Assembly: GCA_000467715.1 (NCBI GenBank)
Contig: AJFK01000612.1
Span: forward strand, 62,001 to 126,000
DNA: 64,000 nucleotides
Source: Hysterium pulicare CBS 123377
Lineage: Eukaryota; Ascomycota; Dothideomycetes; Hysteriales; Hysteriaceae
Direction of reading: 5' to 3'
Both the position numbers and the translations under genes were made by a program. Below are positions 1-64,000 of the stretch, in pieces. The notes under the pieces are model-generated. The model was not told the DNA's origin. It made no database searches and saw nothing but the letters and a program-made list of their open reading frames with translations. Numbering within the stretch: position 1 is the first letter of the stretch; the number at the start of each line of letters is the position of its first letter.

Positions 1-464
1 TGTTTGGACACTGTAAAGATACGGTAAAGGGATTAAAGATGGCGCCGGAGGCGTATGAGTAGGCAGCCGTCACAGGATAAGGCGGGAATTGGGATTATGC
101 TTGATAGACAGTTGGCGACCTTAAGGCTACCATCACTGCACGTAATTAAACTCCTCCTGAAATGCTGTAGTCCTCGAATAGGCTTTAGATTTCTTAAGCC
201 CTATTCCATCCACTCCACATCCAGAATGACCCCAATCCCTAGAACCCTTCCATACTTCCAGCGCCATTGTGGAAACCCCACACGATCCAGATGCTTAAAA
301 CAACGCTACATACATTTGGGGTATTGGGTATAAAGTGCAAAAGGAATTAAGGGAAAAAGAAAACAACAAAAGCAGTTCACTTACCAGGCTCATGATCCAG
401 TTCCAAAGTAGGTGCAAAAGGATTCTGACAAGCTGGTGATAGTGGCCTATTTCCAGTTGTAGTC
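1..464. other. Window edge, no gene assigned
   Basis: No convincing coding sequence was found. On the minus strand a good splice-donor-like sequence (cctg|gtaagt) ends at about 385. It could belong to a small exon at about 386-464 of a neighbouring gene or of an alternative end of the membrane-protein gene next door. Without sequence to the left this cannot be decided. Confidence 0.3.
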
Positions 465-1850
465 CTAGGGACTAATGGGCAAAGGTAACTCGCAGGCGGC
501 CTGGAAATCGGTGCGGCGGCGCAACTCCTCTTTTGCATCTATCCAATCGAGGTGTTTGAGCGACTCAGGGCCGCTGGAAGCTATAGTTGACAGCGATGAT
601 GGGATGCTTGGTTCCCGTACCTCGGGTCGTCGACGGTCAGCCGCTGGATTCTGGGGTTCAATGTTCTGAGGGAGTTGAGTGACTTGGTCTTGTCCCCAGC
701 GACGGTTCGGCGAGACGCTGCGGCGGTATTGGGGTCTCTGAAAGCTGGGAGGCCCACAGTTGGCACAGGGAAATGGGTACCACGGCTCGTTTCCTCTTGG
801 GAGGTCTGCCATTAGCGTTGTGTTGAAAGTCGCCAGTCGCTCTTGGAGGCGTGCCTGTATCGCAGCTAGCCTCTGTGCTTCTAAGTCCTCTTCTGAAGGT
901 TGTGGTGGTTCTTCGGAAACTTCGACAACCGGCATCAGTTCTGGCTCAACATTCATGCAGTACCGAGCTTCGAAGTTTGGGGTATTGACTAGGAAATAGT
1001 CAAGTTCTTGCTTGGTCCAAATGATGCTGAAGCCCGCTTCACCAGTAAGTATATCTGATTGGGGTTCATCAGTGCACTAATCGTGAATGTTATTGCGGTC
1101 TCACTCACTGTACCGCTCCTGGGCGTAGCGATTCTGGAACTGCACGCAAAGTTAGTCAAGTCTGACTCAGTAGCGGCTGGAACAAACATACTGCTCGCTT
1201 GACAAGCGGCGCCTCAGCCCGCGTGAGATATTGGATAATTGGGTCGACGGCATGGGGACGGTCATAGATGACTTGGATGTCTCTCAAACCATGTACCAAA
1301 CAATCGTGAGCCCAACGACGCTTGGCGAGATCAATCTTCGGCAGCAACATCTCGACGCATTTGTGGCTCAGCTGGTAGAGCTCCAAGTAAATGGTTTGGT
1401 CATTGCTACAAGAGATTAGTATCGGTGCGACAAAGGTAAAATGGAAAGTAGACGGACGTGTCTGGGATCAAGCGGTAATCTTCCATGGTCAAGGTGTCGG
1501 CGACATAGTAAGCTGCAACGGTTGCTCCAACTACTTCGACATATTGCACAGCGTAGAAAATATCTTTAAGAAAAGAGTTGAGAGCTTTATGAGACGCAAA
1601 GTCCTTCGTTGCCAGCTTCCTTGATATGATGAGGCCAAGCGGGGCGAATCCGAGACCAAATCGGACGAAATCGACAATGTGAGGTGAGGCAACCACCATG
1701 CTGCAGGCTGTCCGGTAATACTCGAAGCCTGAAGAGGCCATCTGGAGCGAAAGAAGAAGTAGTGCTTGTGAAGAGACGATGGTATTGGGAGCGTTGAAGA
1801 AGAAATACGTCGAAAGGACTGCGACGAGGTTGAAGATGCGGTGGAGCAAA
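465..1850 (-). CDS. Unrecognised multi-exon membrane protein (5' end unresolved)
   Basis: I do not recognise the family. Four exons can be read on the minus strand: about 1850-1458, 1405-1192, 1139-1109 (31 nt) and 1054-465. The joins keep one frame: PDT|NDQTIY, VKRA|FQNRY and QERY|NILTGEAG. The first intron has an ideal branch sequence (tactaat). The N-terminal part holds several hydrophobic stretches, so it is probably an integral membrane protein. The middle (LAKRRWAHDCLVHGLRD) is hydrophilic. The C-terminal 160 residues are Pro/Glu/Arg-rich and look disordered, with a possible Cys pair (PCANCG). No in-frame ATG was found for the first exon; the frame is closed upstream by a stop near 1885 with no acceptor between, so the true start probably lies in a further upstream exon I could not place. 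Function unknown. Confidence 0.55.
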
Positions 1851-3228
1851 ATGTTGTGATAGTGAAATAGGACATTTTTGCGTCAGGTGCGGGGTCTGTA
1901 TCTCTCATGATAGTAAAATGAAGGTGAAAGTACTCTAAATATTCACTGGTGGTGAATCTGGAAACTTGCTGACTTGACGGTGAGAGTTTTGGATTCGAAC
2001 GTCACATTTTTTCCACATGATGAACATGCCGAAGGTAAAGAGAAGAATGAAGACAGGTGGAGATACAGTCTAGGGGACTTTCTCTTCTTCTGGAGTTTGG
2101 ACATGACAGAAACGAATGGAGATATCTCATCGTTTCTTGCTGGCCAGATATACTACATCGTTGGCAAAATCGGTCATTACGAGTGTGTAGCCTACATCCG
2201 ACGCATTTACTACCAGGAAGTGTTGCAAACATGTTGAAGGCAGGATGGATAGAAAAAAGACAATGTTCGCTGAATGTGAATGGTGATAGCAAAGAGTTGA
2301 CGTTGGAAGGCTAAAAGGCGCCTTTCCCAAACAGGGCATGCGTGAGCCGCTAGTCAGGCACGCCCCACAATTTCAAGTGTGCAGCCTCATGTTCGTGTCC
2401 TTCACCATCTTCTGACTCTTATCTGTAGAGCCAGCACACGACTTGACCGCATCTTGTCACTTTCTTGCTCGGATAAGTTTGGAGCATGATTACAGCTCGC
2501 ACCTCCCCAGATCGCGCACCAGATGTACTGAACAGCGAGTTGTTGCCCGTCAATCTGCTAATACTCTGGCTTCTCTCCTTTGCACTCGTGACATCCTCCA
2601 GGATGCTGAAGCTGAACACTGCTGCAAACTCTCGGACCGAAATGCTTGTACTGCCCAGAAGTGGGGAGGAAACGTCTTTCGAGTTATGCTGCCCGTTACC
2701 CCAATGTCAATATCCAAGGCAAAGTGAACCGCACGGCACCGCTATCTCAAAAAGCGGTCTGTTGCTCAATAGCCTATTGTTCTCTTCCAATGAGCCCGAA
2801 GGAAACAGGAACCCATATAACCCTAATTCTCATGTGAACTACAATACAATGTTCGTATTGTTTAAAAGTAAACCAGGTCTGCATTGAGTAGACCAACAAC
2901 TTACTTTCCGTTGAACTGCTCGGTACATTCTATACCTAGGTATATCCCGTTCGTAGTGTGGAGCACGGAAGCGTCGGATCAACTTATCTTCCGTAAGACC
3001 TATCCCGACTTCACGCCCTCAAACTCATTCCCTCTCACGGCACTCTCGCCATCCTCTCGATCTCTCACTCAATATCTCCTTCCACCATCTGTCACGATTC
3101 GCTCTCTGTCTACTTAAGCTAACATTCTACAGTCATAAGTGTGCACTGGCGCCCATAGACACATCTGAATTCACTTCGGATCCAACTCCGCTGTGGACAC
3201 GTCCTTAGTTTCCAATCCGAACTTAAGG
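1851..3228. other. Intergenic, no supported gene
   Basis: This stretch may hold the missing first exon of the membrane-protein gene on its left, and on its right the promoter and leader of the WG-rich gene. From about 3000 to 3110 it is C/T-rich, as fungal leaders often are. An ATG-started open frame at 2486-2887 (133 aa) shows no recognisable domain and no coding-like composition, so I did not call it. Confidence 0.4.
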
Positions 3229-6200
3229 ATGCCCGCGCTCAAGGGCATCGAATGCTCGATAGAGCTGGCTCGCTCTGGCAAAAGGCTACATGAATATGGG
3301 ACCACTTACGGCGATGGCGTCGTTGACACATTCATTGCTGTTCCAACCGATGAGAATGTGCCCTTCACGATCCGCTTTATGTCGACCGATTTTATTGCCC
3401 CAGGCTTGGCCTTCTTTGTTTATATCGATGGCACATATCATTGTAACCGCATTCGCGCAGGGCTCAAGATGTCCAAAAGCGTATGCGACTTTCACTTACG
3501 CCAGAAGGAACATAAAACTGAAAATAATTTCATGGGCCATGAATGGAACTTTAATAAGCTCGACATCGGTAAGTATTCGCCTTTGAAAGCACTTGTCTGC
3601 TGCTAAACATAAGAACAGTGTCCGCAGATGAAGCACCAGCTATTAACCCGCTTATTCTCAAAAATCTCGGCTCAATTGAAATCGTTGTTTTGCGTTGCAA
3701 GGACGAACCGGCCCAGCCAACCCCATCCGACTTACGGTCAGCCATGAAGTCTGCTAGTAAGAAGGGCCGCCATGTTAGGATCGAGGCTCCCTTTGAACAT
3801 GTTGTAGCGAAACCAGCAGCAACCGACAATGGGCACAACGAGATCGAAACTGGAGATATGTTTGGTTTGTTCGACGGAGCAGCCGATGCACCAGAGCATA
3901 ATTTTGGAATGGACGGTCGCTATGAAGAGCGTGGTAGGCCGTATGATGGCCCAGCAGGTTATAGCCAGGATTGGCAGTTGCCCGGCAGATACGGCCCCGA
4001 TTGGGAAATCCGCAACAGCCAGTTCAGACATGTTGAACATCGGCGTGTCAACAGCAGGCATCAAGACGATGATGTTCAAACGATAAATACGACGCCTGAG
4101 CGACCCGAGCGGAGGAGATACCCTTCTGGCAAGCCCCAGCGGGAATCGATGTCATCTGAAATTAGCCGTCGCCCCCCTAAATCGTTCACATCATCGGAAG
4201 GTATGAAGAGCTATATCGACGACCGGGAGCATCCAGTATACCTTCCTCACCAGCCGATTTACCCACAACCTCCATATTCGAGAGTCAATGAATGGGAATA
4301 CGTTTACAACAGTGGCGGCACAAAGCCTCCAGCTCCGCCAGTTGAGCATAGGTATGGCGATAGTGCCCAAGAGAGGCGTCCTCCACCTTCATCGGCGGAT
4401 GCCGAGAGTAATGCATTCTGGGATCGTCTCCCTCAACGCAATGAGCCTTATCAGCATACCGAAGGTGCCACTCCACAGTTCATTCCGCCGGAATACGACA
4501 GGTCATGGGCTATCCCAAACGCTGAAGCTGCGCCACGCAACGCTTACTCCTACGGTGCTAACATGACCGGAGCTTGGAACCAAGCGAATGGCAGTCATGT
4601 CAGTGGATGGGAATCCCGACGTGACCGACAGGCCCCCGGACTCCCATCACATGCTTCAGATCTCCATCATGTGTTAGATCCCATACTAACAATGCATCAC
4701 ATGGCTGCACAAAGCCGAGGAAACGGAGACTCGAGGGGCCCCCCCGAACAAAATGGCTGGTCCTCCGGTCATGATGGCAACGGCCCATGGAAAGGCTCAG
4801 ATCAGAAGTATGGCCGGGATCAACCGCAGAAGCAGAAGGTGGCAGACTCGTGGGCAAGTACCAGTGAAAAGGATTCATGGGGTGACAATGCTAAGCTTGC
4901 GACTGATACATGGGACTCCAGCGGAGGCAATAACCTATGGAGTGGCAAAGTGGAAATCCTCTCCGGAGAACCGAAGCAGAAGAGGGCAGACTCGTGGGAT
5001 AGCAACAGTACATGGGGAGATCTTGCTAAGCCTGCAACTGATACTTGGGGTTCTAGCGGAGGAAATACATGGGGCCAAAAGGGCGAACCTCATTCTGGAG
5101 AAGCGAAGCAGCTCGAAATTCCAGTCAACAAATCTCGTGGTTTTCAAGACCTGTGGGGTTCTGGTGTGCGCGATAATGTCAAGGAGTTTGGAGGAGCACA
5201 GTGGTCTGCATCAACCACCGAGAAACCAAGCACTCGCGGAGATGGATGGGGTTCAAGCGAAAAACAAGCACAAGACCAAGCTCCCTCGAATGATCACGGC
5301 TGGGGCTCAGGCAACAACAACGGCCAAGATGGTAATGCTTCCAACAGTCAAGGCTGGAACTGGGGTTCGGGCGGTAACAAAGGCCAGGATGATAATGCTT
5401 CAGACAATCAAGGCTGGAACTGGGGTTCAAGCAGTAACCACGGTCTAGATGAGAAAGCTTCGAATGACCAAGGCTGGAGCTGGGGGGGTTTAGGCGATAA
5501 CAACGGTCATGGTGGCAGTACTTCAACTAACCACGGCTGGGGCGTGAGCGATGGTAACGGACAAGATCACGCTACGTCCAATACTCAAAGTTGGGGTGTC
5601 GACGACAAAGATGGACAAAACCACTCCGGGTCCAATGATAAAGGCTGGGGCTCAAGCAATGACAATGGACAAGAGCATCCCTCATCCGAACACCAAGGCT
5701 GGGGCACAGCAAATCCTGGAAATACAAATAATGACTCGGCAAATGTTGTTAACGACTCGACATGGGGTAATGTCAATCAGGCTGGATCAAACAACCAAAG
5801 CTGGGACTCTACTGCAAATTCAGATGAGCATGCCTGGGGCACCACGAACGACCATAAAGAGTCTACAGAGAATCAAAACTGGAACGTCTCCGGCGCTGAC
5901 AGCCTCAAAAATGACAATTCGAACAACTGGAATGCCAACGATGCCACTACAGAACAACCTTCCTGGAATGGGGGTAACGACAACAATGACAATGGCGAGC
6001 AGGCCAATAATAATGTACAAGAGGGGAACTCTTGGGGCCATGATGACAATCAGAACAACGATAACGAGAACTCAACCGGGGCCGACGCTTGGAATCATAA
6101 CGATTCCACTAAACAGACTGATACGGGTCAAAACGGACAGTCCAACAATGATAACAATGGATGGAATAACGACACTCCCAAGAACCAGGCTAGCTCCTGG

Positions 6201-7235
6201 AACAACAATCAAATAAACCAAGAAGGTGCTTGGAATGGAGACAATCAGTATACCTCCAAGAAGAACTCTAGTTCCAAAGTAGAGGTGGAGTCGAAACCAA
6301 TGTTCGGCACGAGTCCCTTCTACCAAGGTCTTCCCGCAGGTCCACAGCCTTATTGGCTTGATTGGCGGGCATCCGATCCAGTCCAACCACTCCCTGTTAT
6401 CCCCAAGGCTATGGCTAGTGCCAGATCAGGAGCCACGAAGATTGGAGAAGCAGTGCCTTTGTATAAGATTCCTTTATCTCATGCCGAGAAGCAAAAGCTT
6501 GAACATCAAGTGCGAGCCGGTCCCGGGGTCCCATGGCATCACCGTAAGGGAAGACCAGCTTATATAGATCTAATTGAAGCACCAGTAAGTTCTTAGACTA
6601 ACTTTGCAATTGTTCAAGCATTAACGTTTCTACACTTTCAGTACGCCATTTTCAGGTTCAAGTATCGCAGCCGAGCCATGCTGAAGCAGATATTTGGACA
6701 CGATGTCACTGCAGCTTCAGTATCGGTATTAGAAGACAGCGATGAAGCCATCAAGGCGAAATTGCGTCACCGCAGCAAAGACGAGATCATCGCAGAACTC
6801 TTGAAAATGAGATCCACCGTACAGCCCAATGCTGGCGTCTCTCCAACTAATGATGTCAGCCCTGCTGGGGCATGGAACGACAATGCTAGCCATCACTCTG
6901 GGAAGAGCGATCGAACCGTAACGCCCACATCATACAAGGCCTGGGGCCAAGCATCCAAGCATTCCAATTCCCAGAAGGCGGCGTCTGATCATGGTTCAGT
7001 GAAAGGAAATAATAACAACGGTAAAGGAGGCACTGGTGGACAATGGGATACTGGCAACAATGATGCAGCCGGAGGCAATTCATGGGGACAAGACAACAAC
7101 AACGGAACCGATGGAAATACATGGGGACAAAACAACAATGCTGCAAGTGGAGGAAATGGATGGGGATCCGGCGGGGCCACAGAACCGACCGGTGCTTGGG
7201 GCGGTGGCGGTGGTGGTGCTAATGTTGCGTGGTGA
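3229..7235 (+). CDS. DUF7918-like protein with a very long WG/GW- and Asn-rich region
   Basis: Exons 3229-3568, 3619-6584 and 6642-7235 give 1299 aa in one frame. The start is the first in-frame ATG; the frame extends upstream only through a GTG. Residues 1 to about 135 form a compact beta-rich domain (IRFMSTDFIAPGLAFFVYID) resembling the fungal DUF7918 family, whose function is unknown to me. About residues 150-350 are polar and low in complexity. From about residue 400 to 900 there are roughly 27 tryptophans, nearly all followed by Gly or Asn in Gly/Asn/Ser/Asp context, e.g. QGWNWGSGGN. A folded patch follows (YAIFRFKYRSRAMLKQIFG and on), then a second short WG-rich tail. Such tryptophans are the hallmark of Argonaute-binding hooks, but no binding domain is proven. 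Other possibilities are a condensate-forming or prion-like protein. No signal peptide or membrane segment. Confidence 0.85.
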
Positions 7236-7374
7236 GATAGGAAGTCATCCAACACAAGTATATGTTGATGCTGCTGGAAGGTTGAGGGTTGCCATCTTAA
7301 TAAGAGTACAGCGTTGTAGGTTCTGAATCTAGGCTGTACTTAAGGATTCTGCATGGACTAGTTATCGGTGCCAG

Positions 7375-7460
7375 TTCTCTGTTTTTCTGCTTCTTTCTTT
7401 TCTTTTCTGTTCTCTTTTCTTTTCTGTTCTCTTTTCTTTTCTCTGCCTGTTTTCCATTCC
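7375..7460 (+). repeat. Pyrimidine tract with a perfect 17-bp tandem duplication
   Basis: The plus strand is almost pure C/T for about 85 bases. Inside it the 17-mer ctgttctcttttctttt occurs twice in tandem without mismatch (7407-7423 and 7424-7440). It lies about 140 bp behind the stop of the WG-rich gene, so it is likely in the 3' UTR or terminator region. Confidence 0.85.
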
Positions 7461-8196
7461 CTTTTCATGATGCATGGCTGGGAAGACGGGCCATCTACGT
7501 CGTCACGGACGGGCCTGTCATTCTGTTTCTTTTCTCTTCACTATGATCTGCGGCTACAGGCCCAACGATGCAATGTACGGTTTTCGAAATGTGAGGAGGA
7601 TTATCTGCTCAAACTAGTAGTCTAAAAATATGCCTGAAGGCTTCAATCAATGATGAATTGTAAAGCTTTGAAGCGTGCAGAGCTTCGAAACTTCCTCCCT
7701 ACTCCAAACATTCTCGAAGTACTTTAAAGACTCCAACTTGACGAGTCCGTGCATTCACGCGATGCTTGCAGTTATCCAGAGAAACACTTAGAGTCGCAAG
7801 ACGTATAAATTTCCTCTCAGTTACGATGTTTGAGCTCATCCTTTGATCGGAACAGGTATCTACACATCATTCCCATCTCCCTTCTCGAGCATGATCACCT
7901 ATGTCAAGGCAACTTCTTTTCATGACCTCACCGGCCATCGCTCAGGCAGATAAATCGCCCATTATCTCTTATCCTAGCCTTCTGTAATGTTATAATGTAG
8001 AGCTCCGTCCATAATATACATAGTCCCATAAGCCCATACGCTTCCCGTGGACCTTTTTAGAGGATGCTAGTCTGAGTTCTTAGGGTGCGTAAGACGGCGA
8101 GCGCGACAGACGAAACGGATCATCGCGAACGCGGACCCTGTGAAAGCTTCGACATGTACCTTCAGCATCTAGCGAGCTACAGATCAAGCAGTTGCC

Positions 8197-8274
8197 GAAT
8201 CGAGTAGTTCGCACATTCAGTAGCTCACATTCAGTGACTCCTACATGCAGTAACTTCCACGTTCAGTAGCCTCC
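8197..8274 (+). repeat. Degenerate 16-bp tandem repeat, about five units
   Basis: Units read gaatcgagtagttcgc, acattcagtagctc (two bases short), acattcagtgactcct, acatgcagtaacttcc and acgttcagtagcctcc. The shared core is a(c)attcagtag/ac. It lies about 170 bp behind the PP2C stop (which is on the minus strand). The unit length is not a multiple of three, so it is probably a noncoding minisatellite. Confidence 0.7.
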
Positions 8275-8447
8275 ATACCCACGACCACCACCTGGAAAGT
8301 ATGAATAACCTTCTAGCGTACGCTTATGTCTCCAAATGGACCACCGCTGCGGCGGTCAAAAAAGTTCGTCTCCGAGTGTCCCAACAAGGGGCAAGGGGCG
8401 GTGCCAGGGACGGCTGGTTTGTTGTACGTGTCCACCGACTCGGCCTT

Positions 8448-9671
8448 TCAAATTCCTTTCCGTCTCTTGCACTGCGCAGCCACCACGCTGATGTCGTCAA
8501 GCTTGCCGCCTTCAATCGACAACCCCTCATCAATCGCCTTCTCCATATATGGACTCTCGGCAAATGGATCTTCGGCGATCGTTCTTGCAGCATTCACAAG
8601 CTCTCGAGCCACGAACTGCATTCTATCCGCGTAACCCTGTTCGCCAGGCTCCTTATTTGGGTTCGTGTTGTTTGCTCCGTTCTTCCATTTCTCCATGCTA
8701 TCCACTACGTTTTGAACCACTTCATGATCCCAGAGGTTGTCTACTACGCCATCCGTCATGGCTAGAATAATGTCGTCTTCCTCAATTGCAATGCGGTCCA
8801 TTACCGCATTACCAGTCGGTGTATCCGGGCTGTTCGTGCCTAGTTGTCTCGGACAGTCAAACCAATGCCACTGTTCCGTAGTTTTGAAGATGATTTCGCG
8901 GTCTTTCGGTCTCAATACTAGAATCTGAGAATCCCCTAGCTGCGTTACGTAAAGCATTGGATGCGGCGGTTTGTTGCTGTCTGCGCCTAGAAGCGCGGCG
9001 CAGGCGGTCGTAGTACCGAACCATTCATTTGGAGCAGAAGTAGCTTGTTTGGTCTGTTCGAAAGCTTTCTGGAGGTACGATACGGGATCTGGTTCAGAGC
9101 CTCCGCCGTATTTGGCTCGTTCGGCCTCTAAAGCCCAGAAGTGGAGGATCAGACGGGACCATAAACTGTAGATACAATTAGTATTTCCTGAGGCCAAAAG
9201 TCTATATCTCATGTGGATGATAGTGAATTACGCTGCATGTCCTCTATCCTTAGCCGCCCAAGCACCAACTCCATCATTCGCTCCGATAAAACTATCATTG
9301 ACCAGCACGGCATCATCACCATTTGTAATCCCCCTAATCATTTCCCCATCCACATAAGCCCTTCGATCTCGGCTCTTGTTGTGCGTACTCAAAGGTTCCG
9401 AGAAAGACCCCGAGGGATACGATAAGAAGGGTGGCGGAAATGGTCTCGAAGGTCTCTTTGCATAGAGAGCATATCCAGCTTCAAAATAGAATGGCGATTT
9501 GGACTTGGTAGGGGCAGATTCATCCGGTACAGGCGTCGTAGTGCCAGCCCTGGGCTCTTGGACACCGCGCGTTGAGAAGCATCGTGAGCAGGTGGGAGCA
9601 GCGGAGAGCCGACGAACTGCCAGGTGCTGGAGTACGTCGATTGGAGATTTGCGCAGGGCGGATACGTTCAT
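8448..9671 (-). CDS. PP2C-family Ser/Thr phosphatase, mitochondrial Ptc7/Azr1 type
   Basis: Two exons (9671-9232 and 9165-8448) give 385 aa. The intron ends in ctacag and the join restores AA|LWSRL. PP2C enzymes remove phosphate from Ser/Thr using two metal ions. The four metal-site motifs are visible in order: ANDGVGAW (residues 131-138, canonical GxxDGVGGW), QLGDSQ, AMTDGV and LDDISVV. The short catalytic domain without the usual inserts is typical of the Ptc7/Azr1 branch, which is mitochondrial in yeast. The first 30 residues are Arg/Ser/Leu-rich without acids apart from one Asp, fitting an import signal. In yeast Ptc7 acts on coenzyme Q biosynthesis (Coq7); transfer of that role here is inference. 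Confidence 0.88.
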
Positions 9672-10215
9672 GCCAGCGAAGATATCGAAAGTGCACGTCC
9701 ACTCAGGTGGAGAGCGAATCTGAGGGGCCCGTCCAGGCAGAATGGGGAGTGGTGATAGAGCGGCGCTTTATCGCGGAGGTGCTCGGAGTGAGACCTGCTT
9801 CCCGTGCTTCGATGACGCAGGTGGGCCGAACAGAGAACACTATATATATATTATGCCAAATTGCTGAAATCCTCAGGAGTTTTTATTGTTTTATGCTCTA
9901 TGGATTTGAATGTTTGCCCTCACTGTTCTTGAATATTGTTATGTAAATGCCTAGAATTGCTGGCATGTGAAAGTGTCTCGGTCGCCGAGAGAGAGAGAGA
10001 GAGAGAGAGAGACAACACTTCTGTCGGTTGAGTCGTATCGGAGACTAGTTCTCTTCGCATTTTCTACATGCCCTACTTCTATCCTGATACAGAGTCAAAG
10101 TCAGTTAACAATCAAGGGTGCGAGTTGAGCCACGCCTTCAAGGATTCCCCTCAACCTTTAACACCCAACGCCGTATCAATGCGTGACCTTGCAAGTCCCA
10201 AAGACCTCCATCTAC
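9672..10215. other. Intergenic with GA microsatellite
   Basis: It holds the promoter of the PP2C gene on its left and the 3' end of the CBS gene on its right. Only the GA repeat and a short (ta)n run near 9841-9853 stand out. Confidence 0.5.
9987..10012 (+). repeat. (GA)13 microsatellite
   Basis: Thirteen uninterrupted GA units are seen, about 315 bp upstream of the PP2C start codon. Length polymorphism is likely; a role in promoter opening is possible but not shown. Confidence 0.95.
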
Positions 10216-10771
10216 TTAAGCTCGACGCTTGAGAAAGCTCTCAAGGTCAGGTTTTGTTGCGACTCCCAACACAAACTTCCTGCTCCCATCTGTGACCACC
10301 GCAAAGTCTTGTGGCTCGCCGCCCTCAGGCCCTCCACTGAAGAAAGCGGCCAGCTCCTCTAATGGCGTCTCCATCGTGATGACCTTGTATGCCCTGCCTC
10401 TCCGCCTGAACTTCGTCATAGCTTTCTCCACCAAATCGCTATCTTGAACTTTATGTTCCTTCAATAGCTGCTGCAGTCGGGGAATGTTGATGTAACCAAG
10501 GAGAGCTCGATTCTCTTGCGAAATGACGGTAAGATGGGTGTAGTCGCGTTCGAAGGCGCTCATCATGGCATGCGATATAGGGTCTGATGGCTTCACAGAG
10601 AGCGCAGGGGGAGGATCGAGGTCTTCTACTGTAGCCTACATAAGTGTTACTCATTGCATGAGGGCAGGGACAACTTTTGAGATGCCTTACCCCACGAAAT
10701 TTATCTGCCCATAGCGACTGCCCAGAAACGTCGGCAATGCCATTGGCGCCCGTTGTTGACCTAACGCTCAT
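10216..10771 (-). CDS. Small CBS-domain protein
   Basis: Exons 10771-10691 and 10635-10216 give 166 aa; the join reads KFRG|ATVEDLD. After a 30-residue leader the protein is a tandem CBS pair: first PSDPISHAMMSAFERDYTHL with a Leu-rich strand-helix (LLGYINIPRLQQLL), then a second copy ending FAVVTDGSRKFVLGVATKPD. CBS pairs usually bind adenine nucleotides and act as energy sensors or dimerisers. This one stands alone, without an enzyme domain, so its partner cannot be read from the sequence. Probably soluble and cytosolic or nuclear. Family assignment is good; function is open. Confidence 0.82.
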
Positions 10772-11697
10772 CGTGTTGAGTCCGTGTTACCGGATGTTGT
10801 AAGTATCTAGGTAGCTGGATAATTTTCTTGCGCAAGACAAAGAAATTATGGCGACTGATCGTCGGATCGCCCCGCAGAGAGCGCTAGGGACATGGCCGCC
10901 ATCAGCCACCCGCCACCTTTTGTGGCACTCTAAATTCACCAAAAACATCACCTGGAGCAAAGTTGCGAATACTAAGAAGTTTCGTGTAAGCGAGCTGGAC
11001 TAAGATATTTGATGCTTCGTAGTTTTGATCTAGCTAGGTACAATGTCATCTGAGAAAAAATCATTCGGTATCCTGTAAGATGGGCAAGCGATTTTAAGTA
11101 AATATCAAGTACGGTATTTACCTTTGCCTCCTTAATATTTTTGGGCCACCGGAAAGTGTGACTTAGTTGAGCTGTTATTGTAGCGCGCTCCTAACGATCG
11201 AGTAGAAAGTGCCGTCAAGGAGGTATTGCTATTTGCTGGTTTCTGTCACTTTTCTATGCAATTCATTAGCTTTGCTTGTTAACCAGAGTGATAGTGACAC
11301 TGGTGGTGTTCTGTATTGGTGCTCAGAGAGAAGATTTAAAACTCATCAACGACAAACACAAGCGAATCACAGGCTTGGACGATCCTTGGGATTATTACCT
11401 CCCCTGTGACTCCAGCCCGATTTGTCTCCGCCTAAGGATGATACAATGGTTTTCATCATAGCGTATCAAGGGTTTCATGAATGAAAGTAAACCAACTTAC
11501 GATAGATGAACCGTCTCATTTGAGAATCCAAAGTGCGCTCGAGCCCTCAGCTTCGATTCGCGATAACTGTTGGATGAAGGTCAAGCCACAGCGGCCTGTC
11601 GATAAAATTCGTAGGCGAAGATGAAATCGCCGCTGTTCTCCATGATCTATTCATGTTAGGGGATGCTGATTCTGATCCACGCGGTCCACTCGGGCGA
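10772..11697. other. Intergenic, no supported gene
   Basis: This holds the promoter of the CBS gene and the 3' region of the DUF3807-like gene. Short open frames at 11209-11461 overlap each other, lack splice or domain support, and are not called. Confidence 0.45.
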
Positions 11698-12379
11698 TCA
11701 ATATTCCAGATCGACGGCAGGATCATTGAGGATGTCAGCTTCTCGAGCTTGCCGATGCGGAGTCCGTCCGTCACTTTTTTCTCCTTCCGAGTCTTCGGAT
11801 AGTGCATCAAGGTTCTCCCCACCTACACTCCCGCCCTCAGCAGCGGCTTCTCTCGCTTGACCTGCCATTTGTTGTTCTAGCTTAGCTTCCTCCCGCCTGC
11901 TTTTCTTTCTCCTTTGATTGCGTTTAGCCTTTTTCTTCCGGCCTGCCTTGCCTAGGTGGTGGGATTTGCGAGTCTTCGCCGGTCCGCTCGTTACGGAAGA
12001 TCGCGAGTTTACATCCTTGGAAGTGGATCTGTTTAGCGGTGAGCCTTTGGCTGAGACTGAGGTGTCGGTTGGGGTCGAGGCATTTTCAGCTTTCCACCGC
12101 CTTTCTTTCAGTATAGTCTGGATTTCGCTGTGTCTGAACATTGCAATTTGGTCTTTAGTGAGAGTGCGTTTAGTCCCATCGGAATAATATCCTAAGCCGT
12201 CATCGTAATATTCCGCATCCTCCACTGCTTCTGCGTCGACTTGGAAGAAGCGCACCGGCAGCGCGGCGTTTGAAAAATGACTTGAATGAAATCTGCGAAG
12301 ATCATCCTATCCGGGTATGTTAGTTAGAATTATTCAACGCCTAAGACTTACGTACTTCCGTGACTGTCGGAATGTGCAT
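11698..12379 (-). CDS. Small basic protein, resembles fungal DUF3807
   Basis: The first exon is only 24 nt (12379-12356, MHIPTVTE), followed by a 49-bp intron and the main exon 12306-11698; 210 aa in all. The N-terminal half holds YYDDGLGYYSDGTKRTLTKD and a helix MFRHSEIQTILKERR, the block I associate with the fungal DUF3807 family. The C-terminal half is a long Lys/Arg-rich helix (RKKKAKRNQRRKKSRREEAK) followed by an acidic tail. Such composition suggests a nuclear or nucleolar, RNA-associated protein, but no function is known to me. It is divergent from the fasciclin gene, with about 190 bp between start codons. The family name is from memory and is the least sure part. Confidence 0.72.
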
Positions 12380-12572
12380 TGGTGCCTAGCTGTATCACCT
12401 AGCGAGGTCAGCGTGGAGTCTGAAGTAGGTTGAAGGAAAGAAGACCGTGATTTGAGAGTCGAGCTAGCCTTAAACCCATCGTCACGCGATCACGTGAGCG
12501 TTAGCGCGATGACGTCGCAAGTCTACCTCGAGCTTCATCAACTTTCAAACAAGCATTCTCCATATCACCAAC

Positions 12573-13262
12573 ATGAAGCCCGCTGTACTGCTATCATTCC
12601 CCGTAGCGACGCTTTGCCTGACTTTCGCCGCATCTACGCAGTCTAGACCCTTAGGCTCTCTGTTCAAGTCACTTCGAATACCGGGATTACAAGCCCCTCT
12701 CAGCCCTATTATGCCTCCCTCCAGCGAAACAAACCCAGGGGCGGACGCCTCTTCTGGAATAATCATTTCTGATGTCATCGGGAAAACTCAGAATATCGCG
12801 ATATTCAGTGGTCTTACCAGAGATATTGATCCTGTTGATGAAAGATTGAATGATGCGTCGAAGAACGCCACTGTACTAGCACCAGACAACGGTGTGATGA
12901 GGAGCCTGAAGCGAAAGCCATGGGAAGATCCTGAGGATTACAAAGAGTTTGGAACGAACGCCTATGATGGTTCCGCCGGCGAGGATCGAGCACATAAGAA
13001 CATGCGAAGGTTTGTAGAGGCACATATTGTGCCGGAGAGTCCCTGGAGTGAGCATCAGAAGGTTAAGACCCTTGCCGGCAATGAGGTATGGTACGAGAAT
13101 AAGGGAGGGAAGAAAATGGTACGTCAGAGGGGGGCTTATCATGATCAAGCAAGAGTTAATCATGTGTTATAGATTCAGCCAGGAGACATTGAGGTCCTCA
13201 GCATTGCAGACAAAGTCTCGAATGGCGAGGTTTGGGTCATTAACGGGGTCGTACGCCCATAG
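12573..13262 (+). CDS. Secreted/vacuolar FAS1 (fasciclin) domain protein, yeast YDR262W type
   Basis: Exons 12573-13118 and 13173-13262 give 211 aa; the join reads GGKKM|IQPGD. Residues 1-24 are a clear signal peptide (MKPAVLLSFPVATLCLTFAA, then Ser-Thr-Gln). One FAS1 domain covers about residues 60-211: start SDVIGKTQNIAIFSGL, the conserved NATVLAPDN block (H1-like), a helical middle, then HIVPES and the final VINGVVRP (H2 region). Fasciclin domains mediate adhesion or protein contacts at the cell surface or in vacuoles. This single-domain form matches the small yeast YDR262W family, reported vacuolar. No GPI signal or C-terminal membrane segment is present. Confidence 0.85.
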
Positions 13263-13538
13263 TTGTGTTTTTGGCATTGTATTATGCGATATTGGCGTTC
13301 TCCAGGCTAGGTTTTTGGCAAGGCGTTCGAAAGTGGGGGATCGCATGGCTTCGACTATAGATCACTGCACTTTGGTGGGATACTATATATTCATATACCA
13401 GACAGATTATGGATTGTACAAGAGTGCAGTAGGATGCTCATATTGTAAAACTGAAATGGCTAAGCTTCAGCGGGCTGGCCGAATCATCCTCTCAAAAGAG
13501 CCCCGCATCAACTTCCCTTATCAACACCACTTACAACC

Positions 13539-14629
13539 ATGACTGACAGTACCGATCTTTTACTTTGTAATACCTGTGGCACGCAATACGATGTCCCTTG
13601 TGAAAGCCCTCTGAAGAATTGTCGAATATGTGATGTGAGTAGATCCCATTTCGACGTAAATGTATTTACCCGTCAATCCAGGATCCTCGACAATATGTCC
13701 CACCAGGCGGTCAAGTGTGGACAAGCCTGGAAAAAGAGAAAGGGAAGCATGAAAACCAGATCAATCAAGACACAGTCGACAAACGCCTTTGGTTCATAAC
13801 CACCGAACCAAAAGTACGTGTTCCAGACAAACGACTGCTTGCTCTGAACATTACTCATTCGAAAACCCAGCTCGGAATTGGAGAGAGAGCAATTCTTATC
13901 GAAACACCTGCTGGAAACATTCTTTGGGATCTGATCGCATACATTGATGATAAGACTATAGACTTCGTAAGATTTTAGTATTATTAGAAATGAAGTCGTG
14001 TCACTGACGAACTTAGATCAACTCCAAAGGCGGTTTGAAAGCCATTGTCATTTCTCATCCGCATTTCTATACTACGCATCTCGAGTGGGCCAAGATATTC
14101 AAATGTCCCGTCTACACCTCCAAAGAAGACGAGGAATGGTTTAACCGTAAAGACGTCAATACCGTCAGACGCCTTATTAAGGGAGCTACCGAGACCATCA
14201 TTGAAGGCGTGACTGCTATCAAAACTGGTGGACATTTTGATGGCAGTCTGGTCCTACATTTTGACAAGACGCTCTTCATCGCCGACTCACTGTACACTGT
14301 TCCAGTAAGCTATCATACTAAGAATCCCTCTTCAAGTGCGCTTCAATGACATGCTTTTCCAGTCTGCACACAACAAAGAGCGACAGCCAGGGACTATCAG
14401 CTATGTCTGCATGTGGTCTCTACCCAACATGATTCCCTTGCCTCCGCCTACAATTCATAAAATCTGGAAAGCCCTCAAACCATTCGATTTCGAAGCCACT
14501 TATGGTGGGTTTACCGGCCAAGATGTGCGACATCCAGAATGCAAACACAGAGTCTTGGAGAGTATGAAGATTCAGGTAAGAAATGAGGGTTATCAGGATC
14601 ATATCATCTTACAGGAAGCCTCCCCGTAA
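13539..14629 (+). CDS. Metallo-beta-lactamase-fold protein with variant metal site
   Basis: Six exons: 13539-13634, 13682-13813, 13871-13966, 14017-14304, 14363-14575 and 14615-14629 (the last only 15 nt, EASP-stop). The protein has 279 aa. The N-terminus has four cysteines in a zinc-ribbon-like spacing (CNTCG and CRICD). The core shows the MBL order: FGxGERA-like strand (LGIGERAILI), then VISHPHFYTTHLEW, then TGGHFDGSLVLHF, then TLFIADSL. The first motif departs from the canonical HxHxDH: it reads HPHFYTTH, lacking the Asp and moving the last His. The later His (GGH) and Asp (IAD) ligands are kept. Substrate unknown; a fungal hydrolase with one metal or an altered site is plausible. The 57-bp second intron has no stop and keeps frame, so retention would still give protein. 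Confidence 0.85.
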
Positions 14630-15262
14630 GCCTTCAGGCTTTTTCGGCGGCTAAGACAAAGACACTGTGTCCATTCCGCGAATTTGATTTAACCCGACCA
14701 TGAAAAGGGGACAAGTTTGAGTGCAACTCGTTTCCAAGCGTTTTGATAGATCAAGATCGAGTCATAGTAATCTCTGGACTTCGCTTTCAGTTGGTCAACT
14801 ACAACTTTGATGATTTAGATCGACGTTCTAGGATCGATAACTTCAATGATATTTCGCAGCATTTTAGTTAGATTAGCAATTTGAAGACTGTGTCTCGCAC
14901 ACGGCCTTCGCTTTATGAATTAAAAATAATCCGCCACCGCCGTGATGACTGTCCCTCCAAACGATGTGAAATCGCATCCAGAAAAAATTATGTACATAAG
15001 TTGGTTGTGCTTTATTGAGTTGACCGAACGATTTATCTCGAAGCGGGCCCTTCCATGCGAGCGGGAAGTAACAGATGGTAAATGCAGCACGAACACCATA
15101 TCCACGTCTGTCAAGCTCACGCACTCATCAGTTCTTTGGGTGAACTAGAGTAGCGCAATTGTTACCCTCCTAGGAAAGTACTTGTCGTCCCTCGTAGTAA
15201 CTGGTAGGTTGTCGATATCAAGATTTGTTCCGATTTCATGGTGAAAGTGGTTTGATGGCTGT
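14630..15262. other. Intergenic, no supported gene
   Basis: Two genes end here tail to tail (MBL + and PWWP -). Nothing else was recognised; short antisense frames lack support. Confidence 0.5.
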
Positions 15263-17336
15263 CTATGCTGTCGCAGTAGCGTCGGCCGTGGCCTCAGTAG
15301 GCGATACTGTAGATGGAGCATCCTCCTTGATAGCTGGTGCCTCGTCTTTGGCATCAGCCATGGAAACGTCACCACTGCCGTCTGCGTCCTTGGGCGCCTC
15401 AGTCTCAGCTGGTGTTTCCTTCGGTTTCTCATCCGAGGCAACGTCCTCCGTAGGTTCTGGCTTCTCGTCCTTCTCGTGATCAACGCCGTTGGTTGTCGCC
15501 TCAGCAGGAGCATCGGTGGCGGAAGGCATTTCTACATCAGCTGCAAGAGCGCGGTTCCAACCGTTAAGAAGATCGTTAGAGCGCTTCTTGAACTGATATT
15601 CCTCCTCTTTCGGAATTGAGTTGAGCTTGATGATTGCTTTGAGAACTTTGTGAATCTTTGTCTTTCGAATAATATCGGCCTCAAGGTCGGCGTAGCCTTC
15701 CAGTTGCTTGAAGTAATCGGCCATATTAGCCATTTCCTCTTCTTTTGGCATCTGATCGCGTGCTAGGAAACCCTTCTGAAGCCTGTGACGAAGATAAAGA
15801 ACTGTTGGAACATGTCAGCTGCTTGCCCCGGTCCAAACGTGGCTTAGGGATACCGACCTCCTTTCTCGCGCTTCTCCTTCCGTTCAGCCTCAGTCATTGG
15901 CTTCTCCTCGACCTTTGGAGATTCATTCTCTTCTTCACTTCCACTTTTCGCTTTGGCTTTCTTTGGCTTTGGCTGGCTTTTAGGCTTCGCAGCGGAATCC
16001 TCCTTTCCAAGCCTTGAAGTCAGCTTGATCTTTGGCGTCTTTGCTGGCTGGTGATAGTGTTAACATATGCTATGCTACTAATGAATCGGAGACAAACCTT
16101 ATCTGGTTCACCATCGCTTTCGGCTTCCTTCTTGCGCTTCTTCACGGACTTTGGTTTCTTTGGCGGAGCATCACCATCTTCGCCAACATCCTCCATATCC
16201 ACGTCTTCCTCTTCATCCGCAGCTGTACTCTTGCGCTTGCCCTTTTCTTTCTTCTCCTGTTTCTTAGCTTCCACGGCAGCTTTCTCCTCAAGGTCAGCTT
16301 GTATGGCGTTTTCATGGTCTTCCAGCATGCTCTTGAACCATCCAAGATCATGTTCTTCAGCCGCAATATTGTATGCATCCATCAAAGCTTTGCTCTTTTT
16401 GCCCTTGTTCTCTTCCTCGATATCCTTCTTAACTTGGTCTATGTCAAAAGGCTGCAGGTCGGTGTTGACTTGCCAGGCACTGCGGAATTGAAAGTCAGCA
16501 CATGACATAATCCTGGGAAGCATCAACAGAGCAGAAAGGTTTGGAGACATACAATTCGTTAGTACCGAGGAACATGATGGGATAGCGGCGGTCTTTTGCG
16601 TTCTTTCCACCTTCCTCGAAATCTTCACGATATGTGCCATCAATGCGCTTTGCACTGACGGGACGCTTGCTTAGTAAGGTCTCAGGAAGCATCTCCTCGT
16701 CGCAAACAATGACGGGCCACGGTGGGAAGCCCCTCATTGCGACAAAATAGTAGTCGCCAGGCTCGACATTGAGTCGGAGATTGACCGTTGATTTCTTCTT
16801 ACTCAGTTGCTTCTTCTTGTGCTCTGGAACGCCAGCGCCAGACTTGCGTCTGGGACCTCCCTTCTTCGAAGAAGCAGGTGTGCCGTTGGTAGGAGCTGTC
16901 GTGGAAGGAGACGCCATAACTACGTACTTGGTCAGCGCCAGTTCAATGCAGAGTACACAGCTCTATAGAGTGAATAACTATTATGCTCCGCATTTTGCTT
17001 ACCAGGCTCGCCATCAGTTGTGGGCTTATCCATAGCCTCTGCAGAAGTTGTAGTTGAGTTCTCTGTGGTAGGAGGGTCGATGGTAGGAGGTTCGGCAACA
17101 GCAGGGTCGGTGGAGGATGGCTTGGTGTCTAGTTTGTGAAGCTGATTAGCCGGGGCGTCAATCAGCTTGGCGTGATCCTACTTACCTTCAGTCGATTCAC
17201 CAAGTTTGGTGTCATCGCCACCTACGGCTGACGTCGCTTGAGCGGTAGTAGGCTCAGCTGCGTCTGCTGGGCGCGTTGTCTCATCTTGTGCCTTCACGGC
17301 ATCAATAGAGACTTGTTCAGTGGCTTCCTCTGCCAT
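15263..17336 (-). CDS. PWWP-domain chromatin reader, Ioc4/Pdp3-like
   Basis: Six exons: 17336-17186, 17128-17003, 16919-16553, 16479-16098, 16047-15854 and 15782-15263, giving 579 aa. The start is MAEEATEQVS. After about 110 disordered Thr/Glu/Pro-rich residues comes a PWWP domain: PGDYYFVAMRGFPPWPVIV (here PPWP), YPIMFLGTNEF and AWQVNTDLQPFD. A long Lys/Glu coiled or linker region follows. Near the C-terminus the stretch LQKGFLARD to LLNGWNRAL is a helical bundle like the TFIIS-N/LEDGF integrase-binding fold. An acidic, low-complexity tail ends the protein. PWWP domains bind nucleosomes with methylated H3K36. Fungal relatives sit in the Isw1b remodeler (Ioc4) or the Mst2 acetyltransferase complex (Pdp3); which one applies here is not decided. 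The exon 5-6 join uses donor gtatcc and gives GGR|LQKGF, matching the conserved family block as I remember it. Confidence 0.85.
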
Positions 17337-19787
17337 TTTCTCAGGTCTGTCTCACGGTTGCACGACGTGAACGACGCGTAGAGAACCCTTGGGGGAGTGA
17401 ATAATCGATGGAGGATGGCCGACGCGATGAGAATGAAGATAAAATGATGACGAGCAGATGGTGCGGATGGGATGTGATGGCGTTGTCGATGGATCGTGGT
17501 TGGTGTGTGGCAGGGACGGATCAAAATCAGAGGGAGCAGTTTTGAAATGCCAAGACAAAGAGTTGTCGTCACGTGCCCGATTGGAACGTTCCGTTGCCTG
17601 TCGCGCGGTCAATACACGTTCAACACGAATTCGAAGAGTCGTATAAGCTTCACCAAAGCCACGCAATACGGCCACTGTCTCTTTCCGAAGGCTCAGGCGA
17701 CGACGAGCGTGTCGTAGGATGTTCGTGTTGGCGCTAGACGCAGAGGGAGCTTTGGCCAGCTGTATGTTGCCGAAGTTTCGAGAATGAGCTTCACTACGAG
17801 AGGTAACTTAAGAGCCAGTGAAAGAAGAGTTGGGTAATTATAACATTGGAAGAAATTGACAGCGACTGCTTTGGTATATACAGTGCGGTCAAGCAAGCAA
17901 GCACGCATGCGTGGGTCGCGAGCTTCACATTCTTTGACCTTGCGCCCGCCGGCTTTGTCCGAGAATGCGCTTGATCCTTCATGGAAAGCTGGACGCTTTC
18001 CTCACAGCCAATTTGGCCTCCGTGCACCAAAACCAAGCGAAGGGGCTGTTTGGAGCAGGCGTGCAAATCAACTGTAGAAATAGATTAGCCCTGCCGTTCA
18101 TGTGAAATAACTAAAGAAAGAGACTCTGACGCTGGAAACAGCGCTTCTTGGAATTGTTGAATTCAATCCGTCCATGACTGCAGGATCGAACCACTTACTG
18201 ATAATATAGGCCAAACCGCAAAGTTCTTGCGGAGCATCCTATAAGGTTATCCAGAGCATAAACTCAATTTGGAACAAAAGCAAAGATTTAGAGTTTCGTA
18301 GCGAAATAGACTATTCCACCAGAGATTAATATTTTCGATGAACCTCCACGTGTAACTTAATGATCCCGTTCTCTTATATCGCAACTATGGGGGGCTTGTC
18401 TGACTTGAAGGAAATCGTAGTTGAAGAATAGTAGAATTTGAAACTACTCATTTTGGAATCGTGGGAAATGATGAGAAATGTTTACGTTCTGGAAACATTG
18501 GTTAGTACATTGTTGGATGCTGTGATGGACGTCGGACCGGTTTCAAATATGTACAGTAATGAAACGCGAAAGAATATCGATCCTTGATAATCCGCTGACC
18601 TTCATCTCCATGTAACCCTTCTGAATACGATTTTCATTTTGCGTGTTAATTGCTGGACTAAACGGAGTGGCCTGCGGTGGGTCGCATGCTTCGTGATTTC
18701 CAAAAACGTGCATATCTATCAGCACCAAGTCGCTCGCAATAAACTGAGCTAGGTAGGGCTCTTTGACGGACCCTTAAATAGTCTTGTCCCTTTGAGTCCG
18801 CCCACGTTGGTGGTCTGATGTTGGTATGATAAGAGGTGATCGTGTGGCATTTGGAGCAAATCAAGGGGATTACGGCACGTACCATGTCTTCAGAACGACT
18901 GGTACTCGGTCCTTGAGTATGAAGCATGAAAGAGCATATTGCAAGTCATTTTTGTAAACAGAAGGCCAGGCTCCAACACATACTTGTCCAAAGTATCGAC
19001 CGCCATACTCCTCAAGCAACTTTCAGTGTGATATGCGCAGATCGTCTTCATCGTGGTTCTCGGGTGTCGTACTCTGCAGAGGCCCGGCGAATTTGGATGC
19101 GAAGGGAGGTGGAACAGCGGTGATCTAAACGTGGAATCGGAGCATGGCGACTTCTAGAAACCTGGAAAGTCGATGACCCATCCTCAACGATACGGCGTGT
19201 CGTTCGGGATACATCTTGCAGACCTCGGAGGAAGCGCTCGGGGTTCTTTCGTAGTGCGTGGGGTATATGCCATTACCGGTGGCTTGGGATACACATGGAG
19301 CTAAACTCTGGCATATTCTAGGGCACCGTGAAGGTCGAGATTGTATTCAAATATGGGGAGGGTTGCTTGCAGCGAGTACTGAGACGTACAAGCCCTACGG
19401 CATGTTGGCAGAGAACTAGCCGGCCTTGGCAAACTTGGCGTATTATTGGACTATCAAACTCATACCCGACTTGAACGCTAGGTATGTGGAAAGATTAAAT
19501 AGAAAATTGTTAGAACATCTAGAGCATGAACTAGTTCGTGGTCTTTCAAATACTAGGCCTGCTTTGAATTGTTTGCTCCCTATCTCTACTGATAATTTTG
19601 GATGTGGAGGGAATTGATTGATTGCAATGTCCTTGGGGCCAATAGTTGCATATCAAATAGTTTCGAACTTTTAACTGAAAGACAACAATTTCAATTGTTA
19701 AACTCAGATTAGTCATGAATGTGGCAATCAATCTAATCAATCTCTATTCAAAACTTGAATGTTTAGTTCAAATGCTCCAATGGGTAT
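17337..19787. other. Large gene-free stretch (2.45 kb)
   Basis: No gene, tRNA or mobile element could be supported. The first 300 bp should be the promoter of the PWWP gene. The rest has only short frames on both strands. A T-arm-like sequence near 18185 lacks a matching tRNA fold. The last few hundred bases (from about 19430) are A/T-rich with small inverted repeats (caatttcaattg) and probably carry the 3' end of Prp16. Confidence 0.4.
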
Positions 19788-22688
19788 CTAAAAGCCTCTT
19801 CCCATCCGTGGAGTTAAAGGTCGCTTTACAGCACCCTGTGTTGCGATCCTCTTCACAGCAGAGGTCACTGGCCGCTTCAATATGGGCCCACTTTCCTCTT
19901 GAGCTATCCGCTGAGCCTCTCTCTCTTTATCTTCGGCCATTTTTGCTTCCAACTCTGCTTTCCGGTTGAACTCAGTCTCAGTGATCCGCTTGTCGCGAGT
20001 CGAGTAGCCTTTCTCCTTGACCGAATAGAAAACAGCGCCAAGGTCCGCCAGCCAATGTGGGTCTACCGAAGTGACACATGACATATATTCCTTCGATGTC
20101 AAAATGAGCTCATGGTAGACGACGTAATCCGGTAAATACCCTAGTCCATAAAGCGCGCTGGTTGGATGTAGTTGCACGGTTACACTCGTCCGCAAGTTGA
20201 TGTACTCGCCAATGCCCTTTACTTTTGCCGCCTGGTGGTAGTAGCCAGAACATATACATTTCCTGATTACGTCCCAGTCGGTACCACAGCTCGTGAAGGT
20301 CATTTTGTGCATTTTCATGATGTCTTGAAGTTGGTCTCTGATCTCTTTGGCACGACGGAGAGCCTTAGGGTGAAGAAAGTGCTTGATACACCAGCCATCG
20401 AAGTACCCGTTAATCTTCCATTGCGTGTAGACATGCAAAAGAGTGAGATGATCGGACTCTGGGACGAAGAATTTCTCTCTTGCAGCATCAGACTCTTCTT
20501 GACGTTCTTTGGGGCGGTAGAAGACGCTGGGAACAGAGAGCATCGAGACGATCGTGAGCATCTCTTCACTGCAACCGTACTCCTCCGATGTTATGATGAG
20601 CTTCGCTAGTGACGGGTCCATGGGGAAGGCCGTCATCGTCCGCCCAAGAGGCGTGAGTTCACCGATATTATCAAGAGCTCCAAGGGCCCATAAATCAAAC
20701 AAAGATGTTGTTATCGTGTCTTGAGGTGGCGGATCCATAAAGTCAAAGTCCAACAAGTCTCTAACCCCGAGGGATTTTAAGAGAAGAACAGTATTAGCAA
20801 GGTTAGTTCTTTGGATTTCCGGGATAGTTTGAATGTAGAACTCGTCGCGGAATGCCCTTTCAGTGTAAAGGTGGAAGCACTTTCCAGGCCCAGTCCGACC
20901 AGCACGACCAGCTCGTTGGGAAGCGTTTGCTTGCGATATTGGGGTAATCTGTAAGGTATCCATCCCCATTCTTGGGTTGTAAACCTTCAATTTTGAAAAG
21001 CCCGCATCGACGACATACATTATTCCGTCTACTGTCAAACTGGTCTCGGCAATGTTCGTGGCCACGATAACCTTCCTAACGCCAGGTGGAGCCCGGTCAA
21101 AAATCTTAGCTTGTAAATCAGCCGGCATTTGACTGTATATCGGAAGAATGCTTAGCTTAGGTGGATCGTTGAGCATTTTCAGTCTCTCGGCAACAAGTTC
21201 GCAAGTAATCTCAATATCCTCTTGGCCGGTCATGAACACAAGGATATCTCCTGGCCCTTGAGACACATGAATTGCGAGCACTTGCTTGACGGCGCTATCG
21301 ACATAGTCTTCGCAAGGAGACCTGGAGTATTGTATGTCTACTGGGAATGTTCGCCCGGGGATGAAGAATTCGGGCGCTCCACCATAGAATCGCGAAAAGC
21401 GCTCTGCGTTCATGGTTGCTGAAGTAACTATCAATTTAAGATCCCTTCGTCGAGCGAGCACTTTTTTGATCAGACCCATGAGCACATCGGTATTCAGTGC
21501 TCTTTCGTGGGCCTCATCCATTATAATGCAAGAGTACTTGTCCAAATCGGGCTCGACCAGAGACTCTCGTAGGAGGACGCCATCCGTCATGTACTTAATA
21601 GAAGTCTGCTTGCTAGTACAATCTTCGAATCGAATGGCGTATCCTACGAGGCTACCAAGCTTGACTTCCATCTCCTCGCTGACACGTTTTGCAACACTCA
21701 TAGCGGCAACGCGGCGAGGCTGAGTACATCCAATCAGTCCATGCTTCGCATAGCCATCTTCATAAAGGAACTGTGTCAGTTGGGTCGTTTTTCCAGACCC
21801 AGTCTGGCCGACAACGATGATAACCTGGTTATCCCGGATAACCCGCAAAAGCTCTTCTCTGACAGCGAATGCAGGGAGATATTCTCGTTGCTCCTTTAGT
21901 GATTTGCTTCTGCTGAAGGCAGACTGACCTTCGCTTCGTTTGAGGTGTTCGGCAAACTTGCTTCCACCTTTCTTTTCGTCTTCGCCAGGTAAAGGGGCCG
22001 CGCTGTCCTCGTCTGTCTCTTTCGCACCAATGAGATTACCTAATGCAGTGCCCGCCACGTTGGTCGCCTCCTGAGCTTGTTTTTGCCTTTCCTTCTGTTG
22101 CCTTTTTTCCTTGACTACTTTACTACCCTTTCGACTAAAGACAGCCATGTCACTCTGCGGATCTCGGACCGCAGGAACAGGATCTAGCTGCTTTGTGAAC
22201 ACCTTCCGGCCATCGAGAAAAGGCGGCTTGAGATCGTGCACTAATAGATGCACCCGGGTTGCCTCTTCATCATCGTCAAAATCTCCGTTGAAATCCCGCC
22301 TTTGAGCTACCCCAGACGTGAGCATTCGATTGGTCTCCCATGCATCCACATCCTTTTGCTTCTGAACGGCTCTGGCGTTTACACGCCTGTTATTCTTCTT
22401 TTCGGCCATGGCCACCTCCCGCTGCCGATCCAGCCAGGTGTTGTCGACGCCTCCAAAAGGATTATGCGTTTCATCACCGAAGGCGTGCCCGTTCTCTTCC
22501 CCTCCATACCAGTCTCTGTCTAGTTCGGTGGTGTCCAGGTCCTCCGTTAGAGATGCCATCGGTGTTTGCGCTCGTGAAGATGCCTGAGAATTTCGGAAAT
22601 GGTGTGGTTTTGAAGTTCGTGGCCTTGGTGCTACGGAGAAGTGGTCTGTATCAAGCCGCCGTCGTTTGGGACTGTCGGTACGATCCAT
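19788..22688 (-). CDS. PRP16: DEAH-box splicing helicase Prp16 (DHX38)
   Basis: A single exon encodes 966 aa. I chose the ATG at 22688 ([11 protein letters not shown]); the open frame runs 49 codons further but only to a TTG. Prp16 remodels the spliceosome after the first splicing step, using ATP. The helicase motifs are in order: [11 protein letters not shown] (I), [11 protein letters not shown] (Ia), DEAH (II), SATMNAERF (III), [14 protein letters not shown] (V) and [12 protein letters not shown] (VI). The winged-helix, ratchet and OB-fold region typical of DEAH/RHA helicases follows. The N-terminal 330 residues are charged and disordered, and hold the conserved block [20 protein letters not shown] that separates Prp16 from Prp2, Prp22 and Prp43. 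It is divergent from Pwp1, with 227 bp between start codons. Confidence 0.95.
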
Positions 22689-22915
22689 GGTTGAGAAATT
22701 GTTGGTGATTTCCGGTCTATTAGTTAAGAGGAGCGTGAGATGAGAGGAACGACGGCAGGAATCCGTGATGTAGGATGCCAAAATGTAAGCTACAAGCTCG
22801 GGCCATATTGTGGCTGAGAACTGCCCCGCCACCAATGATGAACTTCCAAAAAAAATTGGTTACCAATTTCTAACGTGGATTCCTGCAATCAATTCACAAT
22901 TAGTCGACGACCACC

Positions 22916-24629
22916 ATGTCTATGATAACAGCGACTACTTGGGTGCCGAGGGGATATGCAGCGCCATTCCCCAACAAATACGTTTTTGACGAGGACGAGT
23001 ATGACCGAATTTCGAAGCTCGCCAAATTACAACTGGACGATGCAAAGGAGGACCTGGAGGATGCGCAGAATGCAAAAGAGGACAACTCAAACCAGGCTTC
23101 GAATGGTAATACATCAAAACCTAAGGATGGGAATATTTTCGAGTGCGTATGATCAACATAGACCACAAGAATGATGCTGATTCGACTGTAGAGAAATCGA
23201 CGATGATTTGAAAGAATACGACCTAGAACATTATGATGACGACGAGCAGGGCCAAGATGGGGCGGGCGATACCATGGCAATGTTCGGAAATATGAAGTCT
23301 TTGGTCTACCATGATTCCAATGCAGACGATCCGTATATTACAATGCAAGAGCAGGATGAAGAAGATGACGAGCGGGAAGAGCTTCAGATTCTTGCGACAG
23401 ATAATCTAGTATTAGCAGGCAGAATTGAGGATGAGGTCGCACATCTAGAAATCTATGTCTATGAAGATGAGGCCGATAACCTCTACGTACATCACGACAT
23501 CATGTTACCCGCAATACCGCTGGCGGTGGAGTGGCTTGACCTTCCTGTGGGCAAGTCTGCTGTCGATGGCGACGCCAAAGGAAATTTTGTGGCTATAGGA
23601 ACTATGGAGCCTGACATCGAGCTGTGGGACCTTGACACTGTCGACGGAATGTATCCAAATGCCATACTTGGGCAAGGAGCAGAAGACTCGACGAAGTCAG
23701 AGAAACCCAAGAAGAAGAAAAAGAAGAAATCGAAAAAAGCAAACGACAACTACCATGTAGATGCGGTTCTTTCTCTTGCCGCCAATCGCCAACATCGCAA
23801 CCTCCTAGCCTCTTCGTCCGCAGATAATACCGTCAAATTATGGGATCTGAACACAACTAAATGCGCGAAATCGTACTCCTACCACACAGACAAAGTTTGT
23901 TCAATAGCATGGCACCCTGCAGAGTCAACTGTTCTTCTCAGTGGCAGCTACGACCGGACAGTAGTAGCGGCCGATATGCGCGCTCCAGATGCAAAAATAC
24001 CCAGATGGGGAGTCGAGAGCGATGTAGAAACAGTGAAATGGGATCCTCATGACTCTAATTACTTCTACGTAAGTAATCATCATTGTCACAGGCAAGGGCA
24101 ACTGCTAAGTAGATGTTAGGTTTCTACAGAGAAGGGCGTGATCCATTATCATGACGCTCGTCTTGCTCCAAAAGACCCATCGAGCTCCAAGCCCGTGTGG
24201 ATATTACAAGCTCACGACGAATCTGTATCCTCATTTGACATCAACCCTATCATTCCGGGTTACCTCGCCACCGGCTCGACCGACAAACAAGTCAAATTAT
24301 GGAATATCCAATCAAGTGGGCCTAGCATGGTAGTCTCACGGGATCTTGGTGTTGGCAAAGTATTTTCCACGGCATTCGCACCCGACCAGGAGGTTGGATT
24401 CAGACTAGCGGTTGCTGGAAGCAAAGGAGCCGTCCAGATTTGGGATACGTCTACAAATGCGGCCGTTCGTGCGGCGTTCGCGAACAAAGTCCCACAAGTT
24501 CAGGGCGAAGTGAAGGAAAGGCTAGTGGGGCTGGAAGAAGACAGCACCGACTCAGACTCAGATGAAGGAGATGAAGTTGAAGATGATCGAGAAAATGAGC
24601 GCAATGGGTCAGAGTCAATGGAGGAGTAG
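22916..24629 (+). CDS. PWP1: WD40 ribosome-assembly factor Pwp1
   Basis: Exons 22916-23142, 23192-24068 and 24120-24629 give 537 aa. Pwp1 (periodic tryptophan protein 1) helps early 60S ribosome assembly in the nucleolus. The N-terminus has the family start ITATTWVPRGYAAPFP, then an acidic linker. The WD repeats follow, for example AVLSLAANRQHRNLLASSSA with NTVKLWDL, VCSIAWHP and LATGSTDKQVKLWNI. A Lys-rich insertion (KKKKKKKSKK) sits between the second and third blades. The C-terminus is strongly acidic and Ser-rich. The start lies in a good context (CCACCATG). Confidence 0.95.
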
Positions 24630-26606
24630 TTGGCAATGCACAGACATACTCAATGGCCTTCCGAAGAACGGGTTCGTAGTGGATGGTCAATTTGGACTGT
24701 CCGCCAGCCCTGGAATCTGTCTCGTGCTTTGGGATCAATAAGTCCCTCGATTCTCACCCCTAATATGACGTTGTCAGAGTTGGCGCATATGAGTTGGTAG
24801 TACAAAAATCCCTCGAGCGCGATCTAATCCTGTCTGATTATTATGGAGGCTATGATACCCATATGATGTGTAAATCTCACAACGCTTGGAAAAAGTTTGT
24901 GATAGATCCGCGGTGCCTCTTCCTGAAGTATGTTGGACAATCGCGTCAAGAACTATAAAAAGGTCGTTATACCACGGCTAAGCCTTGTCAAGGACGACTT
25001 TATGCATGCAAAGCATCATCCCTTCTCAGGCAAGGGGGAGCTTGGGCAATTTACACTGAGCCAAGGGTGATGAAACCTGGGGGCGGATTCGAATTTGGCC
25101 TGAGCTTATTCGGTCCCAGGTTGTCGGACAATTTATGGACCCTTTAAATGAGCCTAAGAAAACCGTCATCGTCGGGAGTTGTAGTGGAGTTGGCGGCTAT
25201 GTAGGATAGGACTCTTGCAGTGTTTCGAAACGGCTATAGCCAGATGCCGGCAGTGAGTGTGCGTCAAAAGCACAACAGCAGGCTGCAGGCAGTGTGCAAA
25301 CATCGCCGTAGCCGTACATGACGCAGTCAGACCGAGGTGCGAGGTGTGTGAAGTACATTATTGGATCCAAATTTAACTGAGAAAGAGGCTCAAACCTGGT
25401 GAAATGAATGGATCGAATGGGCCGTTTGCTCTCCATTACCTCTCCTGACTTCGTCCTGGGAAGCTGACTCTCTATTCAGGGAGGGTCGAGGGCTCAGCTG
25501 TGAACCAAATATCCACACAAATTCACGGGATCTGTTTCCCCTCTATTCTTACTGGCGCTGAGAGTGATTAGACGAACTGAAGACAGCAGCGCCTCGGCGT
25601 CACGAGGGAACATTGTTTCGCTGGAGTTGTTCCTCATGCGCTCCAAAATGCTGGCTCAGTTCAACAGGCACCCTAGCAGACTCTGCGACGTTGGCGCCGC
25701 CGGTTGGAGGGATGTTTGGCGGTTTCTCGTCTACCAGCAGCGTGATTGGTGTGTGATAGAAAACGCGGCGTTGGCTAAGCTGCAAGTGAGCGTTGTTTTG
25801 CGTGGCAGGCCCACTTGTGGCCTTTGTTTCCAGTTCCTGGCAATTCCAGCCAGACACGGCATCCCCTACCGCCCGTCCCTGTCCGTTAGCTTCCTTTCCT
25901 CGATCGCCCATCTTTTCCTCGCCCTCAACTGCTTCTCTCAGACCTCCCTTTCCTTCAAAAATCACACCCTCCCTTTTCCTGCGTGACCTTCGTTGCAGTA
26001 ACGCTCTCTATCTATCCACCGCGGCCTGGTTGTTCGCTCCTTACGACAGCTGGTCTCCCTTACATTCATTTTCAATTACTTCTTCGACCGCCCCCGGCCC
26101 TTTGGTGTCTTGATCGCCTTTGCTGCTAGCCAGCCATACAATACACAAATAACAAAAGAATAACCGTCCATCTTCACGTCGTCCGACGCCATATCTCGCC
26201 ACTAGAACGCCCCACGGAGTACCTATCGTTGCTGCAGCACTTTCTGCGAACGCGTGGATACTGGTACTACATATCGGAGTCCTATTGAGGAGCTTGTCGC
26301 ACCGACGGGCCCACGCGCACACAGCAACATCACGGCCGAAGAGGATCACGCTCAACCCCAAACCAGCGCTTGCGCAACACTCTCTTTCTTTTATCAAGCA
26401 TCCTATCAGCAGACCAAGCGGTGCGCACCCATTGACTGTTATACGTGCACACGCCCAGACCCCAATTTATCCGCGACCATTCCCCGCAGTCTTCCTGCAC
26501 TCCGGACAGCGAAACATCTCCACGCCGGGCCTTAAGACCGAAAATTGACACATTTGCAATAAACCATTATTCAATTTTCATCTTTCTAGATTCATAGACC
26601 GCCACA
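24630..26606. other. Long intergenic/leader region
   Basis: About 2 kb without a supported gene. From about 25840 to 26600 the plus strand is rich in C and T with few G runs, as in long fungal 5' leaders, and leads directly to the Ser-rich orphan at 26607. Several short frames in it start only with GTG, TTG or CTG. It may therefore be a long, perhaps spliced, 5' UTR of that gene plus its promoter. Confidence 0.4.
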
Positions 26607-27446
26607 ATGTCGCTGGCCAGAGCCATGACGAAACGCATTAAGCGTTCTGAAATACTCTCGACCCCGCCTACACGGTCACAGAGTACTAGAAATCCTGGTA
26701 CCCATATCGATAGAGCCAAAATCTCATCACCTGTGGCTTTGATATCCACGACAAACATGCTCTCCTACAACGCTCCGGATATCGCTACGATGCGCCATGT
26801 CTCTACAACATCAACGGCTTTTTCGACCGTGTCCAAGGACTCAGCAGAAGACTCGGATCATAGCGCATCCACCGTCCGATCGCGAGCGTCGTCGCATGGT
26901 TCCCAGGAAACCCTCACTGATGCTTCCTCTGTAACTTCCTCGCCAACCTCACCGGAACCGAATCACTTATCTTGCTACTTCCCTACACAGAAGACGCCCC
27001 GACGATCTGCTTCCTCGGGAAATTTTCAAAGGAAGTCGGAATCGATTGAAACTGTGCCAGCTATTCCCGAGAGGGCTCTTTCACATAGCAAGCGCGCTCA
27101 CGAGCGTCTGGCTCAGAAACGATCCCTGCAGAGCATCAAGTCCTCCGGTAGTCTCCATAGCAGAGATTCCACCCGAGCGTCTCGTGAGCACCGAACCTCG
27201 TTTGACATGTTCCGCAGCACGTTGGAGGACAGTCATCCTTTCGGCAAGGAATTGGAACAGCTCAATGAAGTCGCAGAAGAGTTCGGCGGTGTGGTACGAG
27301 ATGTCGAAATCGATGAAGACATGACCACCATGAGCAATATGGGTCTTGCAAAGTTCTGTGCGTCAGACTATCTCGACGAGATTCAACCCATGTACAATAA
27401 TCTCTTCGAAAGTCGATATCTCTCTGCTCCAACGGCATGGATATAG
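26607..27446 (+). CDS. Ser/Thr-rich fungal protein of unknown function
   Basis: One exon, 279 aa, starting at an ATG in good context (CCACAATG). I do not recognise a domain. Residues 70-200 are rich in Ser, Thr and Arg with many possible phosphosites (TVRSRASSHGSQETLTDASS). The last 90 residues look folded and conserved-like: FDMFRSTLEDSHPFGKELEQ, then EFGGVVRDVEID, and a C-terminus with LAKFCASDYLDEIQPMY. No signal peptide, membrane segment or coiled coil is clear. The unusually long pyrimidine-rich leader before it suggests translational or signal control, which is inference only. Confidence 0.75.
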   Translation: MSLARAMTKRIKRSEILSTPPTRSQSTRNPGTHIDRAKISSPVALISTTNMLSYNAPDIATMRHVSTTSTAFSTVSKDSAEDSDHSASTVRSRASSHGSQETLTDASSVTSSPTSPEPNHLSCYFPTQKTPRRSASSGNFQRKSESIETVPAIPERALSHSKRAHERLAQKRSLQSIKSSGSLHSRDSTRASREHRTSFDMFRSTLEDSHPFGKELEQLNEVAEEFGGVVRDVEIDEDMTTMSNMGLAKFCASDYLDEIQPMYNNLFESRYLSAPTAWI

Positions 27447-28116
27447 GTTGAACGACCCCATGAGACTGGCTCTCTCAGATGGACTGGTTCGTTATTTGGC
27501 GCATTGCCAAAACCACCAGACGATCTTTCTTGTGCATACTTAACACTTTACTACTTTCTTTGAATACTTTACTATGGGCCGACTGAAGTTGGTTGGAGTT
27601 CTTGGATAAGGAACAAAATCGGTCAGCGGCGCTTGGGAGCAAGATGGCTCCTGTCCAATCATTCATGATTATTATGTACATGATGCTGTTTGAAGGTTCA
27701 TATTTGCGGGATTGTTCTAGAGGATTCAGTTTATTTGTCAAGTAGACCGAATTTCTCACCTAAATGAAGGCTTCCACCAAACATCCACATGTCTATCCAG
27801 CTTTTAGTGACATTGCGACTACTCACATACTGTCTCTTTTCCTGCATGATTGCCAACCTATCATGACTCTCCGTTCCGCAATCCGCGATGGTTACGGTGA
27901 CTCGCATTTGAACGTCCCAGGTGGTATTAATTTAAGAGCGTGGTTCCAATTAGCAGTGTGACCTTCGCATGGATGAAGAGAGCACTCCCGCAGGACGGAG
28001 GTTCCACGTCCTTTTCGCTAGCGCTAGTCTCTTTTGGAAGACTCCGAACTTTTTGTCTACCACCTATTGTTCCCATCACCACTCACCCGCTCTACAACTA
28101 TCCCAACCCAAACACC
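27447..28116. other. Intergenic, no supported gene
   Basis: Contains the 3' region of the Ser-rich orphan and the promoter of mL54. An in-frame extension upstream of the mL54 start begins at a GTG only and is not taken as coding. Confidence 0.5.
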
Positions 28117-28898
28117 ATGATCTGCCGACGCTGTCTTCGGGCAGCAGCTCGGTCAAAACTTCAATCGTCTCTACGCAAAGTAAATACCGCGTCAAGTAAC
28201 CGCTTTCTTTCATCGACCCCCCAACGCGCCGCAACCACCTCAACACCCGCTCCCCGCCAAGGCGATCCCAATTCTTCACACAATCCCCCAGCAGCGACAT
28301 CTACTTCTGCCGCACAGCCTTTTAGCACACCATTGACTCCATCTCCCGCCGCCACAGGGGTTGGATCAGGCAAAACGGCTACTGCCCCGGTCATTCAACT
28401 ATCTTCTGTTCCGGCGGGGACACCACTCAAAGGTCTCAATCTCCTGAAGAATGGGACAGACCCTCTGGCAATGGAAGATTCGGAGTATCCGAGCTGGTTA
28501 TGGGATATATTAAAGAAAAAGGACGGCGGAGCGGAGGGGTCTAAAGAAGGAGACTTATTCTGTATGTCTCCTAGATAAACTCTCCATACTAGTTCAATGG
28601 CCTTGAGTATTGCTTTTGACTGGAGAAGAGCAAATGCTAACACACTTCCAATGAAGCCAAGTCCAAAAAGCAAAGAAGGTTAGCAGCGAAGCGTCTCCGC
28701 AAGGACCAAATAGCGAATCCCGAACTCCTCGTACCCAAAGTGCCGATCTATGAACAGAGTATCGATCTGCCGGCTGGTGATGGAACTGTAGAGAGTGCGG
28801 TTAGTGCTGCGAATGCAAGGGAGGAATTGAGGAAGGCGATGAGAGGCAAGAGGAGGGATGCGATTAAGGAGGCCAATTTCTTGAAAGCTATGGGATAA
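28117..28898 (+). CDS. MRPL37: Mitochondrial large-subunit ribosomal protein mL54
   Basis: Exons 28117-28561 and 28657-28898 give 228 aa; the join reads GDLF|SKSKKQRR. The N-terminus (MICRRCLRAAARSKLQSSLR) is a typical mitochondrial import signal. A Ser/Thr/Pro/Ala-rich linker follows. The family block is PAGTPLKGLNLLKNGTDPLA with EYPSWLWDIL, and the basic C-terminal helix (RRLAAKRLRKDQI) should contact rRNA. Yeast Mrpl37 and human MRPL54 are the relatives. The linker between import signal and core is longer than I expect for yeast. I am confident of the family. Confidence 0.9.
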
Positions 28899-29431
28899 GT
28901 TCCGGCTCACATGCCCGTTCTATTATCCGTATAAAACCTTGTGTTGATATTTTGATTACTGGGCGGTGGAAGAAGGGTATGAGATTAGGTCGCCATACGA
29001 CACCTTGTGGATTGTACATATCATTGCGAAGGACTATAAGATGTAAACCATAAGAGACAACATGGCGTCTCTAACTCGGCAGAATCATTGCGTCTATAAA
29101 TCCTTTTCCGCTCTATCTTTAACTAAGACTTGAGGACAAATTGGTTCGTAGTCAAGTAATCTACCAAATGATATTTATGGGGGAAGATAGAATAGAATTA
29201 ATAAGTACTTAGAGGTTTACAGACCTTTAGTAAGTCTCTTAGCTTCTGTGCGGGTAGCTACCTTTGTATCTTGAAGTCGGTGAACGACATCAAACTGATT
29301 TGTTTGACGGAGGCCTCACTAGACATTTATTCAGGGATGTTCTGCCAAAGGAAATGGTAAAGTACCAACCACAGATAGCCGGAATCTTAATAGTGGGTAT
29401 CTTTATGAACTGCGAACTCAATGTTCTCTCA
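28899..29431. other. Intergenic between tail-to-tail genes
   Basis: 3' regions of mL54 (+) and the one-TM orphan (-). A/T-rich; nothing else recognised. Confidence 0.5.
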
Positions 29432-30240
29432 TCAGGGACTTTCCCTCTCCCTATTCGTCAATATTGCTAGAGCCTGCTCCGCAACTCTAGCGTCTTCCGC
29501 ACTCATCCTCCCACCTTGCTGAATAATATCATCCTGTGATACCGGCCTGTCGCCTTCATTTATCACCATAGCCTCTCTCCTTCTTCGTCTTAATTCCTGC
29601 TCCTCAGTACTCTCTCCGAGTGCCCTCGCTCGCGCGCCTCGAAAAGGTAGGACCCGGAGATGATCTGACTGGAGAGGGAGGTCTTCAAGTTCTGGGTGGG
29701 TATAGCGTTCGGTAAGTAGACCATTTAATTCGAGCAGTTTGAGAGCTTTCGTGGCGTGCTCAACGCGCTCGGGGTCGGAGCTATTGAAGTCTTCGACAAG
29801 GAGTTTTTGGGCTTCTTTGGACCGGAAGAAGCGGTCGCAGAGAATCTTGGTGGCCCTAATTAGATATATCATTAGATAGAGGTCTTTTGATTGCTGGGAG
29901 AAATCAATTGCCGCACGCTTTACGTATTTCGACGTTGGAACATGTCGCTAGAGTTGCGAGCGACTCTGTTCTGATAGCTGGGGTAGAGAGTTAGGCGCTT
30001 GACATTCGAGGAGACAGGACAGAACATGCCATCTTCCGAGTATGTTTTAGGTATTGCAATGGCACTCTCTGGCAGTTCGGTGACTTCCGTAAGTCTGACT
30101 ATCTCGCGCAATCCCCAAGCCACTCCTCTTACAGCACAGAAAGTAAAGACACCTAATGCGGTTAGATGATGCTCTGGATTGGATATCAAAGACTCACCTA
30201 GCCCAAACCAGAGCCAGCCATCGCCGATTGTTCGACGCAT
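29432..30240 (-). CDS. Small one-TM protein of unknown function
   Basis: Exons 30240-30198, 30152-29924 and 29855-29432 give 231 aa; joins read FGLG|VFTFC and RRNT|ATKIL. I do not recognise the family. Residues 8-30 (WLWFGLGVFTFCAVRGVAWG) form one likely membrane segment directly after a two-Arg start, so it could be an N-terminally anchored mitochondrial or ER protein. The rest is helical and charged, with SSDPERVEHATKALKLLELN and a basic run QELRRRRREAMV near the end. The first intron (45 bp) is unusually short, stop-free and in frame. The gene is divergent from Nop14, with about 240 bp between start codons, so they may share a promoter. Confidence 0.72.
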
Positions 30241-30483
30241 ACTTTCATGGTGCAAGGGAAGGGGTCACAAGAATTGAGCTATTTCCAGAGTTAATACGTG
30301 CCTGAGGAAGAACGGTGACGCACGTGCATGGGCAGAAAGCCGGGCGGTCAGGAAAGCGGCAGAGCTTTTCGAAATCTTGGCATATCGAAACTTTCAAATT
30401 CGCTGTTAACAATTTCCAATCCATCTTAAACGAGCTCTCGCGCTCCCCCCTAAACCTATGCGAGGGGCTTGAAAGACAGCATC

Positions 30484-33086
30484 ATGCCACCCTCGCAGCT
30501 AAAACGCCTGAAGACGTCTTTACGAGAGCAAGGCATTACTGGACCACAAAAAAGCAAAAAGCAGAAGAAACAACAACGCAATGGCGACAACTCCGAGCAA
30601 CGAGCAAAGAAATATTCGGCTCTCACAAGCATACGTGAGAGCTTCAATCCGTTTGACTTCAAGACCTTAGCTCGACCGGAGAAATTCGATGTGACAACCA
30701 ATAAACCGAACAATGCGAAGATTGTACTGGGGAGACCTGGTGTCTCCAAGAGCTTCGGGGAGGAGACGGTAGGGACATAGCTTTCTAGAATTCCCAAGTT
30801 TTTACTAACATTATAATTTAGAGACGCAAAACCCTTCTACCTGAAATGAACCGGCGCAACAAAGTTGGTGGAATTTTAGATAGACGTATCGGCGAAAATG
30901 ACCCTACCATGACACCGGATGAGAGAATGTTGGCACGATTTACTCGCGAACAACAACGGTCAAAGGGTGCTTCGCTTTTTGATTTGGAAGAGGTGGAAGA
31001 TGAAGAGCTTACACATATGGGCCGCTCATTGAACTTTGATCAAGACCTAGACGATGCTGAAGACTATGATGCTGCAAGCGTAGAAGGCTCTAGTGACGAT
31101 GGCAAAGATGGCTCACGACCACTAAAACGAAGACGGGATTTACTTGAAGAGGTAGATGCCCTGGGCAACGATGATGAGATCGCTCAACCGGAGCGTAAAA
31201 AGAGCAAGGCAGAAGTCATGAAGGAGGTGATGGCCAAATCCAAATTACACAAGTATGAGCGACAGCAGGCGAAAGAAGACGATGAGGAATTACGTGAAGA
31301 ACTTGACAAGGAACTCCCCGACGTTCTTGCCGCGTTGAGAGGGCATATTAGTCGTCCTAAGGAACCCCTGGCTCCAGTACTGCCCCACGAAACTCCCCTT
31401 AATAATTTCTCCATGAACCCAGATCGAGCTGCTCTCCTTGAAGGAAAGTCGAGGGAAGAGGCGGATAAGGAATATGATTCGCGCGTGCGTCAAATGCTCT
31501 ACGACCAGAGATCTAAACCGACGGAACGAACCAAGACGGAAGAAGAGAAGGCGAAAGAGGAGGCTGATCGGTTGAAAGAGCTCGAAGAAAATCGCATGAA
31601 ACGAATGAAAGGCGAGCCTGTATCTGGTTCCGAGGATGACGGCCAGAGTGTAGCTAATGGAGAAGAGGAATATGAGGAAGAAGAGGATGATGATAGCATG
31701 GCAGATGATGCGGCAGAGTTTGGCCTGTCAGCGGCACCGTATGGAAGCCGTCCCGAAGGCGTTGAAGATGAGGATGACTTTTTAGTTGACGATGACTTAA
31801 TTGCCAGCGGTTCAGATGAAGAGGCAGATTTGTCACAGAGTTCGGACGATGAGGGTATCCAGGATGACACCATGAATATGGAAGATGATGCTGAATTCCT
31901 GAAAGACGTTCTGCCTGATAAAGCAAAACGAGACATAAACAAAACGCTCGTTCCCACTAACGGAGACGTTACAAAGTCATCGAAACTCGCCTATACCTAT
32001 CCATGCCCTCGATCGCACTCAGAGCTACTCGAAGTCCTGAAACCTGTGTCTCCTTCAGATACAGCCGTGGTTGTGCAGAGAATTCGAGCACTCTACCATC
32101 AACAACTTCATCATGAGAACAAAGCAAAACTTGCCGACTTCTCAGTAACTCTGGTTGATCACATATCGTACATGTCTAATCAGAAGCCTGCACCTCCGCT
32201 CGCGGTTGTGGAGACGCTCATTCGACATATTCATTCTCTATCACGAACATATCCGGAGGAGATCGCCAATGCTTTCCGCTCTCATCTCAAGCAACTTCAA
32301 GCCTCTAATAATCCTACTCCCGGCGACCTTACCATCTTAACTGCGATTGGCTCCATCTACCCTACCTCTGATCACTTCCATCAAGTCGCAACTCCGGCGA
32401 TCACGCTCATGGCACGATGGCTCGGCCTCTCCAGCCCTCAAAGCGGCAAGGATATTGCGACAGGTGCCTACATCGGAGCTCTCTGCCTTGAATACCAAAA
32501 GCTTTCCAAACGCTACGTTCCTGAAATTGTCAGATACACACTCCTTGCTCTTAAATCCCCGCACGCAACACCTGATCTCCTCAAAGCACATGTCAAGAAC
32601 TTACTTTCGATGGCTGATCTGTGGCAATCTAAGTCGGCATTCATCGAAATGTTCGCTCCAGAGGCTGTCAAAGTCCTCAAACCCCTAAACCAGAAACAAG
32701 CCCTTCAACGGCTTCAAATACTCCTCTCTCAAGCCAAGCTCAAACGCCGCCCGCTCGAACTACACCATCATCGTCCCCTCCCCATCAAATCGCAAATTCC
32801 TAGATTCGAAGAATCCTTCAATCCCGACAAACACTACGATCCTGACAAGGACCGGGCCGAGGCGAACAGATTGCGGAAGGAGTATAAGAGGGAGAGGAAA
32901 GGTGCGTTGCGTGAACTACGCAAGGATGCGAATTTCATTGCGAGGGAGAGGCTTAGGGAGAAGAAGGAGAGAGATAAGGCTTATGAGGTCAAGTACAAGA
33001 GGCTTGTGGCAGAGATTCAGGGCGAGGAGGGGAAGGAGAAGAATGATTATGAAAGGGAGAAAAGATCGAGGAAGCGGAAGAGGTAG
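30484..33086 (+). CDS. NOP14: Nucleolar ribosome-assembly protein Nop14
   Basis: Exons 30484-30768 and 30822-33086 give 849 aa (yeast Nop14 is 810). Nop14 is part of the 90S pre-ribosome and needed for 18S rRNA maturation and 40S assembly. Family blocks are seen: NPFDFK with KFDVTTNKPN near residue 55, NRRNKVGGILDRRIGENDPT, MTPDERMLARFTREQQ and SLFDLE. A very acidic middle (EEEYEEEEDDDS) follows, then the helical C-terminal half. The C-terminus has the repeated basic run KEYKRERKGALRELRKDANF and ends in nuclear-localisation-like RKRKR. The first exon carries the basic start MPPSQLKRLKTSLREQG. Confidence 0.95.
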
Positions 33087-33489
33087 GACAATGGGAGTGA
33101 GAATGAGAGAAAACATTATCTCAATCCTAATCTTATGTCCTCAAATCTATGACCCGTTTCTAAAAATCGTGCACACTAGGACGTATGATCAAAGGTGTCC
33201 TTCAAAATGGGGTCGCGTGCATGTAGCAACCTTATCGTTGTCTGCCGACAACTCTGTGCTTGATGAAGGAAAGTAATTACCTTTTGTGTCCGCGAGAAAT
33301 CTGCCAACTATATCACTCACTGTGTTTGATTACGGCGTTTGTCTCACTTAGCCAAGTATTCTGGAGAATCAAATTGATATTGTGATGTTACATTTGGGTA
33401 TTTTTCTATAGTTTGGAGTCCTTGTTCTATTTCTCCATCATGAAGAGGAGTTCATTTATCTATTTACAAAAAAAAGGTGAGAGTACACC
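33087..33489. other. Intergenic between tail-to-tail genes
   Basis: 3' regions of Nop14 (+) and Mdm38 (-), with a short poly-A run near 33468-33476. No gene. Confidence 0.55.
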
Positions 33490-35230
33490 CTACTCCTTAC
33501 TCGCTTCTTTTGGTTTCTGCTCTTTCTGTTGAGCATCTTCCTCGGGAGCAGCCTTCGTCTCCTTCTCTTCCGAGCCCTCAGCAGAAGCAGCTTCCTTACT
33601 CTCTACAGCCCCCTTAGCGGGCTTGTCATCTTCATCAATATTTTCAGTGTCTTTCGGCGAAGCAGTGGCCTTATTCTCGTGGCCTTGACTTTGCTCGTTC
33701 TCCTCATCAATAAGCTCTTGCTGCTCTTTGAGAACCTCGAGACGCTGCTTGTTAGTAGCTGCACCCTCCGCGCTGTGCACCTCGAGCTCAATCTCGTGGT
33801 AAAGCTCTTCTGGGATGCTGGATAGAACGGCCTGGAGAGCGTCGATTTGGGAGTTCATTTCGGCCTCCTTACCCTGAGCATACATGAACGCATTGCTGAG
33901 GACGAGGAGGGTGGATGGAACACCATATTTCAATCTTAGGTCCAACCACATTTGGAGATCTTCTCGGAGTCTGGCTGGGCTTAACCCAAGGGTGCGGAGA
34001 CCCCTGCTCGCGCACGCAGTTTGAAGCTCTGGAACGGAAAGTGACTCAACGCCTTCGAAGGAAATAGCGCGATCGTCCCGCTTGATCTGTCTCATACGGT
34101 GGCGAATTTGGTAGCGAAAGAAGTTGTCGGTGCCGAAGGATGTGAGGTTCATGTATCGGCAAATGGCGACCAGCTGGGGTCGAGAAAGATTGTCAAGGGT
34201 CAAGTCGTCCTTGAAGATTTGGCAGACTTTAATAACGTCGGCTTGTGTAGGCGATTCGCCAGTAGTTCGAACCTATAATTTAGGGGTTAGACTAACCGTA
34301 CTGTGCCAAAGAAGATGCTGCTCTACTAACCTTGCGGAAGAACTCGGCGAACCCTTCCTTCTGTGCATTCTCTGCACTAACTGGTAGGCCAGTCTCCTTC
34401 AGTGTCTGCCGAAGGAAGCTGCTAACTTCCTTCCGAGTGGCCCGAAGATTCTTCGCTTTTTTATCTTTCGCAGTCTGGCCCTCGTAGGTACTGGGAAGGA
34501 GATTCGGGAACAGTTTCAGTGCTACAGGGAGGAGCAGTTCTGCGAACGGGACAATGACAAAAACGGAAAAGGGAATCAAACGGCCAAGGTCCTGGACTGT
34601 ACGATGCAGCTATTTGTCAATATTAGCTCCGATGCATCAGAGAAATGCATCATTCGAGGTTACCTGACGGTGCTCTCTTCGAGTGAGTTCGTAACCAGCA
34701 GCCATTTTCAGTGCCAACTTCGAACTAATCCTGACTTCCGTAACGAGCAGCTTAGTGCCATCCCAGTAATGGCTCACCTCCTTCTTGACCTTCTCCCAGA
34801 GTGTGAGCTTCTTCTCCTCCTCCTTCTTCTTAGCCAATTTCGTCTCTTCGGCCTTGTCAGCAGCAGCTTTTTCCGCCGCCAACTCCGTCAGCGTCGCCTT
34901 TTCCGCTGCCTTTGTCTTCGGAAGTGCCGTTGCTCCGTCTCTTGGGATAGCGACATCCGGCTGTTCGACTCCAGACGCCTCCTTTGATGACTTCTGCTGC
35001 TCTTCTTTTGGAAGCGGCTTCTTGGCCTGTTCGGCGTTGAACCCAGGAGGGGGGTAATTCCCTCCATTCCCGGATGAAGTGGAAGTGTCGGTAGCCAGTC
35101 TTCTGTGTGGGAGGAGAATAGCGACTGCCGGTAGGGTTCGAGGGAGGGATCTCGGTGTGTGTCGAATGGTTCTGGTACCGGTCCTGAGCAACAACGGCGC
35201 CGCCCTGGAGGCGGAGCGGTTGAGATACAT
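33490..35230 (-). CDS. MDM38: Mitochondrial LETM1/Mdm38 protein
   Basis: Exons 35230-34664, 34609-34331 and 34272-33490 give 542 aa. LETM1/Mdm38 sits in the inner mitochondrial membrane, supports K+/H+ exchange and volume control, and binds mitochondrial ribosomes. The first 45 residues are Arg/Leu/Thr-rich without acids (import signal). A Lys/Glu/Ala-rich coiled region follows. The LETM core starts LWEKVKKEVSHYWDGTKLL; the single TM is RLIPFSVFVIVPFAELLLPV. After it come LKLFPNLLPSTYEG, LVAICRYMNL, FFRYQIRHRMRQIKRDDRAI and the conserved LSVPELQTACASRGLRTLG. The C-terminus is a coiled coil then a low-complexity acidic tail. The exon 1-2 border lies right before the membrane segment. Confidence 0.95.
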
Positions 35231-36016
35231 TACGCCAGCGTTGAATTTGGATGTAAGGAGCGACTTTCAGGAGGAAACCAGGACAGAGAGAGCGAATAAA
35301 AGAAATGAACCGTCTAGTTACAACAGGCTTTGATGGCTATTCGGTGATTGTGTGTTTGTTCAGTTGAGGGAGTGGCTGTTGGGTGGAGGTTGATGGAACG
35401 GTGATGGCCAACAATTACTTACTAAAAAAGGATTTACAGGAACCAGAAAGCTTGGCATTCATCATTCCGATGCATGCAGGTCGCCCACGGGCATACGTAA
35501 TCCGCCTTTCGTGTGCAGAGCTTATACAACCAGCATCTAGAGGAATATCATTGCGTCTGGAACTGGAAGCCGATTATTCGGGATCGATATCACGCACTGC
35601 ACGGTGGATTATGTATTGCCGTCCAAGGTGTTCGACGGTTGACGCGCAGGGCTGAGTGGTGCGTGGCTTGTGCTCGGCTTTTCCGGGGTGCTGCTTTCAT
35701 GTTTCGGCTCGCTGGCTATCTCCGACTTTGCAATCCCGGCCTCCCGTCCCCCTCACGTAACCTCTGCAACCCATATCCCATTTGCCCTTGTACACCGCGC
35801 AACACCTACCGCTGTCTCTCGCTCTCTTTTACTACTCCTGTGTTTTCTTGTACTATTCTCCAACAACCATTTTACCTCTTCCAATATGCATATTCGTTAG
35901 CGGTCCATCCGGACTTGTGTTGAAGCCTCTGGGCTTGCATCTCGACGTCACAGGGCCCGTTTACTGTACGATTTGTCCGGATACCTACTTTAATTACAAG
36001 AGTTTCATAGCCAAGG
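35231..36016. other. Divergent promoter region of Mdm38 and Adk2
   Basis: The two start codons point away from each other across about 790 bp, and both products are mitochondrial. From about 35740 to 35890 the plus strand is C/T-rich, fitting the Adk2 leader. No gene in between is supported. Confidence 0.5.
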
Positions 36017-36869
36017 ATGTCTCTTTCGAGAGCAGCAAGACTTATACTGGTCGGCGCGCCGGGAGTAGGCAAAGGCACCCAAACCGAGCGTCTCATCAAG
36101 CGTTTCCCGCAACTATCCTCCATAAGTTCGGGTGATCTTTTAAGAAAGAATGTTAGGGAGCAGACTCCGCTTGGTATGCTTGGGACAGTCCATCTTGATT
36201 CAGTATTTCGACTGACAGCATATAGGGATCCAGGCCCAGTCCAAGATGAAGAGCGGCGCATTAGTCCCAGATAGCATGATCCTGAGACTCATCCTTAATG
36301 AGCTTACCACCCGCGGCTGGCTAACCTCGGATACCATCAGGCCCTACAACGTGTATTCTAGCTCACTGGGGATGGAAAGAGATGAAACCGTGGATTCCGT
36401 CTTCATCCCATCGTTGCTACGAACGCAAAAGTACAACTACTCCGACGAACCCAGTGCCTCCTTCATTCTGGACGGGTTTCCCCGCACTGCATCGCAAGCA
36501 TCCCAGCTTGATGACTTGATCCCCATTAACTTGGTAGTCAACATCAGTACTCCCACCGACGTAATAGTAGATCGTATCTGCAATCGCTGGGTCCATGCAC
36601 CATCTGGCAGGGTGTACAACACCACTTTCAATGCGCCAAAGGTAGACGGGAAGGATGATGTTACCGGGGAACCATTAACGCGCCGGGAAGATGACGACCC
36701 TGAGGTATGGAAATCGCGTCTGAAGAGTTTTGAAGAGACCAGTTTGCCCTTGCTTGAACATTACGACAAGCTCGGCGTTCTTTGGACAGTGAAAGGGAAT
36801 AGCAGCGATGAAATTACCCCAAAGTTATTCGGCGAGTTTTCCAAGCGGTTTGGCGTTTTGGATAACTAG
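36017..36869 (+). CDS. ADK2: Mitochondrial adenylate kinase Adk2 (GTP:AMP phosphotransferase)
   Basis: Exons 36017-36173 and 36226-36869 give 266 aa; the join reads TPLG|IQAQSK. The enzyme moves phosphate between NTP and AMP in the matrix. Motifs: P-loop LVGAPGVGKGTQTERL, AMP-site SSGDLLRKNV, ILDGFPRTASQASQLD and LID region RWVHAPSGRVYNTTFNAPKV with GEPLTRREDDDPE. Between GWL and SASFILDGFPRT there is an insertion of about 43 residues compared with AK3. It is in frame, without splice sites, and I recall a similar insertion in other filamentous fungi, so I take it as real. No cleavable signal is obvious, which is usual for this family. Confidence 0.93.
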
Positions 36870-37151
36870 GTAGGCCAGTTGGGCTCAGTGAAAGGCACTG
36901 AATGCGTTTCTGTTCATTGGGCGTAGCTGCCGTTTTCAATACCCTTCACATGTATATATCCGCACCAGCGACGTACAGCAGCTGGGCGCACATGCCCATT
37001 TCAAATCAACTACTATGTATTAATCAATTCAACCCGATGTCCAACATTGAAAGTTTGGTCGTCCAACTAAACAACTATACAAGCATACCGGGTTTGGCTC
37101 GCAGGACTTTTGCGCTGTATTCGGGCGCAGTGGGGCGAAGCCGACTGCGAC

Positions 37152-38601
37152 ATGTGCTCGACCTCGTCAAACAGCAGCTGGGTCTCCGACGTCACAGGAA
37201 CTCCAGCCTCTACGACGCACCAAGAAAACAACAACAGTATACCCAGGCATATATATTCAGACACTTCGCGCCCAGATATGGAGGGGAATAATCCGCACGA
37301 CTTCAACGAGGGCCGGCTGGAATGCACAGTTGACAAGCCGCAGAAAGAGCTCGATGGCACCAAGGACGCCTATGTATCTTACTTAGTCTCTACAAAGGCA
37401 AGATTGCTCTTACGTTACCTTCTCTTTCAGTCGGTGTAAAGCTTATACCAGTATATAGTCGGATTTCCAATCCTTTCAACGCCCCGAGGTTTCCGTTCGC
37501 CGGCGCTTCACAGACTTCGTTTTCCTCTATAAAACCCTCTCAAAAGAATATCCAGCATGCGCCGTACCGCCCTTACCAGACAAGCACAAACTGGAGTATG
37601 TACGAGGCGACAGGTTTGGGCCGGACTTTACGAATCGAAGAGCTCATTCATTACATCGGTTCCTCAAACGTTTAACCCTTCACCCAGTTCTCAGACGAGC
37701 AACGCTACTAATAATATTCCTCGAGAGTCAAGACTGGAATCAAACGATGAAAGGCAGACAATCGCGTGGCACATCAATGTCTTCTGAGACGAGTGCAGGG
37801 GGAGGTATAATGGACAGCATTGCAGACACCTTCGTCAACACGTTCAGCAAAGTGCACAAACCAGACAAACGCTTTATCGAAGTCAAAGAAAAGGCCGACA
37901 AGCTCGACGAAGACCTTTCCAACGTCGAGAAAGTAACGGTCCGAGTGGCCCGCCGGCAAGGAGACCTCGAAACAGACTACGCCGATCTCGCGACCCAGTG
38001 CCAGAAACTCATCACATTAGAACCTGGGGTAGAAGGGCCACTTACGAGTTTCGCCAGCAGCGTTGCGACAACGAGTCAAGGGTTCAGAATGCTGAGGGAG
38101 CATACAGATCAGAATTATCTAGGCAGTCTGCGGGACATGGAACAGTATATTTTAGCCATCAAAAACCTTCTCAAGTCCCGTGAAGGAAAACAACTTGATT
38201 TCGAAGCTCTGACCGACTATCTCGCCAAAAGCGCTTCGGACCGCGACTCTCTCGCCTCTAACACTGGCCACTCGGGACTCAACACGAGCGGCTTCATCCG
38301 CTCAAAAATCGAAGACATTCGAGGCATCGACCACGAGCAATCCCGCCGCCAGCGCGTCCGCAAACTGGAAGTTGAGATCGACAGGTTGACGCACGAGGTC
38401 GAGGCTGCGAAAAAAGCTACCGAGGCTTTTGACGAGCAGACGGTAACGGAGGTGCAGGATTTTGAAAGGATCAAGGCGGTTGAATTTAAAGACACGTTTG
38501 GGGATCTGGCGGATGCGCATACTGAATTCTTTGACGGCCAGATCGAGACTTGGGAAAGGTTTTTGGAGGATATGGAGAAGCAGCAGGCTGGTGTCGCGTA
38601 G
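37152..38601 (+). CDS. SNX4: Sorting nexin Snx4/Atg24 (PX-BAR)
   Basis: Exons 37152-37397 and 37459-38601 give 462 aa. Snx4 binds PI3P on endosomes and recycles cargo; it is also needed for selective autophagy (Atg24). The PX domain spans about residues 50-170: GRLECTVDKPQKELDGTKDA, RRRFTDFVFLYKTL, PPLPDKHK and RAHSLHRFLKRLTLHPVLRR, the last carrying lipid-binding Arg. The C-terminal 250 residues are the BAR coiled-coil dimer domain (FIEVKEKADKLDEDLSNVEK). The intron is GC-AG: exon AAG, donor gcaaga, acceptor tatag. This is the only join that gives YLVSTK|SDFQSFQ. The start at MCSTSS is the best supported; the frame reaches back a little further without a better ATG. Confidence 0.92.
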
Positions 38602-39436
38602 CTTCCCAGAATTCCCAATATTTTGTTGTACTAGTTCATGGTCAGAGGCAGTTACTGCACTACCGCGTAGAGAGGGCTCACGCATGGCATGGGTTAATTG
38701 GGCGGGCAGCAAGTGTGTTTCTCAACGAGGCATTGAAATTTTTCCATCTTTGCCAAATATCATCCAGATTATAAATCACTTTGTGGTACTTTCTATGGCA
38801 GCATAGAGGTGTTTTCTCCGAATGACGGAAGAGAGAATGTGATTGACCGGGAAAGGATTATGACACTTATCAAAAGCGTAGGGAGGAGCGCATATGAGCC
38901 GAGAAGCACGAAGAAGTACCGTTGAATGCAGTATAAATTTAACGACCTTTCTTCTATAAGCAGGGTAAAAGAAATCATTACTGTCATCAATGACATGTCT
39001 AATCGTGGAGGAAGCATATCCACAGCCATGTCATGATAACCAACGGCAAGACAAGGAGAAAAAGCTATGACCGGACGAGCATCCCCTAATTACAGAGAGA
39101 ACGTTCGGCTGATGAAGAGCAGAAAGGAAGAGAAAGCAAGCATAGATTAAAGAGCACATGAACCACATCCGCCATTGCATTCTATCATCGGACATCCTGT
39201 TTTTTGAGAAAGGAGCAAAGCATTTCACAAGAAATTGGACTAACGCCGAGATGCCAATAATATAGAATCCACTACTACTTCGTGCTTTTTGTTACCAAAT
39301 AGGGAAGGGAGCGTCGCCATACGCCAGGCGGACGACCCTAGGAAAGAGAGAACCACCAGATGACAAACCAATGACCAGCGAGACGGAGTGAGCGGGTATT
39401 GTTGAAATTAGGGGTTCGGTCGCAGAACGTAATGGT
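38602..39436. other. Intergenic between tail-to-tail genes
   Basis: 3' regions of Snx4 (+) and eIF4A (-). Highly expressed eIF4A often has a long 3' UTR, which could fill much of this. No gene recognised. Confidence 0.5.
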
Positions 39437-40837
39437 TTAGATGAGGTCTGAGAGATGATTAGTATCCATTTTTGGGTGACAAATGTATCAAAGTAACTCA
39501 CCGGCCACATTCATGGGCATCTCCTCAATTTGGGTGCTGTAAAATTGCTCGATTTCTCTCATCATTCGTACATCATCAGCCGTAACAAAATTGATTGCGA
39601 CACCCTTTCGGCCAAAACGTCCACCACGACCGATACGGTGAATGTAGTTTTCACGGTTGGCGGGCAGATCGTAGTTGATGACTAGGGATACCTGCTGGAC
39701 ATCGATACCACGAGCAAGAAGATCGGTGGCGATGAGAACACGGGAAGATCCGGAACGGAATTCTTTCATAATGACATCACGCTGGGCCTGGTCCATGTCG
39801 CCGTGCATGGCCGAGACAGTGAAGTCCCGAGCAGTGAGCTTGTCGGTGAGCCAGTCGACCTTTCTCCGGGTGTTGCAGAAGATGACTGCCTGGGTGATGG
39901 TAACCGTCTCGTACAAATCGGAAAGAGTATCCAGTTTCCAGTCCTCTTTCTCGACAGCAATATAGAATTGCTTAATACCTTCAAGGGTAAGTTCATCCTT
40001 CTTGACAAGAATGCGGATGGGATCGCGCATGAACTTCGTGGTGACCTCAAGCACATCCTGAGGCATGGTAGCAGAGAGAAGGACGACCTGAGTGGACTGC
40101 GGCAAGAGCTGGAAGATGTCGTAGATTTGCTCAGTGAACCCGCGGGAAAGCATTTCGTCGGCCTCGTCAAGAACGAACATTTTCATGGCGTCGGTCTTGA
40201 GAACCCGACGTTGAATCATATCCTGAACTCGACCAGGAGTTCCAACGACAACCTGAGGCCCTTCCTGAAGCGCCTTCATATCATCACGAACGCTGGTGCC
40301 CCCAATACAGGCATGGCATTCAACGTTCATGAAGTCACCGATGGCAACAACGACCTTTTGAATTTGTTGAGCAAGCTCACGGGTGGGAGCGAGGATGAGA
40401 GCCTGGCAGGCCTTGACATTGGGATCGAGTTTTTGAAGGACTGAAATGGAGAAGGTGGCGGTCTTGCCGGTACCTGACTGCGCCTGCGCGATAACATCGT
40501 GTCCTAGAATTTTTGTATTGAGCAGTGTGGCCGCCTACCAAAGTCCTCTTCAACTTACCTTTGATGACAGGCATGATAGCACGTTGTTGAATAGCCGAAG
40601 GACGTTCAAAACCATAAGCATAGACTCCGCGGAGTAGCTCGGCCTTCAAGCTCATAGCATCGAAGGAGTCCGTAGTCTCATCGTAGTTGGATTCGATTTG
40701 AGCTGGTGAGGTGGCGGAAATTAGCCTTTGCAAAGTCGTTCATGTTGGAGAAAAACCTCGCAACTGAAGTAAAACACCAAAGAGCTCTGGAGATGGGACA
40801 TACATTCTGGAACATCCTCGAGACCTTTTTCAGCCAT
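39437..40837 (-). CDS. TIF1: Translation initiation factor eIF4A (DEAD-box helicase)
   Basis: Four exons: 40837-40804, 40702-40559, 40503-39502 and 39447-39437 (only 11 nt), giving 396 aa. eIF4A unwinds mRNA 5' leaders as part of eIF4F. Motifs in order: [14 protein letters not shown] (Q motif), AQSGTGKT (I), PTRELAQQ (Ia), TPGR (Ib), DEAD (II), SAT (III), [13 protein letters not shown] (IV), [11 protein letters not shown] (V) and [13 protein letters not shown] (VI). The last exon encodes only the family C-terminus: VA|DLI-stop. Without that 11-nt exon the protein would end GELL, which does not match the family. The N-terminus is [20 protein letters not shown]. Confidence 0.96.
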
Positions 40838-41313
40838 GATTGCGATTAAGGAGGGGTTGATCACAGGCTCTGCGCTGTGATCGGAAAAGAAGCGGGTGGT
40901 GGGGCTGGAGAGCGGTGGTGATCCTCAGGATACCGCCGCTATTGAGAAGTGAAGTTGTTACTGAACTAGATACCAGACTCTCTTTTAATGAGAGTCGAAG
41001 GGGTATCTAGGTGTGGATATTTCTGTAGGTGTTGTAGGGTTGTTGTATTGGTGATGGAGATAGAGGGCGAAGAGAAGAGGTTTGGGCGAAGATTTTAATT
41101 GAGAGAAAAGTTCTTAAGTAGCGAGCCGCTAGTCTCTACCACGGTGCTAGGTATTTTTCAGAGGCAAACCTCCAACACCATTTTCCCCCGTTGACTCTGG
41201 AAATATCCGTAGTTTTCTGTATGACTCTTTCACGTTCCCTGGTTCTGCGTCCGCTTGTGTAGTGTGCTCTACGCTGGTTTTGGCAAGCCATTGTTCCTCT
41301 GACTTCTTTGAAC
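40838..41313. other. Divergent promoter of eIF4A and the F-box/JmjC gene
   Basis: About 475 bp between two start codons that point apart. The eIF4A side (40860-41110) is rich in T and C on its coding strand, as is common before strongly expressed fungal genes. No coding sequence is supported. Confidence 0.5.
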
Positions 41314-43150
41314 ATGGCTCCTGCGGTGGTCCTAGAGGAGCACTCTCACATTGAAGAACATCGGCCGAGGAAAAAGATAAAATACACACCCACGCTATCT
41401 TCAACAGGAGCAGAAGATGAAGACCTTCTCACGGCTCTCCCAAGTCATCCCTTGGATGTCAAACCATTAGGCAATGCATATACTGCCACTGAAAACATAA
41501 AATCACACGGTGGATTTTTTGCGGGTCTGCCTGATGAATTACTGAGTCACTTTCTTGAGACATTGGATGCCGCAGTTCTCCTTCGACTAGGTGCTACTTG
41601 CAAGGCTCTATATGCTTTCACTCGAGCTGATGAGCTATGGAGGAATTTGTTCATAGAGTAAGTCGGCTCAGTAAATTATTTGTAATGTGCAAGCAATCTC
41701 AATCTAGTCTTTCCAACGATACTTTGAAACATAAGAGCTTTGGTTCAATAGCACATGTTTCGATTCGTCACAAAGTTTTCTATATGCTCATCTCTCAATC
41801 GTTTCTTCTTGCAATACCTCAAAATGACCAGAGAAAGAAATTACAAACGCTTTACTAGGATCTCTCACAACCGTCCCCGTGAGTCACTCGAATTACTGAT
41901 TCTAATTTGGAGTACAGATCCACACCAATAGATTTCAGGTGGCATGGGACGTGGCGATCCACCTATCTGAGACTTCCAAAGGCCAATGTTCCTTCGATAT
42001 CGTGTAGGAACCTTTTCTCAGATGTCCTCTACCGGCCATTTCAATGTGCTCACACACCGCTCGAGCCGTTTACGACCAACGTCCCATCGGAGAATAACAT
42101 CACAAGACTATCCGATTTGACGCATAAGGAATTCTCAGAAAATTGGATTGACAAGCCTTTCATCCTCACTAAGCCTGCCAAAGAGTGGCCTATATGGCAA
42201 AATTGGACTCCAGAGACGCTTCTCCAGAATTATTCCAACGTGAAGTTTCGCGCCGAAGCAGTTGACTGGCCACTCCACACTTACATGGATTATATGAGAG
42301 ACAGCAGCGATGAAAGTCCATTATATCTCTTTGACAGGGCTTTCGTGGAAAAGATGGGTATCTCGGCTGGCAAAGAGGCAAACGACCCAGCATATTGGTC
42401 GCCAACCTGCTTCGGCGACGATCTTTTCAGTGTCCTCGGTGATCAACGCCCAGACTGTCGATGGATGATCTTGGGCCCAAAACGAAGCGGAAGCACATTT
42501 CATAAAGATCCAAATGTATGTTGGTTTCGCGATTTCTTGTTTCGTTCACTTCGTTCACTCACTCACAATCGCGCTGCTAGTCCACGAGTGCATGGAATGC
42601 GGTTCTAACTGGGTCGAAATACTGGCTCATGTTCCCTTCCTCACCTACTCTACCACCGCCGCCAGGGGTTATCCTCTCTGATGACCAATCAGAAATTACC
42701 TCACCACTGAGCATTGCAGAGTACCTTCTGACATTTCACGAACTCGCTCGTCGGACGCCTGGCTGCCGTGAGGGCATTTGCTATGCCGGCGAAGTGCTCC
42801 ATGTACCCTCGGGCTGGTTCCATCTTGTACTCAACCTAGACGATAGTCTCGCTTTGACACAGAATTTCGTACCGAGGAGGCGTCTTGGTGATGTCCTTGC
42901 ATTCTTGAGAGATCAGAAGGATCAAGTGAGTGGGTTTAGCGACGATGTATCAGATCCCTTCGATCTGTTCGTTGAAAGGTTGAGAGAAAGTGACCCAGAG
43001 ATCCTGGAGGAAGGTTTACTGGAGTTGGAGAAAAAAGCTAGGAGAGGGAGAGGTAGGTGGGAGCAATTAGTCAAAGAGGATAGTGATGCTGAAGATGCTG
43101 GGGGGTTCAGCTTTGGTTTCGGAGGTGATGACGAGGAGGAAGTGCCTTAA
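41314..43150 (+). CDS. F-box plus JmjC oxygenase, JMJD6-like
   Basis: Exons 41314-41657, 41918-42515 and 42581-43150 give 503 aa. JmjC proteins use Fe(II) and 2-oxoglutarate to hydroxylate or demethylate proteins. An F-box-like helix set lies at residues 70-115 (LPDELLSHFLETLDAAVLLR and ELWRNLFIE). The JmjC part has FRWHGTWRSTYL, then GSTFHKDPN with the HxD iron ligands, STSAWNAVLTGSKYWLMFP, and HVPSGWFHLVLNLDDSLALT with the distal His and the LNL...TQNF block typical of JMJD6. An F-box in front of JmjC could join it to an SCF ubiquitin ligase. The tail is acidic. The first intron (260 bp) is far longer than the others here and could hide a small extra exon. Substrate unknown. Confidence 0.87.
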
Positions 43151-43396
43151 TGTCAGACAGTGCTCCGATCACTGCAAATCAACTCGATAGATGATTTGAA
43201 ACAATTCTGTGATAACGTATGCATGCTGCGTAGATTCAGGAGTAGTAAAATCTAGCAAAGCCCATCTTTCTATACAAAGGGTGGGATAATGGTAATGGTC
43301 CCTGACTAACGCCCCAAGCCTCATTAGCAAGCTTAATTCAATGCCCATTCTATACAACCATGAAAACCAAGAACCCCTATAGTAATGCAAACAGCT

Positions 43397-44600
43397 CTAA
43401 TGTCTTCCACTCACTGCCTCTTCCTCATCGCCGTCTCCAGATTTGAATGGATTATTGGGGTCGTCATCATCCTCAGTTTCACTAAACTCGTCATGATACT
43501 CATCGCCTACCGCCGACCTCAAACTAATATCATCCTCATCTTCTCTCAGCGTTTCCGCTGCTTCGAAAGCATCCGGATCATCCGCATACTCATTTTCCAG
43601 ATCATCAATCGATGTTCTCCGGGCACCCTCGCGCTCCTCCTGTTCTAGCTCTCGAGCTCGCTCTTTGGTCTTTTTGTACATAAACCACCCTGTAGCTACG
43701 CCGGCAACGGCACCGATAACGATGCTTAGATAGCTGATGGCTCTTGTTTTGGGGTCCATTTTCCCGCCGCTTTCGGCGATCTTCTCGATTTGCGAGCCAA
43801 TGAAAATGTGGATCATGAGTTTGGGAGTGACACATGCTGTTGCAATTGCGAATGATGACCAGTGAACGGTAGGGAATGTGGCGATGGCGCCATTAGAGAG
43901 GGAATACGGCAAAGGACATAGCCTGATCATGACGAGCAGTTTGAGACCGTCATGTTTCAAAGTAAGCGCAAGTGCGGCGAAGCGCTTATCGTTCGCTATG
44001 AGGCGATGGACCATGTTTTTTAGGACACTTCGAGAGCAAATGAAAGAAACAGTACTACCAACGATGGTGGCGCTGGCGGCGATGAACCACCTGCAAAGTT
44101 ATCAGTCAGCAAACAGGAAGGCACAGTATTGGAATCAAAGCTTACCCATTTGGAAAGCCATATACAAATCCAGCAATCGTTAATAACGAGGAATATCCGA
44201 TCAACGGAGGAAACGAGACGCAGAATATTAAAGCCCATAGAATGAGCCAGCCGCCGGTAATGTCTCGCCATTTCTTTGCGAATGGCAATAGTACACCAAA
44301 TATGCGTTCATTGTAGACTAGAAAGAGAATTGAGAGCACCAGCAGCGTGATGCCTGCAGTAATTGCAAGAACTCTTTGTAGCGGTGTCAAACGATTGTAT
44401 GTTCTCATTGCCTGTCTCTGCAGTGCGTCGGCATTCTTCATCACTCGGGCTCTGAAGGTGGGCGGGCGAACAGAATAAGGCGAGTCGGTACGACGGCGAA
44501 ATGAAGCGGATCTTCGAGTCCATGGGGGACTGCTGGAATGGGGAGGCGGTTCATCTACAGGCAAAGCTAGAGCCCGGGCATCGTAGTCGTCAGCAGGCAT
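43397..44600 (-). CDS. TVP38: Golgi membrane protein of the Tvp38/DedA (VTT) family
   Basis: Exons 44600-44146 and 44090-43397 give 382 aa; the join reads PNG|WFIAAS. VTT proteins include yeast Tvp38 (Golgi) and the lipid scramblases VMP1/TMEM41. After a 60-residue disordered start come TM1 ([19 protein letters not shown]), TM2 ([20 protein letters not shown]) and the re-entrant loop [20 protein letters not shown]. The family signature R-C-P-x-P ([17 protein letters not shown]) follows, then further membrane segments and [20 protein letters not shown] near the end. The C-terminal 80 residues are very acidic and face the cytosol by inference. It ends tail to tail with the F-box/JmjC gene. Confidence 0.9.
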
Positions 44601-45567
44601 TGTTGCGGAGAGGTATGGCGGAATGAAGCGGAATGGGTGAGGGACGGCCGGAGGACACGGAGGAAGAAGTTATGGACGATTGACGGCAGCGGTGTAGGCG
44701 ATCATTCCGGTAACACAGAGCGAGATACAGGTGTGCTGGAGGACATTGGGAGTTGGTGTTGGAGGATGATGAACCCTACCACGCCTACCTACCGGCGGGT
44801 GTAGTCAGCCACCAGTTAGGTCCCGGAGGCGGTGCTGCGCCACACATCAGCAACGCTCGATGTAGGGGCCCTGGGACACTCTTGTTAAGTCCTCCGTAAT
44901 ACTCTTTTGGACGCGGGTCCCGGATCTGATGGCGCAAGTGAGGCATTCTGTCGCAACATATCTCTCGCCGGCGAGGCAGCAAAGATAGGCCAGCAGCAGC
45001 AGTACTTAGGTTGCCTTCACGGGAAAGGACCAAGCCCCAGACGCCTTCCAAGGTTCAGCTGCCCTCTTCCACCACGGAGCTTGCGCGGTACCTATATACA
45101 TCGCACGTCCCTCACTCACTCACTACCACCTCTTACCCCACAGACTCTCCCTCACATCCACTCCCTCATCTTCCCCTTGACGGCATCGCTGCAATGTAGT
45201 GTTGTATGTTCGCTGCCGTCGCGCATGGCCTTTGTCGGAAGCTAACCACGACCCCTAGACAACTCATCCCAGATCCGTCCCCACACTATCGAGCATGCGC
45301 CTGCATATGTAAGGCTGGGACCAAACAGCTACATTCGTGCTTCGTGCAGCCAAGTCCGATTTACAACCTCCTTATTCCGCCACAAATCTTTCTCTTCTTC
45401 ACTCTTTGCTTCTCCTGGGCCTCTCGGTCTACTTCGCCGCGCCCCAGAAACCTTAATCCTTAATTTAGTTCAAAACAAGCCGACCCTGCGACCATTTCTG
45501 CGCGCTTCCACCCAACCTTCACCGTCACCCTTTTCGAATACCCTATACTTTGGTTTGATTTGAAGCC
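44601..45567. other. Divergent promoter region of Tvp38 and the SMR gene
   Basis: About 970 bp. From 45040 to 45540 the plus strand is C/T-rich with repeated ctcact and is probably the leader of the SMR-domain gene. Short frames here lack domains. Confidence 0.5.
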
Positions 45568-47946
45568 ATGGTTGCCGACGAGGTATACGAGCTGTGCCTG
45601 CCCGTTCTGCAGGACCATTCTTTGGAGGACGATGACAAGACCGACAGATTGGAGGAACTCCTGCGCAAAGAAACGAGCCTCACGGGGAAATCTTTAGAAA
45701 ATGCAGTACTCGATTGTCTTTGGCGCTTCCGCGATGCTGGTATTCCCTCAACCTCACCTCCTCCGAGTCGTCATACCGTCATCCGCCGCGGGTCGCCAGC
45801 TCCCTGGCAAGTCGGTCGAGCTCCCACACCTGTAAACTCCTCCCCAAGAACTATACATCCGCCACCCGGATTCGGAATTGCTCCTCCAGGGTTTTCGAGA
45901 GCAAAGTCGTCGAACGCCTCCCCTTTCACTTCCCCGCGACCATCCCCGCGGTTGGCTTTCTCAAGTCCATATATTCCACATAGCCCGAGTTTGAGCGCAT
46001 ACCAGCCCAGCGAAACAACAAGCCCGACCCCTGACATTTATGGTGATCTCGGTAGTGATGCCATCGATTGGCTAATCAATGATGACTCTGGAAGCACCGA
46101 ATCTTCGTCCTTCAACGATGGAGTACTTAATGGCGCAGCCGCAGAATGGATCCAACCACAAATTATGGACATGAGCCCCTATGATATGCTTCGGTCAATT
46201 CTTCGGGACGATCGCCCAGACGAAGAGATTGAAAAGGCTCTTGATTCTAATGGATATGACCTTAGTGCCACTATTATAGCTTTGATGGGCTCGCAGACCT
46301 TTGATGCTCAACAAGCTCAAACCACTCTAGGTGACTCAGACCGAACTTTTGTTGTGGGTAAATCGATGAGTCCAGCTTTTCGCCCAGCGACACCGGCCGG
46401 TCAAGCAAAAAGCAATATCGTTTGCAAATATTTCCTTTCTAGCGGACACTGTGCAAGAGCGGATTGCAGGTTTAGCCATGATACTAGTAGAACCCTTTGC
46501 AAGTAAGTTCAAAGCCGTTATCTCTTTCATCTTGAGGTTTTGCGGCTAACACAAAGCCAGGTATTTTATGACTGGGAATTGCCTAGCTGGTGACACATGT
46601 TTGTTCTCCCACGATCCATCCGCTCTTATGGCTCGAATGGCTCTTTCAGATGGATCAACGTCTCCTCCTCAGGCAATTTTACCGAATTTTCAGATGCAGG
46701 ACTACGAGTCTTTCCCCACTTTACAACCCACTAGCTCAACTCAATGGACACCACAGCTTTCAGCTGCAGAGCCGACCGCTTTAGAACAGCTATATGGCAT
46801 GGGAGGATCTATTCCTACCCCGCCACCAGGTTTGAGCCCCTTTCCCACATTTACCCCAAGCAACTCGAGCCGCCCCCATTCCAGGCCGAGCAGCCGCCAT
46901 CATTCTCGCACCACAACGCCTTCTCTGCCTGCCGTCGATGATAATGAAGCATTTCCCACCTTGGGCTCGGCTGCTGCAGCCAAAGCAAGTAAACGACATC
47001 ATGGAAAGAGAGGTGGCCATAGCCATGGGCATAAAGAGAATAATGGTCCAAACAACTTGGCTGAAATAATTCGTATGTCACCATCTCCGAACCCTAGCCA
47101 GTTACGGAAAGGCTTGAGACCCACAAAGAGTTTCAATGGCTCCCGAGAGAACAGTGCAGCTGCGCAGGCAATACCGGCACCTGAGCACATTCCTTGGTTA
47201 GAAACTGGCGAAAACGCGAACAAGGCATATTTACAGGCTAGAGCAGAGGCTTTCAAGCATGGCAGTCTAAGGAACAAATTTTTGCAAAGGTAAGTTGGCC
47301 AAATCAGGACAGCAATAAGCTTCCACTAATTATTTCAGTGCTGCGCAAGCTTGGAATCGAAGCGATTCCAGGGCTGCTAAAGCTCTCAGTCTTCGCGGCC
47401 AGAGCGAGAACAATCTCATGCGCGAAGCACATCGTGATGCCGCACGCCACCTATACGAAGAGCGGAATAAGGACAGCGATGCAAGTTCGCGTGAGCTTTA
47501 TGTAGATCTTCATGGTTAGTCATCGCACACGCGGCATTTCATGCACTGATCGGCGTCGTGGTTACTGACATACAACAGGTCTTCACCCTGATGAAGCAGT
47601 CACATACCTAGAGGGAATCCTCCTAAAACATCAGGATTCATCTCGTCCTGTTTATGCGATCACTGGCACTGGCCATCACTCAAAGAACGGCAAGGACAAA
47701 GTCGGCAAAGCTATTCGGGGCTTCCTCAACGAATGGCGTTATGCGTTCCGTGAATTCTCCGTCCCTGGCGACCGAAACAACGTCGGCGGTATACTGGGCA
47801 TAGATCCCAGCAGCTATGATAGAAACAAGGAGAGTGAGCCTGAGTCAGTAAGCGATGCGGACCTGAAAAAGGACACGAAAATACGGATCATCAAGAAGGA
47901 TGATATGGCGGACGTTCCCAAAGGACCCAAGCGAGCTGGTTTATGA
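45568..47946 (+). CDS. CUE-like, double CCCH zinc finger and SMR-domain protein
   Basis: Exons 45568-46502, 46561-47289, 47339-47514 and 47579-47946 give 735 aa. Domain order: N-terminal helical part (residues 1-60); a Pro/Ser-rich linker; a CUE/UBA-like helix set (SPYDMLRSILRDDRPDEEIE, residues about 210-250); two CCCH zinc fingers (CKYFLSSGHCARADCRFSH and CKYFMTGNCLAGDTCLFSH); a disordered stretch; a DUF1771-like helix (AAQAWNRSDSRAAKALSLRG); and an SMR domain with VDLHGLHPDEAV and ITGTGHHSKNG. The last two carry the catalytic-type motifs LDLHG and TGxGxHS. SMR proteins with CUE domains (yeast Cue2, human N4BP2) cut mRNA at collided ribosomes. A similar role is inference; a fungal paralog with RNA-binding fingers is also possible. 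The second zinc finger lies across an exon border. Confidence 0.9.
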
Positions 47947-48522
47947 CCCTGGCGTTAGCTAGAATCAAATAAGAATCAAAATTTACTGAAAACGTGCATC
48001 ACAACGTATGCCATAAGTAATCTCCCCTTGAACATGTGCGGTCCAATCTATATCAACGTTATTTTCGCATACCGAGTCTATGTATAATACCGGGAAGTAG
48101 AGAAGGTTTGGGTACAAGACTCTCAAAGCATTCCCCCTTTGCCAATTTGACACCGTTTTATAAAACTCCCTTTCAAGACAATACATACTTACTACGTTAC
48201 TTGCCGACTCACCTTCCAAAGACCAATTGTTTGGGATGCCCTTCACGGCGTCCGCATTATCCATGTTGATCGTAAGTAATCAGGGATAGAGGATGGGCTT
48301 AGATACCTACCTAGTCTTCAGAGGGTCACAAGATATTCGGCTCGGATTAAGAGGTTATCCGGTTCTTATTTCGACTACGTCTCCCCACGGCCCTCTCACC
48401 CTCTTTCGTTTGACTAGAATCCTTACTCGTTGTGACTCTACACTTGCTCAACAGCCCTTACCTACTAATTAGCAAAGCGGTGACGCCAAGTTACGTCGAC
48501 AACAGCTCCCATCTAGCCCACC
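47947..48522. other. Intergenic, no supported gene
   Basis: 3' end of the SMR gene and promoter of the coiled-coil orphan. Nothing else recognised. Confidence 0.5.
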
Positions 48523-49816
48523 ATGGTACCACGCCCAACAAGCCCGTCATCGCTTATGTGGGCCCATCAGCTCAAACGCGAACACGAGCATCTCCTCAAC
48601 CGCATGAAAGGCCTTGAAAAATCCCACGAAGCTTACGAAGAGAAAATCAAAACCGCTGAAACAATCACCGAGGGCCTGAAAAACAAAGCTAGTGAGATCA
48701 AAGAATTGGCCTCTCGCATAACTGCCATTGAGGAAGATGACAAGGATGTCAAAGGATGGATTGACAAGCTTGATGAAGAGAGGCAGGTGAGAATGAGAGA
48801 GGATGGTGAGAGGGTGAAGCGCTTGCAGCAGAAGGTTACAGCGCTGGAAAAACAATGCCAGAAGGCTCAAGTAGAGGCGCAACAAATCTCTTCAAGTCAC
48901 AGTACAGCCACCAAGAGGATCGAGGAACTTGAGCAGGAGATGCAGAGGCATGGAAAGTCTGCAGAGAAATTGAGTAAAAAGAATGACCCCGCTGATGTGA
49001 AGGTACTCATGCGAAGGCTCGATGCGATGGAGTCGCACCGGACCGAGGATACGAGAAGGCACAGGGAATTACTGGACAAGATCGCGGAGTTGGAAGGGGC
49101 CAACAAGGAACTAACTGCAAAGACACAGAGCTTCAGGCTGGAGATAGCGAGATTAAACAGCGGGATGAGGAGCCGTGAGACGGCGGTGGCGGATCCGTCT
49201 TCAGAAGCAACCACTGAAGGATCCTATCCCGATATCCAATCATCACATATCCTTGTCCCCCAAAGTCCGTTAGTGTCTAGTGTTGATCAAGGGTATGTTT
49301 TAATCTCACCTATTTTACGGAGCCACTTGCATGTGTATTGACCAAACTTACAGCACGCTAGGCAAGGACTATTCCCTTGACGACTCGCCTACTTTGAATG
49401 CGCAGATAAGGAAAAGTACAAGGACGGTGCCACAAGAGACTCAGCAAGCTCAGCACGTTGTCCAGCCCAGCTGGCCCCAGTCTTTGACATCATACTCACA
49501 AACAGCGGAACAGCTAGCAAGTACGCAGAAACGGTCCGGAACAGCGAACTCGAGGAAGAAGAGGAATGCAGCGCCTAGTCAGAACCCCAGACAGACCCGC
49601 AGTCAGGCAAGACTGGCCATGAAAAAGGCAGAAGAGTCACAAGCTGCTGCACCTCAAAACCGGGCGAAACAGTCGAAAGTCTCGAAGCTTAAGCATAGAG
49701 TTCTGGAACCCAAGGGTCCGCCGGTTCTCAATCAACAGAGGAAGAAACGAAGGCGAATATCGCAAGAGCTCGACATGGAAAGCTTCGTGTCGTTGGCAAA
49801 GCGTAACGGGATTTGA
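48523..49816 (+). CDS. Coiled-coil protein of unknown function
   Basis: Exons 48523-49292 and 49354-49816 give 410 aa. I do not recognise the family. Residues 10-215 are an almost unbroken coiled coil (LKREHEHLLNRMKGLEKSHE; ERVKRLQQKVTALEKQCQKA). The second half is disordered, rich in Gln, Ser and basic residues, with nuclear-signal-like runs (NSRKKRN and RKKRRRIS). The ending DMESFVSLAKRNGI looks like a short conserved motif. A nuclear, perhaps kinetochore- or meiosis-linked, protein is one guess; nothing in the sequence proves it. Its stop is only 63 bp from the stop of the FAH gene on the other strand. Confidence 0.78.
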
Positions 49817-49879
49817 AAACCATTTTGCTCTTTAGCTTATCATTTATAAGAAACACGTCTTCATACAAACCAACCATAT

Positions 49880-50782
49880 TTACGTTTCTTTGAACTCATA
49901 TGGGCCATCACGATCTTCAACGGAGACCTCCATATTTGCTTCTTCAATATCCTTTCCGTCTACTTTCAAGCCCGCTTTCATCACGTCCCCTGTCGTGACT
50001 GGCCCAACACCCTTCGGAGTTCCTGTCAGTACGATATCCCCTTTCTCAAGTGTCATAACTTTGCTGATATCGCTCAGTTGCCGTGGGATTTGAAACAGCA
50101 TCAACTCAGTATTATCAGCTTGTTTGATTTGGTCGTTTACACTCAACCAGAGGTGCGCGTTGTGCGGGTCCGGAATTTGAGATTTCGCGATTAGGTTGCT
50201 GACAGGGAGGAAAGTGTCGAAGCCTTTGGCGATGGACCACGGCAGGCCTTTCTTTTTCGCTTCATCTTGCACATTGCGGGCTGTCATATCGATTGCCAGG
50301 ACATAGCCTATGTGAATTTAGATGTTTGTTAGATTCGGACATGTCCCGCGGGAATGCAATGGTTTCCCGTAAAGAGCAGCCAGAGTGAAGTTTGACGAAC
50401 CTTCAATTGCATCCAGTGCTCCCTTGGTGTCTTCCGGATCTAAATCTCGCACGGTCTTGCCCATGATAAGTCCCAATTCCACTTCAAAGTGCATTGTCAC
50501 GCCCCGCGGTCTCAGCACAGGACCAGCTCCAGGTAGCAGGATCGAGCTCGGAGGCTTGAGGAAGAAGAACGGTTGCTTCGGTCGCTGATTATTCAATTCC
50601 TTCACATGGTCTCTATCGACAAAAAGTAAGACTCAGAGGCCAATTGGGAGCTAGAAATCGCATACGCATAGTTACGGCCTATACACATAACCTGAGTACT
50701 GATTAGGAACTGCCTTCGCCGTATTTCCAGTGACTCTACGCACCTTTCGGCAATTCGCCTTGATAGATTGTACCGTGGCCAT
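49880..50782 (-). CDS. FAH-family hydrolase (acylpyruvase/oxaloacetate decarboxylase type)
   Basis: Exons 50782-50744, 50691-50666 (26 nt), 50612-50401 and 50307-49880 give 234 aa. Members like human FAHD1 cleave acylpyruvates or decarboxylate oxaloacetate in mitochondria. Visible blocks: VMCIGRNYA|DHVKEL (built from the 26-nt exon), FFFLKPPSSIL, the metal-site HFEVELGLIMG with two Glu, Asp in YVLAIDMTARNVQ, and KGFDTFLPVSNL with substrate-site Lys. The ending GDIVLTGTPKGVGPV and VSVEDRDG is also standard. Length fits the family (about 220-230 aa). No strong import signal is seen; cytosolic or mitochondrial placement is open. It is divergent from the 88-aa orphan, about 220 bp apart. Confidence 0.9.
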
Positions 50783-51005
50783 CTTGTCGGATTTATGTTA
50801 GAAAGAGTTCTCACATGTTGAGATGAATGCGGAGTCACTGAAGGTATGCCGCACACAAGCGTAAAGTGGAGCTTGCGGAGGAGAGTGCCGCATTGGGGAA
50901 GGTACGTTTCCATGAGTTTTCGACTTTCATCCCACCTTACTTAACATCCAAATACCTCCTCCTACTACACCTTGCTAACTACCTAGGTATTTAAAGAACA
51001 ATAAA

Positions 51006-51328
51006 ATGCAAGTCGCCGAAATACTCTCAGATCTAACCTCCCTTCGCGTTTGCGTGAGTCCTCCGTGGATCCCTTCCGTGTCAACATATCACTAATATAT
51101 CTTCTCCAGGACCCCTCCGCAGCCCTCGCACTCGTATCCGCTCGTCCCTCTTCAAACCCAAAGGATACATGCACAAACGCCGCAGAACCACAAAACGATC
51201 CAGATCTAAGACGAGCTAAAGATCTCGTTGAACTTCATTACTCTGTCAAGGTTGCGCATGCGGGGCACGAATTTGATCGGGGTCTGTTGGATGCCAGAGC
51301 GGCTGTGAGAAGGGCTGTCAGGGGATGA
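51006..51328 (+). CDS. Small orphan protein (88 aa)
   Basis: Exons 51006-51053 and 51110-51328 join as SLRVC|DPSAAL. The intron has good ends (gtgagt, ctccag) and a branch-like actaat. The product is mostly helical: MQVAEILSDLTSLRV, then RAKDLVELHYSVKVAHA and LLDARAAVRRAVRG. I do not recognise the family. The reading frame, intron and helix pattern (evenly spaced Leu/Val) argue that it is real. A small subunit of a larger coiled-coil complex is possible. Confidence 0.6.
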
Positions 51329-52063
51329 GGTGATTCATCTTTGCAATGGAGTGGAATGGATCCTTAAACCATAGGTTGCTGGATTTGTGGCCAAAAAAAA
51401 ACTTGGATTTACCACAAGAACTTTCTCGGCCTTCTTGTGATTACTTCCTATAACATCATAAATCGGTCAAGAATTACGGAAACTCGCCATCAGTCACAAC
51501 GGAAAAGAGCTGCTGCATCACCTCTATAAACGCGATTGTGGTCTATGGTCATTGAATTAGAATTGAAGTACATGACCCGTGTTTACAGGAGATGGATTAA
51601 GAGTGCAGGCTTAATCCTTAAGAAAGCTTAGGTGCGTGATTAATGAAGAGCAAGGGAGTTGTGTAAATAGGGAAGAGAGTATTCTGTCCAAATGTCCACC
51701 AGCGATCAACATTGAGAGCAACAAACAGAAAAACGAGAAACCGAAACGCCAAGACCAAACCCAACAAAAACAAGCAACAAGGTATTCAAACCTCAATGCC
51801 GTGAGAAACAGAATCAAGCTTCGGACGGAAACGTTGGTACCAAGGAGCGTTCAGACAAACAGAATCGATCGATCGACGAACAACGTACGAGAGCCCGAAC
51901 TGCTCCAGGCCGAGGAGGCAGTACTGTCGACGGAGCCTATTTCCAAGTCCCCAGTTTAGGCTTTGCCTACTTCGATCTCAAGTTCCTGAAGGTTATAAGA
52001 TGTACGATCGCAGCCGACGCGGAGCACCTAAAGCAAAAAGAACTGGCGATTTGGACGATTTGG
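51329..52063. other. Intergenic, no supported gene
   Basis: An open frame at 51636-51959 starts with GTG only, has no inner Met, and is Gln/Asn/Arg-rich without a domain. It is not called. Both flanking genes end here tail to tail. Confidence 0.45.
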
Positions 52064-53127
52064 TTAAGCTTTGTCGGCTTTGCCGGCTTTGGTTTTTAAT
52101 GCCTGGATGACAGTTGCGGCAAGCTCGTGACCCAGAAGCGCTAGGAGCACGACTTCTGGGGTCATGGTTCTGAATATGTCTCTCTTGCGCGGCTTAGGCT
52201 TCTCTGGTGATGGTGCTCGCGGCAATGCTTCCGTTGCAGGCTCTGCAGGTGGAAGAGGCTCAATGACTGTACGAACTGATTCGATCAGCACATGACGCAA
52301 TATTAATCTTCCGCAATGTTGCCATACCTTTTTCTTGCGGATGAACAAGGATATCGGTCATCGTCTTCTTGACCGGCTCCGGCCCTGACTCTGCATGGGG
52401 CTCCTCTTTGACCGGTTCTAGGACCTCAACAATACGCTCTAAAGCTGACTCAGGTTCGGACTTGGGCATTGATTGAGGGTATAGCTGAGGTTCTTCTTTG
52501 ATTGGCTCGGCGAATTCCTCTGCAATGGGTCTAGGCTTGGGTTGCGGTTCCTCATGGGTTGGTTCTAGATCCGGGTTAGGAGTTAGTATTTTTTTGACAG
52601 GCTCAACCACCTCAACAACCGTGACTGGCACTTCCTTGATGGGTGTTGGTTCTGGCTCAGGCTCTGGTTTACTTTCTGGAGCTGGTTCTTCTTTGGCCGT
52701 TTCAACGACTTCGACAACACGCGCAGGCGCTGCCTCCGGTCCCGGCTGAGGCTCAACAGGAGCGGGTTCCACCATTGCCTCGACAGGAGCAGGGACTTCC
52801 TCTGACTCGGCGACAATGGCCTCTTTTGGCTGGCCTTCTTCTGTTGTGACCACCATTTTGTGTTCCTCTTTTGGCTCAATTGCGGGTTCTTCCTCGACCT
52901 CCTGGACGACTTTGACTACGATTTTGTGGACATTAGAGCAAGAAGTTTTGAAGAAAGGATTCGTACTGACCTGGTTCGGATACATCTTCTGCAACTGGTG
53001 TAGGGGGTGGCACAGCAGGAGTCTCGTCGATGATCACCTCTTTGACTTCTTCTGTAACCGGTTCGGCCTCGCTGGCTGGTTCTACAACAATTGGAGGAGT
53101 GGCAGACTCCGCAACTTTGTCCGCCAT
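52064..53127 (-). CDS. Pro/Glu/Val-rich repeat protein with hydrophobic C-terminal helix
   Basis: Exons 53127-52971, 52915-52328 and about 52266-52064 give 315 aa. I do not recognise the family. About five loose repeats of 30-50 residues each hold a short hydrophobic core, V-V-E-V-V-E or similar, followed by (K)EEP and a Pro/Glu run: VVKVVQEVEEEPAIEPKEEH, RVVEVVETAKEEPAPES, TVVEVVEPVKKILTPNP, EFAEPIKEEPQLYPQ and RIVEVLEPVKEEPHAE. The C-terminus changes character: FRTMTPEVVLLALLGHELAA is a hydrophobic, possibly membrane-touching helix, then a Lys-rich end. The acceptor of the last intron can be read nine bases apart (gaatcag or cgtacag), which would add or drop VRT. Probably extracellular-facing or cytosolic and disordered; function unknown. 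Confidence 0.75.
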
Positions 53128-53700
53128 GAAGATACGAAAGATAAATGCCAGTTAAGCTCAGCTAAGCACTCCGGAAACGAGAGGTATGGTTACTCGCGGT
53201 AAATGAATGATGGTGGGGAGAGTAAGTAGAACTGCGATGGGGGATGAATGGAGAAGTAAAAGCGAGAGGGGAGGGGATAGTGCTTTTGAGTTGCCATCCT
53301 ACCTTCTTCTTCATTCAGGCGTTGTTTTAGAGAAAGATAAGATGGCCTTGAGAAATCGTGGAAGCCGTGATCTGGCTGTCATGATAAAGCATGCCTCACT
53401 TGCTCTGCGAGGAAGGAGCTGCTGTGTAGCAATGAATTTGGGCAGAAGGCAAAAGCGAAGTTTGTTCGTCTGTAATCTGATAGATCTCCATTCTAGTTTG
53501 ATACAGCATTTCCATTCCCTCATCTGAACCTTGGAACTGTACGGCGTGAACTTCCTGCCGTTGCATAATTGGCCAATCGGAAAATCCCCGGCCGAGTCAA
53601 GCCAAGCTTCAAGCTCCGCCAGCTCGACTTACAAACAACGACACTCCCCAAACAATCACCTCACCTGGTATTCACATCGCGCGTGGGCCTCACTTTCAAC
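53128..53700. other. Divergent promoter of the repeat protein and the PWI/SR gene
   Basis: About 570 bp between start codons. An in-frame extension upstream of the SR start reaches back only to a non-ATG codon and is left out. Confidence 0.5.
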
Positions 53701-55203
53701 ATGGCCATGAGCGTGGACCAGAAGCTGCTGAAGGCTACCAAGTTCCCGCCCGAATTCAGCCAGCGAGTGGACTTCGAAAAGGTCAACATTGATCTGATGA
53801 AAAGGTGAGAGCTCCTCCCGCCCCCATGCTGTGTGGCTTCGCTACATGTATTTGAGCAGATGGATCGCGAAAAAGATTACCGAAATCCTTAAAGATGAAG
53901 ATGATGTCGTAGTGGAGACTTGCTACAACCTTCTGGAGTCATCTCGTTTCGTACGCCATACCTTCCACCTTCTTCCGACCGTTGCCCGCTAATTGCCCAC
54001 CGCAGCCTGATATCAAATCCATACAAATTCAACTTACAGGATTTCTCGGGAAAGACTGCGCCGCCTTCTGCAAGGAATTATGGAGTCTCTGCCTTAGTGC
54101 ACAACAAAGTCCACAGGGCGTGCCAAAGGAATTACTTGAGGCCAAAAAGCTTGAGATGCAACAAGAAAAGGTAGAAAGCTTCCGTTTTACGTAATAAGTG
54201 CTATGCCTGATAGAAAACTCTCGTACAGGCCGAAAAAGCTGCCGCAGAAGCCCGTCGACAACGTGAGCATGAACGCGAGAACGATGTCGACGCTATCCGA
54301 CAGCGCGAGCGTGGCGAACGAAGTGACCGTGGCCGTGGGAGAGGACGCGGATATCGTGGGGGGAGGGATAGTGACCGACGCCCGATCCGACGTGATTCGA
54401 GATCCCCGCCACGACGCATGAGAGGTTCAGATGATTATCGATCCTCGCAGAGACGCGATGTTGACAGTTACATTCCCGGCGGTGGTAGACACAGGGAAAA
54501 ACGTCGAAGGTCTCCATCACCGCGCGGAAGACGCTCTCCGTCTGCCAGCCGCTCCCGTTCTCCGCCACGGCGTCGCCGCCGAGCTAGAAGCCCATTAAGT
54601 TCGCGATCTCGTTCCCGAACTCCAGTCAGAGGTTACCGTGGTGGACATTCAGGCAGGAACAGATCCCGCTCCCGTGATAGGGAGAGAGGAGTTCGAAAGA
54701 GATCAAGATCTCCACGCGATCATCATCGCCCTAGGTCAATCACCCCCTCACTAAGATCTCGCTCACAGTCGCCCAGACGTCGAGAACCCCGCCGATACTC
54801 TACAATGTCGCGATCCCCATCAGAGTCACTAAGCGATAAACATAAGCGAACAAGAAGACGAGACAAGTCCCGCAAGGATACTTCCGCCTCTGCTGATGAA
54901 CTGAGTGAAGCACGAGCTGATGTTCGAAAGGGAACCCGTAGCAGCATTCGATCCCGCAAGCGTACTCGAAGTCGCAGTAGCAGCCGATCACACAGCCGAT
55001 CTGGTCCCGCAAAACGACGACTTCCTTCTGTTGAACGATATACTCCTAAATCTCGCCAACGACGAGACACGTTATCCGACGAAGAAGCACCCAAGTCCGG
55101 GCGCCCAAGGAACACTTCGTCCGTCGAAAGGAGCCCTCCAAGACAAGGAAGAAAAGATGACCTTCCAAGCAGAGACCGAGACCAAAGCAGCTCGGACGAG
55201 TAG
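53701..55203 (+). CDS. PWI-domain SR splicing factor (SRRM1-like)
   Basis: Exons 53701-53804, 53860-53950, 54006-54170 and 54229-55203 give 444 aa. The start MAMSVDQKLLKATKFPPEFS leads into a PWI domain (about residues 10-110): VNIDLMKRWIAKKITEIL, EDDVVVETCYNLLE and IQIQLTGFLGKDCAAFCKEL. The WI of the name is present (RWIAKK). A charged linker and an RGG-like run (DRGRGRGRGYRGGRDSD) follow. The last 280 residues are Arg/Ser-rich (SASRSRSPPRRRRRARSP). PWI-SR proteins such as SRRM1 bind nucleic acids and bridge splicing factors and 3'-end formation in the nucleus. The small first exons and large terminal exon are clear. Confidence 0.92.
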
Positions 55204-55869
55204 TTGCCAAGGACCAGTGGCTATGTCAGGCCATTGATAATGGGTGATGAAAATTTTGACTAGCCGGAATATTGCCTGCCCATGCGGATGCCATATGGCC
55301 TTTGCATAGAGTTTGGAGCCTATTATTCAACGTGTTGCTTCCTATGCCGTACTGTAGTCTTCACATTGGATTTACATGTGAGAAAAACACCTTAGAAGAT
55401 TGCCACTTAGCCTACCTTGCCTTAATTTGTGATTTCTATGATGTCTACTTGGAATTGTGGATTAGTCCAGTAACCCTGTCCTAACCAACTTCTTATCCCG
55501 TTTAAGTCTCTATGACAAAGGGCAGACTCCCAGCAGCAAGCGTCACAGACATCACAATTCCGGTCCATCATGTATCCTTCTTGGTGCCACAAACAGGCAG
55601 ATGTACTCATTTTAATTAACTAGCTTTAGGTGAGAAAAGGGTGACGGGAACGCTCAGATCCAACCCAGTAGCCCAAAATGCAAACTCGCTATTTGTACTT
55701 CGAAATCAATATCGCTGAATAAAGAAGTAGACGAACAAGTACAAAGACCGAAGGAGGATCGATGAAATATAGTACAAGAAGAAAATAATCATGGCATCAA
55801 TCTGCTTTCAAGGAGCACAGACTTGAGAGGACACAAGGCATGTAAGGTGTTAGAGGTCGATCCGACTTT
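55204..55869. other. Intergenic between tail-to-tail genes
   Basis: 3' regions of the SR gene (+) and the hydrolase-like membrane protein (-). Nothing else recognised. Confidence 0.55.
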
Positions 55870-57749
55870 TCAACGGGGCGTCTTGGTCTTCGCAGCAGTT
55901 TTAACCAGCTGTCCTAATCTCTTCTCCATAATCGTCCTTCCATCGTAAGTCTGCCATACCTGGTGTGGAGCCTTGTTAACCACGTCCCAGCTCACCAGCT
56001 TATCCGTCAATTTTGTTAAGTCCTGTTGCTTCCTCTCCCATTCGGAGTCGGTGCGACACTTGATGCCCGAGCTGATGATGACCACAGGTGTGTTACTGCT
56101 CTGAATCGTGCGGGCCGAGACGACCTCGTTCTTAGATAAAGAGTCTGCAACGAGATTTTCTTGTAGCTGCGCCTTGATGAACTTTCCATTTTGGTAGGCG
56201 TTCCTACCATAGACGCGATCTTCGCGCGTTCGGCCTTTGAATAGGGCGCCGCCGAGACGCTCGATGCCCAGAGGGCTGATGATGCCCCAGGCCCACAGGA
56301 GGAAGCCTCGACTTGGGGAGCCTATGCGGTGGAGTAGGTCCTCGTGCATGGGGTCAACGAGCATGATGCCAGTGACTTGCTTTACGTGACGGCTCGAGAA
56401 GATGCGGCTCGTAATGGAACCAATGCCTGCCGAGACCAGAATCCAAGGGCCTTCTTCTCCGCTGACCGCAAGGGCTTCGGATAGAGCATCGGCTGACATG
56501 CCGGCAGAGTGAGGCGAAGGGGCGTTGTCGGACCATGCGTAGCCAGGACGATCCCAATAGCAGTATCGCGATATGGTTCCATTCTCATAGCTTGAGTAAG
56601 CCCAGTGTTCGAAATCGTACTCCAGCGGGTCTTCTCCAGCCTCCAAAAGGATGGTTGCGTCTCTCTTTCCACCAGTGTAAGTTACATTACCAACGCAGGC
56701 CACGTGCACCTGGTACTTGTTGCCATCCACGTAGATACGCTCGCCGTACATCTCGAGAGTTGAATCCCGCGCGCGAATGCCCAACGTGCCGGTCATCAGA
56801 ATGACAATGACGATGAAGACGACAGAAATGATAGTTGCAACCAGCACTGCAAGCCATTCCTTCAGCGTCCGTCGCGTCTCTGGTCGACCAGTCAAACGCT
56901 CTTCTTCCTCTCGTTTACCCCAGGCAACAACCCTATCAGCGAGAAGACACCAGATGGCCATGAGTGCGGCCCAAACAACAGCCGCAATACCCACCCCTCC
57001 TTCTTCGAGCCGGATACGCGGTACGGCAAGTATAACGATCATATCGATGAGAAGTAGGACAGATATTACGGCGGTGGTGATTCTCAATGCTTTTGCTGGG
57101 ACAGCGAAAAATAGGATGGCTACAAGTAAGTTCCCGATGGTGAGGCAGGTATATGCGAAGTCGAAGAAGCCGGAACCGCGAGAGTGCATCCCGGGTGGGG
57201 ATACGAAAATGGAGACAAGTAGCAGGACCCACCAGAGGAAGGAGATGATGAGGAAGAGAACGGTGAAGTAGCGGAGGAAGCGGACGGACCAAAGGTTGTA
57301 TGGGGATACCTAAGGAATTTGGTTAGATACAGGGATATATAGGTGTTATGACAGTGTAAAAATGGTTTTCATGGGCTATCAAAGACTTTGTAATCATGTT
57401 CGAAAAGTTCCTCCTTTCTTGCCAATAAAAAGTTTGACCTTTGTGCAAGAGAATGAGCCGCCTTCCTTGCACGAGATTCTTCTGATATGATCCATTTTGG
57501 GCTAGGCAGACAAAGAAGAAGATAGAATTTATGAAACTTGGAGACTAAATTCAGAGACCATAGTGAACTTACAGCTGGGTCATCGGGATCAAGATAGCCA
57601 CTTGAGTTGGGAGGTCTTGGAGTCGCAGGGAGCAATCTCGATCTTTCATCTGGTTCTCCATTGTCGTAGTTCCGCCTGGACGACGGGCGGTCGTCTTGAG
57701 AATCGTCACCATCCTGGCCATCCTTTTTGGAGCCCCACAAAGACACCAT
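55870..57749 (-). CDS. Multi-TM protein with a degenerate alpha/beta-hydrolase domain
   Basis: Exons 57749-57573 and 57309-55870 give 538 aa; the join reads DPA|VSPYNLW. The N-terminal 60 residues are charged and Pro-rich. Then come about five membrane segments (FTVLFLIISFLWWVLLLVSI; LLVAILFFAVP; VISVLLLIDMIVILAV; VVWAALMAIWCLLA; LVATIISVVFIVIVILMTG). The lumenal or outer C-terminal domain has the alpha/beta-hydrolase pattern: IYVDGNKYQVHVACVG, the nucleophile elbow ILVSAGIGSITSRIF, the acid strand IMLVDPMHED and a late His (KAPHQVWQ). The elbow should read GxSxG; here the Ser position is Gly (S-A-G-I-G), so it is probably not a normal hydrolase. Asp and His stay. The family is a known group of fungal integral membrane proteins without a tested role that I know of. 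The intron is 263 bp, long for this window. Confidence 0.82.
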
Positions 57750-58287
57750 TTTGAAGACAATGGCTCGAATTTGGAGAATGTCTTCCGAATATAAGGAAAA
57801 GCGGAGGAAGAGAGGGCAGAACTTTTTTTGCTGGGGTGATGGCAGAGGGGTAGTTAGGGCATTACCTAGTTGATAGCAACGCGGTCCATGACGTCGATCC
57901 CGACGCCACAGATGGCCCAGCAGCTGTCAAGGCTCCTGCACAGACGCATCTAGCCGCCGTAGCAGGTGGCTGTCCACCACCACGCACAGGTGAAATGTGA
58001 ATAAAGCTACGCCTTTGCCTGCTCATAGGCGTTTATCACCCCCGTTAGGACGAAGCATTCAATCCCTATTTCATCCGCCTTCGTGAAACCTCTCGTCTCC
58101 GTTCATACTCGTTCGTTATTGATATCAGCGCCACAACTGCCTCCTTGATCCATGTGCATGCCAAGCGCAGGCTGTCCCGGTTCTCCCACATTGTCCTTCA
58201 CGAGCCAGACCACAACTTGCTGTCGACGCCTTTCAGCATCTAGATTGGCCCGCACTCCTCCTCCAGCAGTTCGAGCACACCCACACC
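57750..58287. other. Divergent promoter of the membrane protein and PPE1
   Basis: About 540 bp between start codons that point apart. The part before PPE1 is C/T-rich. No gene. Confidence 0.55.
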
Positions 58288-59496
58288 ATGAGCGACCTCG
58301 CTAAATCCTTCGCAAAAGCTAAGCTCTCTACCCTCCCGCCAGAGCCCCCACTTTACGAAGACCAGGAAAATGAAGACGACTCCTCTTCAGCGTCGTCCAT
58401 GTCCTCGACTGGCACCGTGCGCCCAACATCAAGCCAGCGACCTGCCCCAATCGTAAAATGGTCTGATTACTTTGCTCAAGAGTTGTATCTGGAGCGGCAG
58501 TCTGAAAAGGGACATGCCAAATTTCATGTCTATCTGACACCACCCAATTCACCAAAGGCACCTTTGCTCGTTCTGCATCATGGAGCAGGCTCTTCGGCCC
58601 TCTCTTTTGCCCTGTTTGCTCTGGAAGTAAGGAAGATATCTCCAGATGCAGGACTTCTGGCTGTCGAAGCCAGAGACCATGGGTCTGTCGTCTGGGGACC
58701 CGACGGAAACGTAGACAACGACCTTTCCATTGATGTATTGAGTCAGGACATGGTTGATATGCTACATCTCACTCAAGCCAGGATGAACTGGCAAGACTTA
58801 CCTACAATTGTTCTCGTGGGTCACAGTCTAGGTGGTGCCGTAGTTACTGATGCTGCCAAACGAGGCCTGTTAGGGAACAAATTACTCGGCTATGCCGTGT
58901 TAGATGTTGTCGAGGGATCTGCCATGGAAGCTCTTAAGAGTATGCAGACCTATCTGGCGAGCAGACCTTCCCTTTTTCCGTCACTTGAGGCGGCTATTGA
59001 GTGGCATATTCGCTCTCGCACCTTGAGGAATCCCCAGTCTGCGAGGGCTTCTGTTCCGAGTCTGTTGATCCAGACGCCATCCGGGTCTTGGGCTTGGAGG
59101 ACGAATCTCTCGACTACTGAGGCCTATTGGGAAAATTGGTTTTCGGGCATGAGCTCGAAGTTTTTGTCTGGAAAAGGGGCAAAATTATTGATCCTTGCTG
59201 GTACTGATCGATTAGACAAAGAACTCATGATTGGGCAAATGCAAGGTATGTTTGTCGATTTCACATGCTTCCGGCTACTTCTACTTCGCTGCTATATCTA
59301 ACAAGCTTGACGCTAATATTATGCTACAGGGAAATTCCAGCTCCAAGTTTTCCCTGCTGCCGGGCATTTTCTTCAGGAAGATCTGCCAGAAAAGACGGCT
59401 GAGGTCATTGTAGAGTTCGTGAAGCGCAATGACCGAAGCACCTTGGTCCTCCCACCAAAAGTAGGCGACCTTTTGAAACAAGGGAAGAAAGTGTGA
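58288..59496 (+). CDS. PPE1: Protein phosphatase methylesterase 1 (PME-1)
   Basis: Exons 58288-59245 and 59330-59496 give 374 aa; the join reads QMQ|GKFQLQ. The enzyme removes the C-terminal methyl ester from the PP2A catalytic subunit and so controls PP2A assembly. Motifs: oxyanion strand LLVLHHGAGSSALSFALFA, ARDHGSV, nucleophile elbow LVGHSLGGAV (Ser of GxSxG), VLDVVEGSAMEAL and the catalytic His in FPAAGHFLQED. The N-terminal 55 residues are a disordered Ser/Pro-rich leader with the conserved WSDYF and FHVYL before the core, as in other fungal members. Confidence 0.94.
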
Positions 59497-59706
59497 GACG
59501 CAAGTCTTCCATGTATGCTGGAGTTCACCAGGCCCAAAGCACCATCGAGGCATCCACCTTAGTGCGTATCATTGGGAACGATTTCATTTCAGAGCCCTAA
59601 ATGGAGCACCATCTAGGAAAGGAGCCTGCTGCAGTTGGATGTCTGGCCGATTCTTAAGGGAGTCAACGTAGTCATGATTGGAATGCAGAGAGGTCCAACA
59701 TCAGGG

Positions 59707-60695
59707 TCATGGGACATCAGACAAACCCTCGCCCAACGGAACAGAGCTGCTATCTGGGTGCGACTTATGTTTCCGTTTTCTCTTCCGCTTCGTAGGCTCT
59801 CCGGTTTCTTCAGAGATGGTATCTATGTCAATCGATCTAGTGAGCTCGATGCGGTCTACTGAAGCATATCCGTTGCCGGATACGGGTCGCTCTTCAACTA
59901 GGGGGAGAGTTCTGGTCTTGGGCTTTTTCACACTCAGTGGGTTTGGCCCTTTTGGACCCTTCTTGGGCTTCTTTGTTTGAGGCCTAGCATCGGTGGTCTC
60001 TATCGATTGATCCACCAAAGACGCCGACCGTGTATCATTAACACCATTCTCGCCGTGCTCATCGTCTCGTTTTCGTTTCTGACCAGTATTCGCACCTCGT
60101 CTGCTCTTAAGGCCTGCCTTCAGCTTGCTTTTTTCGTCTTGCTCACGTAGGTCTTCTGTGCTGGTTGCCATTGGTTCCAAGATCATAACGCTCCTGTGGA
60201 TATAGACGAGTGGTACTCCTGGTATCCTACGCATCTGTGCCCTTACTTTCGGATCCTGGCTTGCAATGATATAACGGTGCTTGTTCGTGAGGCTTTCCTT
60301 CGGATCCACTACTTCAGAGAAGCACTCGAGGGTTGAAAGCGGGTCTTCGAGTTCGTGGTGGTTGCAACGGCGGCGCTCATACTGTTTGGCCTGATTGATT
60401 ACGGCGGCATCCTTCGGCTGCGCGGTGTACAGCTGCCGCATCTCACACTGAGTGACCACTGGTTGAAATAATTAGAATCATATATTGCCTGAATACTCGA
60501 CGTAAGATAGCACATACTTGGTTTGACTTTGCCCTGGAGTGTCCTCTCTAGCCCACCGATAAGATCCATCTTGAAGCGCGCCGCATCTTGTATTATTTGT
60601 GCGTCTAAGAGCACTTGATACGGCTCGCGAAAATTGAATGTGAGTGCATATTGATGCATCAATTTCCTGTATTGCTTCGCACGTTTGCCCCGCAT
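59707..60695 (-). CDS. UTP23: rRNA-processing protein Utp23 (Fcf1-like PIN domain)
   Basis: Exons 60695-60518 and 60458-59707 give 309 aa; the join reads GKVKP|MVTQCE. Utp23 belongs to the 90S pre-ribosome and helps release snR30 from pre-18S rRNA. The family start MRGKRAKQYRKLMHQYALTF and FREPYQVLLDAQIIQDAARF are exact-looking. The PIN fold is catalytically poor in this branch. A zinc-site set is visible in TQCE, RRCNHHE and LECFSEV, then HRYIIASQDPKVRAQMRRIP and PLVYIHRSVMILEP. The C-terminal 140 residues are Lys/Arg-rich and disordered (nucleolar signals). It ends tail to tail with PPE1, about 210 bp apart. Confidence 0.93.
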
Positions 60696-61076
60696 TGTGA
60701 GCTTCCTGTTTGGTATGCGCCCGTCAAAATGTTCGGCTCCAGAAACCCTCCTCGGCGGGATGGCTGGCGGTGGAGAAAAGGGGTGGTGGTTGAGGCGGGA
60801 CTTGAGGGTGTTGTCCGAGTGCAGCAATTCATTCTCGAACTGCGTACGAAATTATTTCGGAAGTGGCCCGTGCTCCGCAAGACGGCTGCGGAACCAAAGC
60901 GGTGGTTGATGGATCCCACGGCTCTGAAACCGTCCTTTGTTCTGAGTCTCCTGGCCGAGACCGCCCATCATACGACCTGTACATAGCGAAGGCACAAAAG
61001 GCTTTCGAGATTTTCTGTCTTGCATCTTCTCCTTTGGTACATTTATTTCAATGCTTAGAGGACGAGTGAGAGCATT
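60696..61076. other. Divergent promoter of Utp23 and the DUF726 gene
   Basis: About 380 bp between start codons. Nothing recognised. Confidence 0.55.
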
Positions 61077-64000
61077 ATGCCAACCGAGCTCCCCTCCGAG
61101 TCTACCGTCACAGACCCCAACAATGTCGAAAAAGCACAATCGCCTAATGGCAGGCCTGATCCCATAGAGTACGATGATTTCGGTTTGCCTATTCGAAAAT
61201 CACGCCGGCGAGCAGCCCTGGAGGAGGATCCCGCGGAGACAAATGGGGATGCCAGTGCTTCCGCTGAGCAGAAACCACCAAGCCCTACGGACGGACTTCC
61301 GGAATCAGAAAAGATAAAATCTACAGAGAAATTAAACGAGAACGAGGGTCAAGAGAATCTCGAGCAGCAGGTCAATGGCCATGATGGGCCTGGGGAAAGG
61401 TCCGAACACCTCCCGGATACCGCTGCGGAATCGAAACCAGCAACTTCTCCCACCGAACATACTCGCCAGACATCCAACGCTCGTGCTAGTATTATCTCTG
61501 AACCATCTGGGGGCCATTATGCCACCACCGCATCCGAGTGGTCACATCAGCAGTTGGCACCCCAGACCCACCAGGAGGTCTCAGCGGGGCATGAGGATGA
61601 CGAGTGGCAGGAGATGCCCGCGTACGCACCATACGATATATACAATGACGACAACAAACTGGTTGCGCGTGAAGCCGTCGTAGAGGATGAGGATCAAGAC
61701 TTTGTGCAACTTGGCGGAGCTGCGAAGGGCTACACACGAGTTCAGATGGACGAAGATGCTCAATCGGCAACAAGCATGGATGACAATACCGCATACCTAT
61801 TCAAAGAGCAGGGTACCAATGTAACCGACGAGGATGAAGGTGCTCGAGATCCTCTTTCACAAATGCAAACGACGAAGGGATTGCTGACTGAAGGTCAACG
61901 TATTGCATATGTTGGACTTGTCCGTTTGGCGATGGTGCAGATGTCGAAAGAATTGGATTGTTTGGAAAAGACAAAGGGTACCAAAAACATCGTCAGTCTG
62001 GCTGCAGAGACAATGCAGATGTGGGGTCAGAAGATGATGGTTCGGCTTTATGGCCATATGGACATAGATTCTTCTGGTGAGCTAAAGGTCTTCTATTTAC
62101 AAATCAAAACTAGCTGACACTTTGTAGAGCAAGTCATGATCGAACAGCTGGCGGAGCATGGGGTTGAGCCAGGAGATTTGACACCAGCATTGATGCAGAA
62201 CTCTCGTGTGAAGAATCCGGCCGCAGAAGAAACATCCTCTAGCAGACCATCGATGGCATCGCCTCGTCCGGAATCGCTTGGAGGGAAGTCTCCGTCCTTA
62301 TCACATACCAGCCTGCCAGAATCTGCCGAAACCCCTCCTCCGCCTCCTTACCAAGAGCATGAGGGCGATGATCTTCCAGCTGTCCGTACTCCGTCGCAAC
62401 TCCCAGATACTAAGAATATCGACATTGATCTTCGCTGGACCATACTATGTGACCTTTTCCTTGTCCTCATTGCGGACTCGATTTACGATGCTCGTTCAAG
62501 ACAGCTTCTTGAGCAAGTCGGCAGCTACCTAGATGTACCCTGGCTTGAAATTTGCCGGTTTGAAAAACGTGTAACAGATGCCTTGGAAATGCAAGAAGCT
62601 GCCAGTAAAGAAAATTGGAACGAGGACCAGCACATGGAGAATAGACGAAAGCTGGCACGGAATAGACGTTTGGCCATGATGGGACTTGCTACCGTTGGGG
62701 GCAGTCTTGTCATTGGACTATCTGCTGGTCTTCTTGCCCCTGTCATTGGCGCCGGTCTTGCAGCTGGGTTTACCACTATTGGAGTTGCGGGTACTGGGAG
62801 TTTCCTTGCAGGCGCAGGAGGCGCTGCTATAATCACAACCACAGGTGTATTGAGCGGTGGCACAGTCGCTGTAAGAGCTGCGAACAGACGAACAGGTGCT
62901 GTTAAGACTTTCGAGTATCGGCCACTTCATAACAACAAAAGAGTGAACCTTATCGTGACGGTATCCGGATGGATGAACGGTAAAGTAGATGATGTCCGCT
63001 TACCATTTAGCACGGTGGATCCCATTATGGGTGACATTTACTCCGTTCTATGGGAGCCAGAGATGATGCGAAGTATGGGTGACACGATCAACATTCTTGC
63101 AACAGAGGTAAGCGCGAAAATCTTAAGATATCGGAAGACGTAAGGTTGATTTCAACTAGGCTCTTACTCAAGGCCTTCAACAAATTCTGGGCAGCACAAT
63201 TCTTGTTGCACTCATGGCTTCTTTGCAACTGCCTATCGTTCTAACAAAACTATCATATTTAATCGATAATCCATGGACGGTCTCTCAAGCAAGAGCGGAT
63301 CTTGCAGGCCTCATCCTTGCAGACTCCTTGATTGACCGCAATCTTGGCTCGAGACCAATTACCCTTGTGGGATTCTCGCTGGGATCAAGAGTGATTTTTG
63401 CATGTCTCCGAGAGCTCGCGAACAGGGGGGCAGTTGGCCTGATCCAGAATGTATATCTCTTTGGCACTCCAATAGTGGCAAAGAAGGACGAATACATCCG
63501 AGCGAAGGCTGTCATACCTGGGAGATTCGTGAATGGTTACGCTACGAATGATTGGATTTTAGGTACGTAGATTAGTTGATCTAATTAGCCTACCAATCTA
63601 ACAGCACTCTCAGGCTATCTTTTCAGAGCAACAAGCGGAGGTATCATGCGTGTAGCAGGCCTTGCGCCAGTTGAGGTTCCTGGTATTGAGAACATCGATG
63701 TCACAGAACTTGTTCCGGGTCACATGGCGTACAGAGCAGCGATGCCACGTCTCCTGCGGGAGGTTGGTTGGATGGTAGAGAGCGATGAGTTCACCGAGAT
63801 CGAAGACCCTGATCCAGAAAACCACGATAGAAGACAGCGAGAGCTCATTAATGAAATTGAAGAGGCCCGAAGAGAGCTGGAAAAGAAACCTGAAAAGAAA
63901 GGGCGCTTTGGCTTTTTTAGAAGCAAGAAACTCGAGAAGAAAGAATGGGAGGTGTACGACGAATCGTCCAAAGAGTCGGCCAGTAAGGATGGGGTCGAAG
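61077..64000 (+). CDS. DUF726 (Mil1/TMCO4-like) membrane hydrolase, cut by window end
   Basis: Exons 61077-62076, 62128-63107, 63160-63562 and 63614 to beyond 64000 are read; the protein is open at the right edge (more than 920 aa so far). DUF726 proteins include yeast Mil1, which interacts with the clathrin adaptor AP-1 medium chain, and human TMCO4. The N-terminal 250 residues are acidic and disordered with a possible sorting-type motif region (EYDDFGLPIRKSRRR). The conserved helical part starts TEGQRIAYVGLVRLAMVQMS. Next is a glycine-rich double membrane hairpin (LVIGLSAGLLAPVIGAGLAA; FLAGAGGAAIITTTGVLSGG). The alpha/beta-hydrolase core follows, with GxSxG in ITLVGFSLGSRVIFACLREL, YLFGTPIV and the late RFVNGYATNDWIL|GYLFRA. 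The tail is Lys/Glu-rich. Confidence 0.9.

Follow-up and report, generated by a model that had tools for sequence, protein, structure and literature searches.

We show that the DUF7918 domain of a 1299-residue protein, encoded in the 64,000-nucleotide stretch of Hysterium pulicare DNA that we analysed (the window), is interrupted by an insert of about 900 residues carrying a long array of tryptophans, and that the domain resumes behind this insert. This is new relative to the architecture put forward in the first-pass annotation, in which the Trp-rich region was joined to a DUF7918-like head. The head is indeed there, as Pfam recognizes it, but the Trp-rich region does not follow it: it lies within the domain, whose C-terminal part comes after the block. 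The broken domain is a matter of architecture, not of descent. Judging from the sequence, we tentatively regard the capture of Argonaute proteins as the best single explanation of the Trp array. It accounts for the Trp-Gly pattern and the scarcity of Tyr and Phe, as well as for the spacing and multivalency of the tryptophans.

The protein is the product of one gene on the forward strand, at 3229-7235, with three exons (Table 1), as obtained from the open frame and an enumeration of splice sites. Both introns were called from GTAAG and CAG signals together with the uninterrupted frame. For the first intron other in-frame acceptors end at 3627 and 3639, with which the protein would lose 3 or 7 residues. 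For the second, an in-frame acceptor ending at 6596 would add 15 residues to the protein, but with an intron of only 12 bases. Between the end of DUF7918 and the WG tail there is a helix-like segment, KAKLRHRSKDEIIAELLKMR (residues 1119-1175, positions 6690-6860), without Pfam match. On the 3' side of the stop codon, a pyrimidine-rich tandem repeat at 7394-7444 (TCTTTTCTTTTCTGTTC, 2.8 copies, 100% matches) is probably within the 3' untranslated region. Long open frames on both strands overlap the WG block between 4600 and 6425 (e.g. 4690-5448 on the forward strand and 6072-6425 on the reverse strand), probably because the repeat periods are multiples of three. Since such overlapping frames are expected from these periods, we rejected the idea that the block is a frame artefact. 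We also rejected, by eye, that this is a secreted or cell-wall protein, as its start has no signal-like character.

Table 1. Coordinates of the gene, its domain parts and its Trp-rich regions, numbered along the window.
Feature	Positions	Strand	Residues	Description	Basis
Exon 1	3229..3568	+	1-113 and first base of next codon	bulk of DUF7918 N-terminal part	open frame, splice sites, Pfam match
DUF7918 N part	3271..3752, spans intron 1	+	15-158	profile positions 8-162 of 228	
Intron 1	3569..3618	+		GTAAG...CAG, 50 bases	sequence signals only
Exon 2	3619..6584	+		end of DUF7918 N part, Pro/Arg/Glu-rich linker, WG block, start of DUF7918 C part	1007-residue open frame, gene model
Insert in DUF7918	3753..6491	+	159-1071	about 900 residues between profile positions 162 and 174	
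Main WG/GW/WN block	4569..6248	+	431-990	37 W, 2 F, 1 Y; 49% G+N+S+Q; net charge -42	
Nine repeat units	5232..5729	+		period 18-21 residues, pattern S-x-x-x-G-W-(G/N); Trp identical in 9/9	
60-base tandem array	5300-5485			underlies part of main block	TRF
DUF7918 C part	6492..6689, spans intron 2	+	1072-1118	profile positions 174-221	
Intron 2	6585..6641	+		GTAAG...CAG, 57 bases; interrupts DUF7918 C part	sequence signals only
Exon 3	6642..7235	+		end of DUF7918 C part, helix-like segment, second WG cluster, stop codon	
C-terminal WG tail	6861..7232	+	1176-1299	8 W, last five gaps 11-13 residues, final residue W	
39-base tandem array	7055-7166			underlies C-terminal tail	TRF

DUF7918 (Pfam PF25534) matches the whole protein in two stretches with an E-value of 1.8e-15 and 58 bits, for a cut-off of 27. 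The Pfam output for the whole protein locates just the better of the two stretches, and the parts were placed by separate scans. The N part, found when residues 1-205 are scanned alone, has an E-value of 6.4e-10 (39.9 bits), and the C part scanned alone has one of 1.1e-5 with 26.1 bits, slightly below the 27-bit cut-off. The domain is thus not contiguous: its two matches stand about 900 residues apart and in profile order. A nearly complete DUF7918 is therefore present in two parts, which makes the Trp block and the Pro/Arg/Glu-rich linker an insert in one loop. Further DUF7918 matches, at least three, are present in the genome on contigs C395, C385 and C36 (the window gene itself is unlisted among them). 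The C395 and C385 paralogs are compact at the place of the insert, and C36 ends at a contig edge. After this place the domain continues with PFATFSFRYRSRGM in C395 and with PYAVFTFLYRGE in C385, where the window protein has PYAIFRFKYRSRAML. Profile positions 124-216 take up 100 codons in C385, and positions 115-218 fit within 372 bases, introns included, in C395. The C385 paralog (frame 727-1821) has a long charged insert of its own, rich in Lys/Arg and then in Asp/Glu, which is found upstream of IKVALFRV and so at another place than in the window gene; DUF7918 loops therefore seem tolerant of insertions.

Pfam finds no family besides DUF7918 in this protein at E-values up to 1, and the DUF7918 head gave no significant hit in the PDB (best E-value 0.28). 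Relatives of the head were absent from viral_contigs and genome_contigs, two collections expected to be without fungi. Among open-licence PMC papers we found none under the name DUF7918, and among the matches listed there (titles and abstract starts) none dealt with a DUF7918 protein with WG repeats.

The whole protein contains 54 Trp, 22 WG and 12 GW. The first-pass annotation had counted roughly 27 tryptophans between 4800 and 7235, nearly all of them in WG, WN or GW. The Trp-rich region holds up, but the count was too low, as the residues coded by this interval include 44 W; 33 of these 44 are in the named motifs (22 WG, 10 GW and 10 WN). The second cluster that it placed at the C-terminus is present in the tail (Table 1). 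In the main block the residues I, L, V, M, F, Y and C together make up 6%, and successive tryptophans are at least 10 residues apart in 29 of the 36 gaps (median 15.5). The stretch has the composition of an AGO hook, i.e. reiterated WG/GW in a surrounding rich in G, S, N, D and T and poor in hydrophobic residues, and the main block also has the spacing of about 10 residues or more between Trp that goes with it. The likeness to Argonaute hooks noted at first sight is thus borne out by the enrichment of WG, by Trp being nearly the sole aromatic residue, by the spacing and by the invariance of Trp among nine repeat units.

Shuffling residues 390-1299, a procedure that overstates independence because tandem duplication copies motifs, gave on average 6.6 WG (sd 2.3) against the 22 observed, a number attained in 0 of 5000 shuffles. 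GW occurs 12 times, for 6.7 in shuffled sequences, and this is attained in 2.7% of them. Trp followed by N, D or S shows no enrichment, with 19 cases for 15.2 in shuffled sequences (attained in 14.6% of them). In residues 1060-1299 alone there are 5 WG for 1.3 when shuffled (0.5%), and GW is not enriched. The density of these motifs is unusual in the window: among its 159 open frames of at least 100 residues, the best 100-residue stretch has 12 WG/GW in the main frame of this gene, 6 in the frame of its last exon and 0-3 in the other 157. Elsewhere in the genome, the maximum per 100 residues is 4 among 273 frames drawn from 48 further loci, a background that covers 158 kb of 37 Mb, is biased by the choice of 30 of the 48 loci with a TGGGG pattern, and had overlapping loci partly removed. 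The pattern itself occurs at 358 places genome-wide, for 167 of its reverse, and is too unspecific for counting WG arrays. Searching the genome with the whole protein returned the gene itself only, and so did the repeat block at E-values up to 10, a search in which the handling of low complexity may hide other arrays. No PDB chain was similar to the WG block at E-values up to 10, and such regions align poorly.

How did so many tryptophans accumulate? We picked nine units for their regular period and aligned them on their first Trp, with 15 columns each. The Gly before Trp is kept in 8/9 units, and so is the Ser at position -5. In the other 14 columns, those of Gly and Ser among them, a mean of 4.6 of the nine units differ from the commonest residue, and in the Trp column none does. 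When two units had the same residue (Gly, Ser, Thr, Ala, Pro, Val, Arg or Leu), their codons had different third bases in 50 of 96 pairs; the repeat units are therefore not fresh copies and have had time to change. This pattern suggests selection for a motif S-x-x-x-G-W-(G/N) in the encoded protein. One might instead think of neutral or weakly constrained growth by slippage and unequal exchange in a loop tolerant of hydrophilic sequence, Trp-Gly having spread with the founder unit. The 60- and 39-base tandem arrays fit such growth, as does a further diverged duplication in residues 523-610, seen by eye, in which Trp is aligned too, and the C385 paralog likewise has a long charged insert, further upstream in its DUF7918. 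But divergence among the nine units, which affects most columns as well as third bases, has left Trp the same in 9/9 (Poisson value 0.01, which is rough and concerns a single column of one gene in chosen units), and Trp continues through residues 820-990, outside the arrays reported by TRF. Neutral growth accounts for the arrays and less well for the retention of Trp, and we consider it improbable.

The composition might also be that of a condensate scaffold that works without Argonaute, in which tryptophans are stickers among Gly/Asn/Ser/Asp spacers and serve self-association or RNA granules. This explains the composition almost as well as Argonaute capture does: the sequence is of low complexity (G+N+S+Q reach 53% in the tail, close to their share in the block), the array is long and regular, the block has a net charge of -42, there are Asn-rich stretches, and no Argonaute-hook family is matched. 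Yet the part of generic sticker usually falls to Tyr or Phe, and these are nearly missing here, with 3 of the 40 aromatics of the block. That Trp never varies, and that the Gly next to it and the Ser at -5 persist in 8/9 units, also suggests a defined motif, although the lack of Trp swaps within units says little, because Trp codons are more than one base change away from those of Phe and Tyr. We thus see the condensate scaffold as a serious but rather unlikely alternative.

Argonaute capture requires an Argonaute. The genome (37.2 Mb in 596 contigs) has four Argonaute loci above the PF02171 cut-off, on C302, C249, C307 and C217, and a fifth match below it. It also has two Dicer loci and RdRP matches on four contigs. 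On two of these contigs stop codons interrupt the match, and they may belong to introns. Possible partners of the WG protein therefore exist. In an alignment of the four PIWI frames to human AGO2, Arabidopsis AGO10 and Neurospora QDE-2, we compared seven pocket residues known from the literature (P590, F659, K660, R688, C691, E695 and P700 in human AGO2 numbering). Passages of PMC5147811 give K803/E838 and P733/F802 as pocket residues of worm ALG-1; subtracting 143 from these numbers, we equated them with K660/E695 and P590/F659 of human AGO2, and the letters agree. P590, K660 and R688 are mutated in human AGO2 in excerpts of PMC11336974 and PMC9187665, where P590G with R688S is a Trp-pocket mutant in use, and C691 and P700 are assigned to pocket 3 in an excerpt of PMC9262622.

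Of these seven residues, the C302 Argonaute keeps three (P590, R688, P700), C217 two (P590, P700), C249 one (P700) and C307 one (R688), compared with three in QDE-2 (R688, C691, P700) and six in AGO10 (all but F659). K660, F659 and E695 are found in none of the four host proteins, P590 in two and R688 in two. As far as this alignment goes, the host Argonautes keep the animal pocket set only in part, and the most promising partner is the Argonaute on C302. A 2025 survey (PMC12477606) reports that in fungi at large pocket 3 is distinctly conserved and pocket 2 is not, and that fungal Trp-pocket sites are variable and outside a shared repertoire despite reports of binding. Fungal Trp pockets may be built differently from animal ones. 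The position of F653 in human AGO2, which we take to line a Trp pocket, has Trp in all four Argonautes and in QDE-2, and Phe in AGO2 and AGO10. By analogy, this Trp could fill a pocket like W732 of plant AGO10, which is at another place and is reported to do so in the same survey (PMC12477606). In the C217 Argonaute the PIWI match at 1501-2166 reads GAHIAHPG where human AGO2 has GADVTHPP, and D597 appears replaced by His. This residue is presumably the first catalytic Asp of AGO2, and the C217 protein may therefore be slicer-dead or decaying.

Several observations count against Argonaute capture. Few animal pocket residues are kept, fungal sites are variable, there is no excess of Trp followed by N, D or S over shuffled sequences, and the block ends in an Asn-rich part where WN outnumbers WG. 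There is no Argonaute-hook family in the protein (Pfam, E-values up to 1). Besides the region of the gene itself, the window has 28 frames of at least 200 residues, and we scanned 20 of them with Pfam. The 11 with a match include no known RNAi component; they correspond to PP2C, DEAH and DEAD helicases, WD40, Nop14, a mitochondrial ribosomal protein, PX/Vps5, an alpha/beta hydrolase and three DUF families. The Nop14 gene scores 587 bits with PDB chain 5oql_B, presumably from Chaetomium thermophilum, and 272 bits with the next Nop14 chain, presumably from yeast, a difference that would suit a filamentous ascomycete.

The Trp motifs might instead be read by other proteins with Trp pockets, chiefly Caf40/CNOT9 of CCR4-NOT, or PAN3, in which case the window protein would be an adaptor of mRNA decay. 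The genome encodes Caf40 (PF04078, E-value 2.6e-80), and the W-binding pockets of CNOT9 are reportedly linked to miRNA silencing. But as Caf40 occurs widely among eukaryotes, finding its gene here does little to tell the explanations apart, and we hold this alternative to be quite unlikely. Any explanation other than those discussed here seems very improbable.

Argonaute capture finds partial parallels in known systems. GW182/TNRC6 of animals similarly has a long low-complexity region with many WG/GW and a multivalent design, and its Trp are ten or more residues apart, as stated for TNRC6 sites in an excerpt of PMC9262622. Unlike GW182/TNRC6, the window protein matches no GW182, hook or silencing-domain model (Pfam at E-values up to 1, PDB up to 10), it carries DUF7918, and the Argonautes of its host are without most animal pocket residues. 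In Tas3 of fission yeast and in NRPE1 and SPT5L of plants, the Argonaute hook is an appendage on a protein with another job. The window protein resembles them, by description, in this appendage design, whereas their folded partner is another one and its own motifs are inside a domain loop and in a tail. It shares with DUF7918 proteins the two domain parts in their order, and differs from them by the Trp-rich insert of some 900 residues, the two paralogs that cover this place being compact. Gwo1 and Gwc1 of Cryptococcus neoformans, which we compared by description only, are fungal WG/GW proteins tied to RNAi, but of a basidiomycete host, and we know of no report of DUF7918 in either. Excerpts of PMC6643885 place Gwo1 with Ago1 in a P-body complex and have GWO1 emerge from a transposon-silencing screen, and Gwo1 and Gwc1 are listed as a GW182-like and a GW/WG protein in an excerpt of PMC4778953. 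By analogy, Gwo1 is a fungal precedent for Argonaute capture. Argonaute-binding proteins of other fungi are named in passages of PMC6468904 and PMC5897359 in which WG motifs go unmentioned.

If the array does capture Argonaute, the folded DUF7918 domain would display a putatively disordered loop of about 900 residues and a tail, both with regularly spaced Trp motifs. The Trp side chains would dock, several per partner, in the PIWI-domain pockets of one of the host Argonautes. One scaffold would then gather several complexes of Argonaute and small RNA, as GW182 does in animals and as Gwo1 may do in Cryptococcus, and DUF7918 would be the address, i.e. it would determine where the complex is brought. 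One might go further and speculate on a fungal class of Argonaute scaffolds, in which an array of Trp hooks grew inside a DUF7918 loop, independently of GW182, and reads pockets that are not of the animal type; we find this generalization doubtful. For asking whether fungal Argonautes use Trp pockets in general, a block and tail with 45 tryptophans in a genome with four Argonautes make a good substrate. If true, Argonaute scaffolding would supply the first function for DUF7918.
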